In this document: piece by piece, positions 1 through 64,000 of the stretch
Position numbering within the stretch: position 1 is the first letter of the stretch
Layout of the letters: each line of letters starts with the position of its first letter
Assembly: GCF_000212395.1 (NCBI RefSeq)
Contig: NC_015499.1
Coordinates: 1,189,421-1,253,420 of the forward strand
Source of the DNA: Thermodesulfobium narugense DSM 14796
GTDB taxonomy: Bacteria > Thermodesulfobiota > Thermodesulfobiia > Thermodesulfobiales > Thermodesulfobiaceae
DNA length: 64,000 bases
Reading direction: 5' to 3'
Translations under genes and position numbers: made by a program
Notes under the pieces: generated by a model
What the model was told of the DNA's origin: nothing
Seen by the model: the letters and a program-made list of their open reading frames with translations, nothing else
Database searches by the model: none

Positions 1-458
1 GAAAGAGGGCCCTGAACATCAAGCTTTGAGGTAGTTTCTGATCTATCTTCAAAAATAAAGTTGCCCTTTAAAACACTTTTAATAACGTTAAAATCATTAT
101 CCTTTGTACCAGCATTTACTACCATCATAAGTTCATCAGCGCTTAATCTGTAAACAATACAATCGTCTACAATTCCCCCTTTTTCATTCAAAATTAAACC
201 ATACCTGCACTTTCCTACATTAATTGTGCCAATTTTAAAAGAAAAAGCCATTTCAATATTTGTATTTGCCAGATCACCTTTAAAATAAAATTCGCCCATA
301 TGACAAGTGTCAAAAAGCGCAGCACTTTTTCTACATTGCATATGTTCTTCAATTATACTCTCATATTGGATTGGCATATTCCATCCCCCAAAGGGTGCCA
401 TTTTTGCTTTTAGCTTAATGTGTTCAGCCTCAAGCGGTGTCGATTTTAAATTCTCCAT
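1..458 (-). CDS. gcvT: Aminomethyltransferase, glycine cleavage T protein (partial, 3' end outside window)
   Basis: The first ~152 residues of a GcvT protein, which moves the methylene group from H-protein-bound aminomethyl to tetrahydrofolate in the glycine cleavage system. Reading on the minus strand I see the family start (STPLEAEHIKLKAKMAPFGG), then AALFDTCHMGEFYFKG and, further on, GGIVDDCIVYRL, which matches the T-protein folate-binding N-domain. The ATG at 456-458 has an AGGAAGGTG Shine-Dalgarno just upstream and follows the rdgB stop by 12 nt, so it is the last visible gene of a dtd-rdgB-gcvT run. The C-terminal part lies before base 1, so intactness cannot be judged. Confidence 0.9.
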   Translation of the reverse strand, partial: MENLKSTPLEAEHIKLKAKMAPFGGWNMPIQYESIIEEHMQCRKSAALFDTCHMGEFYFKGDLANTNIEMAFSFKIGTINVGKCRYGLILNEKGGIVDDCIVYRLSADELMMVVNAGTKDNDFNVIKSVLKGNFIFEDRSETTSKLDVQGPL

Positions 459-470
459 CGTTTCACCTTC

Positions 471-1061
471 CTATTTTCTTAAGATTTGTTTTAAGTTTTC
501 ACTTAATTCTCTAAGTGCTCTGCCTCTATGACTTATCTTTTCTTTTTCTTCAAGTGAAAGTTCAGCCATACTTTTCTCATAGCCTAAAGGAATAAAAATT
601 GGGTCATAGCCAAAACCATTTTCACCCTTCGGTTCAAACCCAATATGTCCCTCACAAACTCCTTCTGCCTGACAAATAATTTTATTCTCGTAAAGAATAA
701 AACAAGCCCTAAATCTTGCAGACCTCTTTTCAAATGGCAAATTCCCAAGAAGTTTTAATATGCCCATACATTTTTCCAAATCTGTTACATCGCCAAAAAA
801 CCTTGATGACAAGACACCTGGTTTTTTGTCCAGTGCATCAACTTCAAGGCCAGAATCATCAGCTAATGAGGCAATATTGGTAGCCTCATAAAACGCTCTA
901 GCTTTTATCAAGGCATTTTCACAAAACGTAGAACCCGTTTCTTCTGGATCAATAAGGCAATTTATTTCTGAAGGCAATACAAAGTCAAAGTTATATTTGG
1001 ACAAAACGTTAACAATTTCTTTTATTTTATTTTTATTATTAGTAGCAAGAAGTAATTTCAT
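471..1061 (-). CDS. rdgB: XTP/dITP pyrophosphatase (RdgB/HAM1)
   Basis: House-cleaning nucleotidase of 196 aa that hydrolyses dITP, ITP and XTP to monophosphates, keeping deaminated purines out of nucleic acids. The family hallmarks are all visible: N-terminal LLATNNKNKIKEI, the metal/substrate loop SLADDSGLEVDAL near residue 67, GFGYDPIFIP, and the C-terminal SHRGRALREL. Length is typical (about 195-200 aa). Its start overlaps the end of dtd by 4 nt (ATGA-type junction), which points to translational coupling; gcvT follows after 12 nt. Confidence 0.96.
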   Translation of the reverse strand: MKLLLATNNKNKIKEIVNVLSKYNFDFVLPSEINCLIDPEETGSTFCENALIKARAFYEATNIASLADDSGLEVDALDKKPGVLSSRFFGDVTDLEKCMGILKLLGNLPFEKRSARFRACFILYENKIICQAEGVCEGHIGFEPKGENGFGYDPIFIPLGYEKSMAELSLEEKEKISHRGRALRELSENLKQILRK

Positions 1062-1507
1062 AAGTTCATCCTTGTATCAAAAATAAGTGTTACAGGGCCA
1101 TCGTTTACAAGAGAAACCTGCATATGTTCTCCAAAAAATCCTTTTTTTACAACAGTTTTTTCTTTTAAAACATTAAACATATATTCAAATAGTTCGTTTG
1201 CTCTGTTTGGCTTCTCAGATCTCTCAAAACTAGGCCTTAAACCTTTTGAGGTATTGGCAAGTAACGTAAATTGAGGGACAATCAAAAGCTCGCCTTTTAT
1301 ATCAAGAAGGGAAAGATCCAAAGGCATCCTTTCAGATTGAAAAAGCCTTAATTTACATATTTTTTCACAAAAAAGAGAGATTTCTTCTTCTTTATCTTCT
1401 TTTTCAAAATTTATTAACAAAACTAGACCCTTGTTTATCGACGAATATAAATTCTTTTCGCTTACACTGACACTTGCACTTAGCACTCTTTGGGCAACAA
1501 CCCTCAA
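1058..1507 (-). CDS. dtd: D-aminoacyl-tRNA deacylase
   Basis: DTD recycles D-aminoacyl-tRNAs (for example D-Tyr-tRNA) by ester hydrolysis, acting in the cytoplasm as a homodimer. The 149-aa protein has the full family signature: MRVVAQRVLSASVSV at the N-terminus, VPQFTLLANTSKGLRPSFE in the middle (the SQxTL-type motif, here PQFTL), and the C-terminal cross-subunit GP motif in LVNDGPVTLIFDT. First gene of the overlapping dtd-rdgB-gcvT run; the gap to the upstream pyrD stop is about 50 nt, so the run may be read through from pyrD. Confidence 0.96.
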   Translation of the reverse strand: MRVVAQRVLSASVSVSEKNLYSSINKGLVLLINFEKEDKEEEISLFCEKICKLRLFQSERMPLDLSLLDIKGELLIVPQFTLLANTSKGLRPSFERSEKPNRANELFEYMFNVLKEKTVVKKGFFGEHMQVSLVNDGPVTLIFDTRMNL

Positions 1508-1559
1508 AACTTACCACATCCCCCTTTGTTGTTCAAATTTTTTCAACAACCTTTCTCTG

Positions 1560-2480
1560 CTAATTAGTTTTGTGAGCAAGAGAAACAATCTCTTCTACTC
1601 CTTTCAAGCCATTTTCTAATAAAAACTTTCTAATACCAATAGAGATCTCGTCCAACAAATCCGGATTGTTATAAAAGCTAGAACCAATTCCAATATAATT
1701 TGCTCCTGCCATAAACATTTCTATAGCAGATTCAACAGAATATACACCCCCAACGCCAATAATCGGTAACTTCGTAGCTCTTCTCAAGTCCCATACACAT
1801 TTAAGAGAAGTAGGTAAAAGAGCCGGACCAGATAAGCCACCGTGTATATTGCCTAAAAATGGTTTTTTTCTATTTATATCAATTCTCATTCCAGGTAAAG
1901 TATTAATTGCACAAAAAATATCTATTCCCTCACCCTCCAGTGAAACTCCCATTTCTTTAAAATTAGATAGCGGAGACAATTTTGCAATCAAAGCCTTTTT
2001 CCACACTTTTCTTACCTTTTTGCAAACTTTAACTGAATCCTTTACATTAGAGGAAAAAGTGACGCCAGCGCTTTTTAAATTTGGACAGGAAAGGTTCAAT
2101 TCAAGAGCAATAACATCATTTTCTATTTCAGTTACTCTATTTGCCAGGTATTCAAAGTCATCAACTGTTTCACCAGATATACTAAATATTAATGGACAAT
2201 CTAAGAAAAAATTTTTTATAGTGGGAAAAAGTTTTAAATATTCATCTATACCAGGATTTTGAAGCCCAATGGAGTTTAGCATTCCTGCGGGAGTTTCAAC
2301 TATTCTTGGTAGTATATTTCCTTCCCTTTTTTTTGTAGTAGCAGTTTTTAAAGTAAAGGCACCAAATTTTTTAAGTTCATAATCACTGCTTACATCATAT
2401 CCCAAACCAAATACCCCAGAAGGTGCTATAAAAGGGTTTTCAAGAACTACATCAGAAAAAATTACTTTTAAATTAGACAT
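1560..2480 (-). CDS. pyrD: Dihydroorotate dehydrogenase, class 1 (probably 1B catalytic subunit)
   Basis: Flavoenzyme oxidising dihydroorotate to orotate in pyrimidine synthesis. Visible: NPFIAPSGVFGLGYD near the N-terminus, TLKTAT, NSIGLQNPGI, the substrate loop LELNLSCPNLKSAG with the catalytic Cys expected for class 1 enzymes, and the FMN phosphate-binding end GVGGVYSVESAIEMFMAGA. I place the start at the ATG ending at 2480 (306 aa), since homologues begin close to the LKVIFSDVVLENP stretch; an in-frame TTG at 2516 would add 12 unlikely residues. A strong GAGGGG sits at the upstream TTG but is about 28 nt from the ATG, so the start stays uncertain. No pyrK (the 1B electron-transfer subunit) is nearby. 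Confidence 0.92.
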   Translation of the reverse strand: MSNLKVIFSDVVLENPFIAPSGVFGLGYDVSSDYELKKFGAFTLKTATTKKREGNILPRIVETPAGMLNSIGLQNPGIDEYLKLFPTIKNFFLDCPLIFSISGETVDDFEYLANRVTEIENDVIALELNLSCPNLKSAGVTFSSNVKDSVKVCKKVRKVWKKALIAKLSPLSNFKEMGVSLEGEGIDIFCAINTLPGMRIDINRKKPFLGNIHGGLSGPALLPTSLKCVWDLRRATKLPIIGVGGVYSVESAIEMFMAGANYIGIGSSFYNNPDLLDEISIGIRKFLLENGLKGVEEIVSLAHKTN

Positions 2481-2629
2481 AAAATACCCATTCTGAAATC
2501 GAATATATCCCCTCAAAATTTAAAATAAAACCTAAAAAATTAAGAATTTTACAAAAAACTTTAGATATCAGTTCACTTATCTCCCTTTAAAATTGCCAAA
2601 ATATATTAATTTAAAATTTTTATACTTTA

Positions 2630-2704
<75 letters not shown>

Positions 2705-2720
2705 ACGAATTTCTCTCTAT

Positions 2721-2984
2721 CTATTTTTTTGCAACTGGGCACTTTGCGCCTTCTATTGAGAGAGACCCTTCACCATTGGATGAGGATTTGCCTGCACTGT
2801 TTTTCGAATTAGCCGAATCTGTCACATAAAAACCAGAGCCTTTAAATACTATAGGTACAGGCACAAAAATCTTTTCGGAAGGACTGCCACACTCAGGGCA
2901 TAAAACTTCCGATTCATCATTGATCGAACGATTTAGCTCAAATTTATTTCCACAACCTTTGCACTTATAAACGTAAGTTGGCAT
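2721..2984 (-). CDS. FmdB-type zinc-ribbon protein
   Basis: Small protein (87 aa) with the N-terminal zinc ribbon of the FmdB/CxxC_CxxC_SSSS family: PTYVYKCKGCGNKFELN followed by CPECGSPSEKI, giving two CxxC knuckles that should bind one zinc. The C-terminal ~35 residues are Ser/Asn/Lys-rich and look disordered. FmdB was named as a putative regulator of formamidase genes, but the general function is unknown. Three ATGs lie in a row; the third (ending 2984) is chosen because AAGGAGGG is 6 nt before it, while the first is nearly in contact with that site. It lies between a good promoter (3019-3047) and tRNA-Pro. Confidence 0.85.
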   Translation of the reverse strand: MPTYVYKCKGCGNKFELNRSINDESEVLCPECGSPSEKIFVPVPIVFKGSGFYVTDSANSKNSAGKSSSNGEGSLSIEGAKCPVAKK

Positions 2985-3018
2985 CATCATCCCTCCTTAG
3001 ATTTAAAATACAAAAAAT

Positions 3019-3047
3019 ATTATAAACTAAAAATTATTATTTGTTAA
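3019..3047 (-). promoter_or_regulatory. Predicted sigma-70-type promoter for the fmdB-type gene and tRNA-Pro
   Basis: On the minus strand a TTAACA -35 box (3042-3047) is separated by 17 bp from a perfect TATAAT -10 box (3019-3024). Transcription would begin near 3012, leaving a leader of about 28 nt before the chosen ATG. The region is very AT-rich, so chance matches are easy, but spacing and both boxes are good. Confidence 0.55.
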
Positions 3048-3203
3048 CAAAAAAATTTATTTATATAAATATTATCAACCTTTTCAATCCCAATTGCAAA
3101 TGAAGTAATATAAGAATTTTTTATTTACAAAACAATTTTTTGTATTAAACAAATTGATATTATAATAATTACAAAGATTAAATATATTACAGGGAGATAA
3201 ATT

Positions 3204-3791
3204 GTGAAAAAAATTATAAGTTCAGACATAAATAGGCTAGACAGGCTTCCTCCAGGTCAAAGGTGGGTTGAAAAACCAATTATATACGACATAAAAAGCG
3301 TTCCCGAAATAGATCTTACATCTTTTAGATTAAAAATATTTGGCATGGTAGAAAACGAATTAATAATTAGCTTTGACGATCTTAAAAAATTAGAACCAAT
3401 AGAACTAACTGCCGATTTTCACTGCGTTACCGGATGGAGCGTAAAAAACGTGATATGGAAAGGAGTTCAAACAAAAGAACTCGCAAAGATTTGTAAACCA
3501 AAAGAAAGTGCAAAGTATGTTTTAGTTCATTGTCGGGAAGGATATGCTACCAATTTCCCTTTGAAATATCTTTTAGAAGAAGATTCTATCTTTGCATGGG
3601 AAATGAATTCGATGCCAATCCCAAAATCACATGGCTATCCTTTAAGAATAGTAATACCTAAGTTATATGCATGGAAGAGTGCCAAATACGTAGAATCAAT
3701 AGAACTAGTTGAACATGATACACCAGGATTCTGGGAAGAAAGAGGATACCATATGAGAGGCGATCCCTGGCTTGAAGAAAGATATGGATAA
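3204..3791 (+). CDS. Sulfite oxidase-like molybdopterin-dependent oxidoreductase
   Basis: Small molybdoprotein (195 aa) of the sulfite oxidase/MsrP fold, comprising essentially only the Mo-cofactor domain. The motif TADFHCVTGWSV places the Mo-ligating cysteine at about residue 74; GVQTKEL, VHCREGYATN, HGYPLRIVIP and the C-terminal GFWEERGYHMRGDPW are typical of the short YuiH-like cytoplasmic group. There is no signal peptide, heme or dimerisation domain, so the electron partner and substrate are unknown; calling it a sulfite dehydrogenase would be over-reading. Start is GTG at 3204 with GGGAG 12 nt upstream. A ThiF/MoeB-like gene lies 1.7 kb away and may or may not be related to cofactor supply. 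Confidence 0.85.
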   Translation: MKKIISSDINRLDRLPPGQRWVEKPIIYDIKSVPEIDLTSFRLKIFGMVENELIISFDDLKKLEPIELTADFHCVTGWSVKNVIWKGVQTKELAKICKPKESAKYVLVHCREGYATNFPLKYLLEEDSIFAWEMNSMPIPKSHGYPLRIVIPKLYAWKSAKYVESIELVEHDTPGFWEERGYHMRGDPWLEERYG

Positions 3792-5396
3792 TTATTTAAA
3801 AAGACTCATTACTACCTGAATAATACCCAGCAAAGCTCCTATCGGAACTCCTAATAGTTCTATTATTCTAAATTCTTTGTCCATTATGCCAAAAACGAGC
3901 CTTTCCATCTCCTCTACTGAAAAACTGTCTATTTTTTCCTTCACTATTAACTTTACATCTACATGAGATATCAAAAGGGATATCCAATCCTTAATATATA
4001 CATATAACCTGTCAATTATGTCTTTTAAAATTAGCTCAATATCCAACCCCATATTCTCAAAAAAAAGGACAATATTGCCGATCCTTCTTGAAAGGAAATA
4101 TTCAACAATTGCATTAACTTTTTTATTTGCTTTATCAGAGCCCAAAATTTCATAAAGCCAGATCTTAAAATTTTCTCTTTTAGCAAGATACAAATTTTTA
4201 AAATAAATTTTTTCTTTATTCTCATAAAGATAATTTAGCAAACCGAATAAAACTTTTTCAAAAACATCATAATTAAAGTAATCTAAAATTTTAAGATTAT
4301 ATATTTTAAGCTTTAAATCATCAATATTTGGTTCAAAAAATGTAAATACCTTACCATAAGAATTAAAAAAGCTATCAGCTGTTATAATTTCGTTTATTTT
4401 TTTTCTCATCAATTCATTTACGCTTAATTCTATACCCTCAATAATAACTTCGTTAGAACTTATCTCATCTCTTAGTGTAGCAACAAATTTTTTGATCTTA
4501 TCAGAAATATAATTAGGAGCAAAAACATTTGTATAGAAAAACAAAGCCTCTTCTACAATACCTTTTTTGGAAGCTCTGATTTCTTCTTCTATAAAAGATG
4601 CTATTTTCTCTACAAACTCATCATCACTTAATTTTGTATATAACCAATTAATAATAAAATTTACTATTAACTTTGAACTGGGTATTATTTCGTTTAAACT
4701 CATTTCTGATAACCTTGAATAAAGCACTTCCTGAAAGTCACTTTGCAGGTACTGCTTTATCTTATTACAAATTAAATCAAGGTTTTCATTACCAAATATG
4801 TCAGCTAAAGTTTTTTCAGCCAAAAGAGTATCAAATTTTTCTTTTATATTATTTCTCGAAGTTATTATTTCAGTTCTTATTTTTTCTAAATTAACAAGTT
4901 TATTTAATGGATTGGACAATATCTTTAAAATAATAGAATCAATGAAAAGCACTATAATGCTTAAATTTTTTTCATACAATCTTACAAACATAGATCTAAA
5001 TCTTGAAGATTTATCCTTAAAGCAATCCTTCGCAGTTCCAAAATCATTGTTCAGTAAAGAATATAGAAAATCTACCAGTGATTTTTTTACTCTCTCAGAT
5101 TTATTTTCAAGCATGTTCATAATAGAATCGTGATTTATTAACTCTTTTTCAACTACACTTGAGAGCCTTTCACTTATTTCTAATTTTGATTTTGGCACTA
5201 TCCCCTGATAACCAAATCTCTTTTTCTTCGGATTAAATATCATCCATACTGCAACAACATTAGTAACGTATCCCACAAGTGCACCAAGAAAGATTGGCAT
5301 TATCAGCAAAAAAAACTCAAATTTAAACATATTTCCAAAAATGAACAAAAGAACATATGGTATTAATAAAGAAAAAAACACCCTATCGAATTTCAA
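3792..5396 (-). CDS. DUF445 family membrane protein
   Basis: A 534-aa protein with two hydrophobic segments near the N-terminus (first ~45 residues), the DUF445 signature VGYVTNVVAVWMIFNP followed by GIVPKSKLEISERLSSV, a long charged helical middle, and a final hydrophobic segment with GVPIGALLGIIQVV. Function is unknown; members such as Bacillus YheB are membrane proteins without assigned activity. I choose TTG at 5394-5396, which has GAGGGTGA about 7 nt upstream and begins the protein right at the first membrane segment. A longer ATG start at 5444 would add 16 residues but has no ribosome site. It converges on the molybdoprotein gene, with the stops adjacent. Confidence 0.82.
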   Translation of the reverse strand: MKFDRVFFSLLIPYVLLFIFGNMFKFEFFLLIMPIFLGALVGYVTNVVAVWMIFNPKKKRFGYQGIVPKSKLEISERLSSVVEKELINHDSIMNMLENKSERVKKSLVDFLYSLLNNDFGTAKDCFKDKSSRFRSMFVRLYEKNLSIIVLFIDSIILKILSNPLNKLVNLEKIRTEIITSRNNIKEKFDTLLAEKTLADIFGNENLDLICNKIKQYLQSDFQEVLYSRLSEMSLNEIIPSSKLIVNFIINWLYTKLSDDEFVEKIASFIEEEIRASKKGIVEEALFFYTNVFAPNYISDKIKKFVATLRDEISSNEVIIEGIELSVNELMRKKINEIITADSFFNSYGKVFTFFEPNIDDLKLKIYNLKILDYFNYDVFEKVLFGLLNYLYENKEKIYFKNLYLAKRENFKIWLYEILGSDKANKKVNAIVEYFLSRRIGNIVLFFENMGLDIELILKDIIDRLYVYIKDWISLLISHVDVKLIVKEKIDSFSVEEMERLVFGIMDKEFRIIELLGVPIGALLGIIQVVMSLFK

Positions 5397-5480
5397 TCTA
5401 TCACCCTCAGCAAAATTGATTAAAAGCAATTTTAAATATAACATATAAGATATGAATATTTAAAATTTAAGGAGTATACA

Positions 5481-6143
5481 GTGATTTCAAAACAATTTGA
5501 AAAAAATATCATGACACTTGGAGAAGAAGATCAAACAAAACTCTTTCAATCTACAGTCTCTATTATTGGAATGGGCGGTCTTGGGGGCTTTGTACTCGAA
5601 CACCTTGTTAGATTAGGAGTAGGTCATATAAAAATTGTAGACAAAGACGTTTTTGAGGAATCAAACTTAAATAGACAAATTCTTTCGGATATGAATTCCC
5701 TTGGCAGACAAAAGGTAGAGATAGCAAAAATCAGAGCAAAAAACATTAACAAAGAAGTAATAATAGATTCTTTTGATACTGAATTCACAGAAAAAAATGC
5801 AATAGAAATATTAAAGGGATCAAACGTCGCAGTAGACGCACTCGACAACAACAATTCTAGATTACTTTTGTTTAAAATAGCCAAAAGCCTTGGCATACCG
5901 GTGGTACACGCAGCAGTTTCAATGACCTCTGGAGAGGTAAGGGTTTTCTTCCCTGAGGACGAGATAATTGACTTTAAGAAAAATAAGGGGACAGAAGAAT
6001 ATAAAGGAACAATTTCACCTACTGTAGCAGTAGCTGCATCAATTCAAGCTATGGAAGTAGTAAAAATTTTGACAAATAAAGGCAGCATGCTAAAAAATGG
6101 TTTGTACTTTGATTTGAAGGATAATTTTTATTCTGTAATTTAG
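5481..6143 (+). CDS. ThiF/MoeB/HesA-family adenylating enzyme
   Basis: E1-like enzyme (220 aa). It has the nucleotide-binding glycine loop GMGGLGG at residues 30-36, the arginine-containing ATP motif SNLNRQILSD, and DALDNNNSRLLL, all typical of the family that adenylates the C-terminus of ubiquitin-like sulfur carriers (MoaD, ThiS). The catalytic-cysteine loop and the CxxC zinc pairs of true MoeB/ThiF are absent and the chain ends right after the core, so it belongs to the short HesA-like group and its partner cannot be named. GTG start at 5481 with AAGGAG 6 nt upstream. No MoaD/ThiS gene is adjacent. Confidence 0.83.
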   Translation: MISKQFEKNIMTLGEEDQTKLFQSTVSIIGMGGLGGFVLEHLVRLGVGHIKIVDKDVFEESNLNRQILSDMNSLGRQKVEIAKIRAKNINKEVIIDSFDTEFTEKNAIEILKGSNVAVDALDNNNSRLLLFKIAKSLGIPVVHAAVSMTSGEVRVFFPEDEIIDFKKNKGTEEYKGTISPTVAVAASIQAMEVVKILTNKGSMLKNGLYFDLKDNFYSVI

Positions 6144-6266
6144 TAAAAATATGAATATTGTGTATCACAAAATTCAACCAATTTATCACGTCTTTAAAGC
6201 CTAAAATTTAATCCTTCATAATTGTGATATACTAAATTTAAATAAATCAAAAAGGGGTGGTGTGTT

Positions 6267-7445
6267 TTGAAATTTCTCTATTTTTTATTGGTCCTTTTAC
6301 TTGTAATGACTATTCGATCAAGCGCTTATGCTATAGACGAGCTTTCAAGTCTTTCAGAAAATAGCAATACCTTTGCCTTTAATATTTTTAAAGAATTAAA
6401 TTCTGATAAAAATATAGTCTTCTCGCCTTTCAGTATATATACAGCTCTTTCTATAGCATCTTTGGGAGCAGGCGGAACAACTAAGGATGAATTTGACAAA
6501 GTTCTAAACAACAATTTGTCTCTTGAACAGTTCCATCAGTCTTATAAAGATATAATAAAAAGCGCCTCGATTGGATCAAATAAGTTTAATATTGCAAATG
6601 CTCTATGGCTTGACAATGGTTTCCAACCAGAGGAAGATTTTTTGAACAGTGCCACCACCTTATTTGATTCCCACGTTGAAAGCTTAGACTTCAAAAACAA
6701 TCCAAAAAATAGCTCAGACACAATAAACTCATGGATAGAACAAAACACAAACGGCCTTATAAAAAATTTGTTAAGTCCAAGTAGTATAAGCAGTAATACT
6801 CGCATGATTATAACCAACGCAATATATTTTAAGGGCAATTGGGAAAGGGCATTTGATCCCAAAGAAGATTCAGAACTAAATTTCTATGTTGAACCAGATA
6901 AACCAGTAAAAACAACTTTTATGCAGCAAAACGGAGCCTTTTTTTACTGCGAAAATCAATCAGTAAAGTTGTTGCAGTTAAACTATGAAGGAAATAGTCT
7001 TTCATTAATAATAATTTTGCCAGAAAAAGACATAGACAACTTCATAAAAAATTTAAGTGATGAAGAGTTTAGATCATTATTGAGAAGTATGAAACCTGAG
7101 GAGTTAAATATAAAAATTCCCAAATTTAAATTCATTTTTTCATCAGATCTAACTAAGCAACTAATCGATTTAGGAATAAAGTCAGCTTTTACCACAAGTG
7201 CTGATTTCTCTGGTATAAGTAAGTCTCAGAATCTCTACATTTCTGACGTTATCCACAAAGCATACATAGATGTGAACGAGACTGGCACAGAAGCTGCTGC
7301 ATCTACATCTGTGGGATTTACTACAACAGCCTTTAATCCTTTTCCAGTAAAAAATTTTATAGCAGACCGTCCTTTTGTTTTCGCGATAATGGATAACAAA
7401 ACAAAAACGTTGTTATTTTTAGGAAAGATATTAAATCCGCAATAA
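6267..7445 (+). CDS. Secreted serpin (serine protease inhibitor family I4)
   Basis: A full-length serpin (392 aa) with a signal peptide (FLYFLLVLLLVMTIRSSAYA). Family motifs in order: NIVFSPFSIYTALS, the long helical core with TNAIYFKGNWERAFD, LSLIIILPE, IPKFKF, and the reactive-centre region with the inhibitory hinge ETGTEAAASTS followed by ADRPFVFAIMD. Small Ala/Ser/Thr residues at P12-P8 mean the loop can insert into the beta-sheet, so it should be an inhibitor and not a dead homologue. P1 by counting from the hinge is a threonine in FTTTAF, but the loop is about two residues longer than in alpha-1-antitrypsin, so the scissile bond is uncertain. TTG start at 6267 behind AAGGGGTGG. A second secreted gene follows 16 nt later. 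Confidence 0.95.
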   Translation: MKFLYFLLVLLLVMTIRSSAYAIDELSSLSENSNTFAFNIFKELNSDKNIVFSPFSIYTALSIASLGAGGTTKDEFDKVLNNNLSLEQFHQSYKDIIKSASIGSNKFNIANALWLDNGFQPEEDFLNSATTLFDSHVESLDFKNNPKNSSDTINSWIEQNTNGLIKNLLSPSSISSNTRMIITNAIYFKGNWERAFDPKEDSELNFYVEPDKPVKTTFMQQNGAFFYCENQSVKLLQLNYEGNSLSLIIILPEKDIDNFIKNLSDEEFRSLLRSMKPEELNIKIPKFKFIFSSDLTKQLIDLGIKSAFTTSADFSGISKSQNLYISDVIHKAYIDVNETGTEAAASTSVGFTTTAFNPFPVKNFIADRPFVFAIMDNKTKTLLFLGKILNPQ

Positions 7446-7461
7446 ATTGGGAGGTTACTTT

Positions 7462-8568
7462 ATGAAATTATTAAAATTTTTCCCTGTTTTTAGTATTTTT
7501 TTGATTTTTCTATTCTCAGTGTCTTTTGCATCAGTATCATATGCAAGTATTGAGTGCGGACAAAATGACATTAATTGTGTTTTGACCTCTATTGATAAAT
7601 CTGATTACGTGAAATTTACCAAATCTGAAACTGAGTACGGACTAAATATAGAGGAAAGCAAGTTTACTATAGAAGCCAATAATTCAGGAGATAATATTAC
7701 ACCGTGGTTCCTAGGGCATCAAATCCCAGAAGAAGCCAAATATTATGTAAAGGGCACTTTAACCTTATTTAGGGGTTTTAAAGAAACGCCGGAAAACTCA
7801 ATATTTAAAACTCTCGTCGAACAGTATCCAGATTTAAGGAATAAAGATTTATCATCTCTTGTAGGAGAAAGTTTCGAATGCATATTTAAAACTAAAGATG
7901 AATTAAAAGATTTCCTTACAAATGGCCTCAATGAGAAATACGTTAGCGATGGCAAATTAATCTCAGATCTTGAAAAAATAGAAAACATAAAATCCGAAAA
8001 TTGGAGACCAATTGAACACACAGTAGTAAAAAAACCTGCAATATATCTTTATCCTACCGCAGATAGCACAATTACTGTGTCAATAGACCCGAACGGCACG
8101 ATTACAAAAACAATTCCTGACTATAAGGGGAAGTGGACTGTAAACGTTACAAAGAATGGCAAAATAGATAAAAAATATGACTATCTCTTTTACGAAGCTA
8201 CTCTAAATGATAGCTTCACGCCAAGCGAAGGTTGGATTGTAAGCTATAACGATCTTAGTTTGTTTTTCGACAAATTTCTGCCAATCTTAGGTTTAAATAA
8301 GAAAGAGGCTGCTCAATTTAAAGAATATTGGCTAAAGAATCTAAAAAGAGCTAACTACTATCTAATAAGCCCGGTATCAAAAGAATTTATTGAAAACAAC
8401 CTAAAGTTAGAAGTAACTCCTAATCCAGATACTGTAATAAGAGTAATTTTATACTTCAGTCCTCTTGACAATCCCATCAACATACAGACGCCTGTTTTAG
8501 AGAAACCAACAAGAAATGGTTTTACAGTTGTAGAATGGGGAGGCATTCTGGGAGACAAAGTAAAATAA
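7462..8568 (+). CDS. Secreted protein of unknown function with a C-terminal KPAIYLYP domain
   Basis: A 368-aa protein with a clear signal peptide ending near ASVSYAS. The N-terminal half (residues ~30-185) is unrecognised and contains three cysteines. From about residue 195 it carries a domain beginning KKPAIYLYPT and ending FTVVEWGGILG; I recall this 'KPxIYLYP ... VEWGG' arrangement from other secreted bacterial proteins but know no function. The start is the ATG at 7462, where GGGAGG lies 7 nt upstream; an ORF start at 7447 would overlap that site. It follows the serpin by 16 nt and is probably in its operon, so a link with protease control outside the cell is an inference only. Confidence 0.8.
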   Translation: MKLLKFFPVFSIFLIFLFSVSFASVSYASIECGQNDINCVLTSIDKSDYVKFTKSETEYGLNIEESKFTIEANNSGDNITPWFLGHQIPEEAKYYVKGTLTLFRGFKETPENSIFKTLVEQYPDLRNKDLSSLVGESFECIFKTKDELKDFLTNGLNEKYVSDGKLISDLEKIENIKSENWRPIEHTVVKKPAIYLYPTADSTITVSIDPNGTITKTIPDYKGKWTVNVTKNGKIDKKYDYLFYEATLNDSFTPSEGWIVSYNDLSLFFDKFLPILGLNKKEAAQFKEYWLKNLKRANYYLISPVSKEFIENNLKLEVTPNPDTVIRVILYFSPLDNPINIQTPVLEKPTRNGFTVVEWGGILGDKVK

Positions 8569-8586
8569 AAGTTTAAAATGTATTTA

Positions 8587-8619
8587 ATGGGCGCAATTTC
8601 TTGCGCCCATATCTTTTTA
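8587..8619. terminator. Bidirectional rho-independent terminator between the serpin operon and the porin gene
   Basis: Perfect 10-bp inverted repeat ATGGGCGCAA / TTGCGCCCAT (8587-8596 and 8601-8610) with a 4-nt loop, followed on the plus strand by ATCTTTTT and on the minus strand by an AT-rich tail. It lies between convergent stops, so it can serve both transcripts. Confidence 0.85.
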
Positions 8620-10242
8620 GAAGCTTACATCCATCTGAATATAATATCTTTGATCGGTATCAAGCTGCATCGGGTTAAAAGTATAATATACTTGGTTTGC
8701 TACATCTGTAGCATAAGGCTTCTTGCCCTTCCAATATTCATAGTTAAACTTCAAAGTAGTATTCTTTGCTATAGGCAATATATACCATACCTGATAGAAA
8801 TCCTTCCAGGAGGTATCAGAGCTAGAGTAGAAAAATGCTACAGGGTTATACCACTTGTTGTTTCCGAAATAAAAATCTCCCCACAGATAACCCACAGGAA
8901 GCTTGTATAGCGCTCCAATTCTCCAAGCCCCGCCATTTACAGAATTCATTCCATAATAAGTGTAGTTGGATGAAGGACCGTTAATGCCAGCAGGCATATC
9001 TACGCTTGTGCCCTGATATCCAGCCCAGAAATTAACTCCGTAAAAGTTGAAATCAGATTGAATTGTCCACCAGTTATATTTTCCATATTGAGGATTAGAA
9101 GCCGAAGTAGACGTTACATTATTAGAAAAGTAAGTAAATTTAGGCATTGTGCCATAATCTGCTTCTAAGCCTATAGCATTAAAAATCTTAGACTTAAAGC
9201 TCGCAATATAAGCATCTCTGTCCTTTAAACCGTATGTTTCATTCTCTGCAGTAATCAAGCCATCATCAAAAAACTTAACCCAGGCAAGTGAAAGATTCGA
9301 CTGTGGCAAGAAGTTATTTAGGTCAAACCTTACGATTGCCCCTTCAGTCTCTGAATCAAGAAAGAATTTATTGAAGTATTGACTATCAACCATAGTAGGC
9401 AGTCTACCAAGCAAAAAGGTTACTGGATATGGATTTAGATTCCAGGTTATAAACGATCTCTCTACAAATAGTCTATTGTCATTATCATTGTATCCAGAAG
9501 TAATAGCTCCAGTATTTGGATTTCCAAATGGACTTGATAGATCACCTGTCCCATTTTTACCTGCGTTTTTCTCCATTGAAAGTCTAGCAGTATAAGATAT
9601 GTTGTCTGCAACTGGCGCATTAACGTTTAATCTTATATAGTAGCGCATAAAAGTATCTTCTTTATCTAATGGCTTTACAGTTTGAGCGCCATTTGGATAT
9701 AGACCGTTGACAACAGGCAAAACGTAAGATCCGTTAATTGTAGTACCAGGTAGATTTTGAGTTGTATACCCCAAAGAAACTACTTTGTATGGCTCATCAA
9801 GTGCATAGAAAGTTTGCTTTCGATAGGCAAGCCTAAACCTTGCATCCCCAGTAAAGTTCACAGTATCAAGAGCTGCTTTTTTCTCAAGCGCTGCAACTCT
9901 GACGTTTAGCGATGCTAGTTCTGACTTAAACTCATCAGCTAGTTTCATAAGAGTTGCTATGTCGTTAGCGTTTAGCTCTATCTTTTGATCCTGTGCATTT
10001 TGACCCTTTTCATACATATCGAGCATTCTTGCAACTACCATTGCCATCTCATAACGGGTGGCAAGTCTTTCACCTCTGAAAGTGCCATCTCCATAGCCTA
10101 TAACCAGTCCTTTTGCCGCTAAGTCTTGCACTGCCTTGTATGCCCAAGAATTAGCCGGTACATCCGAGAATGGTCCTGCAAATGCAGATGAAGTTAACAA
10201 AAAAACGAATAATAAAGCAAAAAATAATGAAAATTTCCTCAA
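8617..10242 (-). CDS. SLH-domain outer-membrane porin (OmpM-like)
   Basis: A 541-aa protein in three parts: a signal peptide ending at SSAFA; one SLH domain (about residues 22-75, GPFSDVPANSWAYKAVQDLA to ATRYEMAMVVARM); a short coiled coil (~80-115); then about 420 residues of alternating aromatic/polar strands (TARLSMEK, FLLGRLPTM, KFNYEYWKGKK) ending in YYIQMDVSF. A terminal Phe is the usual BAM recognition residue of beta-barrels. This is the OmpM layout of diderms whose outer membrane is tethered to peptidoglycan polymers by SLH. Start is TTG at 10240-10242 with GGAGG upstream (no usable ATG). A good promoter lies at 10355-10382, suiting an abundant envelope protein. Confidence 0.92.
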   Translation of the reverse strand: MRKFSLFFALLFVFLLTSSAFAGPFSDVPANSWAYKAVQDLAAKGLVIGYGDGTFRGERLATRYEMAMVVARMLDMYEKGQNAQDQKIELNANDIATLMKLADEFKSELASLNVRVAALEKKAALDTVNFTGDARFRLAYRKQTFYALDEPYKVVSLGYTTQNLPGTTINGSYVLPVVNGLYPNGAQTVKPLDKEDTFMRYYIRLNVNAPVADNISYTARLSMEKNAGKNGTGDLSSPFGNPNTGAITSGYNDNDNRLFVERSFITWNLNPYPVTFLLGRLPTMVDSQYFNKFFLDSETEGAIVRFDLNNFLPQSNLSLAWVKFFDDGLITAENETYGLKDRDAYIASFKSKIFNAIGLEADYGTMPKFTYFSNNVTSTSASNPQYGKYNWWTIQSDFNFYGVNFWAGYQGTSVDMPAGINGPSSNYTYYGMNSVNGGAWRIGALYKLPVGYLWGDFYFGNNKWYNPVAFFYSSSDTSWKDFYQVWYILPIAKNTTLKFNYEYWKGKKPYATDVANQVYYTFNPMQLDTDQRYYIQMDVSF

Positions 10243-10354
10243 CTCATCTCCTCCTTACGTAAAAACTAAAAAACTAAACTAATCTAAAATTCACCTCCCT
10301 CTTTAAAAAAGTTAGACCCCCACCCCATCTTTTAATAGATTTGAATTAGATTAA

Positions 10355-10382
10355 ATTATAATTAAAATTAGATTAGTGTCAA
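10355..10382 (-). promoter_or_regulatory. Predicted strong sigma-70 promoter for the SLH porin
   Basis: Minus strand: perfect TTGACA (10377-10382), 16-bp spacer, perfect TATAAT (10355-10360). Transcription would start near 10348, giving a leader of about 105 nt that includes a G-rich stretch (10316-10326) and a GGGAGG not attached to any long ORF. Confidence 0.72.
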
Positions 10383-10416
10383 TAAATCGAATTGATAAAA
10401 TTTTGCTGTACTTAAC

Positions 10417-10719
10417 CTACTTGTTCTTTTCAATTATCTCTTCTACTTCTTTTGCCCCCTCATCATAAAATTTTTCTTCATCTGGAGATAGTTCTTTCAA
10501 AAGTCTTAAAAATTCTCCTGCATGCACTCTTTCTTCGTTTGCTATGTCTATAAGAACATCTCTAGCCAATTTGTTATCTGTAGATTCAGCTAACTGCGTG
10601 TATAATTGTATTGCTTCATACTCTGCAGCTACCATAAAACGTATAGCTCTTACAAGTTCCTCGTGTGTAATCTTGCTTCTATTAGCAAGTCCTGCAAATG
10701 GTGTGCCAAAATCAGGCAT
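10417..10719 (-). CDS. Small ferritin-like protein (encapsulated-ferritin/rubrerythrin type)
   Basis: A 100-aa all-helical protein beginning MPDFGTPFAGLANRSKIT, with one glutamate-bearing helix (AAEYEAIQLYTQLAE) and one ExxH helix (IANEERVHAGEFLRLL). Only two iron-binding helices are present, so a di-iron site would form between subunits, as in encapsulated ferritins (EncFtn). The acidic tail (EGAKEVEEIIEKNK) is also seen in that group. Encapsulated ferritins usually sit beside an encapsulin shell gene; none is in this window. A role in iron storage or peroxide handling is inferred from family only. A short run of T (minus strand) lies downstream. Confidence 0.85.
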   Translation of the reverse strand: MPDFGTPFAGLANRSKITHEELVRAIRFMVAAEYEAIQLYTQLAESTDNKLARDVLIDIANEERVHAGEFLRLLKELSPDEEKFYDEGAKEVEEIIEKNK

Positions 10720-10830
10720 ATTGTAACCCCCTTTTTTATTTTTATATCAAAATCCTATCATAACTTTAAGAATTTACCTAATTTATCTATTTTTAAATTA
10801 AAAATCATCTTTTAAACAAACCTAACCAAA

Positions 10831-11721
10831 TTAGACTCTTGTTCTTCTAATTTTTATTAAAGAATTTAAATAAATTAGCACTAACGCTGCTAATATGAGA
10901 AATATTCCTATAATTTCATATTTTCCAGGAACTTCCCCAAGATGGTACCAAGCTTCTAAGATTGAAAAAATTGGAACAAGCAAAGAAGTCAATCCTAACA
11001 CCGAAGGAGAGATATTTTTTAGAAGATAAAGCCACAAGAACCATGCAAAACCAGTTGCCAAAACCCCAATAAAAAATAAAGCAAGAACAAGTGTTAAATT
11101 AACTTCTATTGGTTTTGATATTTTAACAAAAAAAGAAAAGAAGAAAACACCTAAGAAACCAAATAACATCTGCCAGAAAGAAAGAGTAATGCCATCTATC
11201 TTTTCTTTACTCCTCCATATAAAAACAGCAACAATATTTGCTGCAGCCCATGACAGCCCTCCTAACAAGGCAGCAACATAACTCAAAAGATTAGAATTTG
11301 AGGTCCACAGCTGTAAAATAAAAATGAGTCCTATTAAAGCTAAAACAAAGGATATCTTTTGTAAGATAGACAACTTTTCTTTTAAAAACATCACAGAGAA
11401 AAGAATGGTCCAAAATGGCATAGAATAAATAAGAAGGACTACCTTTCCAGCCCCGCCTTGAACTAGAGCTACATTATAAAAGATCATTAACAAAGAGTTT
11501 TGCAAAAAACCTAATATAATAATTAACCATATATTTTTTGGCATTGTTAATTTTTTTAAAGAAAGAACAATAACAAATAAAAACATAGCTCCAATAAGAG
11601 TTCGGAGCAAAGAAAGTTCAAAAGGATCAATATATAGCAAAGCAACCTTAGTAACAATTGCTGTATAAGACCATATTATTATTAAAATTAAAAACAAAAA
11701 ATTAGAAAATAGGTTCTTCAT
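10831..11721 (-). CDS. EamA/DMT-family transporter
   Basis: Integral membrane protein (296 aa) with ten predicted membrane segments in two repeated EamA halves. The first half contains SLLRTLIGAMFLFVIVLSL and GGAGKVVLLIYSMPFWTIL; the second contains GGLSWAAANIVAVFIWR, LFFIGVLATGFAWFLWLY and the family end LTSLLVPIFSILEAW. The DMT superfamily mostly exports amino acids or other metabolites, but substrates cannot be read from sequence. It is monocistronic, with about 110 nt to the ferritin-like gene and 177 nt to the GerMN gene, both in the same direction. Confidence 0.9.
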   Translation of the reverse strand: MKNLFSNFLFLILIIIWSYTAIVTKVALLYIDPFELSLLRTLIGAMFLFVIVLSLKKLTMPKNIWLIIILGFLQNSLLMIFYNVALVQGGAGKVVLLIYSMPFWTILFSVMFLKEKLSILQKISFVLALIGLIFILQLWTSNSNLLSYVAALLGGLSWAAANIVAVFIWRSKEKIDGITLSFWQMLFGFLGVFFFSFFVKISKPIEVNLTLVLALFFIGVLATGFAWFLWLYLLKNISPSVLGLTSLLVPIFSILEAWYHLGEVPGKYEIIGIFLILAALVLIYLNSLIKIRRTRV

Positions 11722-11897
11722 AGGTTAAATTTTAACACCAAAGCTTAGAAAAAAAATAGACAAATTTTTATTAAGAAGCACTTAGTTCCAAAACCAAAAG
11801 CATTGGAAATAGCAAAAATTAATTAAAAATAAACTTCTCTACTCTTTGAATAGTCACTTAGGAAAAAACATATGTAACTATCAAGAACTAACAAACA

Positions 11898-12452
11898 CTA
11901 TTGTTTGTCTTGACCTCTAATAGAATTCTTATCTACATAAGGAGCCAAGACAAAACCTTCACCTGGGAACACAGAAATAGGATTACCATCCTTTAAAAAT
12001 ACAACCTTTTTTACCCCTGGAAAACTTTCACAAGTATAAACAATTTGTTTTAGTATATTACTAACTCTAAAAGAGCCCCTTGCCTCATAAAATGATGCTG
12101 GCAAATCAAGTAAAACTTTATCTCCCTCCAAAATTACCTTATTAGGAGTTACATTTGGCAATTCAGAAAAATATCCGCTCTTTCTTTCGTCTTCTGAAGG
12201 ACCTTTAAAAAGAGTATCAACTAATTCAGAAATTGTTCCAACCTGCTTTCTTACGGGAACAATTTTACCTTCTTGTTCCCAATATATCATAGCCTCATAT
12301 CTTTGGTTATGATTGACAGAAGTCACAGATTGTTGAGAAGTGCTCGTACTGGAATTATTCACACTTTGTTGAATATTATTATTCTGGTTCTCATTGCAAC
12401 CAGCCAAAAAGAACAAACCAATTATAAAAACTAAAGCTATAAATTTCTTCAT
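11898..12452 (-). CDS. GerMN-domain lipoprotein
   Basis: A 184-aa lipoprotein: signal with lipobox LAGC (Cys at about residue 19), then an Asn/Ser/Gln-rich linker, then a GerMN domain (about residues 50-165: VGTISELVDTLFKGPSEDER, LDLPASF, VFLKDGNPI). GerMN domains occur in the spore protein GerM and in many envelope lipoproteins of non-sporulating bacteria, often next to amidases, and are thought to bind cell-wall material. It overlaps the AMIN-amidase stop by 4 nt, the third gene of a 13570-12449-11898 operon, which supports a cell-wall role. Confidence 0.9.
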   Translation of the reverse strand: MKKFIALVFIIGLFFLAGCNENQNNNIQQSVNNSSTSTSQQSVTSVNHNQRYEAMIYWEQEGKIVPVRKQVGTISELVDTLFKGPSEDERKSGYFSELPNVTPNKVILEGDKVLLDLPASFYEARGSFRVSNILKQIVYTCESFPGVKKVVFLKDGNPISVFPGEGFVLAPYVDKNSIRGQDKQ

Positions 12453-13573
12453 TGATATATCTCCTTGTAAGAATCATAGATCCCTTGTGCAATAGCCTGC
12501 GCTATTTTTTCTTGATATGCTGGATTATAAACCTGTGCAGCTACTGAAGGATTGGTAATAAAATCAGTTTCAATTAAAATTGATGGCATCGTAGTATATT
12601 TTATTACCCAAAATGGCCTTCTAATTGGTTTATCGGTATACACAGGATTTACCTTTGCAATATCATTAATCATTATACTTGCATATCTAAAGCTCTGTGG
12701 AGTATAGTAATAAACTTGAGTTCCATGTATTGATGGATCAGCACATGCATTAAAATGAATGCTCAAAAATAGAGCTGCTCCATTTTCATTTGCTATATTT
12801 ACCCTTGCTTGTAGTTCAGACTCATCAGCATCAAAACCTGGCATATTTGGTCTACCCCACACATCTCTATCAGTTTCTCTAGTCATTATAACCTTAAACC
12901 CCATTTTTTCAAGTATAGGCTTTAGGTGTAGAGCAACTCCTAACGTTGCAATCTTTTCTTGAACGCCATTTGCCACACATCCAGGATCAGATCCTCCATG
13001 ACCTGGATCGATTACTATAATTTTGGAATTTTTAACATTTAACGTGTTAATAGAACTACTTGATACACTTGAATTTACTTGAGAAGTTTGATTACTTGCA
13101 AGTTGATTTTTTTCTGGAGTATAATTGTAAGGAACTACATTTTGTAACTCGCTTGTTATACCATTTACAAGACTTATTAAAGGAGTAGAACTTCCTACGC
13201 TTATAAGTATCCCACCATTAATTTTTGTAATATTATATGGTGCTTTAACATTGCTACCTACAACTATCCTTACCATATCAGGAGTATTCTGGGCAAAATG
13301 GATCTCACTTACAACACCTGAACTTGAAGCTGGAATAATAGCTCCTTTTTTAATAATTTTAGAGTTTTCTATATTAAGAACTATCCTTCCATCGTCCAAC
13401 CTAAAATAGCTATACTTAGGCTCGCCCTGAATCTGAACAAATACAACTGCATTGTTGTCTTGAGAAGACTTAAAGAAAACGTTTTGAACAGTAAGAAGTT
13501 CTTCAGCCTTAGCAATACTACAGGCAAAAATCACCGCACATAGAAAGAAAAAAACTATATTGAAATATTTCAT
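12449..13573 (-). CDS. N-acetylmuramoyl-L-alanine amidase with AMIN domain
   Basis: Periplasmic peptidoglycan amidase (374 aa). Order: signal peptide (FFFLCAVIFACSIAKA); AMIN domain (about 30-130, with YFRLDDGRIVLNIEN) that targets septal or wall sites; a Ser/Asn-rich linker; and the Amidase_3 catalytic domain (about 180-374). Zinc and catalytic residues are visible: His in VIDPGHGGSDPG, Glu in SELQARVN, His in LSIHFNA, and Glu in ILIETDFITN. It cuts the bond between MurNAc and L-Ala during cell separation. It overlaps the genes on both sides by 4 nt, so expression with the GerMN lipoprotein and the unknown 13570-14274 protein is coupled. Confidence 0.94.
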   Translation of the reverse strand: MKYFNIVFFFLCAVIFACSIAKAEELLTVQNVFFKSSQDNNAVVFVQIQGEPKYSYFRLDDGRIVLNIENSKIIKKGAIIPASSSGVVSEIHFAQNTPDMVRIVVGSNVKAPYNITKINGGILISVGSSTPLISLVNGITSELQNVVPYNYTPEKNQLASNQTSQVNSSVSSSSINTLNVKNSKIIVIDPGHGGSDPGCVANGVQEKIATLGVALHLKPILEKMGFKVIMTRETDRDVWGRPNMPGFDADESELQARVNIANENGAALFLSIHFNACADPSIHGTQVYYYTPQSFRYASIMINDIAKVNPVYTDKPIRRPFWVIKYTTMPSILIETDFITNPSVAAQVYNPAYQEKIAQAIAQGIYDSYKEIYQ

Positions 13574-14274
13574 TGAAATGCGAGCTCTCTTATTAAAGTA
13601 TTTACTTCAGAACTTTGATCAGAATTAAAATATATTTTAAAAGGTTTTGCATCAGGCCAAATTGGCCACATTCTCTTGCCAGTTATTCCATCATACAGAT
13701 CGTTATAAGAAACTATAGCCCCCTCCAAATCTCTTTTTGAAGGAAGTTGTTCCTCACCTTCAGGATAAATTAATTTTCCATCTTTATTGTATACTTCAAA
13801 CCATGCATCCACTTCTACCCACCCCTGAGAAAGCCTTTTCATTCTATCTGTAATAATATACATATATCTTAAAGGATTTATTGGTCTTAAACCCGTAGGG
13901 CTCACAGGATTTGTATCAAAAAAGGAGAAAACATAGAGATTAGGCGCGTTGTACTTATCTAATATATTCTTAACAACTCTTTCATCTAAGGGACCATGTG
14001 ACCTGTCAAGAAGAACCTTTTGGCTAAATTCATCCACTTTAACGTTCCTGCTTACAGTCACATGCATTTTTGCCTCCCTTGGATCTACAAATTTTACTTC
14101 CCCAAATCTGTTAAAGAAACTATCATTCTTTACCGCACTTTTAACTTCTTTTAAAAAGTTATCTTTTGGACCATAATAGTCTGCTAATATCAAAACAAGA
14201 GCACATCTACTTCCTTTTTCTTCTGGATACCCCATCGAAGAAAAAGAAGATAGCAAAAAAATTAAAAACATCAA
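13570..14274 (-). CDS. Exported protein of unknown function, first gene of the amidase operon
   Basis: A 234-aa protein I do not recognise. It begins with a hydrophobic stretch (MFLIFLLSSFSSMG) that is probably the end of a signal peptide, then ALVLILADYYGPKDNF, VTVSRNVKVDEF and an aromatic C-terminal half (PLRYMYIITDRM, WVEVDAWFEVYNKDGK). Stop overlaps the amidase start by 4 nt. The nominal start (TTG at 14274, or ATG at 14271) has no ribosome site and no positive N-region. Reading further upstream in frame, an ATT at 14293-14295 has GGTGGG 8 nt before it and would give a proper signal peptide start (IKYIFILLMFLIF). A role in cell-wall metabolism is inferred from context only. Confidence 0.72.
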   Translation of the reverse strand: MMFLIFLLSSFSSMGYPEEKGSRCALVLILADYYGPKDNFLKEVKSAVKNDSFFNRFGEVKFVDPREAKMHVTVSRNVKVDEFSQKVLLDRSHGPLDERVVKNILDKYNAPNLYVFSFFDTNPVSPTGLRPINPLRYMYIITDRMKRLSQGWVEVDAWFEVYNKDGKLIYPEGEEQLPSKRDLEGAIVSYNDLYDGITGKRMWPIWPDAKPFKIYFNSDQSSEVNTLIRELAFQ

Positions 14275-14393
14275 TAAAATAAATATATACTTAATATTAT
14301 ATACCCACCATCACTATAAATGATATCTTAAATTATATCAATAAAATTAAAATACAATTAAAATCCCCTTGTTAAACAGGTTCATTTAACAAA

Positions 14394-14867
14394 TTATCTA
14401 GATGATCTATAAATACCTACGTGAACTATAAGTGCATCATCAGTAGAAAAAGCAATGCCTTCATTGTCATACCTTGCATAAACCTCGGCAATTGGAGAAC
14501 TATCGGGATGATTGTCGGAAATGTTTGGCATACCAAAAATATTTAAAACTCGTTCAATGTGATCCCCCAAACTAATTCCCTCTTTTGTAACATAAAATTT
14601 ACTCAAAAACATAACTGGAAAAGCATAGATATTTATTAAATCTAAAACCCAATCATCTAAAATTTTTTCGTAATACATCTCCAAATTAGCGTGTTCAAAA
14701 CCCTCAATTTTAAAAAATCTATTTTCATAATCAAAGGATTTGCTACTTGATGGCTCTGTATCCAAAATTTTATTGACCTCAATAGGGCTCATTCCTAACC
14801 TTATATCTCCAACACCCACACCAGGCAAAATTAGCCATGGGTTCCTTTTTCCTGGTCTATTAGCCAT
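14394..14867 (-). CDS. Conserved hypothetical protein with two GIxLG repeats
   Basis: 157 aa, not assigned to a family with confidence. It contains two copies of a short motif: VGDIRLGMSPIEVNKILD at about residue 19 and EGISLGDHIERVLNIFGMP near residue 95. Pairs like this are seen in small proteins where 'G-x-x-LG' precedes a helix, for example BamE/SmpA-like folds, but the lipoprotein signal of BamE is missing. No signal peptide or membrane segment is seen. It overlaps the end of the acyltransferase gene by 8 nt, so it is translated with it; a role in the envelope is only a contextual guess. Confidence 0.7.
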   Translation of the reverse strand: MANRPGKRNPWLILPGVGVGDIRLGMSPIEVNKILDTEPSSSKSFDYENRFFKIEGFEHANLEMYYEKILDDWVLDLINIYAFPVMFLSKFYVTKEGISLGDHIERVLNIFGMPNISDNHPDSSPIAEVYARYDNEGIAFSTDDALIVHVGIYRSSR

Positions 14868-15774
14868 AAAGTTCTTTATTTACCTCCTTATTAGGTAAAG
14901 TCTTAAATCTCTTTTGGCACCAAAGCCATTGTTCAGGATGAAGTCTTATCATCCGTTCAGTTCTTCTAACTACCTCTGTCATTGCAAGCAAAATCCATTC
15001 GTCTCTGGGCAAAGACCTATCAATTTTTATCTCAGGCTCAATTATTAAACAGTGTTTATTGTTTTCTTTCCTAAAAGTAAAGGCAGTAAACATGCTCACA
15101 TTTCCTCTGTATGCAAAGTATGCGGCTCCTGGATATGTTGAAGCCTTAATTCCAAAAAAATCTATAAAAATACCGTTTTTCCCCGCATCCTGATCGGACA
15201 ATAAAGCAAATAATTTGCCTGTTTTAAGTATTTTTAGACCCTCTCTCAAAGAGTTCTCCTTTTCCACCAGAATTATCCCTTTTGTCAACCTCAGAAAAGA
15301 GAACAATCTATCAATAACATCTCTTACCTGTTCTTTTACTACTATTGCAATAGGAATTTTAAGCCCTATTGACATAGTAGCTAAAAGTTCCCAGTTACCT
15401 ATATGAGCTGATGCAACCACAAAGGATTTTTTTTCTCTAAGCACTTCAGAAAAGTTTTCTAATCCTATCACTTCAACATTTTTCATTATTTCTGTAATTT
15501 CCTTATTTCTTGCTTTTACTAATTCTATTAAATTTAGAACATAGTGAGACAAATTTTTTACAGCTAAATCTCTTTTTTTTTCATCCGACCAATCAGGAAA
15601 CACCAAAGACAAATTTTTTAAGATAAGCTCTCTTGACCTTGGTAACAAAAAAAACATTAGTCTGCCACAGATCGAAGCAAAAGTGCTACTTAATCTGTCT
15701 GGAATTTTATCTATAAAAAATATTAAAAAATCAATAATTTTAGACTTCAAACCTAAAGCTCTCTGGCGAAACAT
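14860..15774 (-). CDS. LpxL/HtrB-type lysophospholipid acyltransferase
   Basis: A 304-aa member of the lipid A (late) acyltransferase family. The HxxxxE catalytic motif is HIGNWE at about residue 118; other features are the N-terminal FFLLPRSRELILKNLSLVFP, LLSDQDAGKNGIFIDFFG, and the end LHPEQWLWCQKRFK. In Proteobacteria these add secondary acyl chains to lipid A at the inner membrane; in other diderms the acceptor is less certain. Its presence with the SLH porin supports an outer membrane. The start lies inside the 3' end of the CoA-binding gene (overlap 35 nt), and the 157-aa unknown follows with an 8-nt overlap, giving a three-gene unit. Confidence 0.9.
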   Translation of the reverse strand: MFRQRALGLKSKIIDFLIFFIDKIPDRLSSTFASICGRLMFFLLPRSRELILKNLSLVFPDWSDEKKRDLAVKNLSHYVLNLIELVKARNKEITEIMKNVEVIGLENFSEVLREKKSFVVASAHIGNWELLATMSIGLKIPIAIVVKEQVRDVIDRLFSFLRLTKGIILVEKENSLREGLKILKTGKLFALLSDQDAGKNGIFIDFFGIKASTYPGAAYFAYRGNVSMFTAFTFRKENNKHCLIIEPEIKIDRSLPRDEWILLAMTEVVRRTERMIRLHPEQWLWCQKRFKTLPNKEVNKELYG

Positions 15775-16153
15775 CCATCATAATACAAGCTCTTGCAACA
15801 AAATTTATATTATTTTTTTTACAAAACTCTATTGCCTCATCAGATTCTGAACCTGGTTGAAACCAAACGTTTCGAATATTTAACCTAACCATATCTTTTA
15901 AGACAGGAAGAGTTTTATCTGGAGGAATTATTAATACAACTGCTTCTGGCACTTCTGGCAAAGAAGAGATATTAGGATAAACCTTAAATCCATCGATTTC
16001 TTTGGCAGCTACATGCACTGGATATACAGCAAAACCCCTTCCAACAAGGGTTTTAAAAACTTTATACCCATACTTTTCTTTTTTAGGGCTTGCCCCCACC
16101 ACTGCCCACTTTTTGAATTTTTCAAACATATCAATATTATTTTCTTCAACCAT
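15740..16153 (-). CDS. CoA-binding domain protein (YccU type)
   Basis: A 137-aa single-domain Rossmann protein of the CoA_binding_2 family: WAVVGASPKKEKYGYKVFKT at the N-terminus, VYPVHVAAKEIDGFKVYPN, AVVLIIPPDKTLPVL, and NVWFQPGSESDEAIEFC with the typical final CIMMD. Homologues such as YccU bind CoA but their cell role is unknown. I start at the ATG ending at 16153, since GAGGAG sits 11 nt before it; a TTG at 16174 would overlap that site. First gene of the run with the acyltransferase and the 157-aa protein. Confidence 0.87.
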   Translation of the reverse strand: MVEENNIDMFEKFKKWAVVGASPKKEKYGYKVFKTLVGRGFAVYPVHVAAKEIDGFKVYPNISSLPEVPEAVVLIIPPDKTLPVLKDMVRLNIRNVWFQPGSESDEAIEFCKKNNINFVARACIMMDVSPESFRFEV

Positions 16154-16305
16154 TTTTAAGTCTGCTCCTCTCAAGAATTAGAAATAGCCTAAATATAATA
16201 TATCATAATACAAGCACGTGTTTTTTAAGTCTAAAAGATTTAATTATGTTGTTAAGGCAATAAGCTATCAAGAAAATTTAACATACTTAATTTTGATCCA
16301 TATAG

Positions 16306-16311
16306 TATAAT
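16306..16311 (+). promoter_or_regulatory. -10 box of the tmRNA promoter
   Basis: A perfect TATAAT ends 8 nt before the first base of mature tmRNA, the normal distance to a start site. No good -35 is seen at 16-18 bp upstream (ATACTT region), so the call rests on the -10 box and its position. Confidence 0.5.
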
Positions 16312-16319
16312 ATAGTTAT

Positions 16320-16677
16320 GGGGGCGACAGGTTTCGACATAGAGATTTATGCAAAAGCTTGCGAGCCGAGGTGGCGTTGGCCTCGTAAAAAAGCGCCAAA
16401 AAAATAACTGCCAACAATAATAGCTTAGCTTTAGCAGCTTAATCTACTCTTCGGAGTAGATGTAACACTTTGTGTGCTTCCTCTCGGCATACAATTTTAA
16501 GTTAGAGAGGAAGAAGAAAAGTTTGACCTGGGCTTTTCTTCTAAATAACAGGTCTTAGCCTTCAAGAACCGTGTCCAGAGCGGGTCAAGAAGGCGAAACT
16601 AAAAACTCTGGACTACGCTCGTAGAGGGTTTTTGCATTGCTTTGTGGACGTGGGTTCGATTCCCACCGCCTCCACCA
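16320..16677 (+). ncRNA. ssrA: tmRNA (SsrA), tag AKKITANNNSLALAA
   Basis: Complete one-piece tmRNA of 358 nt that rescues stalled ribosomes. The 5' end GGGGGCGACAGGTTTCGAC and the 3' end with T arm GGGTTCGATTCCC and CCA form the alanine-type acceptor (GGGGGCG paired with CGCCTCC, one G-U). The tag reading frame starts at GCC 16395-16397 and ends at TAA 16440-16442: 15 codons coding AKKITANNNSLALAA, which ends in the LAA degron expected for ClpXP (clpP and clpX are at 46166-48015). Pseudoknot repeats follow. The 3' end abuts a region of gene debris, and tmRNA 3' ends are common integration sites. Confidence 0.97.
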
Positions 16678-16682
16678 AATTT

Positions 16683-16711
16683 AATGATTAGTTTTCTTTC
16701 TAACAATCATT
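16683..16711 (+). terminator. Possible tmRNA terminator hairpin
   Basis: Inverted repeat AATGATT-A-GTT / AAC-AATCATT (16683-16693 and 16702-16711) directly after tmRNA. The stem is AT-rich and has one bulged A, and the following TTGCTCATTTGC is a poor U-tract, so this is a weak candidate. Confidence 0.35.
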
Positions 16712-16783
16712 TGCTCATTTGCAAAGCCATAACACTATTAATCACAAAATTTACTTAATTTGTTTTCAAAATCGTCAAAATTA

Positions 16784-17329
16784 TCAAACCAATGTATCAA
16801 AATTGTTACTGTTAAACTCTTCAGCGTGTTCTTTAAATTGGTCCAAAAGATCATCACGATGCGTCAGAAAAAGAATATCTCCCTTTGGCAATTCTTTTTT
16901 GGCAATGAGTTTTCCTAAAATCTCAATCAATTTTACTACAATCAGCGTTTTTCCTGAACCAGTTGCCATCCAAAAACTCATCCGATTGATAAAATGAGCA
17001 AATGAGATTTTATTATCAATTACCGGGTAATCTTTAGAATATTCCAAAAAATACTTTATTGTCTTACTGTCTTGCTTTTTCTTTAAATCATAATCAAAAT
17101 TCTCTTCAAATCCGTTTAATTTATAATGATTAAATAGTTCGTTTTTATCAGCTCCTTTGTCTTTAAAATATAAATACATTGCTTTTATTGCATTCTTTAA
17201 GGCGTCACGTTGAAAATCAAAAAGCGTTTTATCATTTGAAAACCGAGCAAAATCAAATCCTTGCCACTTTATCGGCAAGTTTTCAATAGAAATATAATCT
17301 ATGATATTTTGCAAGTACAGCTTAGTCAT
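16784..17329 (-). pseudogene. Truncated DEAD/DEAH helicase (Res-subunit-like), N-terminal 181 residues
   Basis: The N-terminal end of a restriction-enzyme-type helicase, such as a type III Res subunit. Visible: FDFQRDALKNAIKAMYLYF (Q-motif-like), Walker A MATGSGKT at residues 121-128, and motif Ia DILFLTHRDDLLDQF. The DEAD box and all later motifs are missing: the frame stops at 16784 about 100 bp from tmRNA, whereas full proteins have some 800-1000 residues. After the stop a shifted frame gives another 16 Asp/Phe-rich codons and then ends. It cannot be a working helicase. The ATG overlaps the stop of the HEPN fragment by one base. Confidence 0.85.
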
Positions 17330-17541
17330 TATCTTATTTCCACTGCATAATCAGTAAGTTTAACAATATCTGGTCTAAGAAGAATATTAAAAGATTCGTC
17401 TATCTCTGAACAGCTAGAAATCAACTCCGCAATATCATGAGTTTTTCTGATTTCCTTCCCATTGAATATGAGATAAGCCTTTAAGTGTTTCTCAATACAT
17501 TGCTGCATATGAAAACAAACTGCATCCGCTTGGATGAAACA
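17329..17541 (-). pseudogene. HEPN-domain protein fragment (C-terminal ~70 residues)
   Basis: Too short to be a normal gene but clearly coding-like. From 17541 downward on the minus strand the frame reads ADAVCFHMQQCIEKHLKAYL, then FNGKEIRKTHDIAELI and finally KLTDYAVEIR before TAA (17329-17331). This matches the second half of a HEPN domain (helix with FHxQQxxEKxLKA, then KTHDI, then the YAVEIRY-like end). The start is lost: the same frame runs straight back through a TGA (17542-17544) into a transposase stub. HEPN proteins are often RNase toxins paired with MNT antitoxins, but no MNT gene is seen and the first helices are missing, so this is a remnant. Confidence 0.75.
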
Positions 17542-17676
17542 TCAACGTATAATTTGACGTTTACTTAAGCCTAAAACTTCAGCTGCCTGTCTATTAGTGA
17601 TATTGCCTTCAATTGCTTGTTCAATTACAAAAACTCTGCGTGATTCCTTAACACTCAAAAATATCTCTCCCATCAT
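17542..17676 (-). pseudogene. Transposase N-terminal stub (helix-turn-helix part only)
   Basis: A 44-residue ORF with the usual N-terminus of ISNCY/IS1202-like transposases: LSVKESRRVFVIEQAIEG then NRQAAEVLGLSKRQIIR, which is a helix-turn-helix. It stops at the TGA (17542-17544) just where the family would go on into its catalytic part, and the next codons in the same frame are HEPN sequence. So either an insertion element was deleted from its middle or the breakpoint joined two unrelated genes. Start ATG at 17676 or 17673. Confidence 0.7.
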
Positions 17677-17742
17677 AGTGACAAAATTAGCGTCTTCTTA
17701 AGGAGTGAAATCAGTGTCCGTTAACAGACGCAATTCGTAAAC

Positions 17743-17771
17743 TTGACAAAAAAGGGAAAAATGTGTACGCT
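17743..17771 (+). promoter_or_regulatory. Weak promoter candidate upstream of the PAS-GGDEF gene
   Basis: A perfect TTGACA (17743-17748) is followed after 17 bp by TACGCT, which matches the -10 consensus at only three positions. It lies about 80 bp before the GGDEF start and may instead be a leftover of the mobile-element debris. Confidence 0.3.
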
Positions 17772-17851
17772 TAATCCAATTTTTATTTAAGAAATAATAA
17801 CTTGCGAAATTTTGATGCTTTATCTAATTTTTCTTTGCTTAAGAAGGGAAA

Positions 17852-19618
17852 ATGGCAGAAAATAATGATATAAGTTTAGAAAATAAATTTGATGCGTTTA
17901 AAGAATTAATCGACAACTTACATATACCTATTTTACTTATAGATAAAAACCACAAAATTATTTTGCAAAACAAGAGCGCTTTTGCTTTATTTGGTTCAAA
18001 AATAGGCGGATATTGTTGGCATGAATTATGGAACGCAAATTTTCTTCCAAAAGAACAAAGAAAATCTTTTGAAAAGGGACAAATTTTACCAACTATGCAA
18101 TGTTACTTTTGCTTATCCAATATAAAACATAATTTTAAAAAATATTTACTTAAGGAGTTATATTTTAAGAATGAATACTGGCAATTGAACTGGGTATCAT
18201 TAGACAAAGATAGCATGTACTTGATTTATTTAATAAATATAACTCAATCCAAAGAAAGAGAAAATGAACTAAAAGAAGAAAAGAATTTTTTGAGAGAAAT
18301 TATAGACCTGGTACCAGACATGATATGGCTAAAGGATACACAAAAAAGATATCTTCTTGCAAATAAAGCAATCTGTAACAAACTCCTTCATGCAAAAAAC
18401 ACAAACGAACCTATAGGTAAAACTGACCTTTACTTTGCACAAAGGATAAGAGAACAAAAATCAGATGATCCAAACTTTCATACTTTTGGAGAGTTGTGCA
18501 TGGACTCTGATTCAATAGTACTTGCTACAAAGAAACGAGGAAGATTTGAAGAATATGGAAATGTAGCTGGAAAATATTTATATCTTGATGTTATAAAAGT
18601 CCCTAAAAAAAATGATAAAGGAGAAGTAACTGCAATACTAGGAGCAGCAAGGGATGTAACAGAACAAAAAATTGCAGAAAGAGAATTAAAAGAGGTTCAA
18701 GAGAAGCTAAAACATTCACTTGCCTATCATAAAATTTTGTTTGAAAAAAATGCAGCAGGCATTTTGATTATAGATAAGAACTTCACTATACTTGATGCTA
18801 ATCCAACTATATGCAAAATGCTTTTATATGAAAGGGAAGAACTTGTAAACAAAAATATAAATCTTATTCATAAAGACGAAAAATCAATTCAAAAATGCAA
18901 AAAATTTATTAAAAAACTCTTTAGAAAACCAAATGAGGAAATAACTATTGAACAAAGCTTTAAAAGAAAGGATAACTCTACTGTTTGGCTCGAAGCAACA
19001 AGTTCTTTAATCGAACTTCCAAATAAAGAAAAGGCAATCCTCTGGAGCGCAATCGACACTACAAGTCTATATCTGCTAAAAGAAAAACTCTATTTCCAAG
19101 CGCTTCACGATAATCTTACAAAGTTGCCAAATAGACGTTATTTGAGTTTGGAGCTTACAAAGGCGATAGAACGTGCCAAAAGACACGATTATATTCTAGC
19201 AGTTTGTATGATAGATCTGGATGACTTTAAACCTATAAATGATAACTATGGACATGAAATTGGCGATATTGTTCTAAAAACAATAGGACAGCGTCTAACA
19301 GCCAAGCTTAGGAAAGTTGACTTTGTTGCTAGACTGGGCGGTGATGAATTTGTAATTCTTTTAGAGTCTATTAAAAACCCAAAGCATTTAGAAAGGATTT
19401 TCGCAAAAATAGACGAAGCTATTAGTTCTCCTATTAAGATAACAGAAAATATTACTGCTCAGGTTGGTGTAAGCATGGGAGTATATCTATACCAAAAGAA
19501 TGACTCTGCAACTCCCGATAACATCTTAAGATTTATTGATATAGCAATGTATGAAAGCAAAAAACAAAAGGGGGACAGAGAACACTTTTGGAAAATTTAT
19601 GAAAATAAAAATTTTTAA
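17852..19618 (+). CDS. PAS-domain diguanylate cyclase with Cys-rich sensor
   Basis: Cytoplasmic 588-aa signalling protein. Three PAS-type regions (about residues 12-135, 140-280 and 295-405) precede a GGDEF domain (about 415-585) with an intact GGDEF at residues 496-500 and the inhibitory-site RKVD upstream, so it should make c-di-GMP under product feedback. The first PAS carries an unusual cysteine set, GGYCWHELWN and MQCYFCLSN, which recurs in the GGDEF protein at 48706-50388. No membrane segment. ATG at 17852 with GAAGGG upstream. It is the first intact gene beyond the debris next to tmRNA. Confidence 0.93.
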   Translation: MAENNDISLENKFDAFKELIDNLHIPILLIDKNHKIILQNKSAFALFGSKIGGYCWHELWNANFLPKEQRKSFEKGQILPTMQCYFCLSNIKHNFKKYLLKELYFKNEYWQLNWVSLDKDSMYLIYLINITQSKERENELKEEKNFLREIIDLVPDMIWLKDTQKRYLLANKAICNKLLHAKNTNEPIGKTDLYFAQRIREQKSDDPNFHTFGELCMDSDSIVLATKKRGRFEEYGNVAGKYLYLDVIKVPKKNDKGEVTAILGAARDVTEQKIAERELKEVQEKLKHSLAYHKILFEKNAAGILIIDKNFTILDANPTICKMLLYEREELVNKNINLIHKDEKSIQKCKKFIKKLFRKPNEEITIEQSFKRKDNSTVWLEATSSLIELPNKEKAILWSAIDTTSLYLLKEKLYFQALHDNLTKLPNRRYLSLELTKAIERAKRHDYILAVCMIDLDDFKPINDNYGHEIGDIVLKTIGQRLTAKLRKVDFVARLGGDEFVILLESIKNPKHLERIFAKIDEAISSPIKITENITAQVGVSMGVYLYQKNDSATPDNILRFIDIAMYESKKQKGDREHFWKIYENKNF

Positions 19619-19721
19619 ACTTAAATTACTTCATTAAAAGTTATATAAAAAAATACTACTACCATAATAAAAGTGATAAAATAATATAAATATTGCTTTT
19701 AAATTAACTGGAGGTTTTATC

Positions 19722-20555
19722 TTGAAAATAGGTATTTTTGACTCGGGGTTGGGTGGAGTAAACATCTTAAACTCTATTATAAATAGCAATTCACCGCTAA
19801 TAGGCGACATATTTTATGTCGCTGACACCATAAATGTACCATACGGGAACAAAGATATAGAAGAGTTAGAACTCATAGTAGGAAATATTATTTCTTTCCT
19901 CGAAAATAAAGGTTGCGAACTGATTATAAGTGCATGTAATACATCCTCTTCCACAGTATTAAACAAACTAAAACAAAAAACCAAAATTCCAATAATTGGC
20001 ACAATAGAACCTACAATAAACTTTGTAAAAGAAACCTTTCATCACAAAAATCTTATAATTCTTGCAACAAAGGTTACAATTGAAAGTAAAATCTTTGAAA
20101 ATGCCCTTTCTGCATGTGATTACAATGTATATCCGGTTGCTTGTCCAAAGCTTGTCGATGCTATAGAATTTATGAATCCATCTCTTGAAATAGAAGACCT
20201 TTTAAATAGATATCTTCAAATAGATATAAATGCTAGTGAACCAATAGGTATTTTATTAGGTTGCACACATTATCCTTTAATTAAAAGCCAGATAAAAGAA
20301 GTTGCTTCAAAAAGGTTTTCCAACGAAATAATTATATTGGATCCATGTGAAAGAATTTCTAGTGAAGCGCTAAATTTGATCTCAAAAGATAGCTTAATTA
20401 ATAAATCAAAAAGAGTATACATTTATGATACGTTTGACATAGAACTAATAAAGAAAAAAATAGATTATTATTTTAAATTTGATAAAGCAAGCGTATATTT
20501 TGAGAAAATATCAAATACAAAGCCACTAGATGAACTTAAGATCAACCACCCTTAA
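19722..20555 (+). CDS. murI: Glutamate racemase
   Basis: Makes D-glutamate for peptidoglycan (277 aa). The two catalytic cysteines are in ISACNTSSST (about residue 70) and LGCTHYPLIK (about residue 185); the N-terminal IGIFDSGLGGVNIL, DTINVPYGNK and IIGTIEPTINF fit the family. Start is TTG at 19722 with GGAGG 7 nt upstream. Its last 26 nt overlap the start of glnE in another frame, implying coupled translation. Confidence 0.96.
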   Translation: MKIGIFDSGLGGVNILNSIINSNSPLIGDIFYVADTINVPYGNKDIEELELIVGNIISFLENKGCELIISACNTSSSTVLNKLKQKTKIPIIGTIEPTINFVKETFHHKNLIILATKVTIESKIFENALSACDYNVYPVACPKLVDAIEFMNPSLEIEDLLNRYLQIDINASEPIGILLGCTHYPLIKSQIKEVASKRFSNEIIILDPCERISSEALNLISKDSLINKSKRVYIYDTFDIELIKKKIDYYFKFDKASVYFEKISNTKPLDELKINHP

Positions 20556-23403
20556 TATCAATCCCGATTCATTTTTCTATTCAATCATAGAAAAACACAA
20601 TCTTAAGATCACTGATGTAGAATTTACAAAAAGTAATTTTTTAAAAATTTTAGAGCATTCCCCCTCGCCATATTTTTTGTGTAGCGATCTTATAAAGAGA
20701 CCTCTCTTTGCCTATAGATTATTTACAATACTTTCTTCAAGCATTTATCTGACCAAGATACTTTTGCAGCACCCAAACTATTTAGATCTTCTTAGTTCTG
20801 TAAATTTTGAATTAAATCTCAATTTGGATGACTATATCCTTGAAGCAAAAAGAGCAACTGATATATTTAAGGGATTCGAAAATAAAATAAATGCCCTTAA
20901 AAGGTTAAAGTTAAGGGAACATCTTAGAATAGCAACAAGAGAAATACAAGGAAATCTTGATTTAAAAAATTCTACCTTACAGCTAAGCGCCTTGTATGAA
21001 GCACTTTTAAGAGAAGTTTTAAGTGTTTGCAAAAAACATCTTGAAGAAAGACTTGGTAAAAAAATACCCCTTTTTACAGTTTTTGCTGGTGGAAAGCTTG
21101 GAGGAAGAGAGATAAACTATTGCTCAGATGTAGATCTAGTTTTCATATCGCCCCAAGAAATTGATTATGAAGATCTGAAATTATCAAACAAACTAGCTAG
21201 ATTTTATATAAAAGTTCTTTCCGACTTCACACAAGAAGGCTTTTTCTTTCATGTGGATCTAAACTTAAGACCTGAAGGCCCTGATGGAGCCTTACTTCCT
21301 AAGAAAAATGCATCTATTGAATATTGGAAAAGGTGGGCAGATCCCTGGGAGTGGCAATCATTAATAAAATTTAGACCAGTAGCAGGCAATATCAATTTGG
21401 GTAAGGAGATTTTAAAGTCCCTTAACAAGATAATCTACCCAAACTTCCCATTAGAAAAGAGAATAGATAGCATATTTCAAATAAAAGAAAGAATAGAAAA
21501 TCAATTTTCAAATAATTCAAATGAATTAAAAAGATCTCCTGGTGCTATCAGAGATGTAGAATTCTTATGTCAATTATTCCAGGTTCTTTACGGTTATATT
21601 TATCCAGAATTACAAGAAGTTAACACAATAAAAGTTTTAGAAAGATTATCCAAACTTAACCTTATTAGTTCAGATGAGTTTCACGTCTTATATGAGGGCT
21701 ACATCTTTTTAAGAAAGATAGAACATCTTCTGATGATATACAACAATCAAATCATACATGAACTTAGCAGCGATCCCGAACAAACTAACATTATTAGTAA
21801 GCTTATGGGTTATCCCAACGAAAAAGATTTACTAGAAAAAGTTATAGAACACAAAAAAAATATAAGATCTGTATTTGAAAAATACTTCAACAAAGTTTCT
21901 TGGATTAATAGGAAAAAAATAAAAAAGGGAATATCTCAAGTAATTGAACTAGAAGAAAAGGATTTAGAAGATGTAAAACAATTATTAGAAGACTTTAATC
22001 AAGAAATACCTAAAGATTTAAATCATTTCTCAGATTTAACCGAATCATCAAGATATCTAATGCTGCTAAAAATTGGAAACACAAAGTTTCAGGAAACTTT
22101 ATCATATCAACTTGAAGAACTACTTTTAGAAATATGCAAAACCAACCATCCTGATTACACACTAAAAAATTTTTCTCTCTTTCTCTCCAATATGAAGGGA
22201 AAAGATACATTCTTTCAGCTATTCATGGATAACGAATATCTAAAAAAATTAATTCTTTCTTTTTCAAATTTTGGTCCTTATTTATTAGACAAAGTTGTCA
22301 ACGAACCAGAATTTTTAGATTATTTGATAGAAACAAAAGAATTAGACTTCGAAAGCATAAAAGAAAAGAACATCAGTTTTAATCCACAAAATATTACAAA
22401 TTCAATTTTTAGAGAAATATTAAACCTTTCACAAAGTTATCTTACAAGGGTAAGAAGTGAGACTTGGGTTCAGAAGGAGCTCACATACCTCGGACAAAAG
22501 TTGTGTGAGTTTTGTTTCAATCAAAACATACAAGAAAAATATAAAAATGAAGTAGCTTTGTTGGCTCTTGGAAATTTTGCAACAGGAAGGCTGACTATAA
22601 CTTCAGATTTAGATGTGCTGTTCGTTCACTCAGACCTCATTTCAGATCTGGATCTTTACACTCTTCACAAAGATTCTCAAAAAGCAGTAATCAACTTCTT
22701 AAAGACTAACGACAACACAAGTTTTCCACTTTACTTTGACCTAAGACTTAGACCTGAAGGAGAAAACGGAGAAGTTATAAGAAGTCTCTCAGCATACAGG
22801 TCTTATTATGAAAAGTATCTAGAGCCATGGGAGAAAATAGCCTATTCTAAATTAAAATTTATATGCGGAAATTTTAACCTTGCAAAATCTTTGATTATTT
22901 TAACAAGAGAATTTTGTTATAAAGCTTTCACTAAAGAAGAATTAGAGGATCTTATTAAGATAAGAAATAGAGTGATTCAAGAAAGAATTAATCAAGACAT
23001 TGACCCAAAAATGGATATTAAGCTTGGTCCAGGTAGTCTAATGGACATTGACTTTTTGCTACAAGTTTATAGACTTCCTCTAGCCAAAGATTACAAACCT
23101 CTTAGAATATCCGATCCATGGCAAATACTCAAAAATATGGATAACTTTGCCCCTTGGTCTCCTAAAGAGCATAGCATACTTAAAGAAGCGTTTAACTTTT
23201 ATAACAAAATACTTTTCGCCTTAAAATTTTTACGCGGTAATACTAACAACATACTTTTAACTGAAGATGAACTATCAATCTTGAAAAAGATGATAAAGTA
23301 CAACGAAACAATTGATATATTAAGCTACTACCTAAAGTTGAGTAACTCTGTCAAAGATATATTCGATAAATATTTTTTACAAGCATCAAACTTTAGGGTT
23401 TAA
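20530..23403 (+). CDS. glnE: Glutamine synthetase adenylyltransferase/adenylyl-removing enzyme
   Basis: Large two-headed enzyme (957 aa; E. coli 946) that adenylylates and de-adenylylates glutamine synthetase in response to nitrogen status. Both nucleotidyltransferase active sites are visible: AGGKLGGREINYCSDVDLVF near residue 192 (adenylyl-removing half) and NFATGRLTITSDLDVLFVHS near 685 (transferase half), each followed by the LRPEGPDGALLP or LRPEGENGEV signature and a helical domain. The second site has GNFATGRL where many enzymes have GxGKLG, a mild departure. It overlaps murI by 26 nt. No glnA or glnB is in the window. Confidence 0.95.
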   Translation: MNLRSTTLNINPDSFFYSIIEKHNLKITDVEFTKSNFLKILEHSPSPYFLCSDLIKRPLFAYRLFTILSSSIYLTKILLQHPNYLDLLSSVNFELNLNLDDYILEAKRATDIFKGFENKINALKRLKLREHLRIATREIQGNLDLKNSTLQLSALYEALLREVLSVCKKHLEERLGKKIPLFTVFAGGKLGGREINYCSDVDLVFISPQEIDYEDLKLSNKLARFYIKVLSDFTQEGFFFHVDLNLRPEGPDGALLPKKNASIEYWKRWADPWEWQSLIKFRPVAGNINLGKEILKSLNKIIYPNFPLEKRIDSIFQIKERIENQFSNNSNELKRSPGAIRDVEFLCQLFQVLYGYIYPELQEVNTIKVLERLSKLNLISSDEFHVLYEGYIFLRKIEHLLMIYNNQIIHELSSDPEQTNIISKLMGYPNEKDLLEKVIEHKKNIRSVFEKYFNKVSWINRKKIKKGISQVIELEEKDLEDVKQLLEDFNQEIPKDLNHFSDLTESSRYLMLLKIGNTKFQETLSYQLEELLLEICKTNHPDYTLKNFSLFLSNMKGKDTFFQLFMDNEYLKKLILSFSNFGPYLLDKVVNEPEFLDYLIETKELDFESIKEKNISFNPQNITNSIFREILNLSQSYLTRVRSETWVQKELTYLGQKLCEFCFNQNIQEKYKNEVALLALGNFATGRLTITSDLDVLFVHSDLISDLDLYTLHKDSQKAVINFLKTNDNTSFPLYFDLRLRPEGENGEVIRSLSAYRSYYEKYLEPWEKIAYSKLKFICGNFNLAKSLIILTREFCYKAFTKEELEDLIKIRNRVIQERINQDIDPKMDIKLGPGSLMDIDFLLQVYRLPLAKDYKPLRISDPWQILKNMDNFAPWSPKEHSILKEAFNFYNKILFALKFLRGNTNNILLTEDELSILKKMIKYNETIDILSYYLKLSNSVKDIFDKYFLQASNFRV

Positions 23404-23404
23404 A

Positions 23405-24754
23405 TCACTTCATTATCAAAAAAGATTTATAAGCCTTATAGGTTTCATACAAATCAGCTTTTGAAGCTATTTCAAGCGGAGAATGCATAGAAATCAAAGC
23501 AGGACCACAATCAAGTGTTTCAATGTTATGTTTCGAGATATACTTTGCGATTGTCCCACCTCCACCTTCATCTACCTTGCCAAGCTCTGCAATCTGCCAA
23601 ATTACGCCATCTTTATTAAAGGCTTCCCTTACTTCAGCAACAAACTCGGTATTAGCATCATTTGAGTAATATTTTCCACCGTGCCCTGTAAATTTTGTTA
23701 TAACAACCCCATTGTTTATGTAAGCTGCATTGTCAGCTTCATGAACGTCTTTATACATTGGGTTAACAGCTGCGCTAACATCAGCAGATAGACACTGAGA
23801 ACTCTTAAAGAAATTTAAGATGTTTGCAAAGGTTGGCTCTATCCCCTTTCTTTTTAAAATTTCTATGGCTATATCGTATACAAAACTTGACTGAGCAGAG
23901 GTATTGCCTTCAGAACCAATCTCTTCCTTATCAACCATAAGCAGTACCTGAGTTTTGTCAGAAATACCAACATCAAAAAAAGCCATTAGGGATGCATATG
24001 CGCATATTCTATCATCCTGTCCATATGCTCCAATCAAACTCTTATCAAAGCCTATATCGCGAGGCTCAAAGGCTGGCACAGCTTGTATTTCAGCACTTAC
24101 AAAATCCTCTTCCACAATCTTATACTTTTCATAGAGATAATTTAATACGTTTAACTTTATCTGATCCTTTTCTTCCTCTGAAAATGGTATAGATCCACAA
24201 ATTATATTTAATTTATTGGCATCAAATGCTTCTTTTGTAACCTTTTCATCAATAACCTTTTTTGACAGATGTGGCAAAAGATCAGGTATTACAAATATAG
24301 GATCATCAGGTTCTTCGCCAATGTTAATTTCTAAAATCTCTTTATCTGATTTAACTAGAAAAACGTGCAAAGAGATTGGGATGTTTAGCCACTGATATTT
24401 TTTTATTCCACCATAGTAATGAGTGTGAAACAAACCCAAACCACTGTCTTCAAATAAAGGATTTTGTTTTAAGTCAATTCTTGGTGCATCAATATGGCTG
24501 GCAATCATTCTCATACCAAAACCTTCTGAAAGCCTTATTAGAGCTACACTTTTATTTCTATTAATTATGATAAATTCTCTGTCTTTCTTGTTATTTAAAA
24601 AATACTCATTTACAAATTTTACAGTTTCTCTCTCTGTCTTACATTTTTTTAAAAAATTTTTATAACCTTGTGCAAAGTTAAAAATACTTTCTCTATCTGT
24701 CTTAAACCATGCATTTTTTCTTTTCATAAATAAGATATTCTTTAAATCAGGCAT
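23405..24754 (-). CDS. M18-family aminopeptidase
   Basis: Zinc aminopeptidase of 449 aa releasing N-terminal, often acidic, residues from peptides. Metal and catalytic residues expected for M18 are visible: His in MIASHIDAPRIDL, Asp in AYGQDDRICAY, the Glu pair in VDKEEIGSEGN, Asp in SADVSAAVNP, and the C-terminal His in ISMHSPLEI. The family end TGHGGKYYSNDANTEFV is also present. I use the ATG ending at 24754, where GGAGG is 5 nt away; a GTG at 24766 overlaps that site. It converges on glnE with one base between the stops. Confidence 0.93.
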   Translation of the reverse strand: MPDLKNILFMKRKNAWFKTDRESIFNFAQGYKNFLKKCKTERETVKFVNEYFLNNKKDREFIIINRNKSVALIRLSEGFGMRMIASHIDAPRIDLKQNPLFEDSGLGLFHTHYYGGIKKYQWLNIPISLHVFLVKSDKEILEINIGEEPDDPIFVIPDLLPHLSKKVIDEKVTKEAFDANKLNIICGSIPFSEEEKDQIKLNVLNYLYEKYKIVEEDFVSAEIQAVPAFEPRDIGFDKSLIGAYGQDDRICAYASLMAFFDVGISDKTQVLLMVDKEEIGSEGNTSAQSSFVYDIAIEILKRKGIEPTFANILNFFKSSQCLSADVSAAVNPMYKDVHEADNAAYINNGVVITKFTGHGGKYYSNDANTEFVAEVREAFNKDGVIWQIAELGKVDEGGGGTIAKYISKHNIETLDCGPALISMHSPLEIASKADLYETYKAYKSFLIMK

Positions 24755-24794
24755 GCTAACCTCCACGAATTAAGATATTCAAAAGTCATATAAA

Positions 24795-25715
24795 TCATTC
24801 TTTTACAATAAAAGCCTTTCCATCATAAATCTTTTGGCTAATTTTACCCTCTTCAAAAAGTTTATTTAATATCCTTGTAATATCTTCGTTACTAGCCCCA
24901 AACACGTCCATGAGTTCTTCTTTCGAACATGGCCTAATGCTCACCATCTTTGCAATAGATAACTCAAGAAAATCTTGAAAATCCATATTTTTGTCTCTAA
25001 ATGGCTTTATAAGTTCAGCATTTAGATCTCTTAACTCAGAATAAATTTGCATAAGTTCATCGTTTGTTAACTTTTTTATGCTTTCCTCAGCAGGAGGTCT
25101 ATCTATAGTTCCAATCTGAAACTTGTGAGGGTTTATAAGCTTTACTGCTCTTTTCAAATCTTCAATATCCTTTTTACTATCATTAAAATCTTTTACAAAA
25201 AGTGATTCCAACCAGATTTCGCCCCTAAACTTATCTCTAAATTCTTTTATACCGTTAATAATTTCATCAATTTTTAAGCTTCCATGTGCTCTATTAATTT
25301 TTTTGAATGATTCTTGATTCGCCGCATCAAGGCTAGGTATAACCACATCAGCATCCATTAGATCTTCCTGTACATCAGTTAGGTTTAAAAGACTCCCATT
25401 GGTAAGCACTGCAATTTTAGCAAGATTAAAACTTTTGACGTATCTAACAAGCCTGCCAATATCTTTATTTAGCGTTGGCTCCCCACTACCCGAAAAGGTA
25501 ACAAAATCAAATTTGCCCATTTTTTTATAATTTTCTCTAAAATCTCTTTCAATCTCTTCTGGATTATAAAAGGATCGCCTATCGTTAATAAGATTTGTAG
25601 TTTTTCCTACTTCACAATAAACGCAATTAAAATTGCATACTTTATGTGGAATAATATTTATTCCAAGGCTTAACCCAAGCCTTCTTGAGGGCACAGGCCC
25701 AAATAAAAATTGCAT
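24795..25715 (-). CDS. Radical SAM protein (COG0731-like) with C-terminal winged-helix part
   Basis: 306-aa radical SAM enzyme. The 4Fe-4S motif is CNFNCVYCEVG (CxxxCxxC), preceded by the group signature FGPVPSRRLGLSLGI; TFSGSGEPTLNKDIG is the SAM-binding GGE-type motif, and PSLDAANQESF follows. The last ~60 residues (SIRPCSKEELMDVFGASNED) look like a winged helix. Relatives of this group (COG0731) are largely uncharacterised in bacteria, while archaeal ones act in wyosine tRNA modification, so substrate is unknown. The closest feature upstream (on the other side of its start) is the insertion sequence, whose end is about 120 bp away. Confidence 0.88.
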   Translation of the reverse strand: MQFLFGPVPSRRLGLSLGINIIPHKVCNFNCVYCEVGKTTNLINDRRSFYNPEEIERDFRENYKKMGKFDFVTFSGSGEPTLNKDIGRLVRYVKSFNLAKIAVLTNGSLLNLTDVQEDLMDADVVIPSLDAANQESFKKINRAHGSLKIDEIINGIKEFRDKFRGEIWLESLFVKDFNDSKKDIEDLKRAVKLINPHKFQIGTIDRPPAEESIKKLTNDELMQIYSELRDLNAELIKPFRDKNMDFQDFLELSIAKMVSIRPCSKEELMDVFGASNEDITRILNKLFEEGKISQKIYDGKAFIVKE

Positions 25716-25837
25716 AATAACCTCCCAATAATTTTTAAAGCTAAACTTTATTATATCACTTGAATATTACTATCCTTGTTACTATTAAAATTAATTATGA
25801 TTACCAATTTTTAATAAAACCTCAAATTTAGCCTTTA

Positions 25838-25900
25838 CGTGTTGCCTCATTTAAAAACCTAAAGGAAGTTGTATTCGTTGCCTCACTTAAAATTCTAAAC
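25838..25900 (+). repeat. Left end of the insertion sequence: two tandem 36-bp repeat units
   Basis: GTTGCCTCA-T-TTAAAAACCTAAA at 25841 is repeated 36 bp on as GTTGCCTCA-C-TTAAAATTCTAAA at 25877. The same unit is found twice, inverted, at the right end. Confidence 0.85.
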
Positions 25901-25980
25901 ATAACCATAACATATTTTATCTTTGTTTTTGCTAATTTTTTTAATAGAGTTTCTTACTTCTTCCTTTATGGATATATCTT

Positions 25981-26856
25981 CTAGTAATTTTTTTGAAGTT
26001 TTACTATTTCTCTTTGAAGTTCAGCTGGATTTAATTTTGTATACTGTTCTATTAGCTTTTCTTTATCTATTTTTTCTACACCAGGATTTTCTAATATTCT
26101 TTGATAAGGAGTTCTTGCTTTATCGTATTTTTTTGTAACTTTACTTCCAATTCTTTCTTTTGAGATTTGTTTCATTATAGGCTGAAAAAAGTTTATATAT
26201 AGCCTTAGGCTTTCATAAAGCCTTTTTAAAGTTATTAGCTCAACTTCTCTATCATATCTAAAATAACCAACATATTTTCTTACTACAGAGTAGTTTTTCT
26301 GTTCAACATAGCAATTATCGTTTTTTCTATATTTTCTTGACCTTGTGAACGTTATATTATTTTCAACACAATAACGATGAAGTTGATGATTTATAAACTC
26401 TGCTCCATTATCAGAATCAATTCCAAAGAGTTTAAAAGGCAAGCGTTTCTTTATTTCATCTATTGATTCAAAAACCCACCTTTGAGCTTTATTTCTTAAA
26501 GCATCTATTTCTATCCAACCGGTGCAAATGTCAACTGCAGTTAGAGTTTGGATAAATTCTCCTCTTAGATCTCCTCCTTCATGACCTACAAGGTCTATTT
26601 CTAAATATCCAGGTATACTTTCGTCCCATTCTGAAAATGTCCTTATAGGAATCTGACTTTTAAGAAGGCTGCCTGGTTTTGTATATGTCTTTCCCTTTGG
26701 TTTATTCATTCTTTTGTATTCTGAAAGTATTCTGTCTATAGTAGATGCGCTTATCTTAAAGAGTTTTTCTTCTACATCCCTTTCAATTTGTATTTCTTTA
26801 AACTCTTTAAGTTTATATATTATGTCAGGAAGAACAGGTTTTAACCTTTTTGCCAC
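25981..26856 (-). CDS. Transposase, catalytic (rve integrase core) part
   Basis: The DDE catalytic portion, 291 aa from a GTG start. Acidic residues: Asp in LEIDLVGHEGG, Asp in GIDSDNGAEFIN, and Glu in NDNCYVEQKNYSVVRKYVG, so chemistry looks preserved. It is not in frame with the N-terminal part (26825-27148): the frames cross at an A5 tract (26847-26851 on the plus strand as T5), where removing one A would give CPCGK-RLKPVLPD. At the C-terminus a T7 run (25988-25994) precedes the stop; a -1 shift there would extend the protein to 25895 (ending KISKNKDKICYGYV). Degraded copy, or expressed by frameshifting; not decidable here. Confidence 0.85.
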   Translation of the reverse strand: MAKRLKPVLPDIIYKLKEFKEIQIERDVEEKLFKISASTIDRILSEYKRMNKPKGKTYTKPGSLLKSQIPIRTFSEWDESIPGYLEIDLVGHEGGDLRGEFIQTLTAVDICTGWIEIDALRNKAQRWVFESIDEIKKRLPFKLFGIDSDNGAEFINHQLHRYCVENNITFTRSRKYRKNDNCYVEQKNYSVVRKYVGYFRYDREVELITLKRLYESLRLYINFFQPIMKQISKERIGSKVTKKYDKARTPYQRILENPGVEKIDKEKLIEQYTKLNPAELQREIVKLQKNY

Positions 26857-27148
26857 ATGGACAATCTAAAACGTCCCATACCTTAATTAACGCCTTTTTT
26901 ACATCATCATCATAATATTTGCTTTTCTTTTTCTTTTTCTTCATCGTTAAATCTACTTTTAAAACTCTGTTATTCATCCTTACTATCTTCTCATGACTGC
27001 TTAAAAGAAAAGATGCATAACTACGATTGTATCCAGTCAAAGCTATTAACTCATCTAAAATAATGCCTTTTTGTTTCTTGCTTGCTTTTTTATATCTTTT
27101 TGCAATTTCACTCACCACTGATTTTCTTTCCTTCATCGTTAACCCCAT
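26825..27148 (-). CDS. Transposase, N-terminal helix-turn-helix part
   Basis: 107 aa; starts at ATG 27148 behind TGGAGG. It has the N-terminal region of the same transposase: EIAKRYKKASKKQKGIILDE, ALTGYNRSYASFLLSSH (a helix-turn-helix), a Lys-rich run, and KKALIKVWDVLDCPCGK, after which the true family reading goes on in another frame in the 25981-26856 ORF. The final residues (KVKTCSS) are out-of-frame sequence. No function alone unless the frameshift is bypassed. Confidence 0.85.
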   Translation of the reverse strand: MGLTMKERKSVVSEIAKRYKKASKKQKGIILDELIALTGYNRSYASFLLSSHEKIVRMNNRVLKVDLTMKKKKKKSKYYDDDVKKALIKVWDVLDCPCGKKVKTCSS

Positions 27149-27201
27149 TTCTAGCCTCCAGAGTTATAGTAACTACTATTCTAAGAGGCTTATTATTTTC
27201 A

Positions 27202-27262
27202 TTTAGATTTTTTATTTGAGGCAACGATTGTATTTCATTTAGATTTTTGATGAAGCAATTCG
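27202..27262 (-). repeat. Right end of the insertion sequence: two tandem repeat units, inverted to the left end
   Basis: On the minus strand ATTGCTTCATCAAAAATCTAAA (starting at 27259) is followed 34 bp on by GTTGCCTCAAATAAAAAATC (starting at 27225). The outer unit is more diverged than the inner. Confidence 0.82.
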
Positions 27263-27326
27263 CTTTATAGATTTTTATAAATAATTAATTTATAATAATT
27301 AAAAAATTTTTAAGGGGTGTAGAAAT

Positions 27327-27980
27327 TTGGAATTATATTTAGATACTGCAAAAATAGAAGAAATAGAAGAAGGCGTAGAACTTGGTATAATTTCAGGCGT
27401 AACTACTAATCCTTCTCTACTTGCAAAAGCTAATCCAACAGCTCCAATAGAACACTTAAAAAAAATTTGTAGCATCGTAAACGGTCCAGTCAGTGCAGAA
27501 GTTGTTTCAACAAATTATAAAGACATGGTATCAGAAGGGCTAAAAATATCTAAGATATCTGAAAACATCGTAGTAAAAATTCCCATTACTGAAGATGGTC
27601 TAAAAGCCACAAAAGTGTTGTCAAAAGAAAACGTTCCTGTTAATATGACTCTTATATTTTCAGAGTCCCAGGCAATTTTAGCATCTTTAGTTGGTGCAGC
27701 TTATATAAGTCCTTTTATAGGCAGATTAGATGACATTTCTTACGATGGCATGAAACTCGTAAAATCAATATCTGAAATCTTAAAAACTACTAATTCGAAA
27801 TCAAAAATAATTGCAGCAAGTGTAAGACATCCCTTGCACGTTGTAGAGGCTGCAAAACTAGGAGCCCACATAGCAACTGTGCCATTTAAAACACTGAAAC
27901 AACTTGTAAAACATCCATTAACCGATATAGGTCTTGAAAAGTTTCTAAGCGATTCAAGGGGTATTTCTATAGTATCTTAG
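27327..27980 (+). CDS. fsa: Fructose-6-phosphate aldolase/transaldolase-like protein (TalC/MipB type)
   Basis: 217-aa single-domain TIM barrel of the short transaldolase group. The N-terminal MELYLDTAKIEEIEEG and GVTTNPSLLAK are diagnostic; the Schiff-base lysine is in ENIVVKIPITEDGL (about residue 86), and SPFIGRLDDIS and ASVRHPLHVVEAAKLGAH complete the site. These enzymes interconvert fructose-6-phosphate with dihydroxyacetone and GAP, or act as transaldolases; sequence does not separate them. TTG start at 27327 behind AAGGGGTG. The IS ends 64 bp upstream, so its native promoter may be altered. Part of a sugar phosphate cluster with fbp and aldolase on the other strand. Confidence 0.92.
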   Translation: MELYLDTAKIEEIEEGVELGIISGVTTNPSLLAKANPTAPIEHLKKICSIVNGPVSAEVVSTNYKDMVSEGLKISKISENIVVKIPITEDGLKATKVLSKENVPVNMTLIFSESQAILASLVGAAYISPFIGRLDDISYDGMKLVKSISEILKTTNSKSKIIAASVRHPLHVVEAAKLGAHIATVPFKTLKQLVKHPLTDIGLEKFLSDSRGISIVS

Positions 27981-28008
27981 AGGACAACAAATTATGTTGT
28001 TCTCTAAG
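27976..28008. terminator. Bidirectional terminator between fsa and fbp
   Basis: 14-bp stem CTTAGAGGACAACA / TGTTGTTCTCTAAG (27976-27989 and 27995-28008, one G-U pair), loop AATTA. It contains the fsa stop codon (27978-27980) and lies 11 bp before the fbp stop. Confidence 0.8.
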
Positions 28009-28018
28009 TTTAAATAGT

Positions 28019-28984
28019 TTATCCTCTCATATAGTCCATAAGTTCGTCTATATCCTCTTTACTACCCATAAAAACAGGCGTCCTCTGGTGTAGACTAGTA
28101 GCTTTTATGCTCAATATCTCATTAACTCCATCAGTAGCCCTGCCACCGGCTTGCTCTATTAACAAACTCATGGGTGCTGCCTCATAAAGGAGTCTTAATT
28201 TGCCTTGTGGATTTTTTTTGTCTCCCGGATAAGCAAAAATACCACCTTTTAACAATGTTCTGTGAACGTCAGCAACCATTGAACCTATGTATCTAGCTGA
28301 ATAATTCTTTGATTTCAAGTTATCAATATACTTTTTGAGCGGTTCGTCCCATCGTTGAGAATAACCCTCGTTAATGGAATATATCTTCCCTCTTGAAGGC
28401 ATTTTTAAATAAGGATGAGACAAAAGATATGAACCCACCGAAGGGTCCAGAGTAAACCCGTGAGTGCCGTTTTTAGTTGTGTACATAAGCATTGTTGAAG
28501 AACCATACACTACATATCCTGCAGCAACCTGTTTGTATCCCTCCTGGAAAAAGTTTTCTACCCCATCACAATATTTCCTGTATATAGAAAATATTGTTCC
28601 TACGTTTACGTTTACGTCAATATTTGATGAACCATCCAATGGGTCCAGAGCAATTACGTACTTGCCATTCTTCCCTTTCTCTGGAAATATGGCATCATCA
28701 ACTTCTTCCGAAGCAAGAGCATAGAATTCGCCTGAATCAGAAAGATGCTCAATCAACCAGTTATTAGAAAGTTGATCCAATTTTTGAACTTCTTCGCCTT
28801 GCACGTTGACCTTTCCTATCTTGCCTAAGATATCAGAAAGACCAGCTTTTCTTATTCTTGAAGATATTATTTTTGTTGCATTTTCAATAGACATCAACGC
28901 TAAACTAAGAGACCCCGTAGCTTGGGGAAATTGTCTTTCCTCTTCCAAAATAAAACGATTAAGATCAATGCCTATTCTGGCCAA
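28019..28984 (-). CDS. fbp: Fructose-1,6-bisphosphatase, class I
   Basis: Gluconeogenic phosphatase (321 aa; typical about 330) removing the 1-phosphate of fructose-1,6-bisphosphate. The metal-binding core is VIALDPLDGSSNIDVNVNVG (about residue 110); also visible are SEEVDDAIFPEKGKNGKYV, YSINEGYSQRWDEPLKKYID and YIGSMVADVHRTLLKGGIFAY. No allosteric N-terminal extension stands out. It starts 2 nt beyond the aldolase stop (28987), forming a two-gene operon for sugar synthesis, and it converges on fsa. Confidence 0.96.
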   Translation of the reverse strand: MARIGIDLNRFILEEERQFPQATGSLSLALMSIENATKIISSRIRKAGLSDILGKIGKVNVQGEEVQKLDQLSNNWLIEHLSDSGEFYALASEEVDDAIFPEKGKNGKYVIALDPLDGSSNIDVNVNVGTIFSIYRKYCDGVENFFQEGYKQVAAGYVVYGSSTMLMYTTKNGTHGFTLDPSVGSYLLSHPYLKMPSRGKIYSINEGYSQRWDEPLKKYIDNLKSKNYSARYIGSMVADVHRTLLKGGIFAYPGDKKNPQGKLRLLYEAAPMSLLIEQAGGRATDGVNEILSIKATSLHQRTPVFMGSKEDIDELMDYMRG

Positions 28985-28986
28985 AA

Positions 28987-30402
28987 TCAGTCAGCCCCCT
29001 CTTCGAATTTCAAAGCTCTAAAATCTACGTTTTTATGGCTCAAATCATTGTTCTCTTTATATCCTATTTTTACTAATTTAATATATTTGTCAGTATAAGA
29101 TTTGGTATCAAAAACGTTCAATTGTGAAAATAGAAATTCAATCTTTTTCTCCAAAACATCCAATATTTTATTTTTATCAGCATCTGACAAATTCCACCAT
29201 TTTTCCTTTAATGGTCCAAAAACCTTTTTCCTTGTTTTATAAATGAATTGCTCTCTTGTCATGTTTTCTTTCCACTCTGATTTGAAATTCTCTTCAATAA
29301 ATTTAAAATTTTCTTCTCTAAACTCTTCAGGTGCAAAATCAAACATTATGTTTTGAAAACCAGTCGCAAGATGAATCTCTGCAGTTTTGTGTTTAGGAAA
29401 ATTATTAAATAGTTCATCTGGCAAGGTTGAGGCACCGTGTTGAACAGCTCCAGCTATATGATATTTTTCCCTGGCACACTTCCCTATAGAGTCCAAAACG
29501 TTAAAGTCTAACTTAACACTTGCTACAGTTCCATCAGGGAGAGGAATTCCACCGTGAGCTGTTCCAGTTTGAACACTAATTTTTGAGATCCCCGGGCTAG
29601 ATTTTAAGTTATCCAAATATGCGTTCATAAATGCTTCAAATTCTTCTACAGTAGAATTCTTACCACCTATATGTCCAATTTCAGCGCCTACAGAAACGTT
29701 TATCCCTTCTGGTTGAATAGATCTTATAAAATCAGTCATTTTTGCAGTATTAATATAATTATGATACTGCTGTTCAACCAAAGTTGGCTTTGTATAATCT
29801 ACCAGTGTAGACGGATCAATATCTATATTGTAAAATCCAGCTTCTATAGCCTCTTTTGTAAGTTTTTTAATATTATCTAATTCTAACTCTGGATTTGAAA
29901 AATAATTTTTGGAACTAAATTGAAAGTGATCTCCTTGAACAAATACTGGCCCCCGATACCCTTCTTTAATAGCTGCAGCTAAAACGCAAGAAATATACTC
30001 TAAAGGTCTTTGAAAAGTGTATTCTATCTCAGATTTTGCTATCTCAAATATAATAGCAGTTGTGTTTCTCTCAATTGCAACCTTAAAAATTCTCCTTGCA
30101 AAGTCATAGGTTAGACATCTAATATTTATTGCAGGAACAGTAAATTCAAGTCCTTCGCCTCTCCCCTTAGCCATATATAGATCATGGATTGAAGAAGAGA
30201 CAATATCCATCATATTTGCAAATTCTCTAATCAGAAAGTAGCAATAATTTTTTATTTGAGAATCCTGTGTGAAAACAGCTGTCTTAATAAGATCATCAAT
30301 CACATTTTCTCTAAGCCTATCTTTATTTAGCGTAAGTTTTCCATTAATCAATAACCCATTGGCTTCAAGATTTTTTGTAATTTCCTCTTTTGTCCCAAAC
30401 AA
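28987..30402 (-). CDS. Class II fructose-bisphosphate aldolase (long form)
   Basis: 471-aa zinc aldolase. Typical class II motifs: VFVQGDHFQFSSK (metal His), GAEIGHIGGKNSTVEEFEAF (second metal ligand), VQTGTAHGGIPLPDGT (binding-loop GTAHGG), and AVQHGASTLPDELF (His ligand and substrate-binding GAST). It is longer than the common ~300-aa enzymes, with an N-terminal helical extension of ~110 residues and a C-terminal one with KVFGPLKEKWWNL, matching a longer subgroup. Function as fructose-1,6-bisphosphate aldolase is supported by overlap with fbp, two bases apart. A tagatose or other bisphosphate substrate cannot be excluded. Confidence 0.85.
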   Translation of the reverse strand: MFGTKEEITKNLEANGLLINGKLTLNKDRLRENVIDDLIKTAVFTQDSQIKNYCYFLIREFANMMDIVSSSIHDLYMAKGRGEGLEFTVPAINIRCLTYDFARRIFKVAIERNTTAIIFEIAKSEIEYTFQRPLEYISCVLAAAIKEGYRGPVFVQGDHFQFSSKNYFSNPELELDNIKKLTKEAIEAGFYNIDIDPSTLVDYTKPTLVEQQYHNYINTAKMTDFIRSIQPEGINVSVGAEIGHIGGKNSTVEEFEAFMNAYLDNLKSSPGISKISVQTGTAHGGIPLPDGTVASVKLDFNVLDSIGKCAREKYHIAGAVQHGASTLPDELFNNFPKHKTAEIHLATGFQNIMFDFAPEEFREENFKFIEENFKSEWKENMTREQFIYKTRKKVFGPLKEKWWNLSDADKNKILDVLEKKIEFLFSQLNVFDTKSYTDKYIKLVKIGYKENNDLSHKNVDFRALKFEEGAD

Positions 30403-30485
30403 ACTAATCTCCCCTTCCTTACATTATAAGTTCGTAAGTTCGCTCATTTAACAATATAAAACAAATATTAAAAAATATCAAATTT

Positions 30486-31400
30486 TTAAGAATTCTTGTA
30501 AAGCAAGATACTATAAGAAAGTCCAAGCGATAGCCAAATCAAGTAAAACAAACTCCCACTAAAAATTAATATTGTTAGTGACAAAAATAAACATGAAAAT
30601 AAAACATAAAGCAAGTAAGGAACATCTTTTTTTAAAACTAGATGAAATAGATTCTTAAAAATTGAAAAGGTAAAAAACGTTATGCCTGGCACACTTAAAA
30701 CCGACATTATAGCCAAAAAGATTATAGCAAGAATTGGTTCTTCTCTAGAAAACCAAAAAATACTCGGAATTGACAAGAATATAAAAAGCGAAAAACATAT
30801 TGCCTTTAATGAAAATTTGTAAACGTAGTTGTATTTTTCAATTACAACTCTTTTAAAAAACAAGAAATAAATAAAGCACATAAGAAATATCAGAACTGAA
30901 AAAAATATCTTAGCCTCAAAACTGTTTATAAGTGTTCTAAAATCAAGTACCACTCCCCCTTCAAAATTCTTGCCAAATATGGGCTTTACATTCAAAAAAG
31001 GAGGTGGAGTCCTTTTTGATGATATTTCTAAAATATCCCCAGTTTTTGCACCACTCTCTTTTTTAAGTGATCCATTATGAATAATTACCTTCCCAGTTAT
31101 TACTGCAGAATCTTTCAAAATTACGTCAGATCTGTAAGCGATTAAATCACCATTTATCCTGCCACTAACAGTCAGTATCGCATCATGAACGATAAAATCA
31201 CCATTTATTGCTTGATCTTGTCCAATGTTAATCTCTTTTTTTACAAAGTCTTTTTTTAAGTTTTGCTCCTCTTTAGGTAAATGCCCAAAGCCTTGTCTAA
31301 CCTGGGATAACATAAGTTTTTGATCCTGAGCAAAAACAAAATTGAAAGACAAAAAATATAATGTTAAAAAAGCAAAAAATAAGAATAATCCTTTTTTCAA
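30486..31400 (-). CDS. Membrane protein with an extracytoplasmic bactofilin-like repeat domain
   Basis: 304 aa: signal peptide (FLFFAFLTLYFLSFNFVFAQ), then a beta-helix-like stretch at about residues 50-125 (GDFIVHDAILTVSGRINGDL, VILKDSAVITGKVIIHNGSL) as in bactofilin/polymer-forming domains, then six or so membrane segments from about residue 160. Similar proteins are found as the last gene of ECF sigma operons, where they are thought to work in envelope stress. Overlaps the anti-sigma gene by 4 nt. Role is inferred from context. Confidence 0.8.
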   Translation of the reverse strand: MKKGLFLFFAFLTLYFLSFNFVFAQDQKLMLSQVRQGFGHLPKEEQNLKKDFVKKEINIGQDQAINGDFIVHDAILTVSGRINGDLIAYRSDVILKDSAVITGKVIIHNGSLKKESGAKTGDILEISSKRTPPPFLNVKPIFGKNFEGGVVLDFRTLINSFEAKIFFSVLIFLMCFIYFLFFKRVVIEKYNYVYKFSLKAICFSLFIFLSIPSIFWFSREEPILAIIFLAIMSVLSVPGITFFTFSIFKNLFHLVLKKDVPYLLYVLFSCLFLSLTILIFSGSLFYLIWLSLGLSYSILLYKNS

Positions 31401-31864
31401 CTTAAAAGTTCCTTTCTTTTTTTATAAACAGAAAAGATAATAAAAGCCAAAAAACTTCCTATCAAGAGGTAGACTAAAGAGATGTTGTTATAGAAAATCT
31501 CCCAAAAAACTTCAAAAATATAGAACACGCTCTCTTCAATATCTATTGAAAATATAGAATAATCTATATTGTTTAAAAATATTGAACCAATTAAAAGAAC
31601 AAAAGACATAAAAGCAAAAAAGAAAATAAAATTCTTTATAAAAGCTTGTTTTTCTATCCTATATACAATCAATGAAAAAAGATCGTCTGGAGCGTTCATA
31701 ATTGGTAAATTCCTAAGCGAATATGTAAGTTGTTTAGATCTTTGCCTCAAATAAGAGCATCGTGGGCAATTTTTTACATGAGCCTCCAATTCAAGTAGCT
31801 GTTTAGATGTAATTATTCCAAGCTCTTCGAGCTCTATAAGTTTCTTACATTCATCACAGCTCAT
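31397..31864 (-). CDS. Anti-sigma factor with zinc-finger (zf-HC2) N-terminus
   Basis: 155 aa. The N-terminal anti-sigma domain has the HxxxCxxC zinc motif (EAHVKNCPRCSYLRQ) after CDECKKLIELEELG; then two hydrophobic segments (about residues 78-97 and 126-145) that put the rest of the chain in or across the membrane. It should hold the ECF sigma factor at the membrane until a signal releases it. It overlaps the sigma gene by 11 nt and the bactofilin-like gene by 4 nt. The sensor trigger is unknown. Confidence 0.88.
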   Translation of the reverse strand: MSCDECKKLIELEELGIITSKQLLELEAHVKNCPRCSYLRQRSKQLTYSLRNLPIMNAPDDLFSLIVYRIEKQAFIKNFIFFFAFMSFVLLIGSIFLNNIDYSIFSIDIEESVFYIFEVFWEIFYNNISLVYLLIGSFLAFIIFSVYKKRKELLS

Positions 31865-32408
31865 ACGTAGACAACTCCTTATAAAGTCTTTTCCTGCCTC
31901 TAGAAATTCTCATTTTAACAGTTCCCTCATCAATTGATAAAATATTCGAAATTTCCTTTATACTCAATTCTTCCTGATAAAATAAAACTATAGCAACCCT
32001 ATAAATTTCAGGAAGTTTTAAAAGCGCCCTTTCAACAGCTTCTTTATTTTCATATCTTATAATTACCTCCTCAGGCAACAAAGAGCCATCTATAGGATCA
32101 AAACTTCTTTCATCATCTTCTGAAGTCAAATCCTCAAATGATGTAAATTCTTTTTTTGTTCTTTTTTTATCTATATATAAATTAGTCAGCACTCTCTTAG
32201 ACCACGGTATAAAAGGATAGTTGATATCAAATTTGTCTACATTATTGTAGAACTTAATAAAAAATTCCTGCACGAGATCCTTTGCCTCTTCAGCAGAACC
32301 GGATAATCTATAAGAAAGAGTATATATAAAACTGCTATACTTATTGTATAAGTCTCTAAAAGCATTCTGGTCTCCCGATTTTATCCTTAAAATTAGATCT
32401 GAGTCCAT
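31854..32408 (-). CDS. ECF-type RNA polymerase sigma factor
   Basis: 184-aa group IV sigma factor. Region 2 contains FIYTLSYRLSGSAEEAKDLV and QEFFIKFYNNVDKFD (core binding and -10 recognition); region 4 contains VAIVLFYQEELSIKEISNIL and EGTVKMRISRGRKRLYKEL (-35 helix-turn-helix). No sigma-1.1 or region 3 is present. It is the first of three overlapping genes with its anti-sigma factor and a bactofilin-like membrane protein, so the unit probably answers envelope stress and may autoregulate. Regulated promoters cannot be read from this window. Confidence 0.93.
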   Translation of the reverse strand: MDSDLILRIKSGDQNAFRDLYNKYSSFIYTLSYRLSGSAEEAKDLVQEFFIKFYNNVDKFDINYPFIPWSKRVLTNLYIDKKRTKKEFTSFEDLTSEDDERSFDPIDGSLLPEEVIIRYENKEAVERALLKLPEIYRVAIVLFYQEELSIKEISNILSIDEGTVKMRISRGRKRLYKELSTYEL

Positions 32409-32511
32409 ATATTAGAAAGCACCTCATATAATCACCTTTATTCTATTTATACTTTAAATAAGTTACATTTACAAGTTCTAAATAGAATACGATTTTATTA
32501 ACTATAAAGAA

Positions 32512-32542
32512 ACAAAAAAAGGGAGCAACTCTTTGCTCCCTT
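32512..32542 (-). terminator. Rho-independent terminator of the bacterioferritin-like gene
   Basis: 10-bp stem AAGGGAGCAA / TTGCTCCCTT (32519-32528 and 32533-32542) with a 4-nt loop and a T7 tail on the minus strand. It lies about 20 bp beyond the stop at 32561. Confidence 0.9.
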
Positions 32543-32560
32543 AATAACTTAAGTTTGTTA

Positions 32561-32992
32561 TTAGTCTAAAAGATAATTTTCAAATGTCTGGAGATGTTCC
32601 ATCTCTTCCAACAAGATCTTTTCAAAAAGTCTTCTGGTTGCTAAATCATCTTGCTTCTTTGCAAAATTAATTATTTCTTTATAGAGTTCAATAGCTTCAT
32701 TTTCAGCTTTGATATCAAGCTCAAGCATTTCTTTCAGAGAAGATCCTACCTCAATATTATTTGGCTTAGTTGTTGGTATCCCACCAAGTTTAAAAAGATG
32801 CTCTGCAATATCCTCAGCGTGCTTCATTTCCTTAATCGAAATCTTTTTTAAATCTTCGCCTATAATTTTACCCTTAAAACCAACTAATTGTATATGCTGC
32901 CACATATACTGGATGCTAACCTGGATCTCTCTGGCAATAGCCTTGTTCAGCATTTCAAACAATTGCTCTTTTGTAGCTTTTGCTTGTGCCAT
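32561..32992 (-). CDS. Bacterioferritin-like protein
   Basis: 143 aa four-helix ferritin-like protein with complete di-iron ligands: Glu in AIAREIQVSIQYMWQH, ExxH in IKEMKHAEDIAEH, Glu in KAENEAIELYKEI, and ExxH in LEEMEHLQTFENYLL. All four ligand helices are present, so a site forms within one subunit, unlike the 10417 protein. Heme-binding Met of true Bfr is not obvious, hence 'like'. Start is the ATG ending at 32992 with AGGAGG 6 nt away. Followed by a strong terminator and apparently monocistronic. Likely iron storage or peroxide detoxification. Confidence 0.9.
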   Translation of the reverse strand: MAQAKATKEQLFEMLNKAIAREIQVSIQYMWQHIQLVGFKGKIIGEDLKKISIKEMKHAEDIAEHLFKLGGIPTTKPNNIEVGSSLKEMLELDIKAENEAIELYKEIINFAKKQDDLATRRLFEKILLEEMEHLQTFENYLLD

Positions 32993-33062
32993 TCGAATCC
33001 TCCTAAAAATTATATTTATTAACAAATATTATATTACAATTTATGTAAAATAATAATTAAAA

Positions 33063-33608
33063 CTACTCTAAAAACTCTTCTTTAAATGACTTTAATCCCG
33101 CATCCTGTGGAGAAATAATTGGGTTTTCAACAGGCCACGGTATAGATAAAAATTGATCGTTATATATTACTCCACTAGAATTTTTAGGCGAATATTCAGA
33201 AGAAGTTTTGTAAAGCACAAGCGCAAAATCGCTTAATACACAAAAACCATGCAAAAAGCCATCAGGTACGAAAAGAAGATAATCATCACTGTCGTGCAAT
33301 ATAACTGTAAAATATTTGCCAAATGTTTTAGAATCCCTTCTAACATCAACTACAGCATCGAATATGCTTCCATAAACACACTTTACAAGTTTTGCTTGAC
33401 CATAAGGGGCCTTTTGATAATGAAGTCCTCGTATTACACCTTTTTTAGAAAAGGACAAATTATCTTGACTAAAATCTAATTCAATTCCCATTTCTTTAAA
33501 ATCAGAATCTTTGAAAATCTCTTGAAAATAGCCCCTATTATCAAAAAATTTTTTTGATTTTATAATTATTAAGCCTTCAATACCCGTTTCTATTTTTTCA
33601 AATGGCAT
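33063..33608 (-). CDS. rfbC: dTDP-4-dehydrorhamnose 3,5-epimerase (RmlC/RfbC family)
   Basis: 181-aa cupin-fold epimerase acting on dTDP-4-keto-6-deoxyglucose on the way to dTDP-L-rhamnose. Typical motifs: KKFFDNRGYFQEIF, QDNLSFSKKGVIRGLHYQ (catalytic His), VYGSIFDAVVDVRRDSKTFG (Asp), VPDGFLHGFCVLSD, and YKTSSEYSP. The rfbA, rfbB and rfbD partners are absent, so either they lie elsewhere or the enzyme serves another dTDP sugar. Monocistronic; divergent from leuC. Confidence 0.93.
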   Translation of the reverse strand: MPFEKIETGIEGLIIIKSKKFFDNRGYFQEIFKDSDFKEMGIELDFSQDNLSFSKKGVIRGLHYQKAPYGQAKLVKCVYGSIFDAVVDVRRDSKTFGKYFTVILHDSDDYLLFVPDGFLHGFCVLSDFALVLYKTSSEYSPKNSSGVIYNDQFLSIPWPVENPIISPQDAGLKSFKEEFLE

Positions 33609-33690
33609 ATTTCTCCCCTATTTAATTTATTTTTTTCATTTTATAATAAAAGTGAAAATTAAAAAAGCACATTTCAGAAGGGAGTCAAAA

Positions 33691-34950
33691 ATGGGAAAAA
33701 CTATTGCGGAAAAAATTTTTTCCAAACACTCAAAAAAAGATGTAAAAGCAGGCGACTATATTCTTGCAAAGCTAGATATAGTTCTTGTAAATGACATCAC
33801 AGGTCCATTAAGCGTTATGGAGTTTCAAAAATTAGGAGACATTAAAGTTTTTGATAAAGATAAAATAGTAATAATTTGTGATCACTTTACGCCAAACAAA
33901 GACATTAAATCAGCCCAAAACGTAAAGATGTTAAGAAATTTTGCAAAAAACCAAAATATAAGGCATTTCTACGAACCTGGCCATGTAGGAATAGAACACG
34001 TCATGATTCCTGAGCTAGGTTTGGCTCAACCAGGCTATTTAATAATTGGAGCAGATTCTCACACTTGCACTTATGGCGCGTTGAATGCATTTTCTACAGG
34101 AGTAGGCTCAACTGATGCTGGTATGGCAATGGCAACGGGAGATACGTGGTTTAGAGTGCCACCATCATTTCGAGTAGAAATAAGAGGTAAACAAAAGAAA
34201 TGGATTAGCGGAAAGGATGTAGTACTTCACTTGATAGGAAGAATTGGCGTAGAAGGCGCAAACTATTTTGCTCTTGAGTTTTGTGGGGAGGGGTTAAGAA
34301 ATCTTTCCATAGATGACAGATTTACCATTTCAAACATGGCAATTGAGTGTGGAGGTAAAGCCGGCATATTTAATTATGATGAAGTAACGGAAAAATATCT
34401 AAAAAGTTTGGGCATAGATGCATCAAATTACGTAGAAGCAGACAAGGACGCGAATTACGAAAAGAGTATCACAATAGATTTAAGCGACCTTGATTATACT
34501 GTTTCACTTCCCTTCTCTCCAGATAACACTATCAACGTAAGCAAATTAGAAAAAACTTATGTTGACCAGGTGGTTATAGGTTCTTGCACAAACGGTAGGA
34601 TCTCGGATTTAAGAGTTGCAGCAGAAATTTTAACAAACAAGAAGGTAAAAGATGGTCTTAGAGTAATTGTGTTACCAGGGAGTCCAAAGGTCTATCTTGA
34701 AGCTTTAAGAGAGGGTTTGATAGAGAAATTTATTATAGCTGGGGCAGCAGTCTCTACCCCAACCTGTGGTCCGTGTTTAGGCGGCCATATGGGTATTCTT
34801 GCTGAAGATGAAGTCTGCGTTTCAACTACTAACAGAAATTTTATTGGCAGAATGGGACATCCAAAAAGTAAGGTAATTCTAGCATCCCCTGCTGTTGCTG
34901 CAGCATCCGCAATAACTGGATATATCACTTCACCAGAGGAGGTAATGTAA
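33691..34950 (+). CDS. leuC: 3-isopropylmalate dehydratase, large subunit
   Basis: Aconitase-family enzyme (419 aa) that isomerises isopropylmalate in leucine synthesis. The 4Fe-4S cysteines are in VIGSCTNGRISDL and CGPCLGGHMGIL; other motifs are MATGDTWFRVPPSFRVEI and ADSHTCTYGALNAFSTG. The short length and sequence type are those of the archaeal/Thermotoga-like LeuC/HacA group, so a homoaconitase side activity is possible, but leuB follows. Start is ATG 33691, with AGAAGGGAG 6 nt upstream; an ATG-less extension to 33652 is not used. Adjacent leuD begins 1 nt after the stop. Confidence 0.95.
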   Translation: MGKTIAEKIFSKHSKKDVKAGDYILAKLDIVLVNDITGPLSVMEFQKLGDIKVFDKDKIVIICDHFTPNKDIKSAQNVKMLRNFAKNQNIRHFYEPGHVGIEHVMIPELGLAQPGYLIIGADSHTCTYGALNAFSTGVGSTDAGMAMATGDTWFRVPPSFRVEIRGKQKKWISGKDVVLHLIGRIGVEGANYFALEFCGEGLRNLSIDDRFTISNMAIECGGKAGIFNYDEVTEKYLKSLGIDASNYVEADKDANYEKSITIDLSDLDYTVSLPFSPDNTINVSKLEKTYVDQVVIGSCTNGRISDLRVAAEILTNKKVKDGLRVIVLPGSPKVYLEALREGLIEKFIIAGAAVSTPTCGPCLGGHMGILAEDEVCVSTTNRNFIGRMGHPKSKVILASPAVAAASAITGYITSPEEVM

Positions 34951-34951
34951 T

Positions 34952-35449
34952 ATGATTTTAGAAGGCGCTGCAAGAGTTTTTGGTAACAATATAGATACCG
35001 ATCTAATAATAGCTGCAAGATATCTAGCAGAAACTAATGAAGTTGAACTTGGAAAAAACCTGTTCAAAGATTTAAGGCCAAACTTTGTAAACGAGATGAA
35101 CAAAGGAGACATAATAGTTGCTGGAAATAATTTTGGGTGTGGCTCATCAAGAGAACACGCCCCTTTAGCTATAAAGGGTGCAGGAATTAGTGCAGTTATT
35201 GCCAATTCCTTTGCAAGGATCTTTTTTAGAAACGCTATTAATGTTGGTCTACCAATTTTCGTAACTAGTGAGAACTTGAGTTCAATAGAAGAAGGCGACA
35301 TGTTATCCATAAACGCTTCAGAAGGAATACTTTTAAACAAGACCAAAAACAAGACATATAAATTTGATCCATATCCAGAATTCTTATTAAATCTCGTTCA
35401 AATAGGTGGTCTCTTTAACTTTACCAAAAATCGTCTGAAAGAGGTGTAG
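34952..35449 (+). CDS. leuD: 3-isopropylmalate dehydratase, small subunit
   Basis: 165-aa swivel-domain partner of LeuC. Diagnostic: GNNIDTDLIIAARYL at the N-terminus and NNFGCGSSREHAPLAIKGAG, which closes the substrate site. ATG at 34952 has GGAGG 8 nt upstream inside the leuC end. Part of leuC-leuD-leuB, with 3 nt to leuB. No leuA is in the window. Confidence 0.96.
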   Translation: MILEGAARVFGNNIDTDLIIAARYLAETNEVELGKNLFKDLRPNFVNEMNKGDIIVAGNNFGCGSSREHAPLAIKGAGISAVIANSFARIFFRNAINVGLPIFVTSENLSSIEEGDMLSINASEGILLNKTKNKTYKFDPYPEFLLNLVQIGGLFNFTKNRLKEV

Positions 35450-35452
35450 AAG

Positions 35453-36520
35453 ATGTATAAAGTTGCATTCTTGCCCGGAGATGGAATCGGCCAGGATCTA
35501 AAAGAAGTAGTTAAACTTTTTAGAGATAAAATTGAAGAAAAATATGGATTTTCTTTTGAATTAAACGAGCTACCAATAGGTGGCAAGGCAATTGATTCCT
35601 TTGGAGATCCTCTACCGCCAGATACTTTAAAAGAGTGTAAAAAATCTGATGCTGTCTTTTTGATAGCTGTTGGAGGTCCAAAATGGGACAATAATCCTCC
35701 AAATCTTAGACCCGAAGCTGGATTGCTAAAATTAAGAAAGAGTCTAAACGTTTTTTGTAATATTAGACCTATTAAACTTTCTAAACACTTAACACATCTT
35801 TCATGTTTAAAATGTGAGACTGTAGACAAAGGTCTTGATATAATAATTTTAAGAGAGCTTACTGAGGGTCTTTATTTTGGCGAGCCTCGTGGAATCTATA
35901 CCCAACCCGATGGTTCAAAGGTAGCTATAAATACCATGAGCTACAGTTCAACTACAATTGAAAAATTTGCAAAAATAGGATTTGATCTTGCAATGTCCAG
36001 AAAGAAAAGTTTGACCTCCGTTGACAAGGCAAACGTTCTTGAAAACTCAAGACTATGGCGAGAAGTGGTAGAAAACCTATCAAAATCTTATCCAGAAGTA
36101 AAGTTAGACCACCTATATGTTGATAATGCTGCTCTTCAAATGATATACAATCCTAACCAATTCGATGTAATAATTACAGAAAATCTATTTGGAGATATTC
36201 TTAGCGATGAAGCAGCTGCGCTCGTGGGATCGCTTGGGCTTTTGCCATCAGCAAGTATAGGTGACAATAAGCCATTTTTATACGAACCTGTCCACGGTTC
36301 TGCCCCTTCTATAGCAGGTAAAAATATGGCAAATCCTATAGCTACTATTTTCTCAATTGCTTTGATGCTAAGATTAAGTTTTGAGAGAAATGATATTGCG
36401 TTTGATCTTGAAAATGCTGTAGAGAAAACCTTGGAAATGGGAATAGGAACTGCCGATCTTAAAATGAAAAACACGATAGGCACAAGAGAGTTTGCTAACG
36501 AAGTTCTTAAAAATTTATAA
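35453..36520 (+). CDS. leuB: 3-isopropylmalate dehydrogenase
   Basis: 355-aa NAD-dependent oxidative decarboxylase. Family features: AFLPGDGIGQDL at the N-terminus, the substrate-binding LRKSLNVFCNIRPIK, RELTEGLYFGEPRGI, DKANVLENSRLWREVVE, the Asp metal ligands in VDNAALQMIYNPNQFDVI and LFGDILSDEAAALVGS, and EPVHGSAPSIAGKNMANP. Ends overlapping the opposite-strand galU by 6 nt. Last gene of leuCDB. Confidence 0.96.
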   Translation: MYKVAFLPGDGIGQDLKEVVKLFRDKIEEKYGFSFELNELPIGGKAIDSFGDPLPPDTLKECKKSDAVFLIAVGGPKWDNNPPNLRPEAGLLKLRKSLNVFCNIRPIKLSKHLTHLSCLKCETVDKGLDIIILRELTEGLYFGEPRGIYTQPDGSKVAINTMSYSSTTIEKFAKIGFDLAMSRKKSLTSVDKANVLENSRLWREVVENLSKSYPEVKLDHLYVDNAALQMIYNPNQFDVIITENLFGDILSDEAAALVGSLGLLPSASIGDNKPFLYEPVHGSAPSIAGKNMANPIATIFSIALMLRLSFERNDIAFDLENAVEKTLEMGIGTADLKMKNTIGTREFANEVLKNL

Positions 36521-37387
36521 ATCTTTACAAATTTCTAACAAATGATTTTTCATCTCATCTTTAAACTCTGGATGTTGAAGTGCAAAATCGACTGTGGCTT
36601 TTAAATATCCAATCTTTGAGCCACAGTCATATCTTTTACCTTTAACCTCTACTCCTAAAACCAATCTCCTTTCACAAAGAGTCCTAAGTGCATCAGTTAG
36701 CTGAATCTCGCCGCCCCTACCTGGTTTTGTTTCTCGCAAAATATCAAAAATCTCAGGCACAAGTATATATCTACCAATCACAGCATAGTTTGAAGGAGAC
36801 TCATGGATCTCAGGCTTCTCAATAAGATCGGTAATTTTTAGCACTCCATCATCATCTGGAATTGGCTTTGCAAGAGCTATCCCATAACTGCTGACCTCCT
36901 CTTCTGGTACTCTCTCAAGGGCTAAGACTGGACTATGATATCTCTCATAAACTTTAATTAGCTGTTTCATAGCAGGAATTTCAGAATTTATAATGTCATC
37001 GCCAAGAACTACAGCAAAGGGTTCGTTATCTATTACTGCAGAAGACATAAGTACTGCGTGCCCTAGTCCTAATGGCCTTGGCTGTCTAACATAGATAAAC
37101 TCGGCATCATCACGAATTTTGTCTACATCAGCTAATAAACTAGATTTATCTTTATCTTTCAATATATATTCTAGTTCCCATGAAGCATCAAAATAGTCTT
37201 CAATAGGTCTTTTGTTCCTACCCGTAACAAATATCATATATTTTATTCCTGATTCCAGAACTTCTTCCACGACATACTGAATTAGGGGTCTGTCTACTAA
37301 TGGTAACATTTCCTTGGGAGACGCTTTGGTAGCTGGCAAAAACCTTGTTCCCATCCCTGCGACAGGAAAAACTGCCTTTCTGATCAT
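36515..37387 (-). CDS. galU: UTP-glucose-1-phosphate uridylyltransferase
   Basis: 290 aa; makes UDP-glucose from UTP and glucose-1-phosphate for envelope polysaccharides. The nucleotide-binding signature is AVFPVAGMGTRFLPATKAS with KEMLPLVDRPLIQY; VVLGDDIINSE carries the metal Asp; further on are SSYGIALAKPI and LVLGVEVKGKRYDCGSK. ATG at 37387 with AGGAGG close upstream. It converges with leuB, overlapping it by 6 nt. Confidence 0.96.
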   Translation of the reverse strand: MIRKAVFPVAGMGTRFLPATKASPKEMLPLVDRPLIQYVVEEVLESGIKYMIFVTGRNKRPIEDYFDASWELEYILKDKDKSSLLADVDKIRDDAEFIYVRQPRPLGLGHAVLMSSAVIDNEPFAVVLGDDIINSEIPAMKQLIKVYERYHSPVLALERVPEEEVSSYGIALAKPIPDDDGVLKITDLIEKPEIHESPSNYAVIGRYILVPEIFDILRETKPGRGGEIQLTDALRTLCERRLVLGVEVKGKRYDCGSKIGYLKATVDFALQHPEFKDEMKNHLLEICKDL

Positions 37388-37468
37388 AAAATACCTCCTT
37401 AATCTGCAAAAAACATCAAATTCTATTAACTATGTTAAAATATTTTTTATATATTAACAATAATATGT

Positions 37469-38104
37469 ATGGAAACAATTTTAGAACTCTTAAAAAATAG
37501 AAATTATGAAGAAATCGTCTTCCTGTGCAACAAAGAAAGGCGATTTTGGTCTTTTTTAAAGTCAAGGTTGTACGACCCAGACATCTTAATAAGATATAGA
37601 GCCGTAGAAGCCGTTGGATTATACATGAAATATTTATGGGATGAGAACGAAGAAAAGGTAAGAGTGTTTATAAGGACTCTGCTATGGTCACTTAATGATG
37701 AATCAGGAGGAATAGGATGGAGTTCTGCACCAGCTATAGCACAAATAATTAGCAACATTCCATCTTTAAAAGATCCATATCTTTCAATAGCAATGAACGC
37801 CCTTGACGAAGACCTCCTTAAAAAGCCAATTCTTTGGGCTGTAGCAAAAGTTGGGAAAAAAGCACTGGAAGACGTAGAATTTCATAAAGAAAACTTTCTT
37901 AAGATCTTTGAATCCAAAGACAAAGAAACTATAGGATACGCTGTTATAGCTTCAATAGAAACCGAATTTAAAAATTCACTAACATATATTGTAAAATTTA
38001 AAAATAATTCCATTAATTTTAATTTTCCTTATTTCATAGACGGCTTTTTTAGAGAAAAAAATTTAGATAATTTAATCGATGAGGCAATTAAAAAACTAAA
38101 ATGA
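37469..38104 (+). CDS. DVU0298-type HEAT-like protein
   Basis: A 211-aa alpha-helical protein with repeats resembling HEAT units: RYRAVEAVGLYMKYLWDENE, then TLLWSLNDESGGIGWSSAPA, which is the characteristic LNDESGGxxW motif of the DVU0298 family in sulfate reducers. Function is unknown; the name is based on my memory of the Desulfovibrio vulgaris member. The stop overlaps the next gene by 4 nt. Confidence 0.78.
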   Translation: METILELLKNRNYEEIVFLCNKERRFWSFLKSRLYDPDILIRYRAVEAVGLYMKYLWDENEEKVRVFIRTLLWSLNDESGGIGWSSAPAIAQIISNIPSLKDPYLSIAMNALDEDLLKKPILWAVAKVGKKALEDVEFHKENFLKIFESKDKETIGYAVIASIETEFKNSLTYIVKFKNNSINFNFPYFIDGFFREKNLDNLIDEAIKKLK

Positions 38105-38679
38105 AAAGTGTCATAGAAAGCATAGAAAAGCTTTATAAAGAAATTGAAAACGAATTCGAAAGAGTCGGGCAATATTATAACTTTAGCTGTTTTGGCTGCA
38201 CTTCAAATTGTTGCACCACTTTATTTTATCACTTTACGTTTGTTGAAGAGTTTATGTTGCAATATGGCCTGTTAAAACTTGACGAAAGCACAAGGTTGAT
38301 GATTGTAGAAAATTCCAAAAGTTACTTGCTCTCGAAAGAGAATTATAATGAAAGAGGAAAATTTAAAATGATGTGTCCTGCTAACAAAGATGGGCTTTGT
38401 ATGATCTATCAATATAGACCAATGATATGTAGAATTCACGGTGTGCCGTCAAAACTCGTTTTCCCCAATGGAAGAGTTGACTTTTATAAAGGTTGTGAAG
38501 TTATAGCCTCAAAATTTTTGGAATTTCCATATGTATTAGACAGAACAAACTTTTTTAAAAGTTTAAGCAAAATAGAACTTGATTTTAGAAAAAAGGCAAA
38601 TAAGCCTATAAATTATAAATTCAAAAAAACAATTGCTGAGATGATTCTTAGCAAAGATTTGGAAAATATTCATGCATAA
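38101..38679 (+). CDS. YkgJ-type cysteine-cluster protein
   Basis: 192 aa, with conserved cysteines arranged as CFGCTSNCC, MCPANKDGLC, MICRIHGVP and KGCEVIA, which fits the zinc- or Fe-S-binding CxxCxxxCC group (YkgJ/DUF-like). Exact metal and function are unknown. It overlaps both neighbours (4 nt with the HEAT-like gene, 8 nt with the HAD gene), so the three form one transcription unit. Confidence 0.83.
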   Translation: MKSVIESIEKLYKEIENEFERVGQYYNFSCFGCTSNCCTTLFYHFTFVEEFMLQYGLLKLDESTRLMIVENSKSYLLSKENYNERGKFKMMCPANKDGLCMIYQYRPMICRIHGVPSKLVFPNGRVDFYKGCEVIASKFLEFPYVLDRTNFFKSLSKIELDFRKKANKPINYKFKKTIAEMILSKDLENIHA

Positions 38680-39322
38680 AAAGATTATTAATAACGACAT
38701 TGAAAATATTTTTTTAGACTTTGATGGTACGATCGTTCACAAAGAGTTTGATCGATATTTTTGGGCTGAATACGTCCCTCTTCAGTATTCAATTAAAAAT
38801 AACCTGACAATAGAAGAATCTAAAGAAAGACTCTACTATCTATATAACTCTTATAAGGGGCAACTTTGTTGGTCTGATATAGATTTTTGGTCCTCAAAGT
38901 TAAACCTTGACATTGAAAAGCTCACGCAATCTATTTCAGATTTAATAAAACCATCAAAAGGCGTTTATCAATTTTTTTCATATGCAAAGAAAAATAATAA
39001 AAGAATTTTTATTTTAACCAATGCGCATAAAAAAACAATTAACATTAAGCTTAAAAAAGTTAACATAAAAAAACAAATTGATAAAATAATAACCTGTTTT
39101 GACTTAGGATATCCAAAAGAGCATATTGATTTTTGGAAAAAGTTAAAAAGACAAATTGAATTCGATCCAGAAAAGAGCGTTTTTATAGACGATCTCGAAG
39201 AAAATTTAATCCAAGCTAGAAATATTGGCATCAAAAACGTTTGGTTAAAAGTTGAAGAAGATGAAATAAAAAGCATAACTTCACAATTCTTCTACTTTGA
39301 TTCATTCGAAAATTTATTATAA
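38672..39322 (+). CDS. HAD-superfamily hydrolase
   Basis: 216-aa phosphatase-fold protein: motif I FLDFDGTIVH (nucleophile and general acid Asp), motif II IFILTNAHKK, motif III Lys region GYPKEH, and motif IV SVFIDDLEENLIQARNIG. Substrate cannot be inferred. Third gene of the HEAT-like/YkgJ/HAD run. Confidence 0.9.
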   Translation: MHKKIINNDIENIFLDFDGTIVHKEFDRYFWAEYVPLQYSIKNNLTIEESKERLYYLYNSYKGQLCWSDIDFWSSKLNLDIEKLTQSISDLIKPSKGVYQFFSYAKKNNKRIFILTNAHKKTINIKLKKVNIKKQIDKIITCFDLGYPKEHIDFWKKLKRQIEFDPEKSVFIDDLEENLIQARNIGIKNVWLKVEEDEIKSITSQFFYFDSFENLL

Positions 39323-39378
39323 TCATCTATAAAAACAGAATATATTAGTTCTCTCTAATAACTTTTCAAGGAGGATAT

Positions 39379-40419
39379 ATGAACAAAGTTAAAGTTGGTA
39401 TATTTGGTGCAACTGGATATGCTGGATTAAATATTTTCAGAATATTATCAAATCATCCTTATGTAGATTTAAAATATCTATCTTCTCACTCTTACAGCGG
39501 TGAAAGTTATAAAAAACTCTTTCCTTCCTTTAACACTGATATGGTGCTTAAGACTTCAGATCCAGAAATAGCGAGGGATTTAGATGCATGTTTTGTCGCC
39601 TTGCCAGCTGGTGAAACATCTAAGTTTGTTACAAAACTAATAGAGTATAACAATAATATCGTTATTATTGATCTTGGAGCAGATTTTAGATTCAAAGACA
39701 AAGAAATCTACGAGAAAACATATGGCATCAAACACAATTGCCCAGAAATATTAACAAGTTCCGTTTATGGTTTACCAGAAATAAACAGAGAAAAGATCAA
39801 AAAGGCTAAAATAATAGGCAACCCTGGCTGTTATCCTACTAGCATTCTTTTAGGACTCTATCCAATAATAGATCGCTTTAAAGGGAGTATAGAAAACATA
39901 ATCGCCGATTCAAAGTCGGGCGTAAGCGGTGCTGGCAGAAAGTTATCCAAAGAATTTCTCTTTTGCGAAGTAAATGAAAGCGTAAGGCCCTATGGTGCAA
40001 AATTTCACAGACATCAGCCAGAAATGAACGACCAAATAAGGCTAATTTCAAAAGATGCTCCAGAATTAATTTTTACACCCCATCTTATTCCAATGCAAAG
40101 AGGTATTCTTTCAACAATTTACGTTTTTTTTAAAGAAGATTTACCAGAAGAAGAAAAACTAAAAAGGCTATATTATGAAAGATACAAAGATGAAAAATTT
40201 GTTCAAATACTTGAAAACGAACTGCCAACTACTGCGATGGTAAGATCAAGTAACCTTTGCGCAATTAATATATGTAAAACTTCAAATAATACAATAAAAA
40301 TTTTTAGTGCAATTGACAATTTAATAAAAGGCGCATCAGGTCAAGCTGTTCAAAATCTTAATATAATTTTTGGTTTTCCTGAAGAATTATCATTGACTAA
40401 TATTCCGGAGGTAATATAA
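39379..40419 (+). CDS. argC: N-acetyl-gamma-glutamyl-phosphate reductase
   Basis: 346 aa, third arginine-pathway step. NADP-binding GIFGATGYAGLNIFRIL at the start, the catalytic cysteine in GNPGCYPTSILLGLYP (about residue 153), and HRHQPEMNDQIRL with the family's HxHxPE. ATG at 39379 with AAGGAGG 5 nt upstream. First of argC-argJ-argB; argJ starts 1 nt after. Confidence 0.97.
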   Translation: MNKVKVGIFGATGYAGLNIFRILSNHPYVDLKYLSSHSYSGESYKKLFPSFNTDMVLKTSDPEIARDLDACFVALPAGETSKFVTKLIEYNNNIVIIDLGADFRFKDKEIYEKTYGIKHNCPEILTSSVYGLPEINREKIKKAKIIGNPGCYPTSILLGLYPIIDRFKGSIENIIADSKSGVSGAGRKLSKEFLFCEVNESVRPYGAKFHRHQPEMNDQIRLISKDAPELIFTPHLIPMQRGILSTIYVFFKEDLPEEEKLKRLYYERYKDEKFVQILENELPTTAMVRSSNLCAINICKTSNNTIKIFSAIDNLIKGASGQAVQNLNIIFGFPEELSLTNIPEVI

Positions 40420-40420
40420 A

Positions 40421-41611
40421 TTGTCAAACTTTCCAGAAAACTTCAATTTTGCAGGGTTAAGTTGCGGTCTAAAATTATCAGGCAAAAAAGATCTTGGAGC
40501 TATTCTTTGTAAAAAAAGGGCGCTTACCTTTGCTGTGTTTACTCAAAACAGCATTGCAGCAGCTCCAGTAAAAATTTCAAAAGAAAGACTCAAAAAAAAT
40601 AAATATATAAGAGCAATACTTGTCAATTCGGGGAACGCAAACGCAGCAACAGGAATTGACGGTTATAATGATGCTATTGAAATCTCAAAAAGGTTTTCAG
40701 AACTAATTGGAGTTAGTGAAGATGAAGTACTTTTGGCGTCCACAGGTATAATTGGTGTAAGATTGGACAAGGAAAAAATTATTAGTAAGATCCCTGAACT
40801 AGTAAACAATTTAAAATACAACAATCACAAAGATTTTATTGAATCTATTATGACAACAGACAGATTCGAAAAGGAATACTTTGAGACAATATCCTCAGAA
40901 GAAGGCGATGAAATCCACATAAGAGCATATGCAAAAGGTTGTGGAATGATATGTCCCAATCTTGCTACAATGCTTGTTTTTATCACTACAAATATAAATG
41001 CTGACGAAAAAATTCTTGAAGAGGTATTTATTAACTGTGTAAACAAAAGCTTTAACGCCATATCAGTTGACTCAGATACCTCTACTAACGATTCTGTCTT
41101 CTTTATGACTGACATGCTTTATCCCAAAAACAAGATAATCAATAGAAAAGACAAACTAATTATAGATTTTGAAAGCGCTTTAAATCGCTGCTGTATAAAA
41201 TTAGCAAACGATATGGTAAGAGATGGAGAAGGTTCTACAAAAGTCTTAGAAGTTAAAGCGACGGGTTTTGCAAGCGAAGAAGATGCAAAAAAGGTAGCAT
41301 CAAATATTGCAAAATCAACACTTGTTAAGTGTGCCTTTTTTGGTTCAGACCCCAACTGGGGTAGAATTATCTGTGCTGCCGGAAACACTAATCTAATTAG
41401 TGAAGATTCTGTTTCAATTAAAATTTTTGACACTGAGGTGTATAACAAAAAGCCCATTAATTTTGACAAAACAAGCCTTAGCAAAAAAATCTCAAATAGT
41501 GAAAGAGTTATAATAGAGATCCATAATAATGTTGGCAATAAAGATTTTACTTTCTATGGTTGTGATTTGACATTTGATTATGTTAAGTTAAATTCAGAAT
41601 ATTCAACGTGA
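40421..41611 (+). CDS. argJ: Ornithine acetyltransferase/N-acetylglutamate synthase (ArgJ)
   Basis: 396-aa self-cleaving enzyme that transfers acetyl from N-acetylornithine to glutamate, giving the cyclic arginine route. Cleavage site is at the nucleophilic Thr in GMICPNLATMLVF; other motifs are ILVNSGNANAATG and SDPNWGRIICAAGN. Start is TTG at 40421 with GGAGG 7 nt upstream inside the end of argC. Whether it is mono- or bifunctional (CoA-dependent as well) is not visible. Its TGA overlaps the GTG/TTG start region of argB. Confidence 0.96.
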   Translation: MSNFPENFNFAGLSCGLKLSGKKDLGAILCKKRALTFAVFTQNSIAAAPVKISKERLKKNKYIRAILVNSGNANAATGIDGYNDAIEISKRFSELIGVSEDEVLLASTGIIGVRLDKEKIISKIPELVNNLKYNNHKDFIESIMTTDRFEKEYFETISSEEGDEIHIRAYAKGCGMICPNLATMLVFITTNINADEKILEEVFINCVNKSFNAISVDSDTSTNDSVFFMTDMLYPKNKIINRKDKLIIDFESALNRCCIKLANDMVRDGEGSTKVLEVKATGFASEEDAKKVASNIAKSTLVKCAFFGSDPNWGRIICAAGNTNLISEDSVSIKIFDTEVYNKKPINFDKTSLSKKISNSERVIIEIHNNVGNKDFTFYGCDLTFDYVKLNSEYST

Positions 41612-41619
41612 GGTGTAAA

Positions 41620-42486
41620 TTGTTTGACAAAAAATTGCAAGCAAAAATAATTATTGATGCGCTGCCCTATTTTAAGCAATTTAACAATCAGGTAATTGTA
41701 ATTAAATATGGAGGCTCAATTTTAGAAGTAGAAGACGTAAACGATGCGCTATTTCAGGATATTGTACTTCTTAGTTACCTCGGCGTAAAGATCGTGCTTA
41801 TTCATGGTGGAGGACCTGAGATTTCAAGATGGCAAAAAATTCTTAATATAGAAACAAAATTTATAGAAGGTCTAAGAGTTACTGATTCAAAAACTATGGA
41901 GATAACTGAAATGATCCTATCTGGAAAAGTTAACAAAAATATAGTTGCAAAAATTCAGGGTTACGGAGGAAGGGCAGTTGGTATATGTGGTAAAGATGGA
42001 GGTACCATAGTGGCAAAGAAAAAATCTGAACAATATGGCTTTGTGGGAGAAATAGTAGACATAAATCCTTCCCTACTCACAGCACTTGTAAATTCAAATT
42101 ATGTTCCTGTAATGTCCCCAATAGCCTATGACGAAGACGGCTCGTCTTTGAATATAAACGCAGATTTCGTCGCCGGAAAGATTGCAATTTCCCTCAAGGC
42201 AAAAAGGCTTTTATATCTTACAGACGTGCCAGGAATATTGTTAAACAAAGACGATCCATCTTCAGTTATTTCCAAAATCAAAACAACTCAGATAGATAGT
42301 CTCATAGAAGAAGGAATCCTATCAAAAGGCATGATACCAAAAACTCTTTCTGCAAAAGAGGCCATTGAAGCTGGAGTAGAAGCCGTTCACATCATTGATG
42401 GAAGAGAACCTCATTCGCTTTTACTTGAGGTACTTACTCCAGAAGGAGTTGGGACTATGATTGTCAGTGAGAATTATGATAAATAA
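41620..42486 (+). CDS. argB: Acetylglutamate kinase
   Basis: 288 aa, second arginine step. Family signs: IKYGGSILEVEDV at the N-terminus (Lys), LIHGGGPEIS (glycine-rich), VGICGKDGGTIVAKK, LNINADFVAGKIA, and TLSAKEAIEAGVEAVHIIDG. The TTG at 41620 is favoured, with GAGGTG 6 nt upstream; a GTG at 41608 overlapping the argJ stop is the alternative (292 aa). N-terminal helix associated with arginine feedback is short. Its 3' end overlaps the next small ORF. Confidence 0.95.
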   Translation: MFDKKLQAKIIIDALPYFKQFNNQVIVIKYGGSILEVEDVNDALFQDIVLLSYLGVKIVLIHGGGPEISRWQKILNIETKFIEGLRVTDSKTMEITEMILSGKVNKNIVAKIQGYGGRAVGICGKDGGTIVAKKKSEQYGFVGEIVDINPSLLTALVNSNYVPVMSPIAYDEDGSSLNINADFVAGKIAISLKAKRLLYLTDVPGILLNKDDPSSVISKIKTTQIDSLIEEGILSKGMIPKTLSAKEAIEAGVEAVHIIDGREPHSLLLEVLTPEGVGTMIVSENYDK

Positions 42487-42733
42487 ACCTATATTATACA
42501 CATTTCCCGGAAATAAGTATTGTCAAATATTGGAAAAATATATAAAAGAAAGGAATCTAGATATAGAGATTATTTCAATTTATAATATATATTGTTCTAA
42601 TTTAGAAAAAGATGAAGTTAAAGAAATTTTTAAAAAAATTGGCACTGAAACTTTGCCAATATTAAAATTTAATAATAAATACTATTCTGAATTTAATGAA
42701 ATAGAAAGGATATTGAGCAAAATTGACAATTAG
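42476..42733 (+). CDS. Small thioredoxin/glutaredoxin-fold protein, single-cysteine motif
   Basis: About 85 aa. PILYTFPGNKYCQILEKYIK at the N-terminus is where glutaredoxins have CPYC, but here the first Cys is missing (FPGNKYC, one Cys), and TLPILKFNNKYY matches the cis-Pro strand. So a glutaredoxin-like fold with a monothiol motif is likely, with a possible role in redox or metal handling. ATG at 42476 overlaps the end of argB; a TTG at 42461 or GTG at 42467 is also possible. It overlaps groES at the 3' end by 11 nt. Easily missed as a gene. Confidence 0.6.
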   Translation: MINKPILYTFPGNKYCQILEKYIKERNLDIEIISIYNIYCSNLEKDEVKEIFKKIGTETLPILKFNNKYYSEFNEIERILSKIDN

Positions 42734-42986
42734 ACCACTAGATAATATGGTACTTGTTAGAGTGATGAGTCCAAGCGATAGGACTTCATCAGGAATCCTT
42801 ATACCAGAAACGGTTAAAGAAAGCCCCAAAGAAGGACTTGTAATAGCAATTGGTGATTCCACAGAAATAAAAGTCAAAGTAGGAGATCAAGTAATATTCG
42901 CCAAAGATATGGGATTCGAAATAAATTATGAGGGCAATTCTTACCTTATTTTACCTAACAAAGCCATTCTTGCAGTAATAGAATAA
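42723..42986 (+). CDS. groES: GroES-type co-chaperonin (orphan)
   Basis: 87 aa Cpn10 protein. IRPLDNMVLVRVM at the start and a mobile loop SDRTSSGILIPET that binds GroEL; VGDQVIFAKDMGFEINYEG is the usual middle. The typical length is 94-100 aa; this copy is slightly shorter and no groEL follows (miaA does), which is unusual because groES is normally in an operon with groEL. TTG start at 42723 overlaps the preceding ORF. A groEL elsewhere in the genome must be assumed. Confidence 0.88.
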   Translation: MTIRPLDNMVLVRVMSPSDRTSSGILIPETVKESPKEGLVIAIGDSTEIKVKVGDQVIFAKDMGFEINYEGNSYLILPNKAILAVIE

Positions 42987-42991
42987 AAATT

Positions 42992-43903
42992 GTGAACAAA
43001 GTCTTTATTCTACTAGGACAAACCTGCACCGGAAAAACAAACGTTTCTATTGAAATAGCACAAAAACTACCAATAGAGATAATTTCTGCCGATTCGAGAC
43101 AGGTTTATAAATATATGGATATCGGCACTGCAAAACCTACCAAAGAAGAAATGAAAGCCGTTCCCCATTATCTAATTGATATAATATATCCGGATGAAGA
43201 ATTTAACGCATTTATTTTCCAGACAAAGGCTTTAGAGCTAATTGAAGATATTATTAAAAGGTCGAAAATTCCTTTAATCGTCGGAGGAACCGCTCTATAC
43301 TTAAAAGGCTTAATAGAAGGGTACAATTTTGCATGTGGAACCAAAGATAGAAAGATAAGAAATAGGCTCATATCAATAGGACTAGAAAAAGGTTTTGAAC
43401 ATCTATATCAAAGGCTTACAGAAATAGATCCAGATTATGCAAAAACAATTTCCCCAACTGATAAAATAAGAATAGTTAGGGCTTTAGAAGTGTATGAGGT
43501 TTCAGGCTTGACCTTTTCTCAAGCAGCAAAGAATTCAGAAAACAAGTACGAATATAAAGTCTTTGGTCTTAGTATAGAGAGAGAATTGCTTTATGAAAGA
43601 ATCAATAAAAGAGTCGACCTAATGATTCAAAACAACCTTATTGACGAAGTAAAATTTCTTATCGATAAATATGATATTAGCACCAAAGCGTTTCAAACTT
43701 ATGGCTATAAGGAGATAATTGATTATTTAGTAAACAATTTGCCTTTAAACGAAGCAATTGAACTTATAAAAAAGAACACAAGAAATTTTGCAAAACGTCA
43801 AATGACATGGTTTAGAAAAATGAATGCAGAATGGATTGAAAACATAGATTATAATATTAGTGCAAATCACTTGATAAAAAAAATTAAGGAGGAACTTTAT
43901 TAG
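42992..43903 (+). CDS. miaA: tRNA dimethylallyltransferase
   Basis: 303 aa; puts the isopentenyl group on A37 of tRNAs reading UNN codons. Walker A is LLGQTCTGKTNVSIE, followed by the family's SADSRQVYKYMDIGTAKPT, IVGGTALYLKGLIEG, and RNFAKRQMTWFRKM. GTG start at 42992. The stop overlaps the dapF start by one base (TAGTG). Confidence 0.96.
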   Translation: MNKVFILLGQTCTGKTNVSIEIAQKLPIEIISADSRQVYKYMDIGTAKPTKEEMKAVPHYLIDIIYPDEEFNAFIFQTKALELIEDIIKRSKIPLIVGGTALYLKGLIEGYNFACGTKDRKIRNRLISIGLEKGFEHLYQRLTEIDPDYAKTISPTDKIRIVRALEVYEVSGLTFSQAAKNSENKYEYKVFGLSIERELLYERINKRVDLMIQNNLIDEVKFLIDKYDISTKAFQTYGYKEIIDYLVNNLPLNEAIELIKKNTRNFAKRQMTWFRKMNAEWIENIDYNISANHLIKKIKEELY

Positions 43904-44751
43904 TGAAGTTTTACAAAATGCATGGAACAGGCAATGATTTTGTTATGCTTTTGCCAGAAGAATCTAAATACGTAGAATCAAACAATCCTTTAGAAATTTC
44001 TAAAAAATTGTGTGATAGACATTTTGGAATAGGCTCGGACGGCTTAATTCTTATGCTACCATCCGAGAAAGCAGATTTGAAGATGAGAATCTTTAATGCA
44101 GATGGTAGCGAAGCAGAAATGTGCGGAAATGGAATTAGATGCTTTGCTAAATTGGCAAAGGATATGAATATAGTTAATAAAGATAAAATAGAAGTAGAAA
44201 CGCTTGCAGGCATTATCGTTCCAGAAATTATAAGATCCGATGACAAAAATTCACTAATAAGAGTAAATATGGGTACTCCAAATTTAAAGCCAGAATCAAT
44301 ACCAATATTAGGTTTCGAAGGAAAAGATTCAGTTATAAATCAAAGAATTCAGATCAACGATAAAACCTTTTTAAACGTAACATGCGTTTCAATGGGCAAT
44401 CCTCACTGTGTAATTTTTATGGATTATGATATAAAGAATTTCCCAATTGAAGGCATTGCGCCTGAAGTAGAACATTCAGCGTGGTTTCCAAAAAAAACAA
44501 ATGTTGAATTTGCAAGAGTTATTTCTAAAAGCGATATAGAGTTAAGAGTTTGGGAAAGAGGAGTAGGAGAGACTTTAGCTTGTGGCACTGGAGCATGTGC
44601 GACAGCTGTTGCTGCAAAGTTAAATGGCTTTACGAATGGGAATGTGAACATTCATTTACCAGGTGGAATTCTTCATATAGAATATGAAACAAACAATGTT
44701 TTCATGACAGCAACCGCTACTTTGGTTTTTGAAGGTATAATCGAAATATAA
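43903..44751 (+). CDS. dapF: Diaminopimelate epimerase
   Basis: 282 aa; interconverts LL- and meso-DAP for lysine and peptidoglycan. The two catalytic cysteines are in EMCGNGIRCFAKLA (about residue 73) and TLACGTGACATAVAA (about residue 227); FYKMHGTGNDFVML opens the protein. GTG start at 43903, sharing a base with the miaA stop. Confidence 0.96.
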   Translation: MKFYKMHGTGNDFVMLLPEESKYVESNNPLEISKKLCDRHFGIGSDGLILMLPSEKADLKMRIFNADGSEAEMCGNGIRCFAKLAKDMNIVNKDKIEVETLAGIIVPEIIRSDDKNSLIRVNMGTPNLKPESIPILGFEGKDSVINQRIQINDKTFLNVTCVSMGNPHCVIFMDYDIKNFPIEGIAPEVEHSAWFPKKTNVEFARVISKSDIELRVWERGVGETLACGTGACATAVAAKLNGFTNGNVNIHLPGGILHIEYETNNVFMTATATLVFEGIIEI

Positions 44752-44785
44752 AATTTCAAAAATTAATTTTTAGGAGGATATAAAA

Positions 44786-46138
44786 TTGAATTATTCAAAA
44801 ACATATGAATCATCCACAAAGGTTGAATTTGACGTTATATTTCCAAAGGAAGAAATTGAAAACGAATGGAATCAAACATTTAATCTAATTGCTAGCAGAA
44901 CAAACATCGCAGGCTTTAGAAGAGGAAAAGTGCCAAGAAACATACTAGAAAAGGTGATACGCGATGAAGATATCATAGAAAACTTAAAAGAAGTTTTATT
45001 AAGAAAAACGTTCAACAAAATAAGAGATGAACAAGGTGATGAAAATCTTTATAACATTTTCAAAGAAGATGAATCAGAAATTCAGAAAGATAAAGAGTAT
45101 AGATTTAAGATGGTGTTTGAATACTGGCCTGATCCAGAATTGGGAGATTATAGATCAATAAAGATTAAGGCTAATGAGGTGTCTGTTTCTGACGAAGAGA
45201 TAGAAAATCAATTAAACTTGATTCTTCAAAGTTTCGCCAAGTGGAATAATGTAGAAGATGGTGAAATCCAATTAAAGGATGTCGTAGAAATAACTATGGA
45301 AACAAGGGATGAAAACAACGAAGAAGTAAAAGAATATACTGGAAAATCAGCTATCTCTATAAATCCTGATATAAAAGACAGACTTAAACCTCTTAGAGAT
45401 GCCTTGTTAGGGAAAAAAGTTGGCGACGAAGTAGAGTGTGATATTGAATTAGAGTCCAAACGTGCCCATGTAAAAGCAAAAGTAGACTCAATACGAAGAA
45501 AAGAGTTATCAAATTGGTCTGACATAGACCTTCAGGCAAATTTTCAAGTAGAAAGCCTTGAGGAATTAAAAGAACAGCAAAAAAGTATACTTCTTATGAA
45601 CAAACTCCAACAAGAAATTGAAAATCAAAAAAATGAAATTTTGGAAAAAATAAGAGAGATAAGCAAAATTTACATTCCAGAAACAGCCCTCCAATTAGAA
45701 AAGCAACAATATATTAATGATTTAGAGAAGAGAATAAAAAGTAGACAGGTTTCAAAGGAAGAAATAAACGCATTAAATAGCGGTAAGGATGAATTTTCTA
45801 AATTTGCAGATATGACAGTAAAGAAATCAATAGAAGATTTATTGATAATTGAAAAAATTTCTAAAGATTTGGGTATAGTAGTTGAAGATGCAGAAATAGA
45901 ACAAAGACTTAGAGCGTACAGAAAGGATTTAGGAGAAGCAGATCTTAATAAGTGGATTCAGGATCTAAAAAATGATAAAAGAACATGGGGGCAATTAATT
46001 GCAGATGTAAGAAGAGAAAGAGTTTTTTCAGCACTTTTAACAATGTGTGTTGAAAGAGAAGAAAGAGATGATACGAAACAAAACTCTGAGGAAACTAAAC
46101 AAGGTGCTGAAAGCTTAGAAAGCGAAAAAAATAGTTAA
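44786..46138 (+). CDS. tig: Trigger factor
   Basis: 450-aa ribosome-bound chaperone. Ribosome-binding signature GFRRGKVP at residues 43-50, a PPIase (FKBP-like) domain at about 155-245, and a helical C-terminal arm rich in Lys/Glu up to residue ~430. TTG start at 44786 with AGGAGG 10 nt upstream. First of tig-clpP-clpX, the usual order. Confidence 0.95.
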   Translation: MNYSKTYESSTKVEFDVIFPKEEIENEWNQTFNLIASRTNIAGFRRGKVPRNILEKVIRDEDIIENLKEVLLRKTFNKIRDEQGDENLYNIFKEDESEIQKDKEYRFKMVFEYWPDPELGDYRSIKIKANEVSVSDEEIENQLNLILQSFAKWNNVEDGEIQLKDVVEITMETRDENNEEVKEYTGKSAISINPDIKDRLKPLRDALLGKKVGDEVECDIELESKRAHVKAKVDSIRRKELSNWSDIDLQANFQVESLEELKEQQKSILLMNKLQQEIENQKNEILEKIREISKIYIPETALQLEKQQYINDLEKRIKSRQVSKEEINALNSGKDEFSKFADMTVKKSIEDLLIIEKISKDLGIVVEDAEIEQRLRAYRKDLGEADLNKWIQDLKNDKRTWGQLIADVRRERVFSALLTMCVEREERDDTKQNSEETKQGAESLESEKNS

Positions 46139-46165
46139 AAAAATTAAAGGATGGTGGATAAATAA

Positions 46166-46765
46166 ATGGACATTTCAAGTGGTATTCTTATACCTACAGT
46201 TACCGAAAGAACTTCTCATGGAGAAAGAGTTTACGATATATATTCGAAACTTCTAAATGACAGAATAATATTCTTAGGAACTGCAATAAACGAAGACGTA
46301 GCAAATCTTGTAGTAGCCCAAATGCTCTTTTTAGAGGCAGACGATCCCAATAGAGACATCTATCTTTATATAAATAGCCCTGGAGGAATTGTAACTGCAG
46401 GGCTTGCTATCTATGACACTATGCAATACGTAAAATCACCAGTCAACACAATATGCTTTGGTCAGGCTGCAAGTATGGCTGCAGTAATTCTTGCTGCAGG
46501 TGAAAGGGGCAAAAGATATTGCTTGCCCAACTCGAGAGTACTTATACACCAACCTTTGGGCGGAGCTGAAGGACAGGCCACAGACATTGCTATTCAGGCT
46601 AAAGAGATATTAAAAGTCAAGGATACTCTAAATCAAATACTAGCTAAGCATACTGGGAAAAATATCACAAAAATCAAAAACGATACAGAAAGAGATTTCT
46701 ATATGGATGCTAAGCAGGCTAAAGAGTATGGCATAGTTGATGAAATTCTGGAAAAGAGAGAGTAA
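46166..46765 (+). CDS. clpP: ATP-dependent Clp protease, proteolytic subunit
   Basis: 199-aa serine protease. Catalytic Ser in [15 protein letters not shown] and His in [11 protein letters not shown]; Asp follows around [16 protein letters not shown]. Typical length. ATG at 46166 behind AAGGATGG. It forms the barrel used by ClpX, whose gene is next; tmRNA-tagged proteins with the LAA tail are expected substrates. Confidence 0.97.
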
Positions 46766-46773
46766 AAAATAAT

Positions 46774-48015
46774 ATGGATAACGATAATTTACAAAGATGT
46801 TCCTTTTGCGGCAGAAGTTCTAAAGAGGTAGAAAAGTTCTTCTCGGGAAAAAATGGAGCTTTAATTTGCAGTGATTGTATAAAAATTGCAAATAAGATAC
46901 TGGAAAGAGAAGAAAGAGAAAGAATTCTTGAAAATTATAATAGCACTATAAACAATCTAAAACCAAAAGAGATATTTGCAAAACTTTCAGAATACGTAAT
47001 TGGACAAGAAAACGTAAAAAAAGTTCTGTCGGTAGCAGTATATAACCACTATAAAAGAATAATGCAAGACAAAAGCGATAACGATGTAGAAATTTTAAAA
47101 AGCAATGTCTTGTTAATTGGTCCAACTGGGACTGGAAAAACCCTTTTAGCACAAACCCTTGCAAAAATACTAAACGTTCCATTTGCCATTGCAGATGCCA
47201 CTACCCTAACAGAAGCAGGTTATGTAGGCGAAGACGTTGAAAATGTTCTCCTAAGGTTAATTCAAGCGGCAAACTACGATATACATGCTGCTGAAAAGGG
47301 AATTGTGTACATAGATGAAATAGATAAGATTGGCAGAAAATCTGAAAACACGTCAATAACAAGAGATGTATCAGGCGAAGGAGTTCAACAGGCATTATTA
47401 AAGATTCTTGAAGGCACAATAGCAAACGTCCCACCCCAAGGAGGAAGAAAACATCCTCAACAAGAGTTTATACAAATCAATACCGAAAATATACTCTTTA
47501 TTTGTGGCGGTTCTTTCGAAAAGATTGAAGAAAAGGTGTATTCGAGAATTGGCAAAAAAAACATAGGTTTTATATCAAAAAGCAAAATTGATAGAGAGAT
47601 TAAGGAAGAAGAAGAGAAATGGAAAATTTTGCAAGAAAATATACTTCCAGAAGACCTAATTCATTTTGGTCTTATTCCCGAACTTGTTGGCAGGTTGCCC
47701 ATTATTGCAGTCCTAAGTCCCCTTGATGAAGTATTACTTAAGAAAATACTCACTGAACCTAAAAATGCAATTCTAAAACAGTACAAAAAACTCTTAGAAA
47801 TGGATAACATAACTTTGAACTTTACCGAAGAATCGCTTGATTATATAGTAAAGGAAGCAATAAAGAGAAATACAGGTGCAAGAGGCCTAAGAGCTATAAT
47901 GGAAACTATTATGCTCGATGTTATGTTTGATACAGCATTATTTGCACAAAATGGCACCCTTGAAATTGACGGAAAATTTGTAGAAGAAAAATTAACTCCC
48001 AAAAAAGTTGGTTAA
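46774..48015 (+). CDS. clpX: Clp protease ATP-binding subunit ClpX
   Basis: 413-aa unfoldase. N-terminal zinc finger ([14 protein letters not shown], then CSDC), Walker [14 protein letters not shown], pore loop GYVGED, Walker [14 protein letters not shown], and the sensor-2 region [14 protein letters not shown]. Starts 8 nt after clpP. A hairpin (48021-48060) follows the stop. Confidence 0.97.
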
Positions 48016-48020
48016 AAAAC

Positions 48021-48060
48021 TTATAAACAGCCGCTGAAAAAGTTTAGCGGCTGTTTATAA
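48021..48060. terminator. Hairpin between clpX and the TPR gene
   Basis: Perfect 15-bp stem TTATAAACAGCCGCT / AGCGGCTGTTTATAA (48021-48035 and 48046-48060) with a 10-nt loop, located between convergent stops. The T-tract is poor on either side, but the perfect arms support a bidirectional terminator. Confidence 0.75.
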
Positions 48061-48075
48061 TGAAATCTGCATAAT

Positions 48076-48690
48076 TTAATTTTTATTATCAAGATTTTTT
48101 GCCCTATCAAAATCCTTTTGAGCGCTCGTATAATCGCTTAAAGCATAATATGCATTTGCCCTATTAAAATATGCTACAGACATTGTGCGATCGATATCTA
48201 TTGCTTTAGTATATTGAATAACTGCTTTATCAAATTCATGCAAATCATAATAACTAACCCCAAGATTATTATAATAGCTTGCATTTTTTGGGTTTAGTTC
48301 TATTGCTTTCAGATAATCTTTTATTGCAAGATCAATTTTTGCCAACTTATAATACGACAAACCTCTACCCTCATATGCCTCAGCGTTTTTTGGGTTCAGT
48401 TCAATTACTTTTGAAAAATCTTGAACTGCCTTGTCGTATTCGTGCAATTTGAAGTATGTGTTTGCCCTATTAAAATATGCGTCAACCAGTTTTGGATTGG
48501 ACTCAATAGCCAAATTATAAAAAGATATAGCCTTGAAATATTCTTTCTTATCAAAAAATGAATTTGCCGCGTTCAAATACTCTCTATCACTTCCATTGAA
48601 AAATAGAAGCGGAAGCAAAAATATTAAAAATGCCACAAAAAAACTAATAAGAAAAATCTTTTTAACTATTAGCTCAACCCCCTCTGTCAA
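48076..48690 (-). CDS. TPR-repeat protein with N-terminal membrane anchor
   Basis: 204 aa. One membrane segment (FLISFFVAFLIFLLPLLFF) and then about five TPR units of the form 'AYFNRANTYFKLHEYDKAVQ', 'AEAYEGRGLSYYKLAKIDLA', 'YNNLGVSYYDLHEFDKAVIQ'. The TPRs would scaffold protein contacts, probably outside the cytoplasmic face given the anchor. The function is unknown. It is downstream (15 nt) of the GGDEF gene at 48706. Confidence 0.87.
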   Translation of the reverse strand: MTEGVELIVKKIFLISFFVAFLIFLLPLLFFNGSDREYLNAANSFFDKKEYFKAISFYNLAIESNPKLVDAYFNRANTYFKLHEYDKAVQDFSKVIELNPKNAEAYEGRGLSYYKLAKIDLAIKDYLKAIELNPKNASYYNNLGVSYYDLHEFDKAVIQYTKAIDIDRTMSVAYFNRANAYYALSDYTSAQKDFDRAKNLDNKN

Positions 48691-48705
48691 ATTTTACATC
48701 TAAAA

Positions 48706-50388
48706 TCAACCTGACTCTTCATAACGTACGCAATTTTTTCCAACGGCTTTAGCCTCATACATCAGATTATCGGCTCTTTCTATCAACGAGTCAATATCGT
48801 CTTCTTTACGAAATCCTGCAATACCTAAACTTACAGTAAAGCCCTTAATGCCCTCAATTTTTAGATTATTCAATCTAATTCTAAGTTCTTCTGCTAAAAT
48901 TAAAGCCCTTTCTGGAGTAGTTTCGGGGAGCAATATTACAAATTCCTCGCCGCCCCAGCGTGCAAATATATCAATTTTTCTTATTCTATCTTTTATCGTC
49001 TCAGATAAACTTTTTAAAACTAAATCCCCTGCATTGTGACCAAACTTGTCGTTTATGCCCTTGAAATTGTCAATATCGAGCATTATTACAGAAAATTTAG
49101 AACCCGTCCTCCTTGACCTCTCTATTTCTTCATCTAATCTCTCAAGAAAGTATCGACGGTTATATGCTCCAGTCAAAGGATCCGTAATTGATAGAAGATA
49201 AAGTTCTTTTTCAATATTTTTATACTTAGTAACGTCATTGGCATAATGAAGGTAAATATCGCCTCCTAAGGGTATCCACCAGGTATCCCATATTTTGTCT
49301 TCAAGCTCCACTTCAATGTTTATCGATTCATTTCTTGAAAGTGCATCATCAGCTTTACAAAAATAGCACTTTGTGTCAGGCAAAGGCACGCCTATATTTT
49401 CATATACATCTTTATTTGTTTTCTGTATATACTTATTTTTGTGAATTTCTTCCCAACAATAGCCATTAACCTTAGTATAAAATAACTTTTCAGCCATCTT
49501 GTTTTGTGCAAGAATTTTTCTATCCTTTGTAATCAGCCAGGCGGGGGTAGGCAAGCCCTCCAGCATCAATCTGAGTCTCTCTTCCTTTATCTTGTTTTCT
49601 TCTTCCAACTTTTTTCTTTCACCAATATCTCTTGCAATTCCAACGCTATACCAATTATCCTTAAAATTAAAAATTGATAAGGAAACTTCTATAAAGACCT
49701 CTCTTCCATCCTTATTTCTTACTTTCATTTCTACTACCCTATCTAAGGAATTTCCTTTTCCTTCTAAAAAGTTATGCTTTATCGTCTCAATATGAGGCTT
49801 ATAATAACTACCAGGAACGAGAAATTGATCCAATTTCTTCCAAATAACTTCTTCCCAAGAATAGCCAAAGAGCTTTTCTGCAGCTTTATTCCAAAAAGTT
49901 ACTCTATCTTGATCGTCGATTATTACAATAGCATCCCAAACTGAGTTAATGACCACATCAAATTTTAGTTGGGCCTCTTGCATCTCATCTTCTATTAGAA
50001 CTCTTTCTGTAATGTCAGAGATAAAGGCAATGCATAGGTTTTTGCCCCTGTAGCTAATAAGCTGCAAGTTCACCTCTACAGGATAAAGAGTGCCGTCTTT
50101 TCGGCGATGCTTAGTTTGAAAAGAAATACTCCCTTTTTCACCCTTTATCAAGGGTTCAAGCAGCCTCTTAAAGCGATCCACGCTCATCTCTGGCTTCAAG
50201 TCAACTGGGGTCATATTGCTAAGTTCTTCAGGTGAAAATCCTAAGTTCTTCCTGGCAGCCTGATTTACAGCAAAAAATTTTAAACTCTTTGGATGGAAAA
50301 TATATATCTCATTAATAGATTTCTCAAAAAGCTGTCTCAAAAAACTCTTTTTTCTCAAGTCAATTTTGAAATCTAATCTATTCTCCAA
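48706..50388 (-). CDS. PAS-domain diguanylate cyclase
   Basis: 560 aa, no membrane segment. PAS 1 (about 12-130, with FHPKSLKFFAVNQAARKNLG), PAS 2 (about 137-265), PAS 3 (about 275-385, with NGYCWEEIHKN and KCYFCKADD), then GGDEF (about 390-555) with motif GGEEF in FARWGGEEFVILLPE and inhibitory RKID upstream; it should be active. The cysteine-bearing PAS resembles that of 17852-19618. It lies between a TPR gene and the large GGDEF/EAL gene, all on the minus strand. Confidence 0.94.
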   Translation of the reverse strand: MENRLDFKIDLRKKSFLRQLFEKSINEIYIFHPKSLKFFAVNQAARKNLGFSPEELSNMTPVDLKPEMSVDRFKRLLEPLIKGEKGSISFQTKHRRKDGTLYPVEVNLQLISYRGKNLCIAFISDITERVLIEDEMQEAQLKFDVVINSVWDAIVIIDDQDRVTFWNKAAEKLFGYSWEEVIWKKLDQFLVPGSYYKPHIETIKHNFLEGKGNSLDRVVEMKVRNKDGREVFIEVSLSIFNFKDNWYSVGIARDIGERKKLEEENKIKEERLRLMLEGLPTPAWLITKDRKILAQNKMAEKLFYTKVNGYCWEEIHKNKYIQKTNKDVYENIGVPLPDTKCYFCKADDALSRNESINIEVELEDKIWDTWWIPLGGDIYLHYANDVTKYKNIEKELYLLSITDPLTGAYNRRYFLERLDEEIERSRRTGSKFSVIMLDIDNFKGINDKFGHNAGDLVLKSLSETIKDRIRKIDIFARWGGEEFVILLPETTPERALILAEELRIRLNNLKIEGIKGFTVSLGIAGFRKEDDIDSLIERADNLMYEAKAVGKNCVRYEESG

Positions 50389-50419
50389 CTTAAAGCCTCC
50401 AAAAATTTATTTATAACCT

Positions 50420-53400
50420 TTAAATATTTCCTAAAATTTTACCAAAATCATCTCTTGGCATAGGTCTATGGAAAAAATATCCCTGAAAATAATCACAATT
50501 CATAGATTTTAGGATCTCAAACTGCTCTATAGTTTCTACTCCCTCTGCAATTGTTTTTATATTTAGTGAGTGAGCAAGAAAGATAATAGAATTTATGATA
50601 TTTCGTGTTTTAGAGTTTTCTATACCTCTTATGAAAGATATATCTATCTTTAGCGTCTCAATGTCAAGCATTGACAGGTAATACAGGGAAGAAAATCCAG
50701 TGCCAAAGTCATCCAAAGAAAAATATATGCCATATTTTTTTAACTCTCTAATAAGATCCGAAATATGTTCAAAGTTATTTATAAAAGTTCTCTCAACTAT
50801 CTCTATTTTTAATAAATCCATTGGCAGATGATGAAATTCCAGCTTAGAAATCAAATCATCCCTCAAGTTCCTTTGCATCAAGCTTTGTGAAGAAAGATTG
50901 ATCGATACGGGAATAGTTCTTTTAAAAGATTGTAAGTCATCAAGTACGTTTTCTATGAGTTGATTCTCTGCATCTATTATGTAAGACGTCTTCTCTAAGT
51001 GCTCTATAAAATCCATTGGCAATATTATTTTGCCATTTTTAACCCATCGCATTAGAGCCTCTGCACCTACGATTTTTCTATCCTTATCTACATATGGCTG
51101 ATAGAAGGCGACAAATTTTTTGTTGGCTATTGCAAGCTCTAAATCTGACTTTAGCATTAAAGCTTTTGTGACCTCTATTTCTAATTCTTTTCTAAAAAAG
51201 CCAACCTGATTTTCTCCCTTTTCTTTGGCATCTCTAAGTGCAATCAGAGCTTTATTTAGTAAATCCTCAGGAATATTAGCATCTTTTGGAAAAAGACTCA
51301 ATCCAATGTTAAATGAAAGAAAAACATTTTGATTCAAAATCTCATAGGGTTTTATAATCTTACTCAATATCTTTGAAGCTACTATAAGTATATCTTTTTC
51401 TGCCCTCAGATCTTTTAGCAGAATGCCAAATCTGTCAGACTCCAACCTTGCAATCACATCGTATGTCTTTAGATTGTCTTTTAGCCTTTGAGCTATCTGT
51501 TTTAGCACATTGTCGCCAACTGAAAAGCCAAAGGCTTCGTTTATTCTTTTAAAGTTTATTGGATTTATTACGGCCACTGCGCCTATTTGGCTTTCAGCTT
51601 TAGCCCTTTCCAAAAATTTCTCTAATTCTTTTTTGAAAGAATTTAAATTAAATAGGCCAGTTATATCGTCATAATTAGCCAATCTATATAACTCTTTTAA
51701 AAGATCGTCATCATTTCCAATTTCTTTGCCTACTGCTATATAATGCGTAATATTTGAACCCTCAAAAAAGGGCGTTATATTAACGTAAAAATCCTTTAAT
51801 ATGTCATTTTTAATTCTGTATTTAATTAATCCTGAATAAGTATTTCCAGATTTCAGAATTTTGTAAAATTTTTTTGAAAACTCTTTTGTGTGGGTTTTGG
51901 AGGAAAATATTGAGTGATGCTTACCTATAATCTCTTCTCTTGAATATCCAGAAATATCAAGAGTCTTGTTATTAACATATACAATATTAAAATTACTATC
52001 TGTAACAATAACAAACTCAAAACCAGAGTTCAGTGCGCTAATGGTTATCTTTGAGAACTTTTCATCTTCCAGTTTATTCAAGATAAATTCAATTTGCTGC
52101 TGAATAACCTCGAATAAATTAAATATCTCATCATTGAAAAGCATTCCTTTTTCAAAAACCAAGACAAGAGAGCCAATAATATTCTCCTTAAAGGATATGC
52201 TTAGCGCAAAACACGAATTAAATCCATAAGAACAAACAAATTTCTTAAATGGGCAAATATCTTGTGAGCAAATGTCATCCAATAAATATGCGCCCTTTTT
52301 AGTTAGACTCCTTATTAGTGGGTCGTCTGAATGTGCGCCTTGATTGTTTATAAATTGATTGTTTATAAATAGTTGGACTGCAGTTTTTGCCCAATCTAAA
52401 AACTGATATCTTGTCTCTTTAGCCGAAGAATATTTAATTTCAAAGTTTTCATTGTTTTTTAAAATTATATAAGCCAATGGCATATCAAGATTTTCTACTA
52501 AAAGGCGTGGCAATAATTCTAAAAACTCATCTTTAGTCTTCACCTGAAGAGATAAGCTGATAATTTTATAAAGTGTGTTATAAATCTTTGACCTCAGCTC
52601 TAATTGATTTTCATACTCTACAAGCTTTGTAACGTTTATTGATAAATCAACAAAGCGATAAACCTCACCGTCATGCATAACTGGTATTAATATTGAATCA
52701 AGATAAAAAATTGAGCCATCTTTTGCCTTGTTTACAAACCTACAGGTACAAGACTCTCCTGACAAGATCTTTTTCCAAAGTTTTTCATAAAAAGCTTTAT
52801 CATGATAACCTGACTTAAATATTCTTGGGTTTTTGCCAATGAGCTCTTCTTTTGAATAGCCTGAAATATCAGACACTGCTTTGTTTGCGTCTATTATAGT
52901 GCCATTTCTATCTGTGATTACCGCCCACTCGTGAGACACAGAGATAGCCTGGTTTAAGACAAGCATATTTTTCTGGGATTCAATCTTTTCCAACGCAAAA
53001 GATAAATCTAACTGAAGCTCTTCTAAAAGATATAAATGATCTCGATCAAAAGAGGGCATTGTATCATTGATTAGTAAAATATATTTTACTTCACCTTTAC
53101 TGAGAATAGGTATTGAACAAGTCGAACATATATTATAAGCATTATAAAAATCATGCCAGTATGAAGTATCTTTTAGCTTTGCCGCATCTGGTATTAGGCT
53201 TACCTTCTTTGTGTGGTAAGCTTTTGATACTGAGCCCCTGCCATATGGAGTTTGTTCATCTATACCGATTGTCAGATTTCTCACAGATTCTTCCAATTCT
53301 TTTATTTTAGCTTTCGTATAAATTTGTTTAAAAAGCAAATTTTCATCTATATAGCCTATCGAAGAATATAGAAAACCTACCTCATCGACTATTACATCAC

Positions 53401-53848
53401 AAGCTTTCTTAAGCAACTCTTGTTCATCGTCTATTCTTACTATTAGTTGATTTATTTGGCTTAGAGTGAAAAAAAGCTTTTCGTATGACTTTTCTTTACT
53501 TTTATCTAAAATAAGAACCAACCCAGATGGTTTGTTTTCGTACTCAATAGTGTAAACAAATGCGGATACAGGAACTAATGTGTTTGACTTTGATAAAAGA
53601 AAGTGTTGAGAGTGCTCTACAGCAAAAACTTCTCCCATTGTACGTCTTTTCAAATTTACCCTTATTTCATCCTTAATATCCCCAACAATGTCTAAAACGC
53701 TCTTTCCTATAAGTTCATCTGGGCTATCATACCCTAAAATTTCAGCAATACGTTTATTTGCAAAAACTATCCTACCATCTTCTCCCTGGTTTATATAAAC
53801 GCCAAATAAAGAAGAGCGTAATATTGCTTCAAAAAAATCTAAACTCAT
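50420..53848 (-). CDS. PAS/GAF/GGDEF/EAL hybrid (probable c-di-GMP phosphodiesterase)
   Basis: 1142-aa cytoplasmic protein: PAS 1 (about 5-115), GAF 1 (120-290), PAS 2 (300-410), GAF 2 (430-590, with a Cys-rich DDICSQDICPFKKFVC), PAS 3 (600-715), GGDEF (720-880), EAL (890-1140). The GGDEF site is degenerate (LESDRFGILL in place of GGDEF), so it is probably not a cyclase, though it could still bind GTP. The EAL site looks intact: GAEALMRWV, SINLSSQSLM, DDFGTGFSSLYYL and IAEGVETIEQ. So c-di-GMP breakdown is expected, opposite to its neighbour at 48706. Confidence 0.92.
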   Translation of the reverse strand: MSLDFFEAILRSSLFGVYINQGEDGRIVFANKRIAEILGYDSPDELIGKSVLDIVGDIKDEIRVNLKRRTMGEVFAVEHSQHFLLSKSNTLVPVSAFVYTIEYENKPSGLVLILDKSKEKSYEKLFFTLSQINQLIVRIDDEQELLKKACDVIVDEVGFLYSSIGYIDENLLFKQIYTKAKIKELEESVRNLTIGIDEQTPYGRGSVSKAYHTKKVSLIPDAAKLKDTSYWHDFYNAYNICSTCSIPILSKGEVKYILLINDTMPSFDRDHLYLLEELQLDLSFALEKIESQKNMLVLNQAISVSHEWAVITDRNGTIIDANKAVSDISGYSKEELIGKNPRIFKSGYHDKAFYEKLWKKILSGESCTCRFVNKAKDGSIFYLDSILIPVMHDGEVYRFVDLSINVTKLVEYENQLELRSKIYNTLYKIISLSLQVKTKDEFLELLPRLLVENLDMPLAYIILKNNENFEIKYSSAKETRYQFLDWAKTAVQLFINNQFINNQGAHSDDPLIRSLTKKGAYLLDDICSQDICPFKKFVCSYGFNSCFALSISFKENIIGSLVLVFEKGMLFNDEIFNLFEVIQQQIEFILNKLEDEKFSKITISALNSGFEFVIVTDSNFNIVYVNNKTLDISGYSREEIIGKHHSIFSSKTHTKEFSKKFYKILKSGNTYSGLIKYRIKNDILKDFYVNITPFFEGSNITHYIAVGKEIGNDDDLLKELYRLANYDDITGLFNLNSFKKELEKFLERAKAESQIGAVAVINPINFKRINEAFGFSVGDNVLKQIAQRLKDNLKTYDVIARLESDRFGILLKDLRAEKDILIVASKILSKIIKPYEILNQNVFLSFNIGLSLFPKDANIPEDLLNKALIALRDAKEKGENQVGFFRKELEIEVTKALMLKSDLELAIANKKFVAFYQPYVDKDRKIVGAEALMRWVKNGKIILPMDFIEHLEKTSYIIDAENQLIENVLDDLQSFKRTIPVSINLSSQSLMQRNLRDDLISKLEFHHLPMDLLKIEIVERTFINNFEHISDLIRELKKYGIYFSLDDFGTGFSSLYYLSMLDIETLKIDISFIRGIENSKTRNIINSIIFLAHSLNIKTIAEGVETIEQFEILKSMNCDYFQGYFFHRPMPRDDFGKILGNI

Positions 53849-54080
53849 ACAAATTACTCCTAATTAAATAAAAATTTCATTTTTCTACAAACAGCAAAAT
53901 TTAAAGAGTATAGTTTGAAATGATAACATATATAATTATCAATAAGATCAATAAATAAAAACATTCTATAATATTTAACTATTAGAATCAAATTTGATAT
54001 TCCTTGTATTTAGTAAGTAGTAACAAATTTTTGTTAAATTTTGTTAAAAAAGTAATTATATATTTTTAAAAATAAAATTT

Positions 54081-55457
54081 TTAACAATTTTTAGCATTTT
54101 CAGCTAATTCAGATAGTTTTTTTGCTATTTCAGAAGAATAATTTACTAGATCAGAGATCTTACTAAAAAGCTCTTCTTCTTTATTATTTTTATAAAACTG
54201 TTCTGCTTCTAAACCCATTTTATGATAAATTTCATGTGGCTTTTCAATATTAGTATAAACTTTTTTAATATTTGGAGAAGAACTCTGTGCACATTTTTCT
54301 ATAAAATCCTTTGTTTTAGAATCATAATACCATTTTCCAAATTTACATTGAGTATGATCTATTACATGAAAAGCTTTTTTTCCAGAAACTAAATCGATTA
54401 TATTTAGCATAAAATTCGAATGATCTATTATTCTTTCATATATATCAATATAAACTTCCGACTTAATATTTTTAATATCCTCAAAAGCTTTTTCAGCAAT
54501 CTTTATTGAATTAGGAAGTTTTTCAAGGTTAGAATTTTCAGTTTCTTCTATTTTTTTCATAGTTAAAGATAGATTTTTGATATTTGAAACTATATTTTCT
54601 GATATTGCAGATTGTTCTTCTGTTGCAGCACTCTGTGTTGTAATAAGATCTGATAATTCTTTAATTTTTCTTTGCATGAGATCGAAATTGTCTTTTAGAT
54701 CTTCAACGTATTTAATGTTCTTTGTTATAACTTTTTCAGCTATCTTTATCTTTTGCGTAGAATCTTCAGCTTTTTTAATAGTATTATCTACAACCGATTT
54801 AATACTTTCAGCAGATTTAGAAGTTTTACTTGCCAACTTCCTAACCTCATCAGCAACAACAGTAAATCCTCTACCAGATTCACCAGCACGAGCAGCTTCT
54901 ATTGCTGCATTTAAAGCAAGCAAATTAGTTTGTTCTGTTATATCCATAATAACCTTTACAATTTGACCTATAGATCCCATATTCTCTCTTAATTCATGGC
55001 TAGTCTTAACAGCATCTTCAATTGATTTAACCGATAAGTTAACGTTATCTAAAGTTTCGTTCAATTTTGAAGCTCCATTATCCAAAGTTTTATCAACTTC
55101 TGATTGAATCTTATTAATATCTTCTATAGAATTAACTAAATTTGTAATACCGCTATTCATTTCAGACACTGATCTAATTATGGCCTCTAATTCTTTTTTA
55201 AACACTTCCAATCTATTTAAAACCAAGTAATTACTTGCTTGAGCTGATGATAGTGAATGATGTAAATTTGAAATTATGCTAATTAAATCTTTAGAAAGAA
55301 AATCAAAACAATTTAAATCATTTTTTATATTTTGTATATAATTATGCAACTTTTCATTATCTAATTTGTATGCTTCGTTTTCTTTTTCAAGAACTTCCAA
55401 TCTTTTTAAAAGTTCTTTGTTCTGTTCTAGCAATTCTTCAAAAGTAGGCTTGTTCAT
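54081..55457 (-). CDS. Soluble methyl-accepting chemotaxis protein with C-terminal CZB domain
   Basis: 458 aa with no membrane segment, so a cytoplasmic receptor. N-terminal coiled coil (residues ~5-60), then the signalling hairpin with the conserved tip [19 protein letters not shown] and [17 protein letters not shown], then a CZB (chemoreceptor zinc-binding) domain at about 345-440: [24 protein letters not shown] and HEIYHKMG supply the 3-His/1-Cys zinc site. CZB domains sense zinc or, in some proteins, hypochlorous acid. No che genes are in this window. Confidence 0.93.
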
Positions 55458-55773
55458 AAAAACCTCCTCTTTAGTTATTTAAATAAAATTAAATTTAATT
55501 ATAAACTATATTAATGTAAAAATATAATTCGTAACTTTTAAAATAGATAATACTAACTTAATCATATTTATCTTTTCGCTTTTTTTCGCTTTCTTATAAT
55601 TATTATAAACTCAGAATATCTCAGTCTTCCCTTTTTAATACATTGGTATATCAAGTTAAAAGCTTTAGATTAAGATAAAAATTATATATTATTAAGTATT
55701 TGAGGTTATCTGAAGGTCTTTATAAAGACGTAGCTAAAAAATTATTTGAACTCCAAAATAGATCATTTTAATC
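55458..55773. other. Non-coding gap between the chemoreceptor and priA
   Basis: About 316 bp of AT-rich DNA. There is an unconvincing plus-strand frame of ~29 codons at 55682-55770 (ending EGLYKDVAKKLFELQNRSF), which may be a relic or chance, and no clear RNA, hairpin or repeat. Promoters for the receptor gene probably lie at its right edge but I cannot single one out. Confidence 0.6.
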
Positions 55774-57969
55774 CTAAAAATAATACAGTGGATCTACGTC
55801 TACAATAAATATTTTTTTATCCTTAGGAGAATATCTCTTCAGCAATATTTCAAGAAAATCTTTTCTTGTAGCCTCATCCTTGAATCTGATCAAAGAATAC
55901 ATCCTATAATTTCCATGCAGTCTTAAAATTGGACAAAACTTTGGTCCAGTTACTTTTATGTCCCTATTGTCAAATAGGATGTATATTTCTTTTAAAATTT
56001 CTCTAAATTTTTTCGCCTCGTCCTTTACCTCTGTCAATTTTCCATTCCATCTAAATATAACTTCGTAGCTAAAGGGAGGACAAAACATTTCCTTTCTTAA
56101 TTCCAATTCTTCTAGCAAAAAATCCCAATAGCTTATCGTCGTATACTTACGAATAATAGATACCTGTTCATCGCTCGCCTGAATTACTACCTTTCCATCC
56201 ACAGAATATCTCCCTGCCCTGCCCGTTACCTGAACTAGCAATTGATATAGCTTTTCAAATGACCTAAAATCTGGTATAGAAGTTAAAGGTTCCAGAAAGG
56301 GTATGCCCACAAAGTTTATTTTCGGAAAGTTTAAACCCTTTGTAATTATCTGAGTGCCAACCAAGAAGTCTATCTTACCATCTGCTATATCTTTAAGAAC
56401 AGCTTTTAGCTTCGAGTAGGTATTTACGCTATCAGAGTCAATTCTTGCTACATTTGCATCAGGGAAGAGATTCTTTAACTCTTCGGCAATCCTCTGGGAG
56501 CCAGCTCCATATTGTTTGAAATTCAAACCTGAACACTTTTTGCACACAGGATCCGTGGTGAGCCTATATCCACAATGGTGACATACATACACTCTTTTGC
56601 CGTTTATAACATGAACGCACATCGGCACATCACAATTTTTGCACTTTACTAACTCTCCGCAGTCAGCACAACTCACAAACGGATAAAACCCCCTTCTTGG
56701 CACAAAAACAACAGCTTGTTCCTTCTTTTCTTTTACTTCTTTCAAAGAGTTTATAAATTCTTCGCTAAATGAGCCGTAAAAACTCTTTTTTTTAACAATA
56801 TTTATTTTTGGCAAGCTAAAATCTCCAAACCTTTTGGACAAAAAATAAGAAAAAACTTCTCCATTAAGAATTCTTTTTCCTAAATCTACACTCGGAGTAG
56901 CGCTCACGTACAAAACTGGGCAATTATTATACTCTGCCCTTTTTCTAGCAAGAATTCTTGCATCGTATCTTATAAAGTCGTCTTGCTTATAGTTCTCGCT
57001 TTGCTCTTCGTCTACTACAATTAGACCTATATCGTTTATAGGAAGAAAGATCAAAGACCTTGGCCCAATAAATATCTTCCCCGTCAGATTTGGGATAACG
57101 CTCAAAAGTCTGTTTCTTTCAGACCTGCCCAATTGACTGTGCCAAACATATACATGGCTAGAAAATCTTTTTTCCAATATATCTACAAAGTGCGTAGCAA
57201 GAGTAATTTCTGGCAAAAGAAGCACTGTATTCTTCCCATTTTTCAAAACTTCCATAATAAGCTTTAGATAAACCTCAGTTTTTCCGCTCCCTGTAGTTCC
57301 TACCAAAGAAAGTTCACTGTATTTATTTAGATGTCTCCTGAAATACCTAAAAGCTTTATCTTGTTCATCGTTTAAAATTGTTAAGTTTTTGCATTCTTTA
57401 ATCTCATTAGCATCTTCACACAGATCAAGATTAGCCCTATCATTTTTCGCAGTAGTTTCACTAACTATATCTATCAGTTTCTCAGATAGAGCGTATCTAA
57501 AAGTATCTTTGTACTTACCTTTTATATATGAAAGGTCATATTCTCTCTTATTTAACTGCTCTAATAAAAACTTTAGGTCATCTGGAATTAACAAAGAGCA
57601 TTCTAAGACTTCTTGTCCTTTTTTTGATATTTTTACTTTATTTTTTGATAATAACTTTATATTAAAAGAAGGAAAAAGACTAAGAGCATTGCTGGGACTA
57701 ACAAAATAATATTCACAGACGAATTTATATAACCTGTATAGGTCATCATTGAAAAATTTTTTCTCATAAATTGAGTTAACAAATTTAAATTCGGATAAAT
57801 TCTCCTCTCCCAAAACTTCTTTCGAAGACTCAACAATGCCTAAATAGTTTTTTTCACCTACAGGCACATCTACAAGAGACCCTGATTCAACATCCTTCTC
57901 AGATTTGATATAATAGCTTAGTCTCTTATTTATATTTGGCAATTGAACGTCTATAATATATTTTTTCAT
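55774..57969 (-). CDS. priA: Primosomal replication protein N' (PriA helicase)
   Basis: 731-aa helicase restarting stalled forks. Walker A VGTTGSGKTEVYLK; DEAH-like box VVDEEQSENYKQDD; the zinc-binding set with eight or more cysteines (FVSCADCGELVKCKNCD, CHHCGYRLTTD, CKKCSGLNF); and motif V/VI ITKGLNFPKINFVG and QVTGRAGR. The DEAH box reads DEEQ instead of the usual DEEH. An N-terminal DNA-binding domain (residues 1-110) is present. ATG at 57969 within the divergent region with xth. Confidence 0.95.
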   Translation of the reverse strand: MKKYIIDVQLPNINKRLSYYIKSEKDVESGSLVDVPVGEKNYLGIVESSKEVLGEENLSEFKFVNSIYEKKFFNDDLYRLYKFVCEYYFVSPSNALSLFPSFNIKLLSKNKVKISKKGQEVLECSLLIPDDLKFLLEQLNKREYDLSYIKGKYKDTFRYALSEKLIDIVSETTAKNDRANLDLCEDANEIKECKNLTILNDEQDKAFRYFRRHLNKYSELSLVGTTGSGKTEVYLKLIMEVLKNGKNTVLLLPEITLATHFVDILEKRFSSHVYVWHSQLGRSERNRLLSVIPNLTGKIFIGPRSLIFLPINDIGLIVVDEEQSENYKQDDFIRYDARILARKRAEYNNCPVLYVSATPSVDLGKRILNGEVFSYFLSKRFGDFSLPKINIVKKKSFYGSFSEEFINSLKEVKEKKEQAVVFVPRRGFYPFVSCADCGELVKCKNCDVPMCVHVINGKRVYVCHHCGYRLTTDPVCKKCSGLNFKQYGAGSQRIAEELKNLFPDANVARIDSDSVNTYSKLKAVLKDIADGKIDFLVGTQIITKGLNFPKINFVGIPFLEPLTSIPDFRSFEKLYQLLVQVTGRAGRYSVDGKVVIQASDEQVSIIRKYTTISYWDFLLEELELRKEMFCPPFSYEVIFRWNGKLTEVKDEAKKFREILKEIYILFDNRDIKVTGPKFCPILRLHGNYRMYSLIRFKDEATRKDFLEILLKRYSPKDKKIFIVDVDPLYYF

Positions 57970-58001
57970 AAAATCCTCTATTCTTTAAAAGGAGTCTAAA
58001 T

Positions 58002-58766
58002 TTGATTATAACTACTTTTAATGTAAATTCTATAAGAAGTAGGACTGATATTGTAAACTTACTTATAGAAAAACACAACCCAGAAATAATAGCTCTCCAG
58101 GAGATAAAGTGTACTCCGGATCTTTTTCCAAACCTTGCATTTCCAGATTACAAGTGTCTGGTATCAGGAGAAAAATCATACAATGGAGTAGCAGTTTGCA
58201 CAAAACTTGATTCAAGTCATTTTGAAAACGAATTTCAAGACACTGTAAATCAGAAAAGATCTCTTTTTGTAAAGTTTGAAAACTTTATTCTTATGAACAT
58301 ATACTTCCCTCACGGCGACCTTAGGGGTACAGACAAGTTTTATTATAAATTAGATTTTTATAAAAAATTACTTGCTTTTCTCAAAGAGAACTTTACTCCA
58401 AACGATCCCATAATTATGCTCGGAGACTTTAATGTAGCTTTGACAGATTTTGATGTATATGACCCACAAATCTTAAAGGACACTATCGGCACGATGCCAG
58501 AAGAAAGGAAAGCTTTAAGAGAACTTCTAAATTACGGTTTCATAGACACATACAGACACCTACACCCCAACGATCCGGGTTTTACATGGTTTAACTATAT
58601 TGGAGGCGACATATGGAAAAACAAGGGCATGAGAATAGATTATATTTTGGTAACCAAACCTCTTATAAATAAAGTAAAAAATGTAGAAGTTGACCTGTCC
58701 CTTAGAAAAAGAAGAACACCAAAACCATCCGATCACGCCCCCCTTGTTATGGAAATTAATTTCTAA
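58002..58766 (+). CDS. xth: Exodeoxyribonuclease III
   Basis: 254 aa AP endonuclease/3' exonuclease. IITTFNVNSIRSR, LQEIKCTPDLFP (metal Glu), MLGDFNVALTDFDVYDP (Asp/Asn), RIDYILVTKPL, and SDHAPLVMEI (catalytic Asp-His) match ExoA/XthA. TTG start at 58002 with AAGGAG upstream; divergent from priA with 32 nt between starts. The stop overlaps that of rsmA by 4 nt (tail to tail). Confidence 0.95.
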   Translation: MIITTFNVNSIRSRTDIVNLLIEKHNPEIIALQEIKCTPDLFPNLAFPDYKCLVSGEKSYNGVAVCTKLDSSHFENEFQDTVNQKRSLFVKFENFILMNIYFPHGDLRGTDKFYYKLDFYKKLLAFLKENFTPNDPIIMLGDFNVALTDFDVYDPQILKDTIGTMPEERKALRELLNYGFIDTYRHLHPNDPGFTWFNYIGGDIWKNKGMRIDYILVTKPLINKVKNVEVDLSLRKRRTPKPSDHAPLVMEINF

Positions 58767-59554
58767 AGAGTTCTTTCTTTTGAGAGTCTAAAAATCCTCC
58801 AGTATGTCTCAGGATCTATTTGTTCAGGTCTTAAATGTAGGAGGTCTGTATTTGTCTCTGAAAATATTCTAATATACTTTTCAGTTAATACATTTTTTAT
58901 AATTTTTCTTGGCTGAGAAAATACCCTCTTCAAGAAATTTTCAAAGTCTATAAAGTACAATCTCTTTTCGTAAAAATCACTTTTTGGAATTAATCTTATT
59001 ACTACAGATCTTACCTTTGGTTTTGGATAAAAGCAACTCTCTTTAACTTCAAAAATTATGCTTCCCTCGAAAAAATTTTGAACTAAAACGCTCAATCTCC
59101 CATATTCTTTAGCTCCTGGCATGGCAAAAAGCCTTTGGGACATTTCCTTTTGAATCATTAAAGTCATACTCTTCAAATATATATTCTCTTTTATCATTTT
59201 TACAATTATTAAAGATGCAATATTGTAAGGCAAGTTTGAAATCACGTTTACCTTTTTTTCTATAAATCCCAGATCAGTTTCAAGAACGTCAGCTAATATA
59301 ATTTTTTTCCCACATAAAGCCAGATCTTTTTCAAATTCTTTACACAAAAGATCATACAAACCTCTGTCCACTTCTATCCCAAAATAATCATTCGGAAGTT
59401 TTACAAGATACTTTGTGAGCGCCCCCTTCCCAGGCCCAATTTCTAATATAAGGTCTTCTTTCTCGATAAGCGCTGATTCAATTATCTTTTTTGAAATATT
59501 TTGATCCACTAAAAAATTTTGACCGTATCTTTTTAGAGGCGCAAGGTTTTTCAT
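58763..59554 (-). CDS. rsmA: 16S rRNA dimethyladenosine transferase (KsgA)
   Basis: 263 aa; dimethylates two adenosines near the 3' end of 16S rRNA. YGQNFLVDQNISKKI, the SAM motif LEIGPGKGALTKYL, and NLPYNIASLIIVKM (the NxPY catalytic motif) are all visible; the C-terminal HLRPEQIDPETYWRI is normal. The ATG at 59554 is 15 nt after the pdxA stop, so the two may be an operon. Confidence 0.96.
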   Translation of the reverse strand: MKNLAPLKRYGQNFLVDQNISKKIIESALIEKEDLILEIGPGKGALTKYLVKLPNDYFGIEVDRGLYDLLCKEFEKDLALCGKKIILADVLETDLGFIEKKVNVISNLPYNIASLIIVKMIKENIYLKSMTLMIQKEMSQRLFAMPGAKEYGRLSVLVQNFFEGSIIFEVKESCFYPKPKVRSVVIRLIPKSDFYEKRLYFIDFENFLKRVFSQPRKIIKNVLTEKYIRIFSETNTDLLHLRPEQIDPETYWRIFRLSKERTL

Positions 59555-59569
59555 TATTTAATAAATATT

Positions 59570-60601
59570 TTATGAATTATTGTTAGTAAAACAAATGAGT
59601 TTTTCATAAAAATCAAATACCAGCTTTAACCCCTCCTCATCTACCATTTGAGGAGTCTTTGCAATAGAATACCCCACTCCGTGAGCCAAAGTGCATCTTA
59701 AAAATGGCAATCCTGTATTTATCTCAATTATCCTTGGAAAAGACAAAGCTTTCATGATTGACAAGAATTGATCGTGATAAAGAGATATTACAATCTTTAT
59801 ATCAAGTTCTTTTAAGCTAAAATATGCTGAATCAGGCGAAAGAGGGCCAAAAAACTCAACATATGGATAGTTTGATCTCACATATTCTATAAATGGCTTT
59901 ATGACTAGCTCTTCTTCGCTACCAATGCTTCCACCTTCACCTGCATGAGGGTTGAGACCCAAAATAGCAATCTTTAATGGCTTTATACCAAATATATTTG
60001 CAAGGTATATTATAGATTGAAGAGAACAAGTTAGCCTTTCAAAGGTAATCTGGTCTGGAACATCTTTAATTGGTATATGATGGGAAAGAAGATTCAAAAG
60101 ATATAATCCGTCAAAGAAGTTCATGCTAATGTCTCTTGAATACCTCTCTTCAAGAAAGGCAGTATGCCCTAAAAATTTTTTGCCAGTAGATTTTGATATC
60201 AAATATTTATTGACTGGCAAAGTCAAATAAAATTTTGAACTTTTATCTTCTACAAACTCTAAAGATTCCACAAAACACTGATATGAGAACTTTCCGACTT
60301 TATCATTTGGCTTGCCAAGAACCTCTAAACCAAAATTACAGTTAATATCTACAATTCCATAACCTTTAGAGCTATCAAAAATAGGAATATCAACATCATA
60401 ATCCATATAATCACACAGTTCATCAAAAAAGGCCTTGCTAGTAAAGAGTATAATTTTTTTATCTTTATTTTTTACCAAATACTTAATTAGAGAAATTAGT
60501 CCAATTCCAGAAAGGTCTCCACACGATACAACAGGTATATAGGTAGCATCAGTAGAATTAGGAAATTTCTCAAGGTCACTTTCGTCAAAAAAATTCTTCA
60601 T
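59570..60601 (-). CDS. pdxA: 4-hydroxythreonine-4-phosphate dehydrogenase (PdxA family)
   Basis: 343 aa. The PdxA signatures are visible: VVSCGDLSGIGL (GDPaGIG variant), GHTAFLEERYS, ILGLNPHAGEGGSIGSEEE, FGPLSPDSAYFS, SLYHDQFLSIMKAL and GLPFLRCTLAHGVGYSIA (the His metal ligands). In vitamin B6 synthesis it oxidises 4-phosphohydroxy-L-threonine. The N-terminus has GDLSGIG where most have GDPAGIG, and the conserved R in LRTSxDHG is R-C-T-L-A-HG, a slight divergence, so a PdxA2-type role is possible. It lies between ahbB-like and rsmA genes. Confidence 0.85.
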   Translation of the reverse strand: MKNFFDESDLEKFPNSTDATYIPVVSCGDLSGIGLISLIKYLVKNKDKKIILFTSKAFFDELCDYMDYDVDIPIFDSSKGYGIVDINCNFGLEVLGKPNDKVGKFSYQCFVESLEFVEDKSSKFYLTLPVNKYLISKSTGKKFLGHTAFLEERYSRDISMNFFDGLYLLNLLSHHIPIKDVPDQITFERLTCSLQSIIYLANIFGIKPLKIAILGLNPHAGEGGSIGSEEELVIKPFIEYVRSNYPYVEFFGPLSPDSAYFSLKELDIKIVISLYHDQFLSIMKALSFPRIIEINTGLPFLRCTLAHGVGYSIAKTPQMVDEEGLKLVFDFYEKLICFTNNNS

Positions 60602-60633
60602 AGATAAACTTGTCCTTAATAACTTTTTATTTT

Positions 60634-61110
60634 TTAATCTTTAATTTTAAACCTTACATCAATTTTAAAAATTCTTTTAGCAGGAAGCTCTATCAAACTT
60701 ATTACCCCGTCTTCTTTTCTTAGCTCCTCGATAAAAGCATTAATTTCTTCTTTGGACGGCATTATCAAGGTAAACCAAAGGTTATATTCATGATCTCTAA
60801 GATAGTTATGAGAAACGCCATGACATTCATTAATCTTCTCTACTATTCTGTCAATGTGATTTTTGTCAACTTTTAATCCTATTAGAGTTCCTTTAAAGCC
60901 TAATTTTCTTGGATCAAATACGCCACCTATCAACCTGATTATGCCTTCTGACTTCAACTTCTTAAGTAGTTCTATCGTCATTTCTGGACTAATTCCCAAT
61001 TGGGCGCCCAACTCGTCAAAAGGCTTTTCTACAATAGGAAAATTGTGTTGAATTTTTTCTAAAAGAGCCTCTTCCACCTCAGTTAGCTTTATTTTCTTCT
61101 CATTAGACAC
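60634..61110 (-). CDS. Siroheme decarboxylase subunit (AhbA/AhbB type, Lrp/AsnC fold)
   Basis: 158 aa: N-terminal winged helix (LTEVEEALLEKIQHNFPIV to LLKKLKSEGIIRLIGGVFDP), then an Lrp-like domain with VSHNYLRDHEYNLWFTLIMP. The H-N-Y-L-R-D-H-x-x-N-x-W motif is typical of AhbA/AhbB (and NirD/L/G/H) siroheme decarboxylases. Which of the two subunits it is cannot be settled; I favour AhbB. The stop region lies 22 nt into the neighbouring ahbD end, so they are coupled. A partner subunit should lie outside the window. Confidence 0.85.
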   Translation of the reverse strand: MSNEKKIKLTEVEEALLEKIQHNFPIVEKPFDELGAQLGISPEMTIELLKKLKSEGIIRLIGGVFDPRKLGFKGTLIGLKVDKNHIDRIVEKINECHGVSHNYLRDHEYNLWFTLIMPSKEEINAFIEELRKEDGVISLIELPAKRIFKIDVRFKIKD

Positions 61111-62096
61111 CAGGGTTCTTCTCCTAAATAGTCTTTGTTATAAAAGAGAGCTCTTGCTCTACAACCTCCACAAATTTCTTTGTATACACATTTTCCACAA
61201 GATCCTTTAAGATTGCCCTCTCTTAGCTCTTTAAACAAAGGAGCATCTCTCCAAATGTCAGAAAACTTCTCAAGTTTTACGTTTCCTACCTTTATGGGCA
61301 TGTACGGACAGGGCCACACATCACCCTCAGGAGTTATCGAGCAATATCCAGTGCCAGCAAGACAACCTTTTGTAAACCTGGTTTCAATTCCCAAAGTTTT
61401 TGCAATTCTCATGTATTGCGGAGCACAAGTAGGCTTTAGTTCTATATTCACACTCCTAGACTTTAAAAGCACCTTTTTCAAAAGATCTTCGTAGTCTTGG
61501 GCATTTAAACTTTCTATTTCAATATCCACAGCCCTGCCAGTAGGCACCAAAAAGAAAATATGATGCGCATCAGCGCCAATTTCAACAGCAAAATCTGTAA
61601 TATCTAAAATTTCATTAATGTTTCTTTTGGTTACAGTAGTGTTTATTTGAAACGAAAGATTAATTTCTTTGAGTATCTTCATAGCGCTTACAGCCCTAGA
61701 CCATGCTCCCTCTGTGCCTCTAAACTTATCGTGTTCTGATTGGTTCAGACTGTCCAAACTAATACTAATTCTTGCAGCACCTGCATCCTTTAGTTTCAAA
61801 GCTACTTCTTTATCAATAAGAGTTCCATTAGTCCCAAAAACAGGTCTCAGTCCAATGCTACTTGCATATCTTGTTAATTCAAATATATCCTTCCTCAAAA
61901 GGGGTTCTCCGCCGCTAAACACCATAATCTTAAATCCTGCTTTTTTTATCTCATCAAGTAACGATTTTCCTTCTTTAGTAGCAAGCTCGTTATACTTTCT
62001 TTCACCTGCATCTCGGTAGCAGTGGACGCACTTTAAGTTGCACTCTTGTGTGGTATTCCAGGAACACAAAATAGGTTGATTGTTATCGGGCTTCAA
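61089..62096 (-). CDS. ahbD: Radical SAM/SPASM protein, heme synthase type (AhbD/NirJ2-like)
   Basis: 335 aa. Radical SAM motif CNLKCVHCYRDAG near residue 15, KIMVFSGGEPLLRKDIFEL, RPVFGTNGTLI, FFLVPTGRAVDIEIESL, KPTCAPQYMRIA, and a SPASM domain with CGKCVYKEICGGCRARALF holding auxiliary 4Fe-4S clusters. The NirJ2-like sequence and its place beside hemB and another Ahb gene point to AhbD, which converts iron-coproporphyrin III to heme b by removing two propionate carboxyl groups. Overlap of 22 nt with the ahbB-like gene. Confidence 0.85.
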   Translation of the reverse strand: MKPDNNQPILCSWNTTQECNLKCVHCYRDAGERKYNELATKEGKSLLDEIKKAGFKIMVFSGGEPLLRKDIFELTRYASSIGLRPVFGTNGTLIDKEVALKLKDAGAARISISLDSLNQSEHDKFRGTEGAWSRAVSAMKILKEINLSFQINTTVTKRNINEILDITDFAVEIGADAHHIFFLVPTGRAVDIEIESLNAQDYEDLLKKVLLKSRSVNIELKPTCAPQYMRIAKTLGIETRFTKGCLAGTGYCSITPEGDVWPCPYMPIKVGNVKLEKFSDIWRDAPLFKELREGNLKGSCGKCVYKEICGGCRARALFYNKDYLGEEPWCLMRRK

Positions 62097-62129
62097 TTTA
62101 TATCTCCCTTCTTAAAAGCGCTGATTAAA

Positions 62130-63110
62130 TCACTTACCATTTTTGGTTAGCCACTTTGCGTAATCCAAAGAGTGATAAGAAATAATAATATCAGCTCCAG
62201 CTCTCAGAAAAGCATAGAAAATTTCTGAAACAGTACTCATTTCATCTAACCAGCCGTTTATGCTTGCAGCCTTTACCATAGAATATTCGCCACTCACGTT
62301 GTACACTGCAACCGGCAAAAGAACAACATCTTTAACAGCTTTTAATACGTCAAGATAGGCAAGGCCCGGCTTTACCATCAAGATATCAGCACATTCCTCT
62401 ACATCTATAAGAGCTTCCTTTATAGCTTCATTATAACCAAAAAACGGGCTCATTTGATGAGTTTTTCTATTACCAAATTTTGGGGCAGAGTCAGCAGCGT
62501 CTCTGAAAGGACCGTAAAAACAAGAAGAGTATTTAGCAGAATAGCTCATTATAATCGTGTTATAAAATCCCTTGTTGTCCAGCGCATTTCTAATGGACAA
62601 AACCATCCCGTCCATCATACCAGAAGGAGCAATTATATCTGCACCGCTTTCGGCGTAAGAGATTGCAACATCGTTAAGGACTTTTAGAGTTTCATCGTTT
62701 AAGATTTCGCCGTCCTTTACTATACCACAATGTCCATGATCGGTATACTCGCATAAACACGTGTCTGCAGCCACCACCATATCAGGAAATTCTTTTTTCA
62801 CAAGTCGAATGGCTTTTTGAACTTCTCCTTCACTGTTAAATGCCCAGCTCCCAATAGAATCTTTTATTTCAGAAACCCCAAAAAATATTATAGATTTTAT
62901 ACCGAATTGTACTACCTCTTCTACAAAATCTAAAACCTTGTCCACAGTGTATCTGTATACTCCAGGCATACTAACTATCTCTTCAGTCTTGCCAGATCCT
63001 GGTATCACAAATATTGGGAGCATAAGTTTTTTTGGTTCTACTAACGAATTATTCAATATTTCTCTTATGCCATCTCGTCTTATTCGTCTCGCCCTATACA
63101 TAGGAAACAT
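62130..63110 (-). CDS. hemB: Porphobilinogen synthase (delta-aminolevulinic acid dehydratase)
   Basis: 326 aa; condenses two ALA molecules to porphobilinogen. Zinc cysteines are in AADTCLCEYTDHGHCGIV (Zn-type, not Mg-type); Schiff-base lysines are in MSYSAKYSSCFYGPFRDAA and ADILMVKPGLAYLDV. It sits between the two radical SAM genes of the Ahb cluster, which ties early tetrapyrrole synthesis to the siroheme-dependent heme route. Confidence 0.97.
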   Translation of the reverse strand: MFPMYRARRIRRDGIREILNNSLVEPKKLMLPIFVIPGSGKTEEIVSMPGVYRYTVDKVLDFVEEVVQFGIKSIIFFGVSEIKDSIGSWAFNSEGEVQKAIRLVKKEFPDMVVAADTCLCEYTDHGHCGIVKDGEILNDETLKVLNDVAISYAESGADIIAPSGMMDGMVLSIRNALDNKGFYNTIIMSYSAKYSSCFYGPFRDAADSAPKFGNRKTHQMSPFFGYNEAIKEALIDVEECADILMVKPGLAYLDVLKAVKDVVLLPVAVYNVSGEYSMVKAASINGWLDEMSTVSEIFYAFLRAGADIIISYHSLDYAKWLTKNGK

Positions 63111-63143
63111 AAAAATTCCCCTTTCAAATAAATAAATTAAAAA

Positions 63144-64000
63144 TCAAAATTCTAATTTATCTATATAACATGCAGGATCTTCTTGCATAATATCGCCATG
63201 AACCACCTCAGCTCTAATTCTGCAACCACCACAAAGATAGTTATATTTACACTCACCACATATGCCTTTTAAATATCTCTCTTTGTTTCGAAGTTTTTTT
63301 AAAAGAGGTTCATTTTCATCTGTCCAGATCTGTGAAAATGGTCTTTCTCTTATATTTCCAAGATTATAGTGAAGCCAAAACTGGCATGGATGAACGTTGC
63401 CCTCATTATCAATATTTGCAAATTTTGTTCCCGCCGAACATCCACCGTGCATCTTCAATAGCTCTTTTATTTCGTCAGCTTTGTCAGGATTATTTGATGT
63501 AAGGTATAGATAAAGCGCAATACCATCTGCGTGGTTGTCTGTAGTAAGTATCTCCAGGTCCATGCCTTTTTTATCAAACTCAATAGTCTTTTTAACAAGC
63601 ATATTAAAAAGCTCTACGTTCTGTTCTTTAGTCAAGTCAAGATCAAGCATATCTTTGCCTCTTCCAGAATAAACCAAATGATACATACAAAATCTCGGAA
63701 TATTATTTTCTGCCACAAAATCAAGAACAGCAGGTAAATCTTGAAAGTTCATCTTGTTTACAGTAAACCTAACTCCTGACTTAAGCCCAATTTTTAAACA
63801 GTTTTTTATACCCTCAATAGATTTTCTAAAAGCACCCTCCACTCCTCTAAACCCATCGTGAACCTTTTCTAAACCATCCAAACTAATGCCTACATACTGA
63901 AAGTGACTATCTTTAAGTTTCTTAGCAACATCTTCTGTTATGAGAGTTCCATTAGAAGAAAGAACTGGTCTAATATTTTTTGAAAAAGCATACTCTGCCA
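63144..64000 (-). CDS. ahbC: Radical SAM/SPASM protein, 12,18-didecarboxysiroheme deacetylase type (AhbC/NirJ1-like), partial
   Basis: The C-terminal ~285 residues; the N-terminus with the CxxxCxxC motif lies beyond base 64000. Visible: SSNGTLITEDVAKKLKDSHF, YVGISLDGLEKVHDGFRG, FTVNKMNFQDLPAVLDF, RFCMYHLVYSGRGKDML, TTDNHADGIALYLYL, GCSAGTKFANIDNEGNVHPC and a SPASM end CGECKYNYLCGGCRIRAE. The HLVYSGRG and TTDNHADG pattern matches AhbC/NirJ1, which removes the acetyl groups of 12,18-didecarboxysiroheme. It is 33 nt from hemB in the same direction. Confidence 0.83.
   Translation of the reverse strand, partial: AEYAFSKNIRPVLSSNGTLITEDVAKKLKDSHFQYVGISLDGLEKVHDGFRGVEGAFRKSIEGIKNCLKIGLKSGVRFTVNKMNFQDLPAVLDFVAENNIPRFCMYHLVYSGRGKDMLDLDLTKEQNVELFNMLVKKTIEFDKKGMDLEILTTDNHADGIALYLYLTSNNPDKADEIKELLKMHGGCSAGTKFANIDNEGNVHPCQFWLHYNLGNIRERPFSQIWTDENEPLLKKLRNKERYLKGICGECKYNYLCGGCRIRAEVVHGDIMQEDPACYIDKLEF

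Follow-up and report, generated by a model that had tools for sequence, protein, structure and literature searches.

A secreted serpin and its ND-YLYP partner in Thermodesulfobium narugense: a possible extracytoplasmic anti-protease operon

Layout of the locus

The window analysed here is a stretch of 64,000 nucleotides (1189421-1253420) of the 1.90-Mb single-contig genome of the heat-loving bacterium Thermodesulfobium narugense DSM 14796, in which a serpin gene, a gene for a secreted two-domain protein (ND-YLYP) and a terminator-like stem follow one another on the plus strand. The serpin gene (6267..7445, plus strand, 392 amino acids) begins with a TTG codon at 6267, preceded by the ribosome site AAGGGGTGG, and ends with a stop codon at 7443-7445; its upstream neighbour, also on the plus strand, is a ThiF-family gene (5481-6143). 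The ND-YLYP gene (7462..8568, plus strand, 368 amino acids) starts at ATG 7462 behind the ribosome site GGGAGG, which lies in the 16-nt gap between the two genes (7446..7461, plus strand), and both genes are found where an initial annotation of this DNA had placed them, at the distance that it gave. Downstream lies a terminator-like stem-loop with a T run (8587..8617, plus strand), whose stem (8587-8610) speaks for the operon ending here; there are 2 such sites in the stretch scanned, with an average of 1.3 in shuffles. A promoter search at the locus gave nothing rising above chance. The order of serpin and then ND-YLYP is kept in 4/4 genomes of the genus examined, and so is the terminator stem, the other three genomes (G001-G003) showing a similarly short gap with AAAGGAGG ahead of the second gene. 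As part of an overall reading in which we place moderate confidence as a whole, both genes would form a single transcription unit that exports the serpin and ND-YLYP. Beside the operon ends a gene running in the opposite direction (8617-10242, minus strand), which codes for an SLH and DUF3373 porin-like outer-membrane protein and would be a sign that the host has an outer membrane.

An ordinary exported serpin

Judged from its sequence, the Thermodesulfobium protein is a full-length member of the serpin superfamily: the match to PF00079 extends over 360 residues and profile positions 2-370 of 370, with 376 bits vs a cut-off of 27 (E 3e-112), and the closest solved structure is conserpin (E 1.3e-71). 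Its N-terminus of about 22 residues (6267..6332, plus strand) is hydrophobic and signal-peptide-like, with a cleavage site placed by eye between SSAYA and IDE, and the hinge ETGTEAAASTS occupies residues 338-348, in agreement with the earlier description of a signal peptide and an inhibition-competent hinge. From the hinge, a count of 17 residues leads to Thr354 as P1 and Ala355 as P1'; the stretch from E338 (P17) to T354 (7278..7328, plus strand) was located by alignment with conserpin and with the four genus homologues, and its assignment rests on what we take to be the usual count, in alpha-1-antitrypsin numbering. Positions P15-P9 (GTEAAAS), with small residues and a Thr at P14, fit an inhibitory serpin and are of the same type in 4/4 genus genomes, while P1 is Thr in 4/4 genus serpins, with TTA[FY]NP kept around it. 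From what is known of the family and from this hinge, we regard the window serpin as a suicide inhibitor of the usual kind, presumably acting outside the cytoplasm.

The initial annotation had also read the Thr at P1 as pointing to an elastase- or subtilisin-like target. The residue itself stands by counting, but Thr-Ser at P1-P1' ends the loops of many other bacterial serpins compared, so that a Thr in this position is ordinary and picks out no target. A profile search found no subtilisin (PF00082) in the serpin's own genome, which rules out an endogenous subtilisin as the target; one HtrA-type protease (PF13365) is encoded there. Miropin is described as making use of several loop bonds and as an inhibitor of subtilisin, elastase and trypsin (PMC8201313), and for this reason P1 obtained by counting cannot fix the target. 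The serpin half of the operon is ordinary, a fresh member of a familiar family.

Every one of the four genus genomes has a second serpin. In the genome of the window it lies directly downstream of a gene for a MORN-repeat-like protein (locus L002, 1471-2688; C1:1349872-1350951) and carries the degenerate hinge DEYGLNKTIF, from which it is probably non-inhibitory. At another locus (L047 5062-7444, in G057), a full serpin stands beside serpin fragments interrupted by stop codons, which look like the decayed remains of a tandem copy.

The YLYP family and its ties to protease inhibitors

The partner protein was expected to be secreted, and its N-terminus (7462..7545, plus strand) is indeed hydrophobic and signal-peptide-like, with the cleavage site placed by eye between VSYA and SIEC. 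It is followed by the ND domain (7546..8022, plus strand), modelled with a pLDDT mostly >80, and by the YLYP domain (KPAIYLYP ... VEWGG; 8029..8556, plus strand), which takes up some 180 C-terminal residues and agrees with the family pattern KPxIYLYP ... GFTVxEWGG, with invariant Y, P, P, W and E. ND-YLYP has no family match in Pfam, NCBIfam, PHROG or PADLOC; neither PF00014 (Kunitz/BPTI) nor PF16743 (PliI lysozyme inhibitor) matches the protein, and its own genome is also without Kunitz domains. The AlphaFold2 model of YLYP alone reaches a pLDDT of 96.4 and a pTM of 0.90, and a PDB search with it gave no clear match (Foldseek best E 0.6), the best superposition being on the C-terminal domain of AP2 mu2, of mu-homology fold (Z 3.2, rmsd 3.9, 107 residues aligned). 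The search with the two-domain model likewise returned nothing clear (Foldseek best E 0.23, Z 3.4). As modelled, YLYP thus appears to be without a clear match in the PDB, which does not by itself demonstrate a new fold.

Scanning a single genome for each species yielded at least 518 confirmed YLYP stretches, spanning bacteria and small-genome archaea, and the best 80 of them were taken for analysis; within a broad set of 386 genomes, the domain is present in 15. It stands at the C-terminus in 85/86 reading frames examined, with a hydrophobic stretch upstream in 81/86, and among the domains that precede it are carboxypeptidase-regulatory, SdrD_B, LRR, Big, SH3, ankyrin and Kunitz domains. Its combinations with LRR, Big, SH3, ankyrin or carboxypeptidase-regulatory domains come without any inhibitor, and in small archaeal genomes it is found alone behind a membrane anchor: YLYP is a widespread C-terminal surface domain, usually with no inhibitor beside it. 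This C-terminal position in many unrelated surface proteins makes us favour a role in binding or anchoring over that of an enzyme. The strongly conserved polar residues E58, E95, R140, R164 and E171 (numbering of A4) could make an active site, and the serpin would then shield a surface enzyme from proteolysis; neither fold nor family searches matched YLYP to an enzyme, its N-terminal partners are mostly binding or structural domains, and we consider this very improbable.

Relatives of ND are fused to YLYP in L050, L051, L059, L063 and L068, the profile comparison giving E 7e-10 if the L062 gene is counted in and 2e-6 if it is not. In Sulfuricurvum (L062), ND is a separate gene, 33 nt behind a Kunitz-YLYP gene (E 1e-12), and the end of L066 holds a cut and weaker ND start (E 4e-4). 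Three YLYP domains, with apparent ankyrin-type stretches between them, occur in one spirochaete protein (L107 7290-10664), and an Oscillospiraceae genome has three tandem YLYP genes whose products have lipoprotein-like N-termini (L110 7578-9949). No neighbour family shared by YLYP genes was found among 93 neighbours compared, from a listed 105 (the omitted 12 being YLYP genes or pieces, a short frame with an overlap, and long genes). The idea of a phage or of a defence system was rejected as well, PADLOC giving no match and PHROG none that convinces. The domain occurs in one plasmid record and in one phage record, the latter an unannotated phage genome from human stool (MT835506.1, 4416-4961, 36% identity).

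Among the best 80 of the at least 518 loci, together with the genus genomes, there are four lineages in which YLYP is linked with protease inhibitors. In a KSB1 bacterium (G004, locus L081), a serpin gene is followed by a CarboxypepD_reg-YLYP gene, with a 4-nt overlap if the listed start is used; the N-terminus of this partner is CarboxypepD_reg and not ND, which counts against the preferred reading given below. Three Campylobacterota genomes, two of them Sulfuricurvum, have Kunitz-YLYP fusions (L062, L066, L074; PF00014 above cut-off, E ~1e-13), and in Thermodesulfobacterium thermophilum (L053) a secreted ankyrin-Kunitz gene lies 25 nt upstream of a YLYP gene. With a Kunitz P1 that looks like Lys (GPCK, by eye) and a serpin P1 of Thr, the two inhibitors are unlikely to share a single protease.

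The main rival to a joint function is that the serpin is an ordinary exported inhibitor and YLYP a general C-terminal surface domain, serpins and Kunitz domains being near it on account of their shared surface location. This explanation, which we consider possible but doubtful, agrees with the sheer number of YLYP stretches, the variety of their N-terminal partners and the lack of a common neighbour, and also with the distribution of serpins, which are no commoner in genomes with YLYP (13/73) than in the 386-genome set (90/386, p 0.36). Against it stand the recurrence of the serpin pair in two unrelated lineages and the position of the Kunitz domains. PF00014 was found in 4/73 YLYP genomes vs a background of 2/386 (Fisher one-sided p 0.007), and all four domains are fused or adjacent to YLYP, despite a size-based estimate of about two thousand genes per genome. 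This search covered the genomes of 73 of the best 80 (of at least 518) YLYP loci, the seven outside being L048 (G001), L081 (G004), L119 (same assembly as L099), L111, L114, L122 and L125; Kunitz domains (PF00014) are absent from G001 and G004. One PF00014 run had no signal in its own controls, and the same family matched in other runs; a Kunitz profile built from the four matches serves as confirmation only, PF00014 being the independent test.

The serpin-YLYP pair itself is far from general. The initial annotation held bacterial serpins to be uncommon; they are not especially rare in our sample, centred on the genome of the window, where 90 of the 386 genomes have one over the PF00079 cut-off. 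Serpin and YLYP are both over cut-off in 8/386 genomes and adjacent in 5, four of which belong to the genus of the window. Conservation of the pair in relatives, on which the annotation proposed to judge the coupling, is seen in the genus (4/4 genomes) and in the unrelated KSB1 bacterium; it is missing from most genomes outside the genus that carry both genes, and within the examined flanks a serpin accompanies only 2/80 YLYP loci (best 80 of at least 518), the pair being absent at 78/80. With so few loci and no enrichment at the genome level, a general serpin-YLYP pairing is rejected; by this neighbourhood test, the coupling of serpin and ND-YLYP is real but rare.

The origin of the coupling can be addressed with trees. 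INDEPENDENCE: the window clade and the KSB1 serpin are set apart in a tree of 28 serpins, the former lying in a 13-row set with 100/99 support and the latter outside it (the wrongly cut loop of L013 was not used and L007, a cut copy of the KSB1 serpin, was dropped). In a tree of 88 YLYP domains, which left out L041, L043, L044 and L045 as duplicates, near-duplicates or truncated domains, the domains of the window and of the KSB1 bacterium are also separate. Here the seven inhibitor-linked rows need five label changes, at least 2 of them forced by well-supported branches; support is weak for many branches, and there is some clustering of the seven rows (6/500 shuffles as low). As the two serpins are not sisters and their YLYP domains lie apart, the link between inhibitor and YLYP probably arose more than once.

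The repeated company of inhibitor domains could also mean that YLYP or ND has an inhibitory or protease-binding activity of its own and that the operon encodes two inhibitors for different enzymes. The YLYP protein of L049 has, in its N-terminal part, a weak match to PF16743, the sole one among YLYP N-termini, which points the same way at 19.9 bits, below the cut-off of 27. YLYP matches no inhibitor family, though, and in small archaeal genomes it also stands by itself after a membrane anchor, and we think this explanation unlikely.

Model and comparison with known systems

Our preferred reading, whose chances we regard as evenly balanced, is that the operon counters proteases outside the cytoplasm, with ND-YLYP as a partner that positions the serpin or assists it. 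There, the serpin would offer the Thr354-Ala355 bond as bait, an elastase-like or HtrA-like serine protease would cleave it, and the loop would then insert and trap the protease covalently. ND-YLYP, to judge from its recurrence, may serve at the surface or envelope as a module by which the inhibitor is held, positioned or helped, and if so, one and the same module could have been combined with different inhibitors in different lineages. The control of a protease outside the cytoplasm, already suggested for the pair in the initial annotation, is favoured by the C-terminal domain YLYP being tied to Kunitz domains in two further lineages. A more far-reaching version, in which a modular prokaryotic anti-protease system at the cell surface has ND and YLYP as its constant components, with serpin and Kunitz interchangeable and YLYP binding the inhibitor or the protected surface as a cofactor, seems to us rather unlikely as a whole.

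In the open-licence literature searched, nothing relevant was found on the serpin and partner pair, on the YLYP domain or on Kunitz domains in these bacteria, and an unnamed domain that recurs with two classes of inhibitor appears to be new to it. The roles of prokaryotic serpins are described as relatively enigmatic (PMC8233489), and a co-encoded partner, whose domain recurs beside a second, unrelated class of inhibitors, gives a concrete handle on them. Were ND-YLYP to bind, anchor or accelerate the inhibitor, this would be the first clue to a domain that is unnamed in the searched libraries and spread over bacteria and small-genome archaea. That YLYP is joined to, or next to, inhibitors in a few unrelated microbes hints, at the level of sequence, at a reusable module for protease defence.

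Compared with the inhibitory prokaryotic serpins (PF00079), such as miropin, tengpin, thermopin and Pnserpin, the window serpin is alike in its full-length fold, by sequence, and in its signal peptide, and its hinge is of the ExGTEAAA type reported for them (PMC8233489). Its Thr at P1 is common to several of the bacterial serpins compared. It differs from the known prokaryotic serpins in its operon with an ND-YLYP partner, none being described for them in the open-licence literature searched. Bacterial Kunitz/BPTI-domain proteins (PF00014) are also tied to YLYP, by fusion or adjacency, but they are inhibitors of another, unrelated fold, with a likely P1 Lys (by eye) and no loop insertion. BspA-like and internalin-like LRR surface proteins, in turn, carry a C-terminal YLYP domain as the window partner does, and differ from it in their LRR N-terminal part and in having no attached inhibitor.
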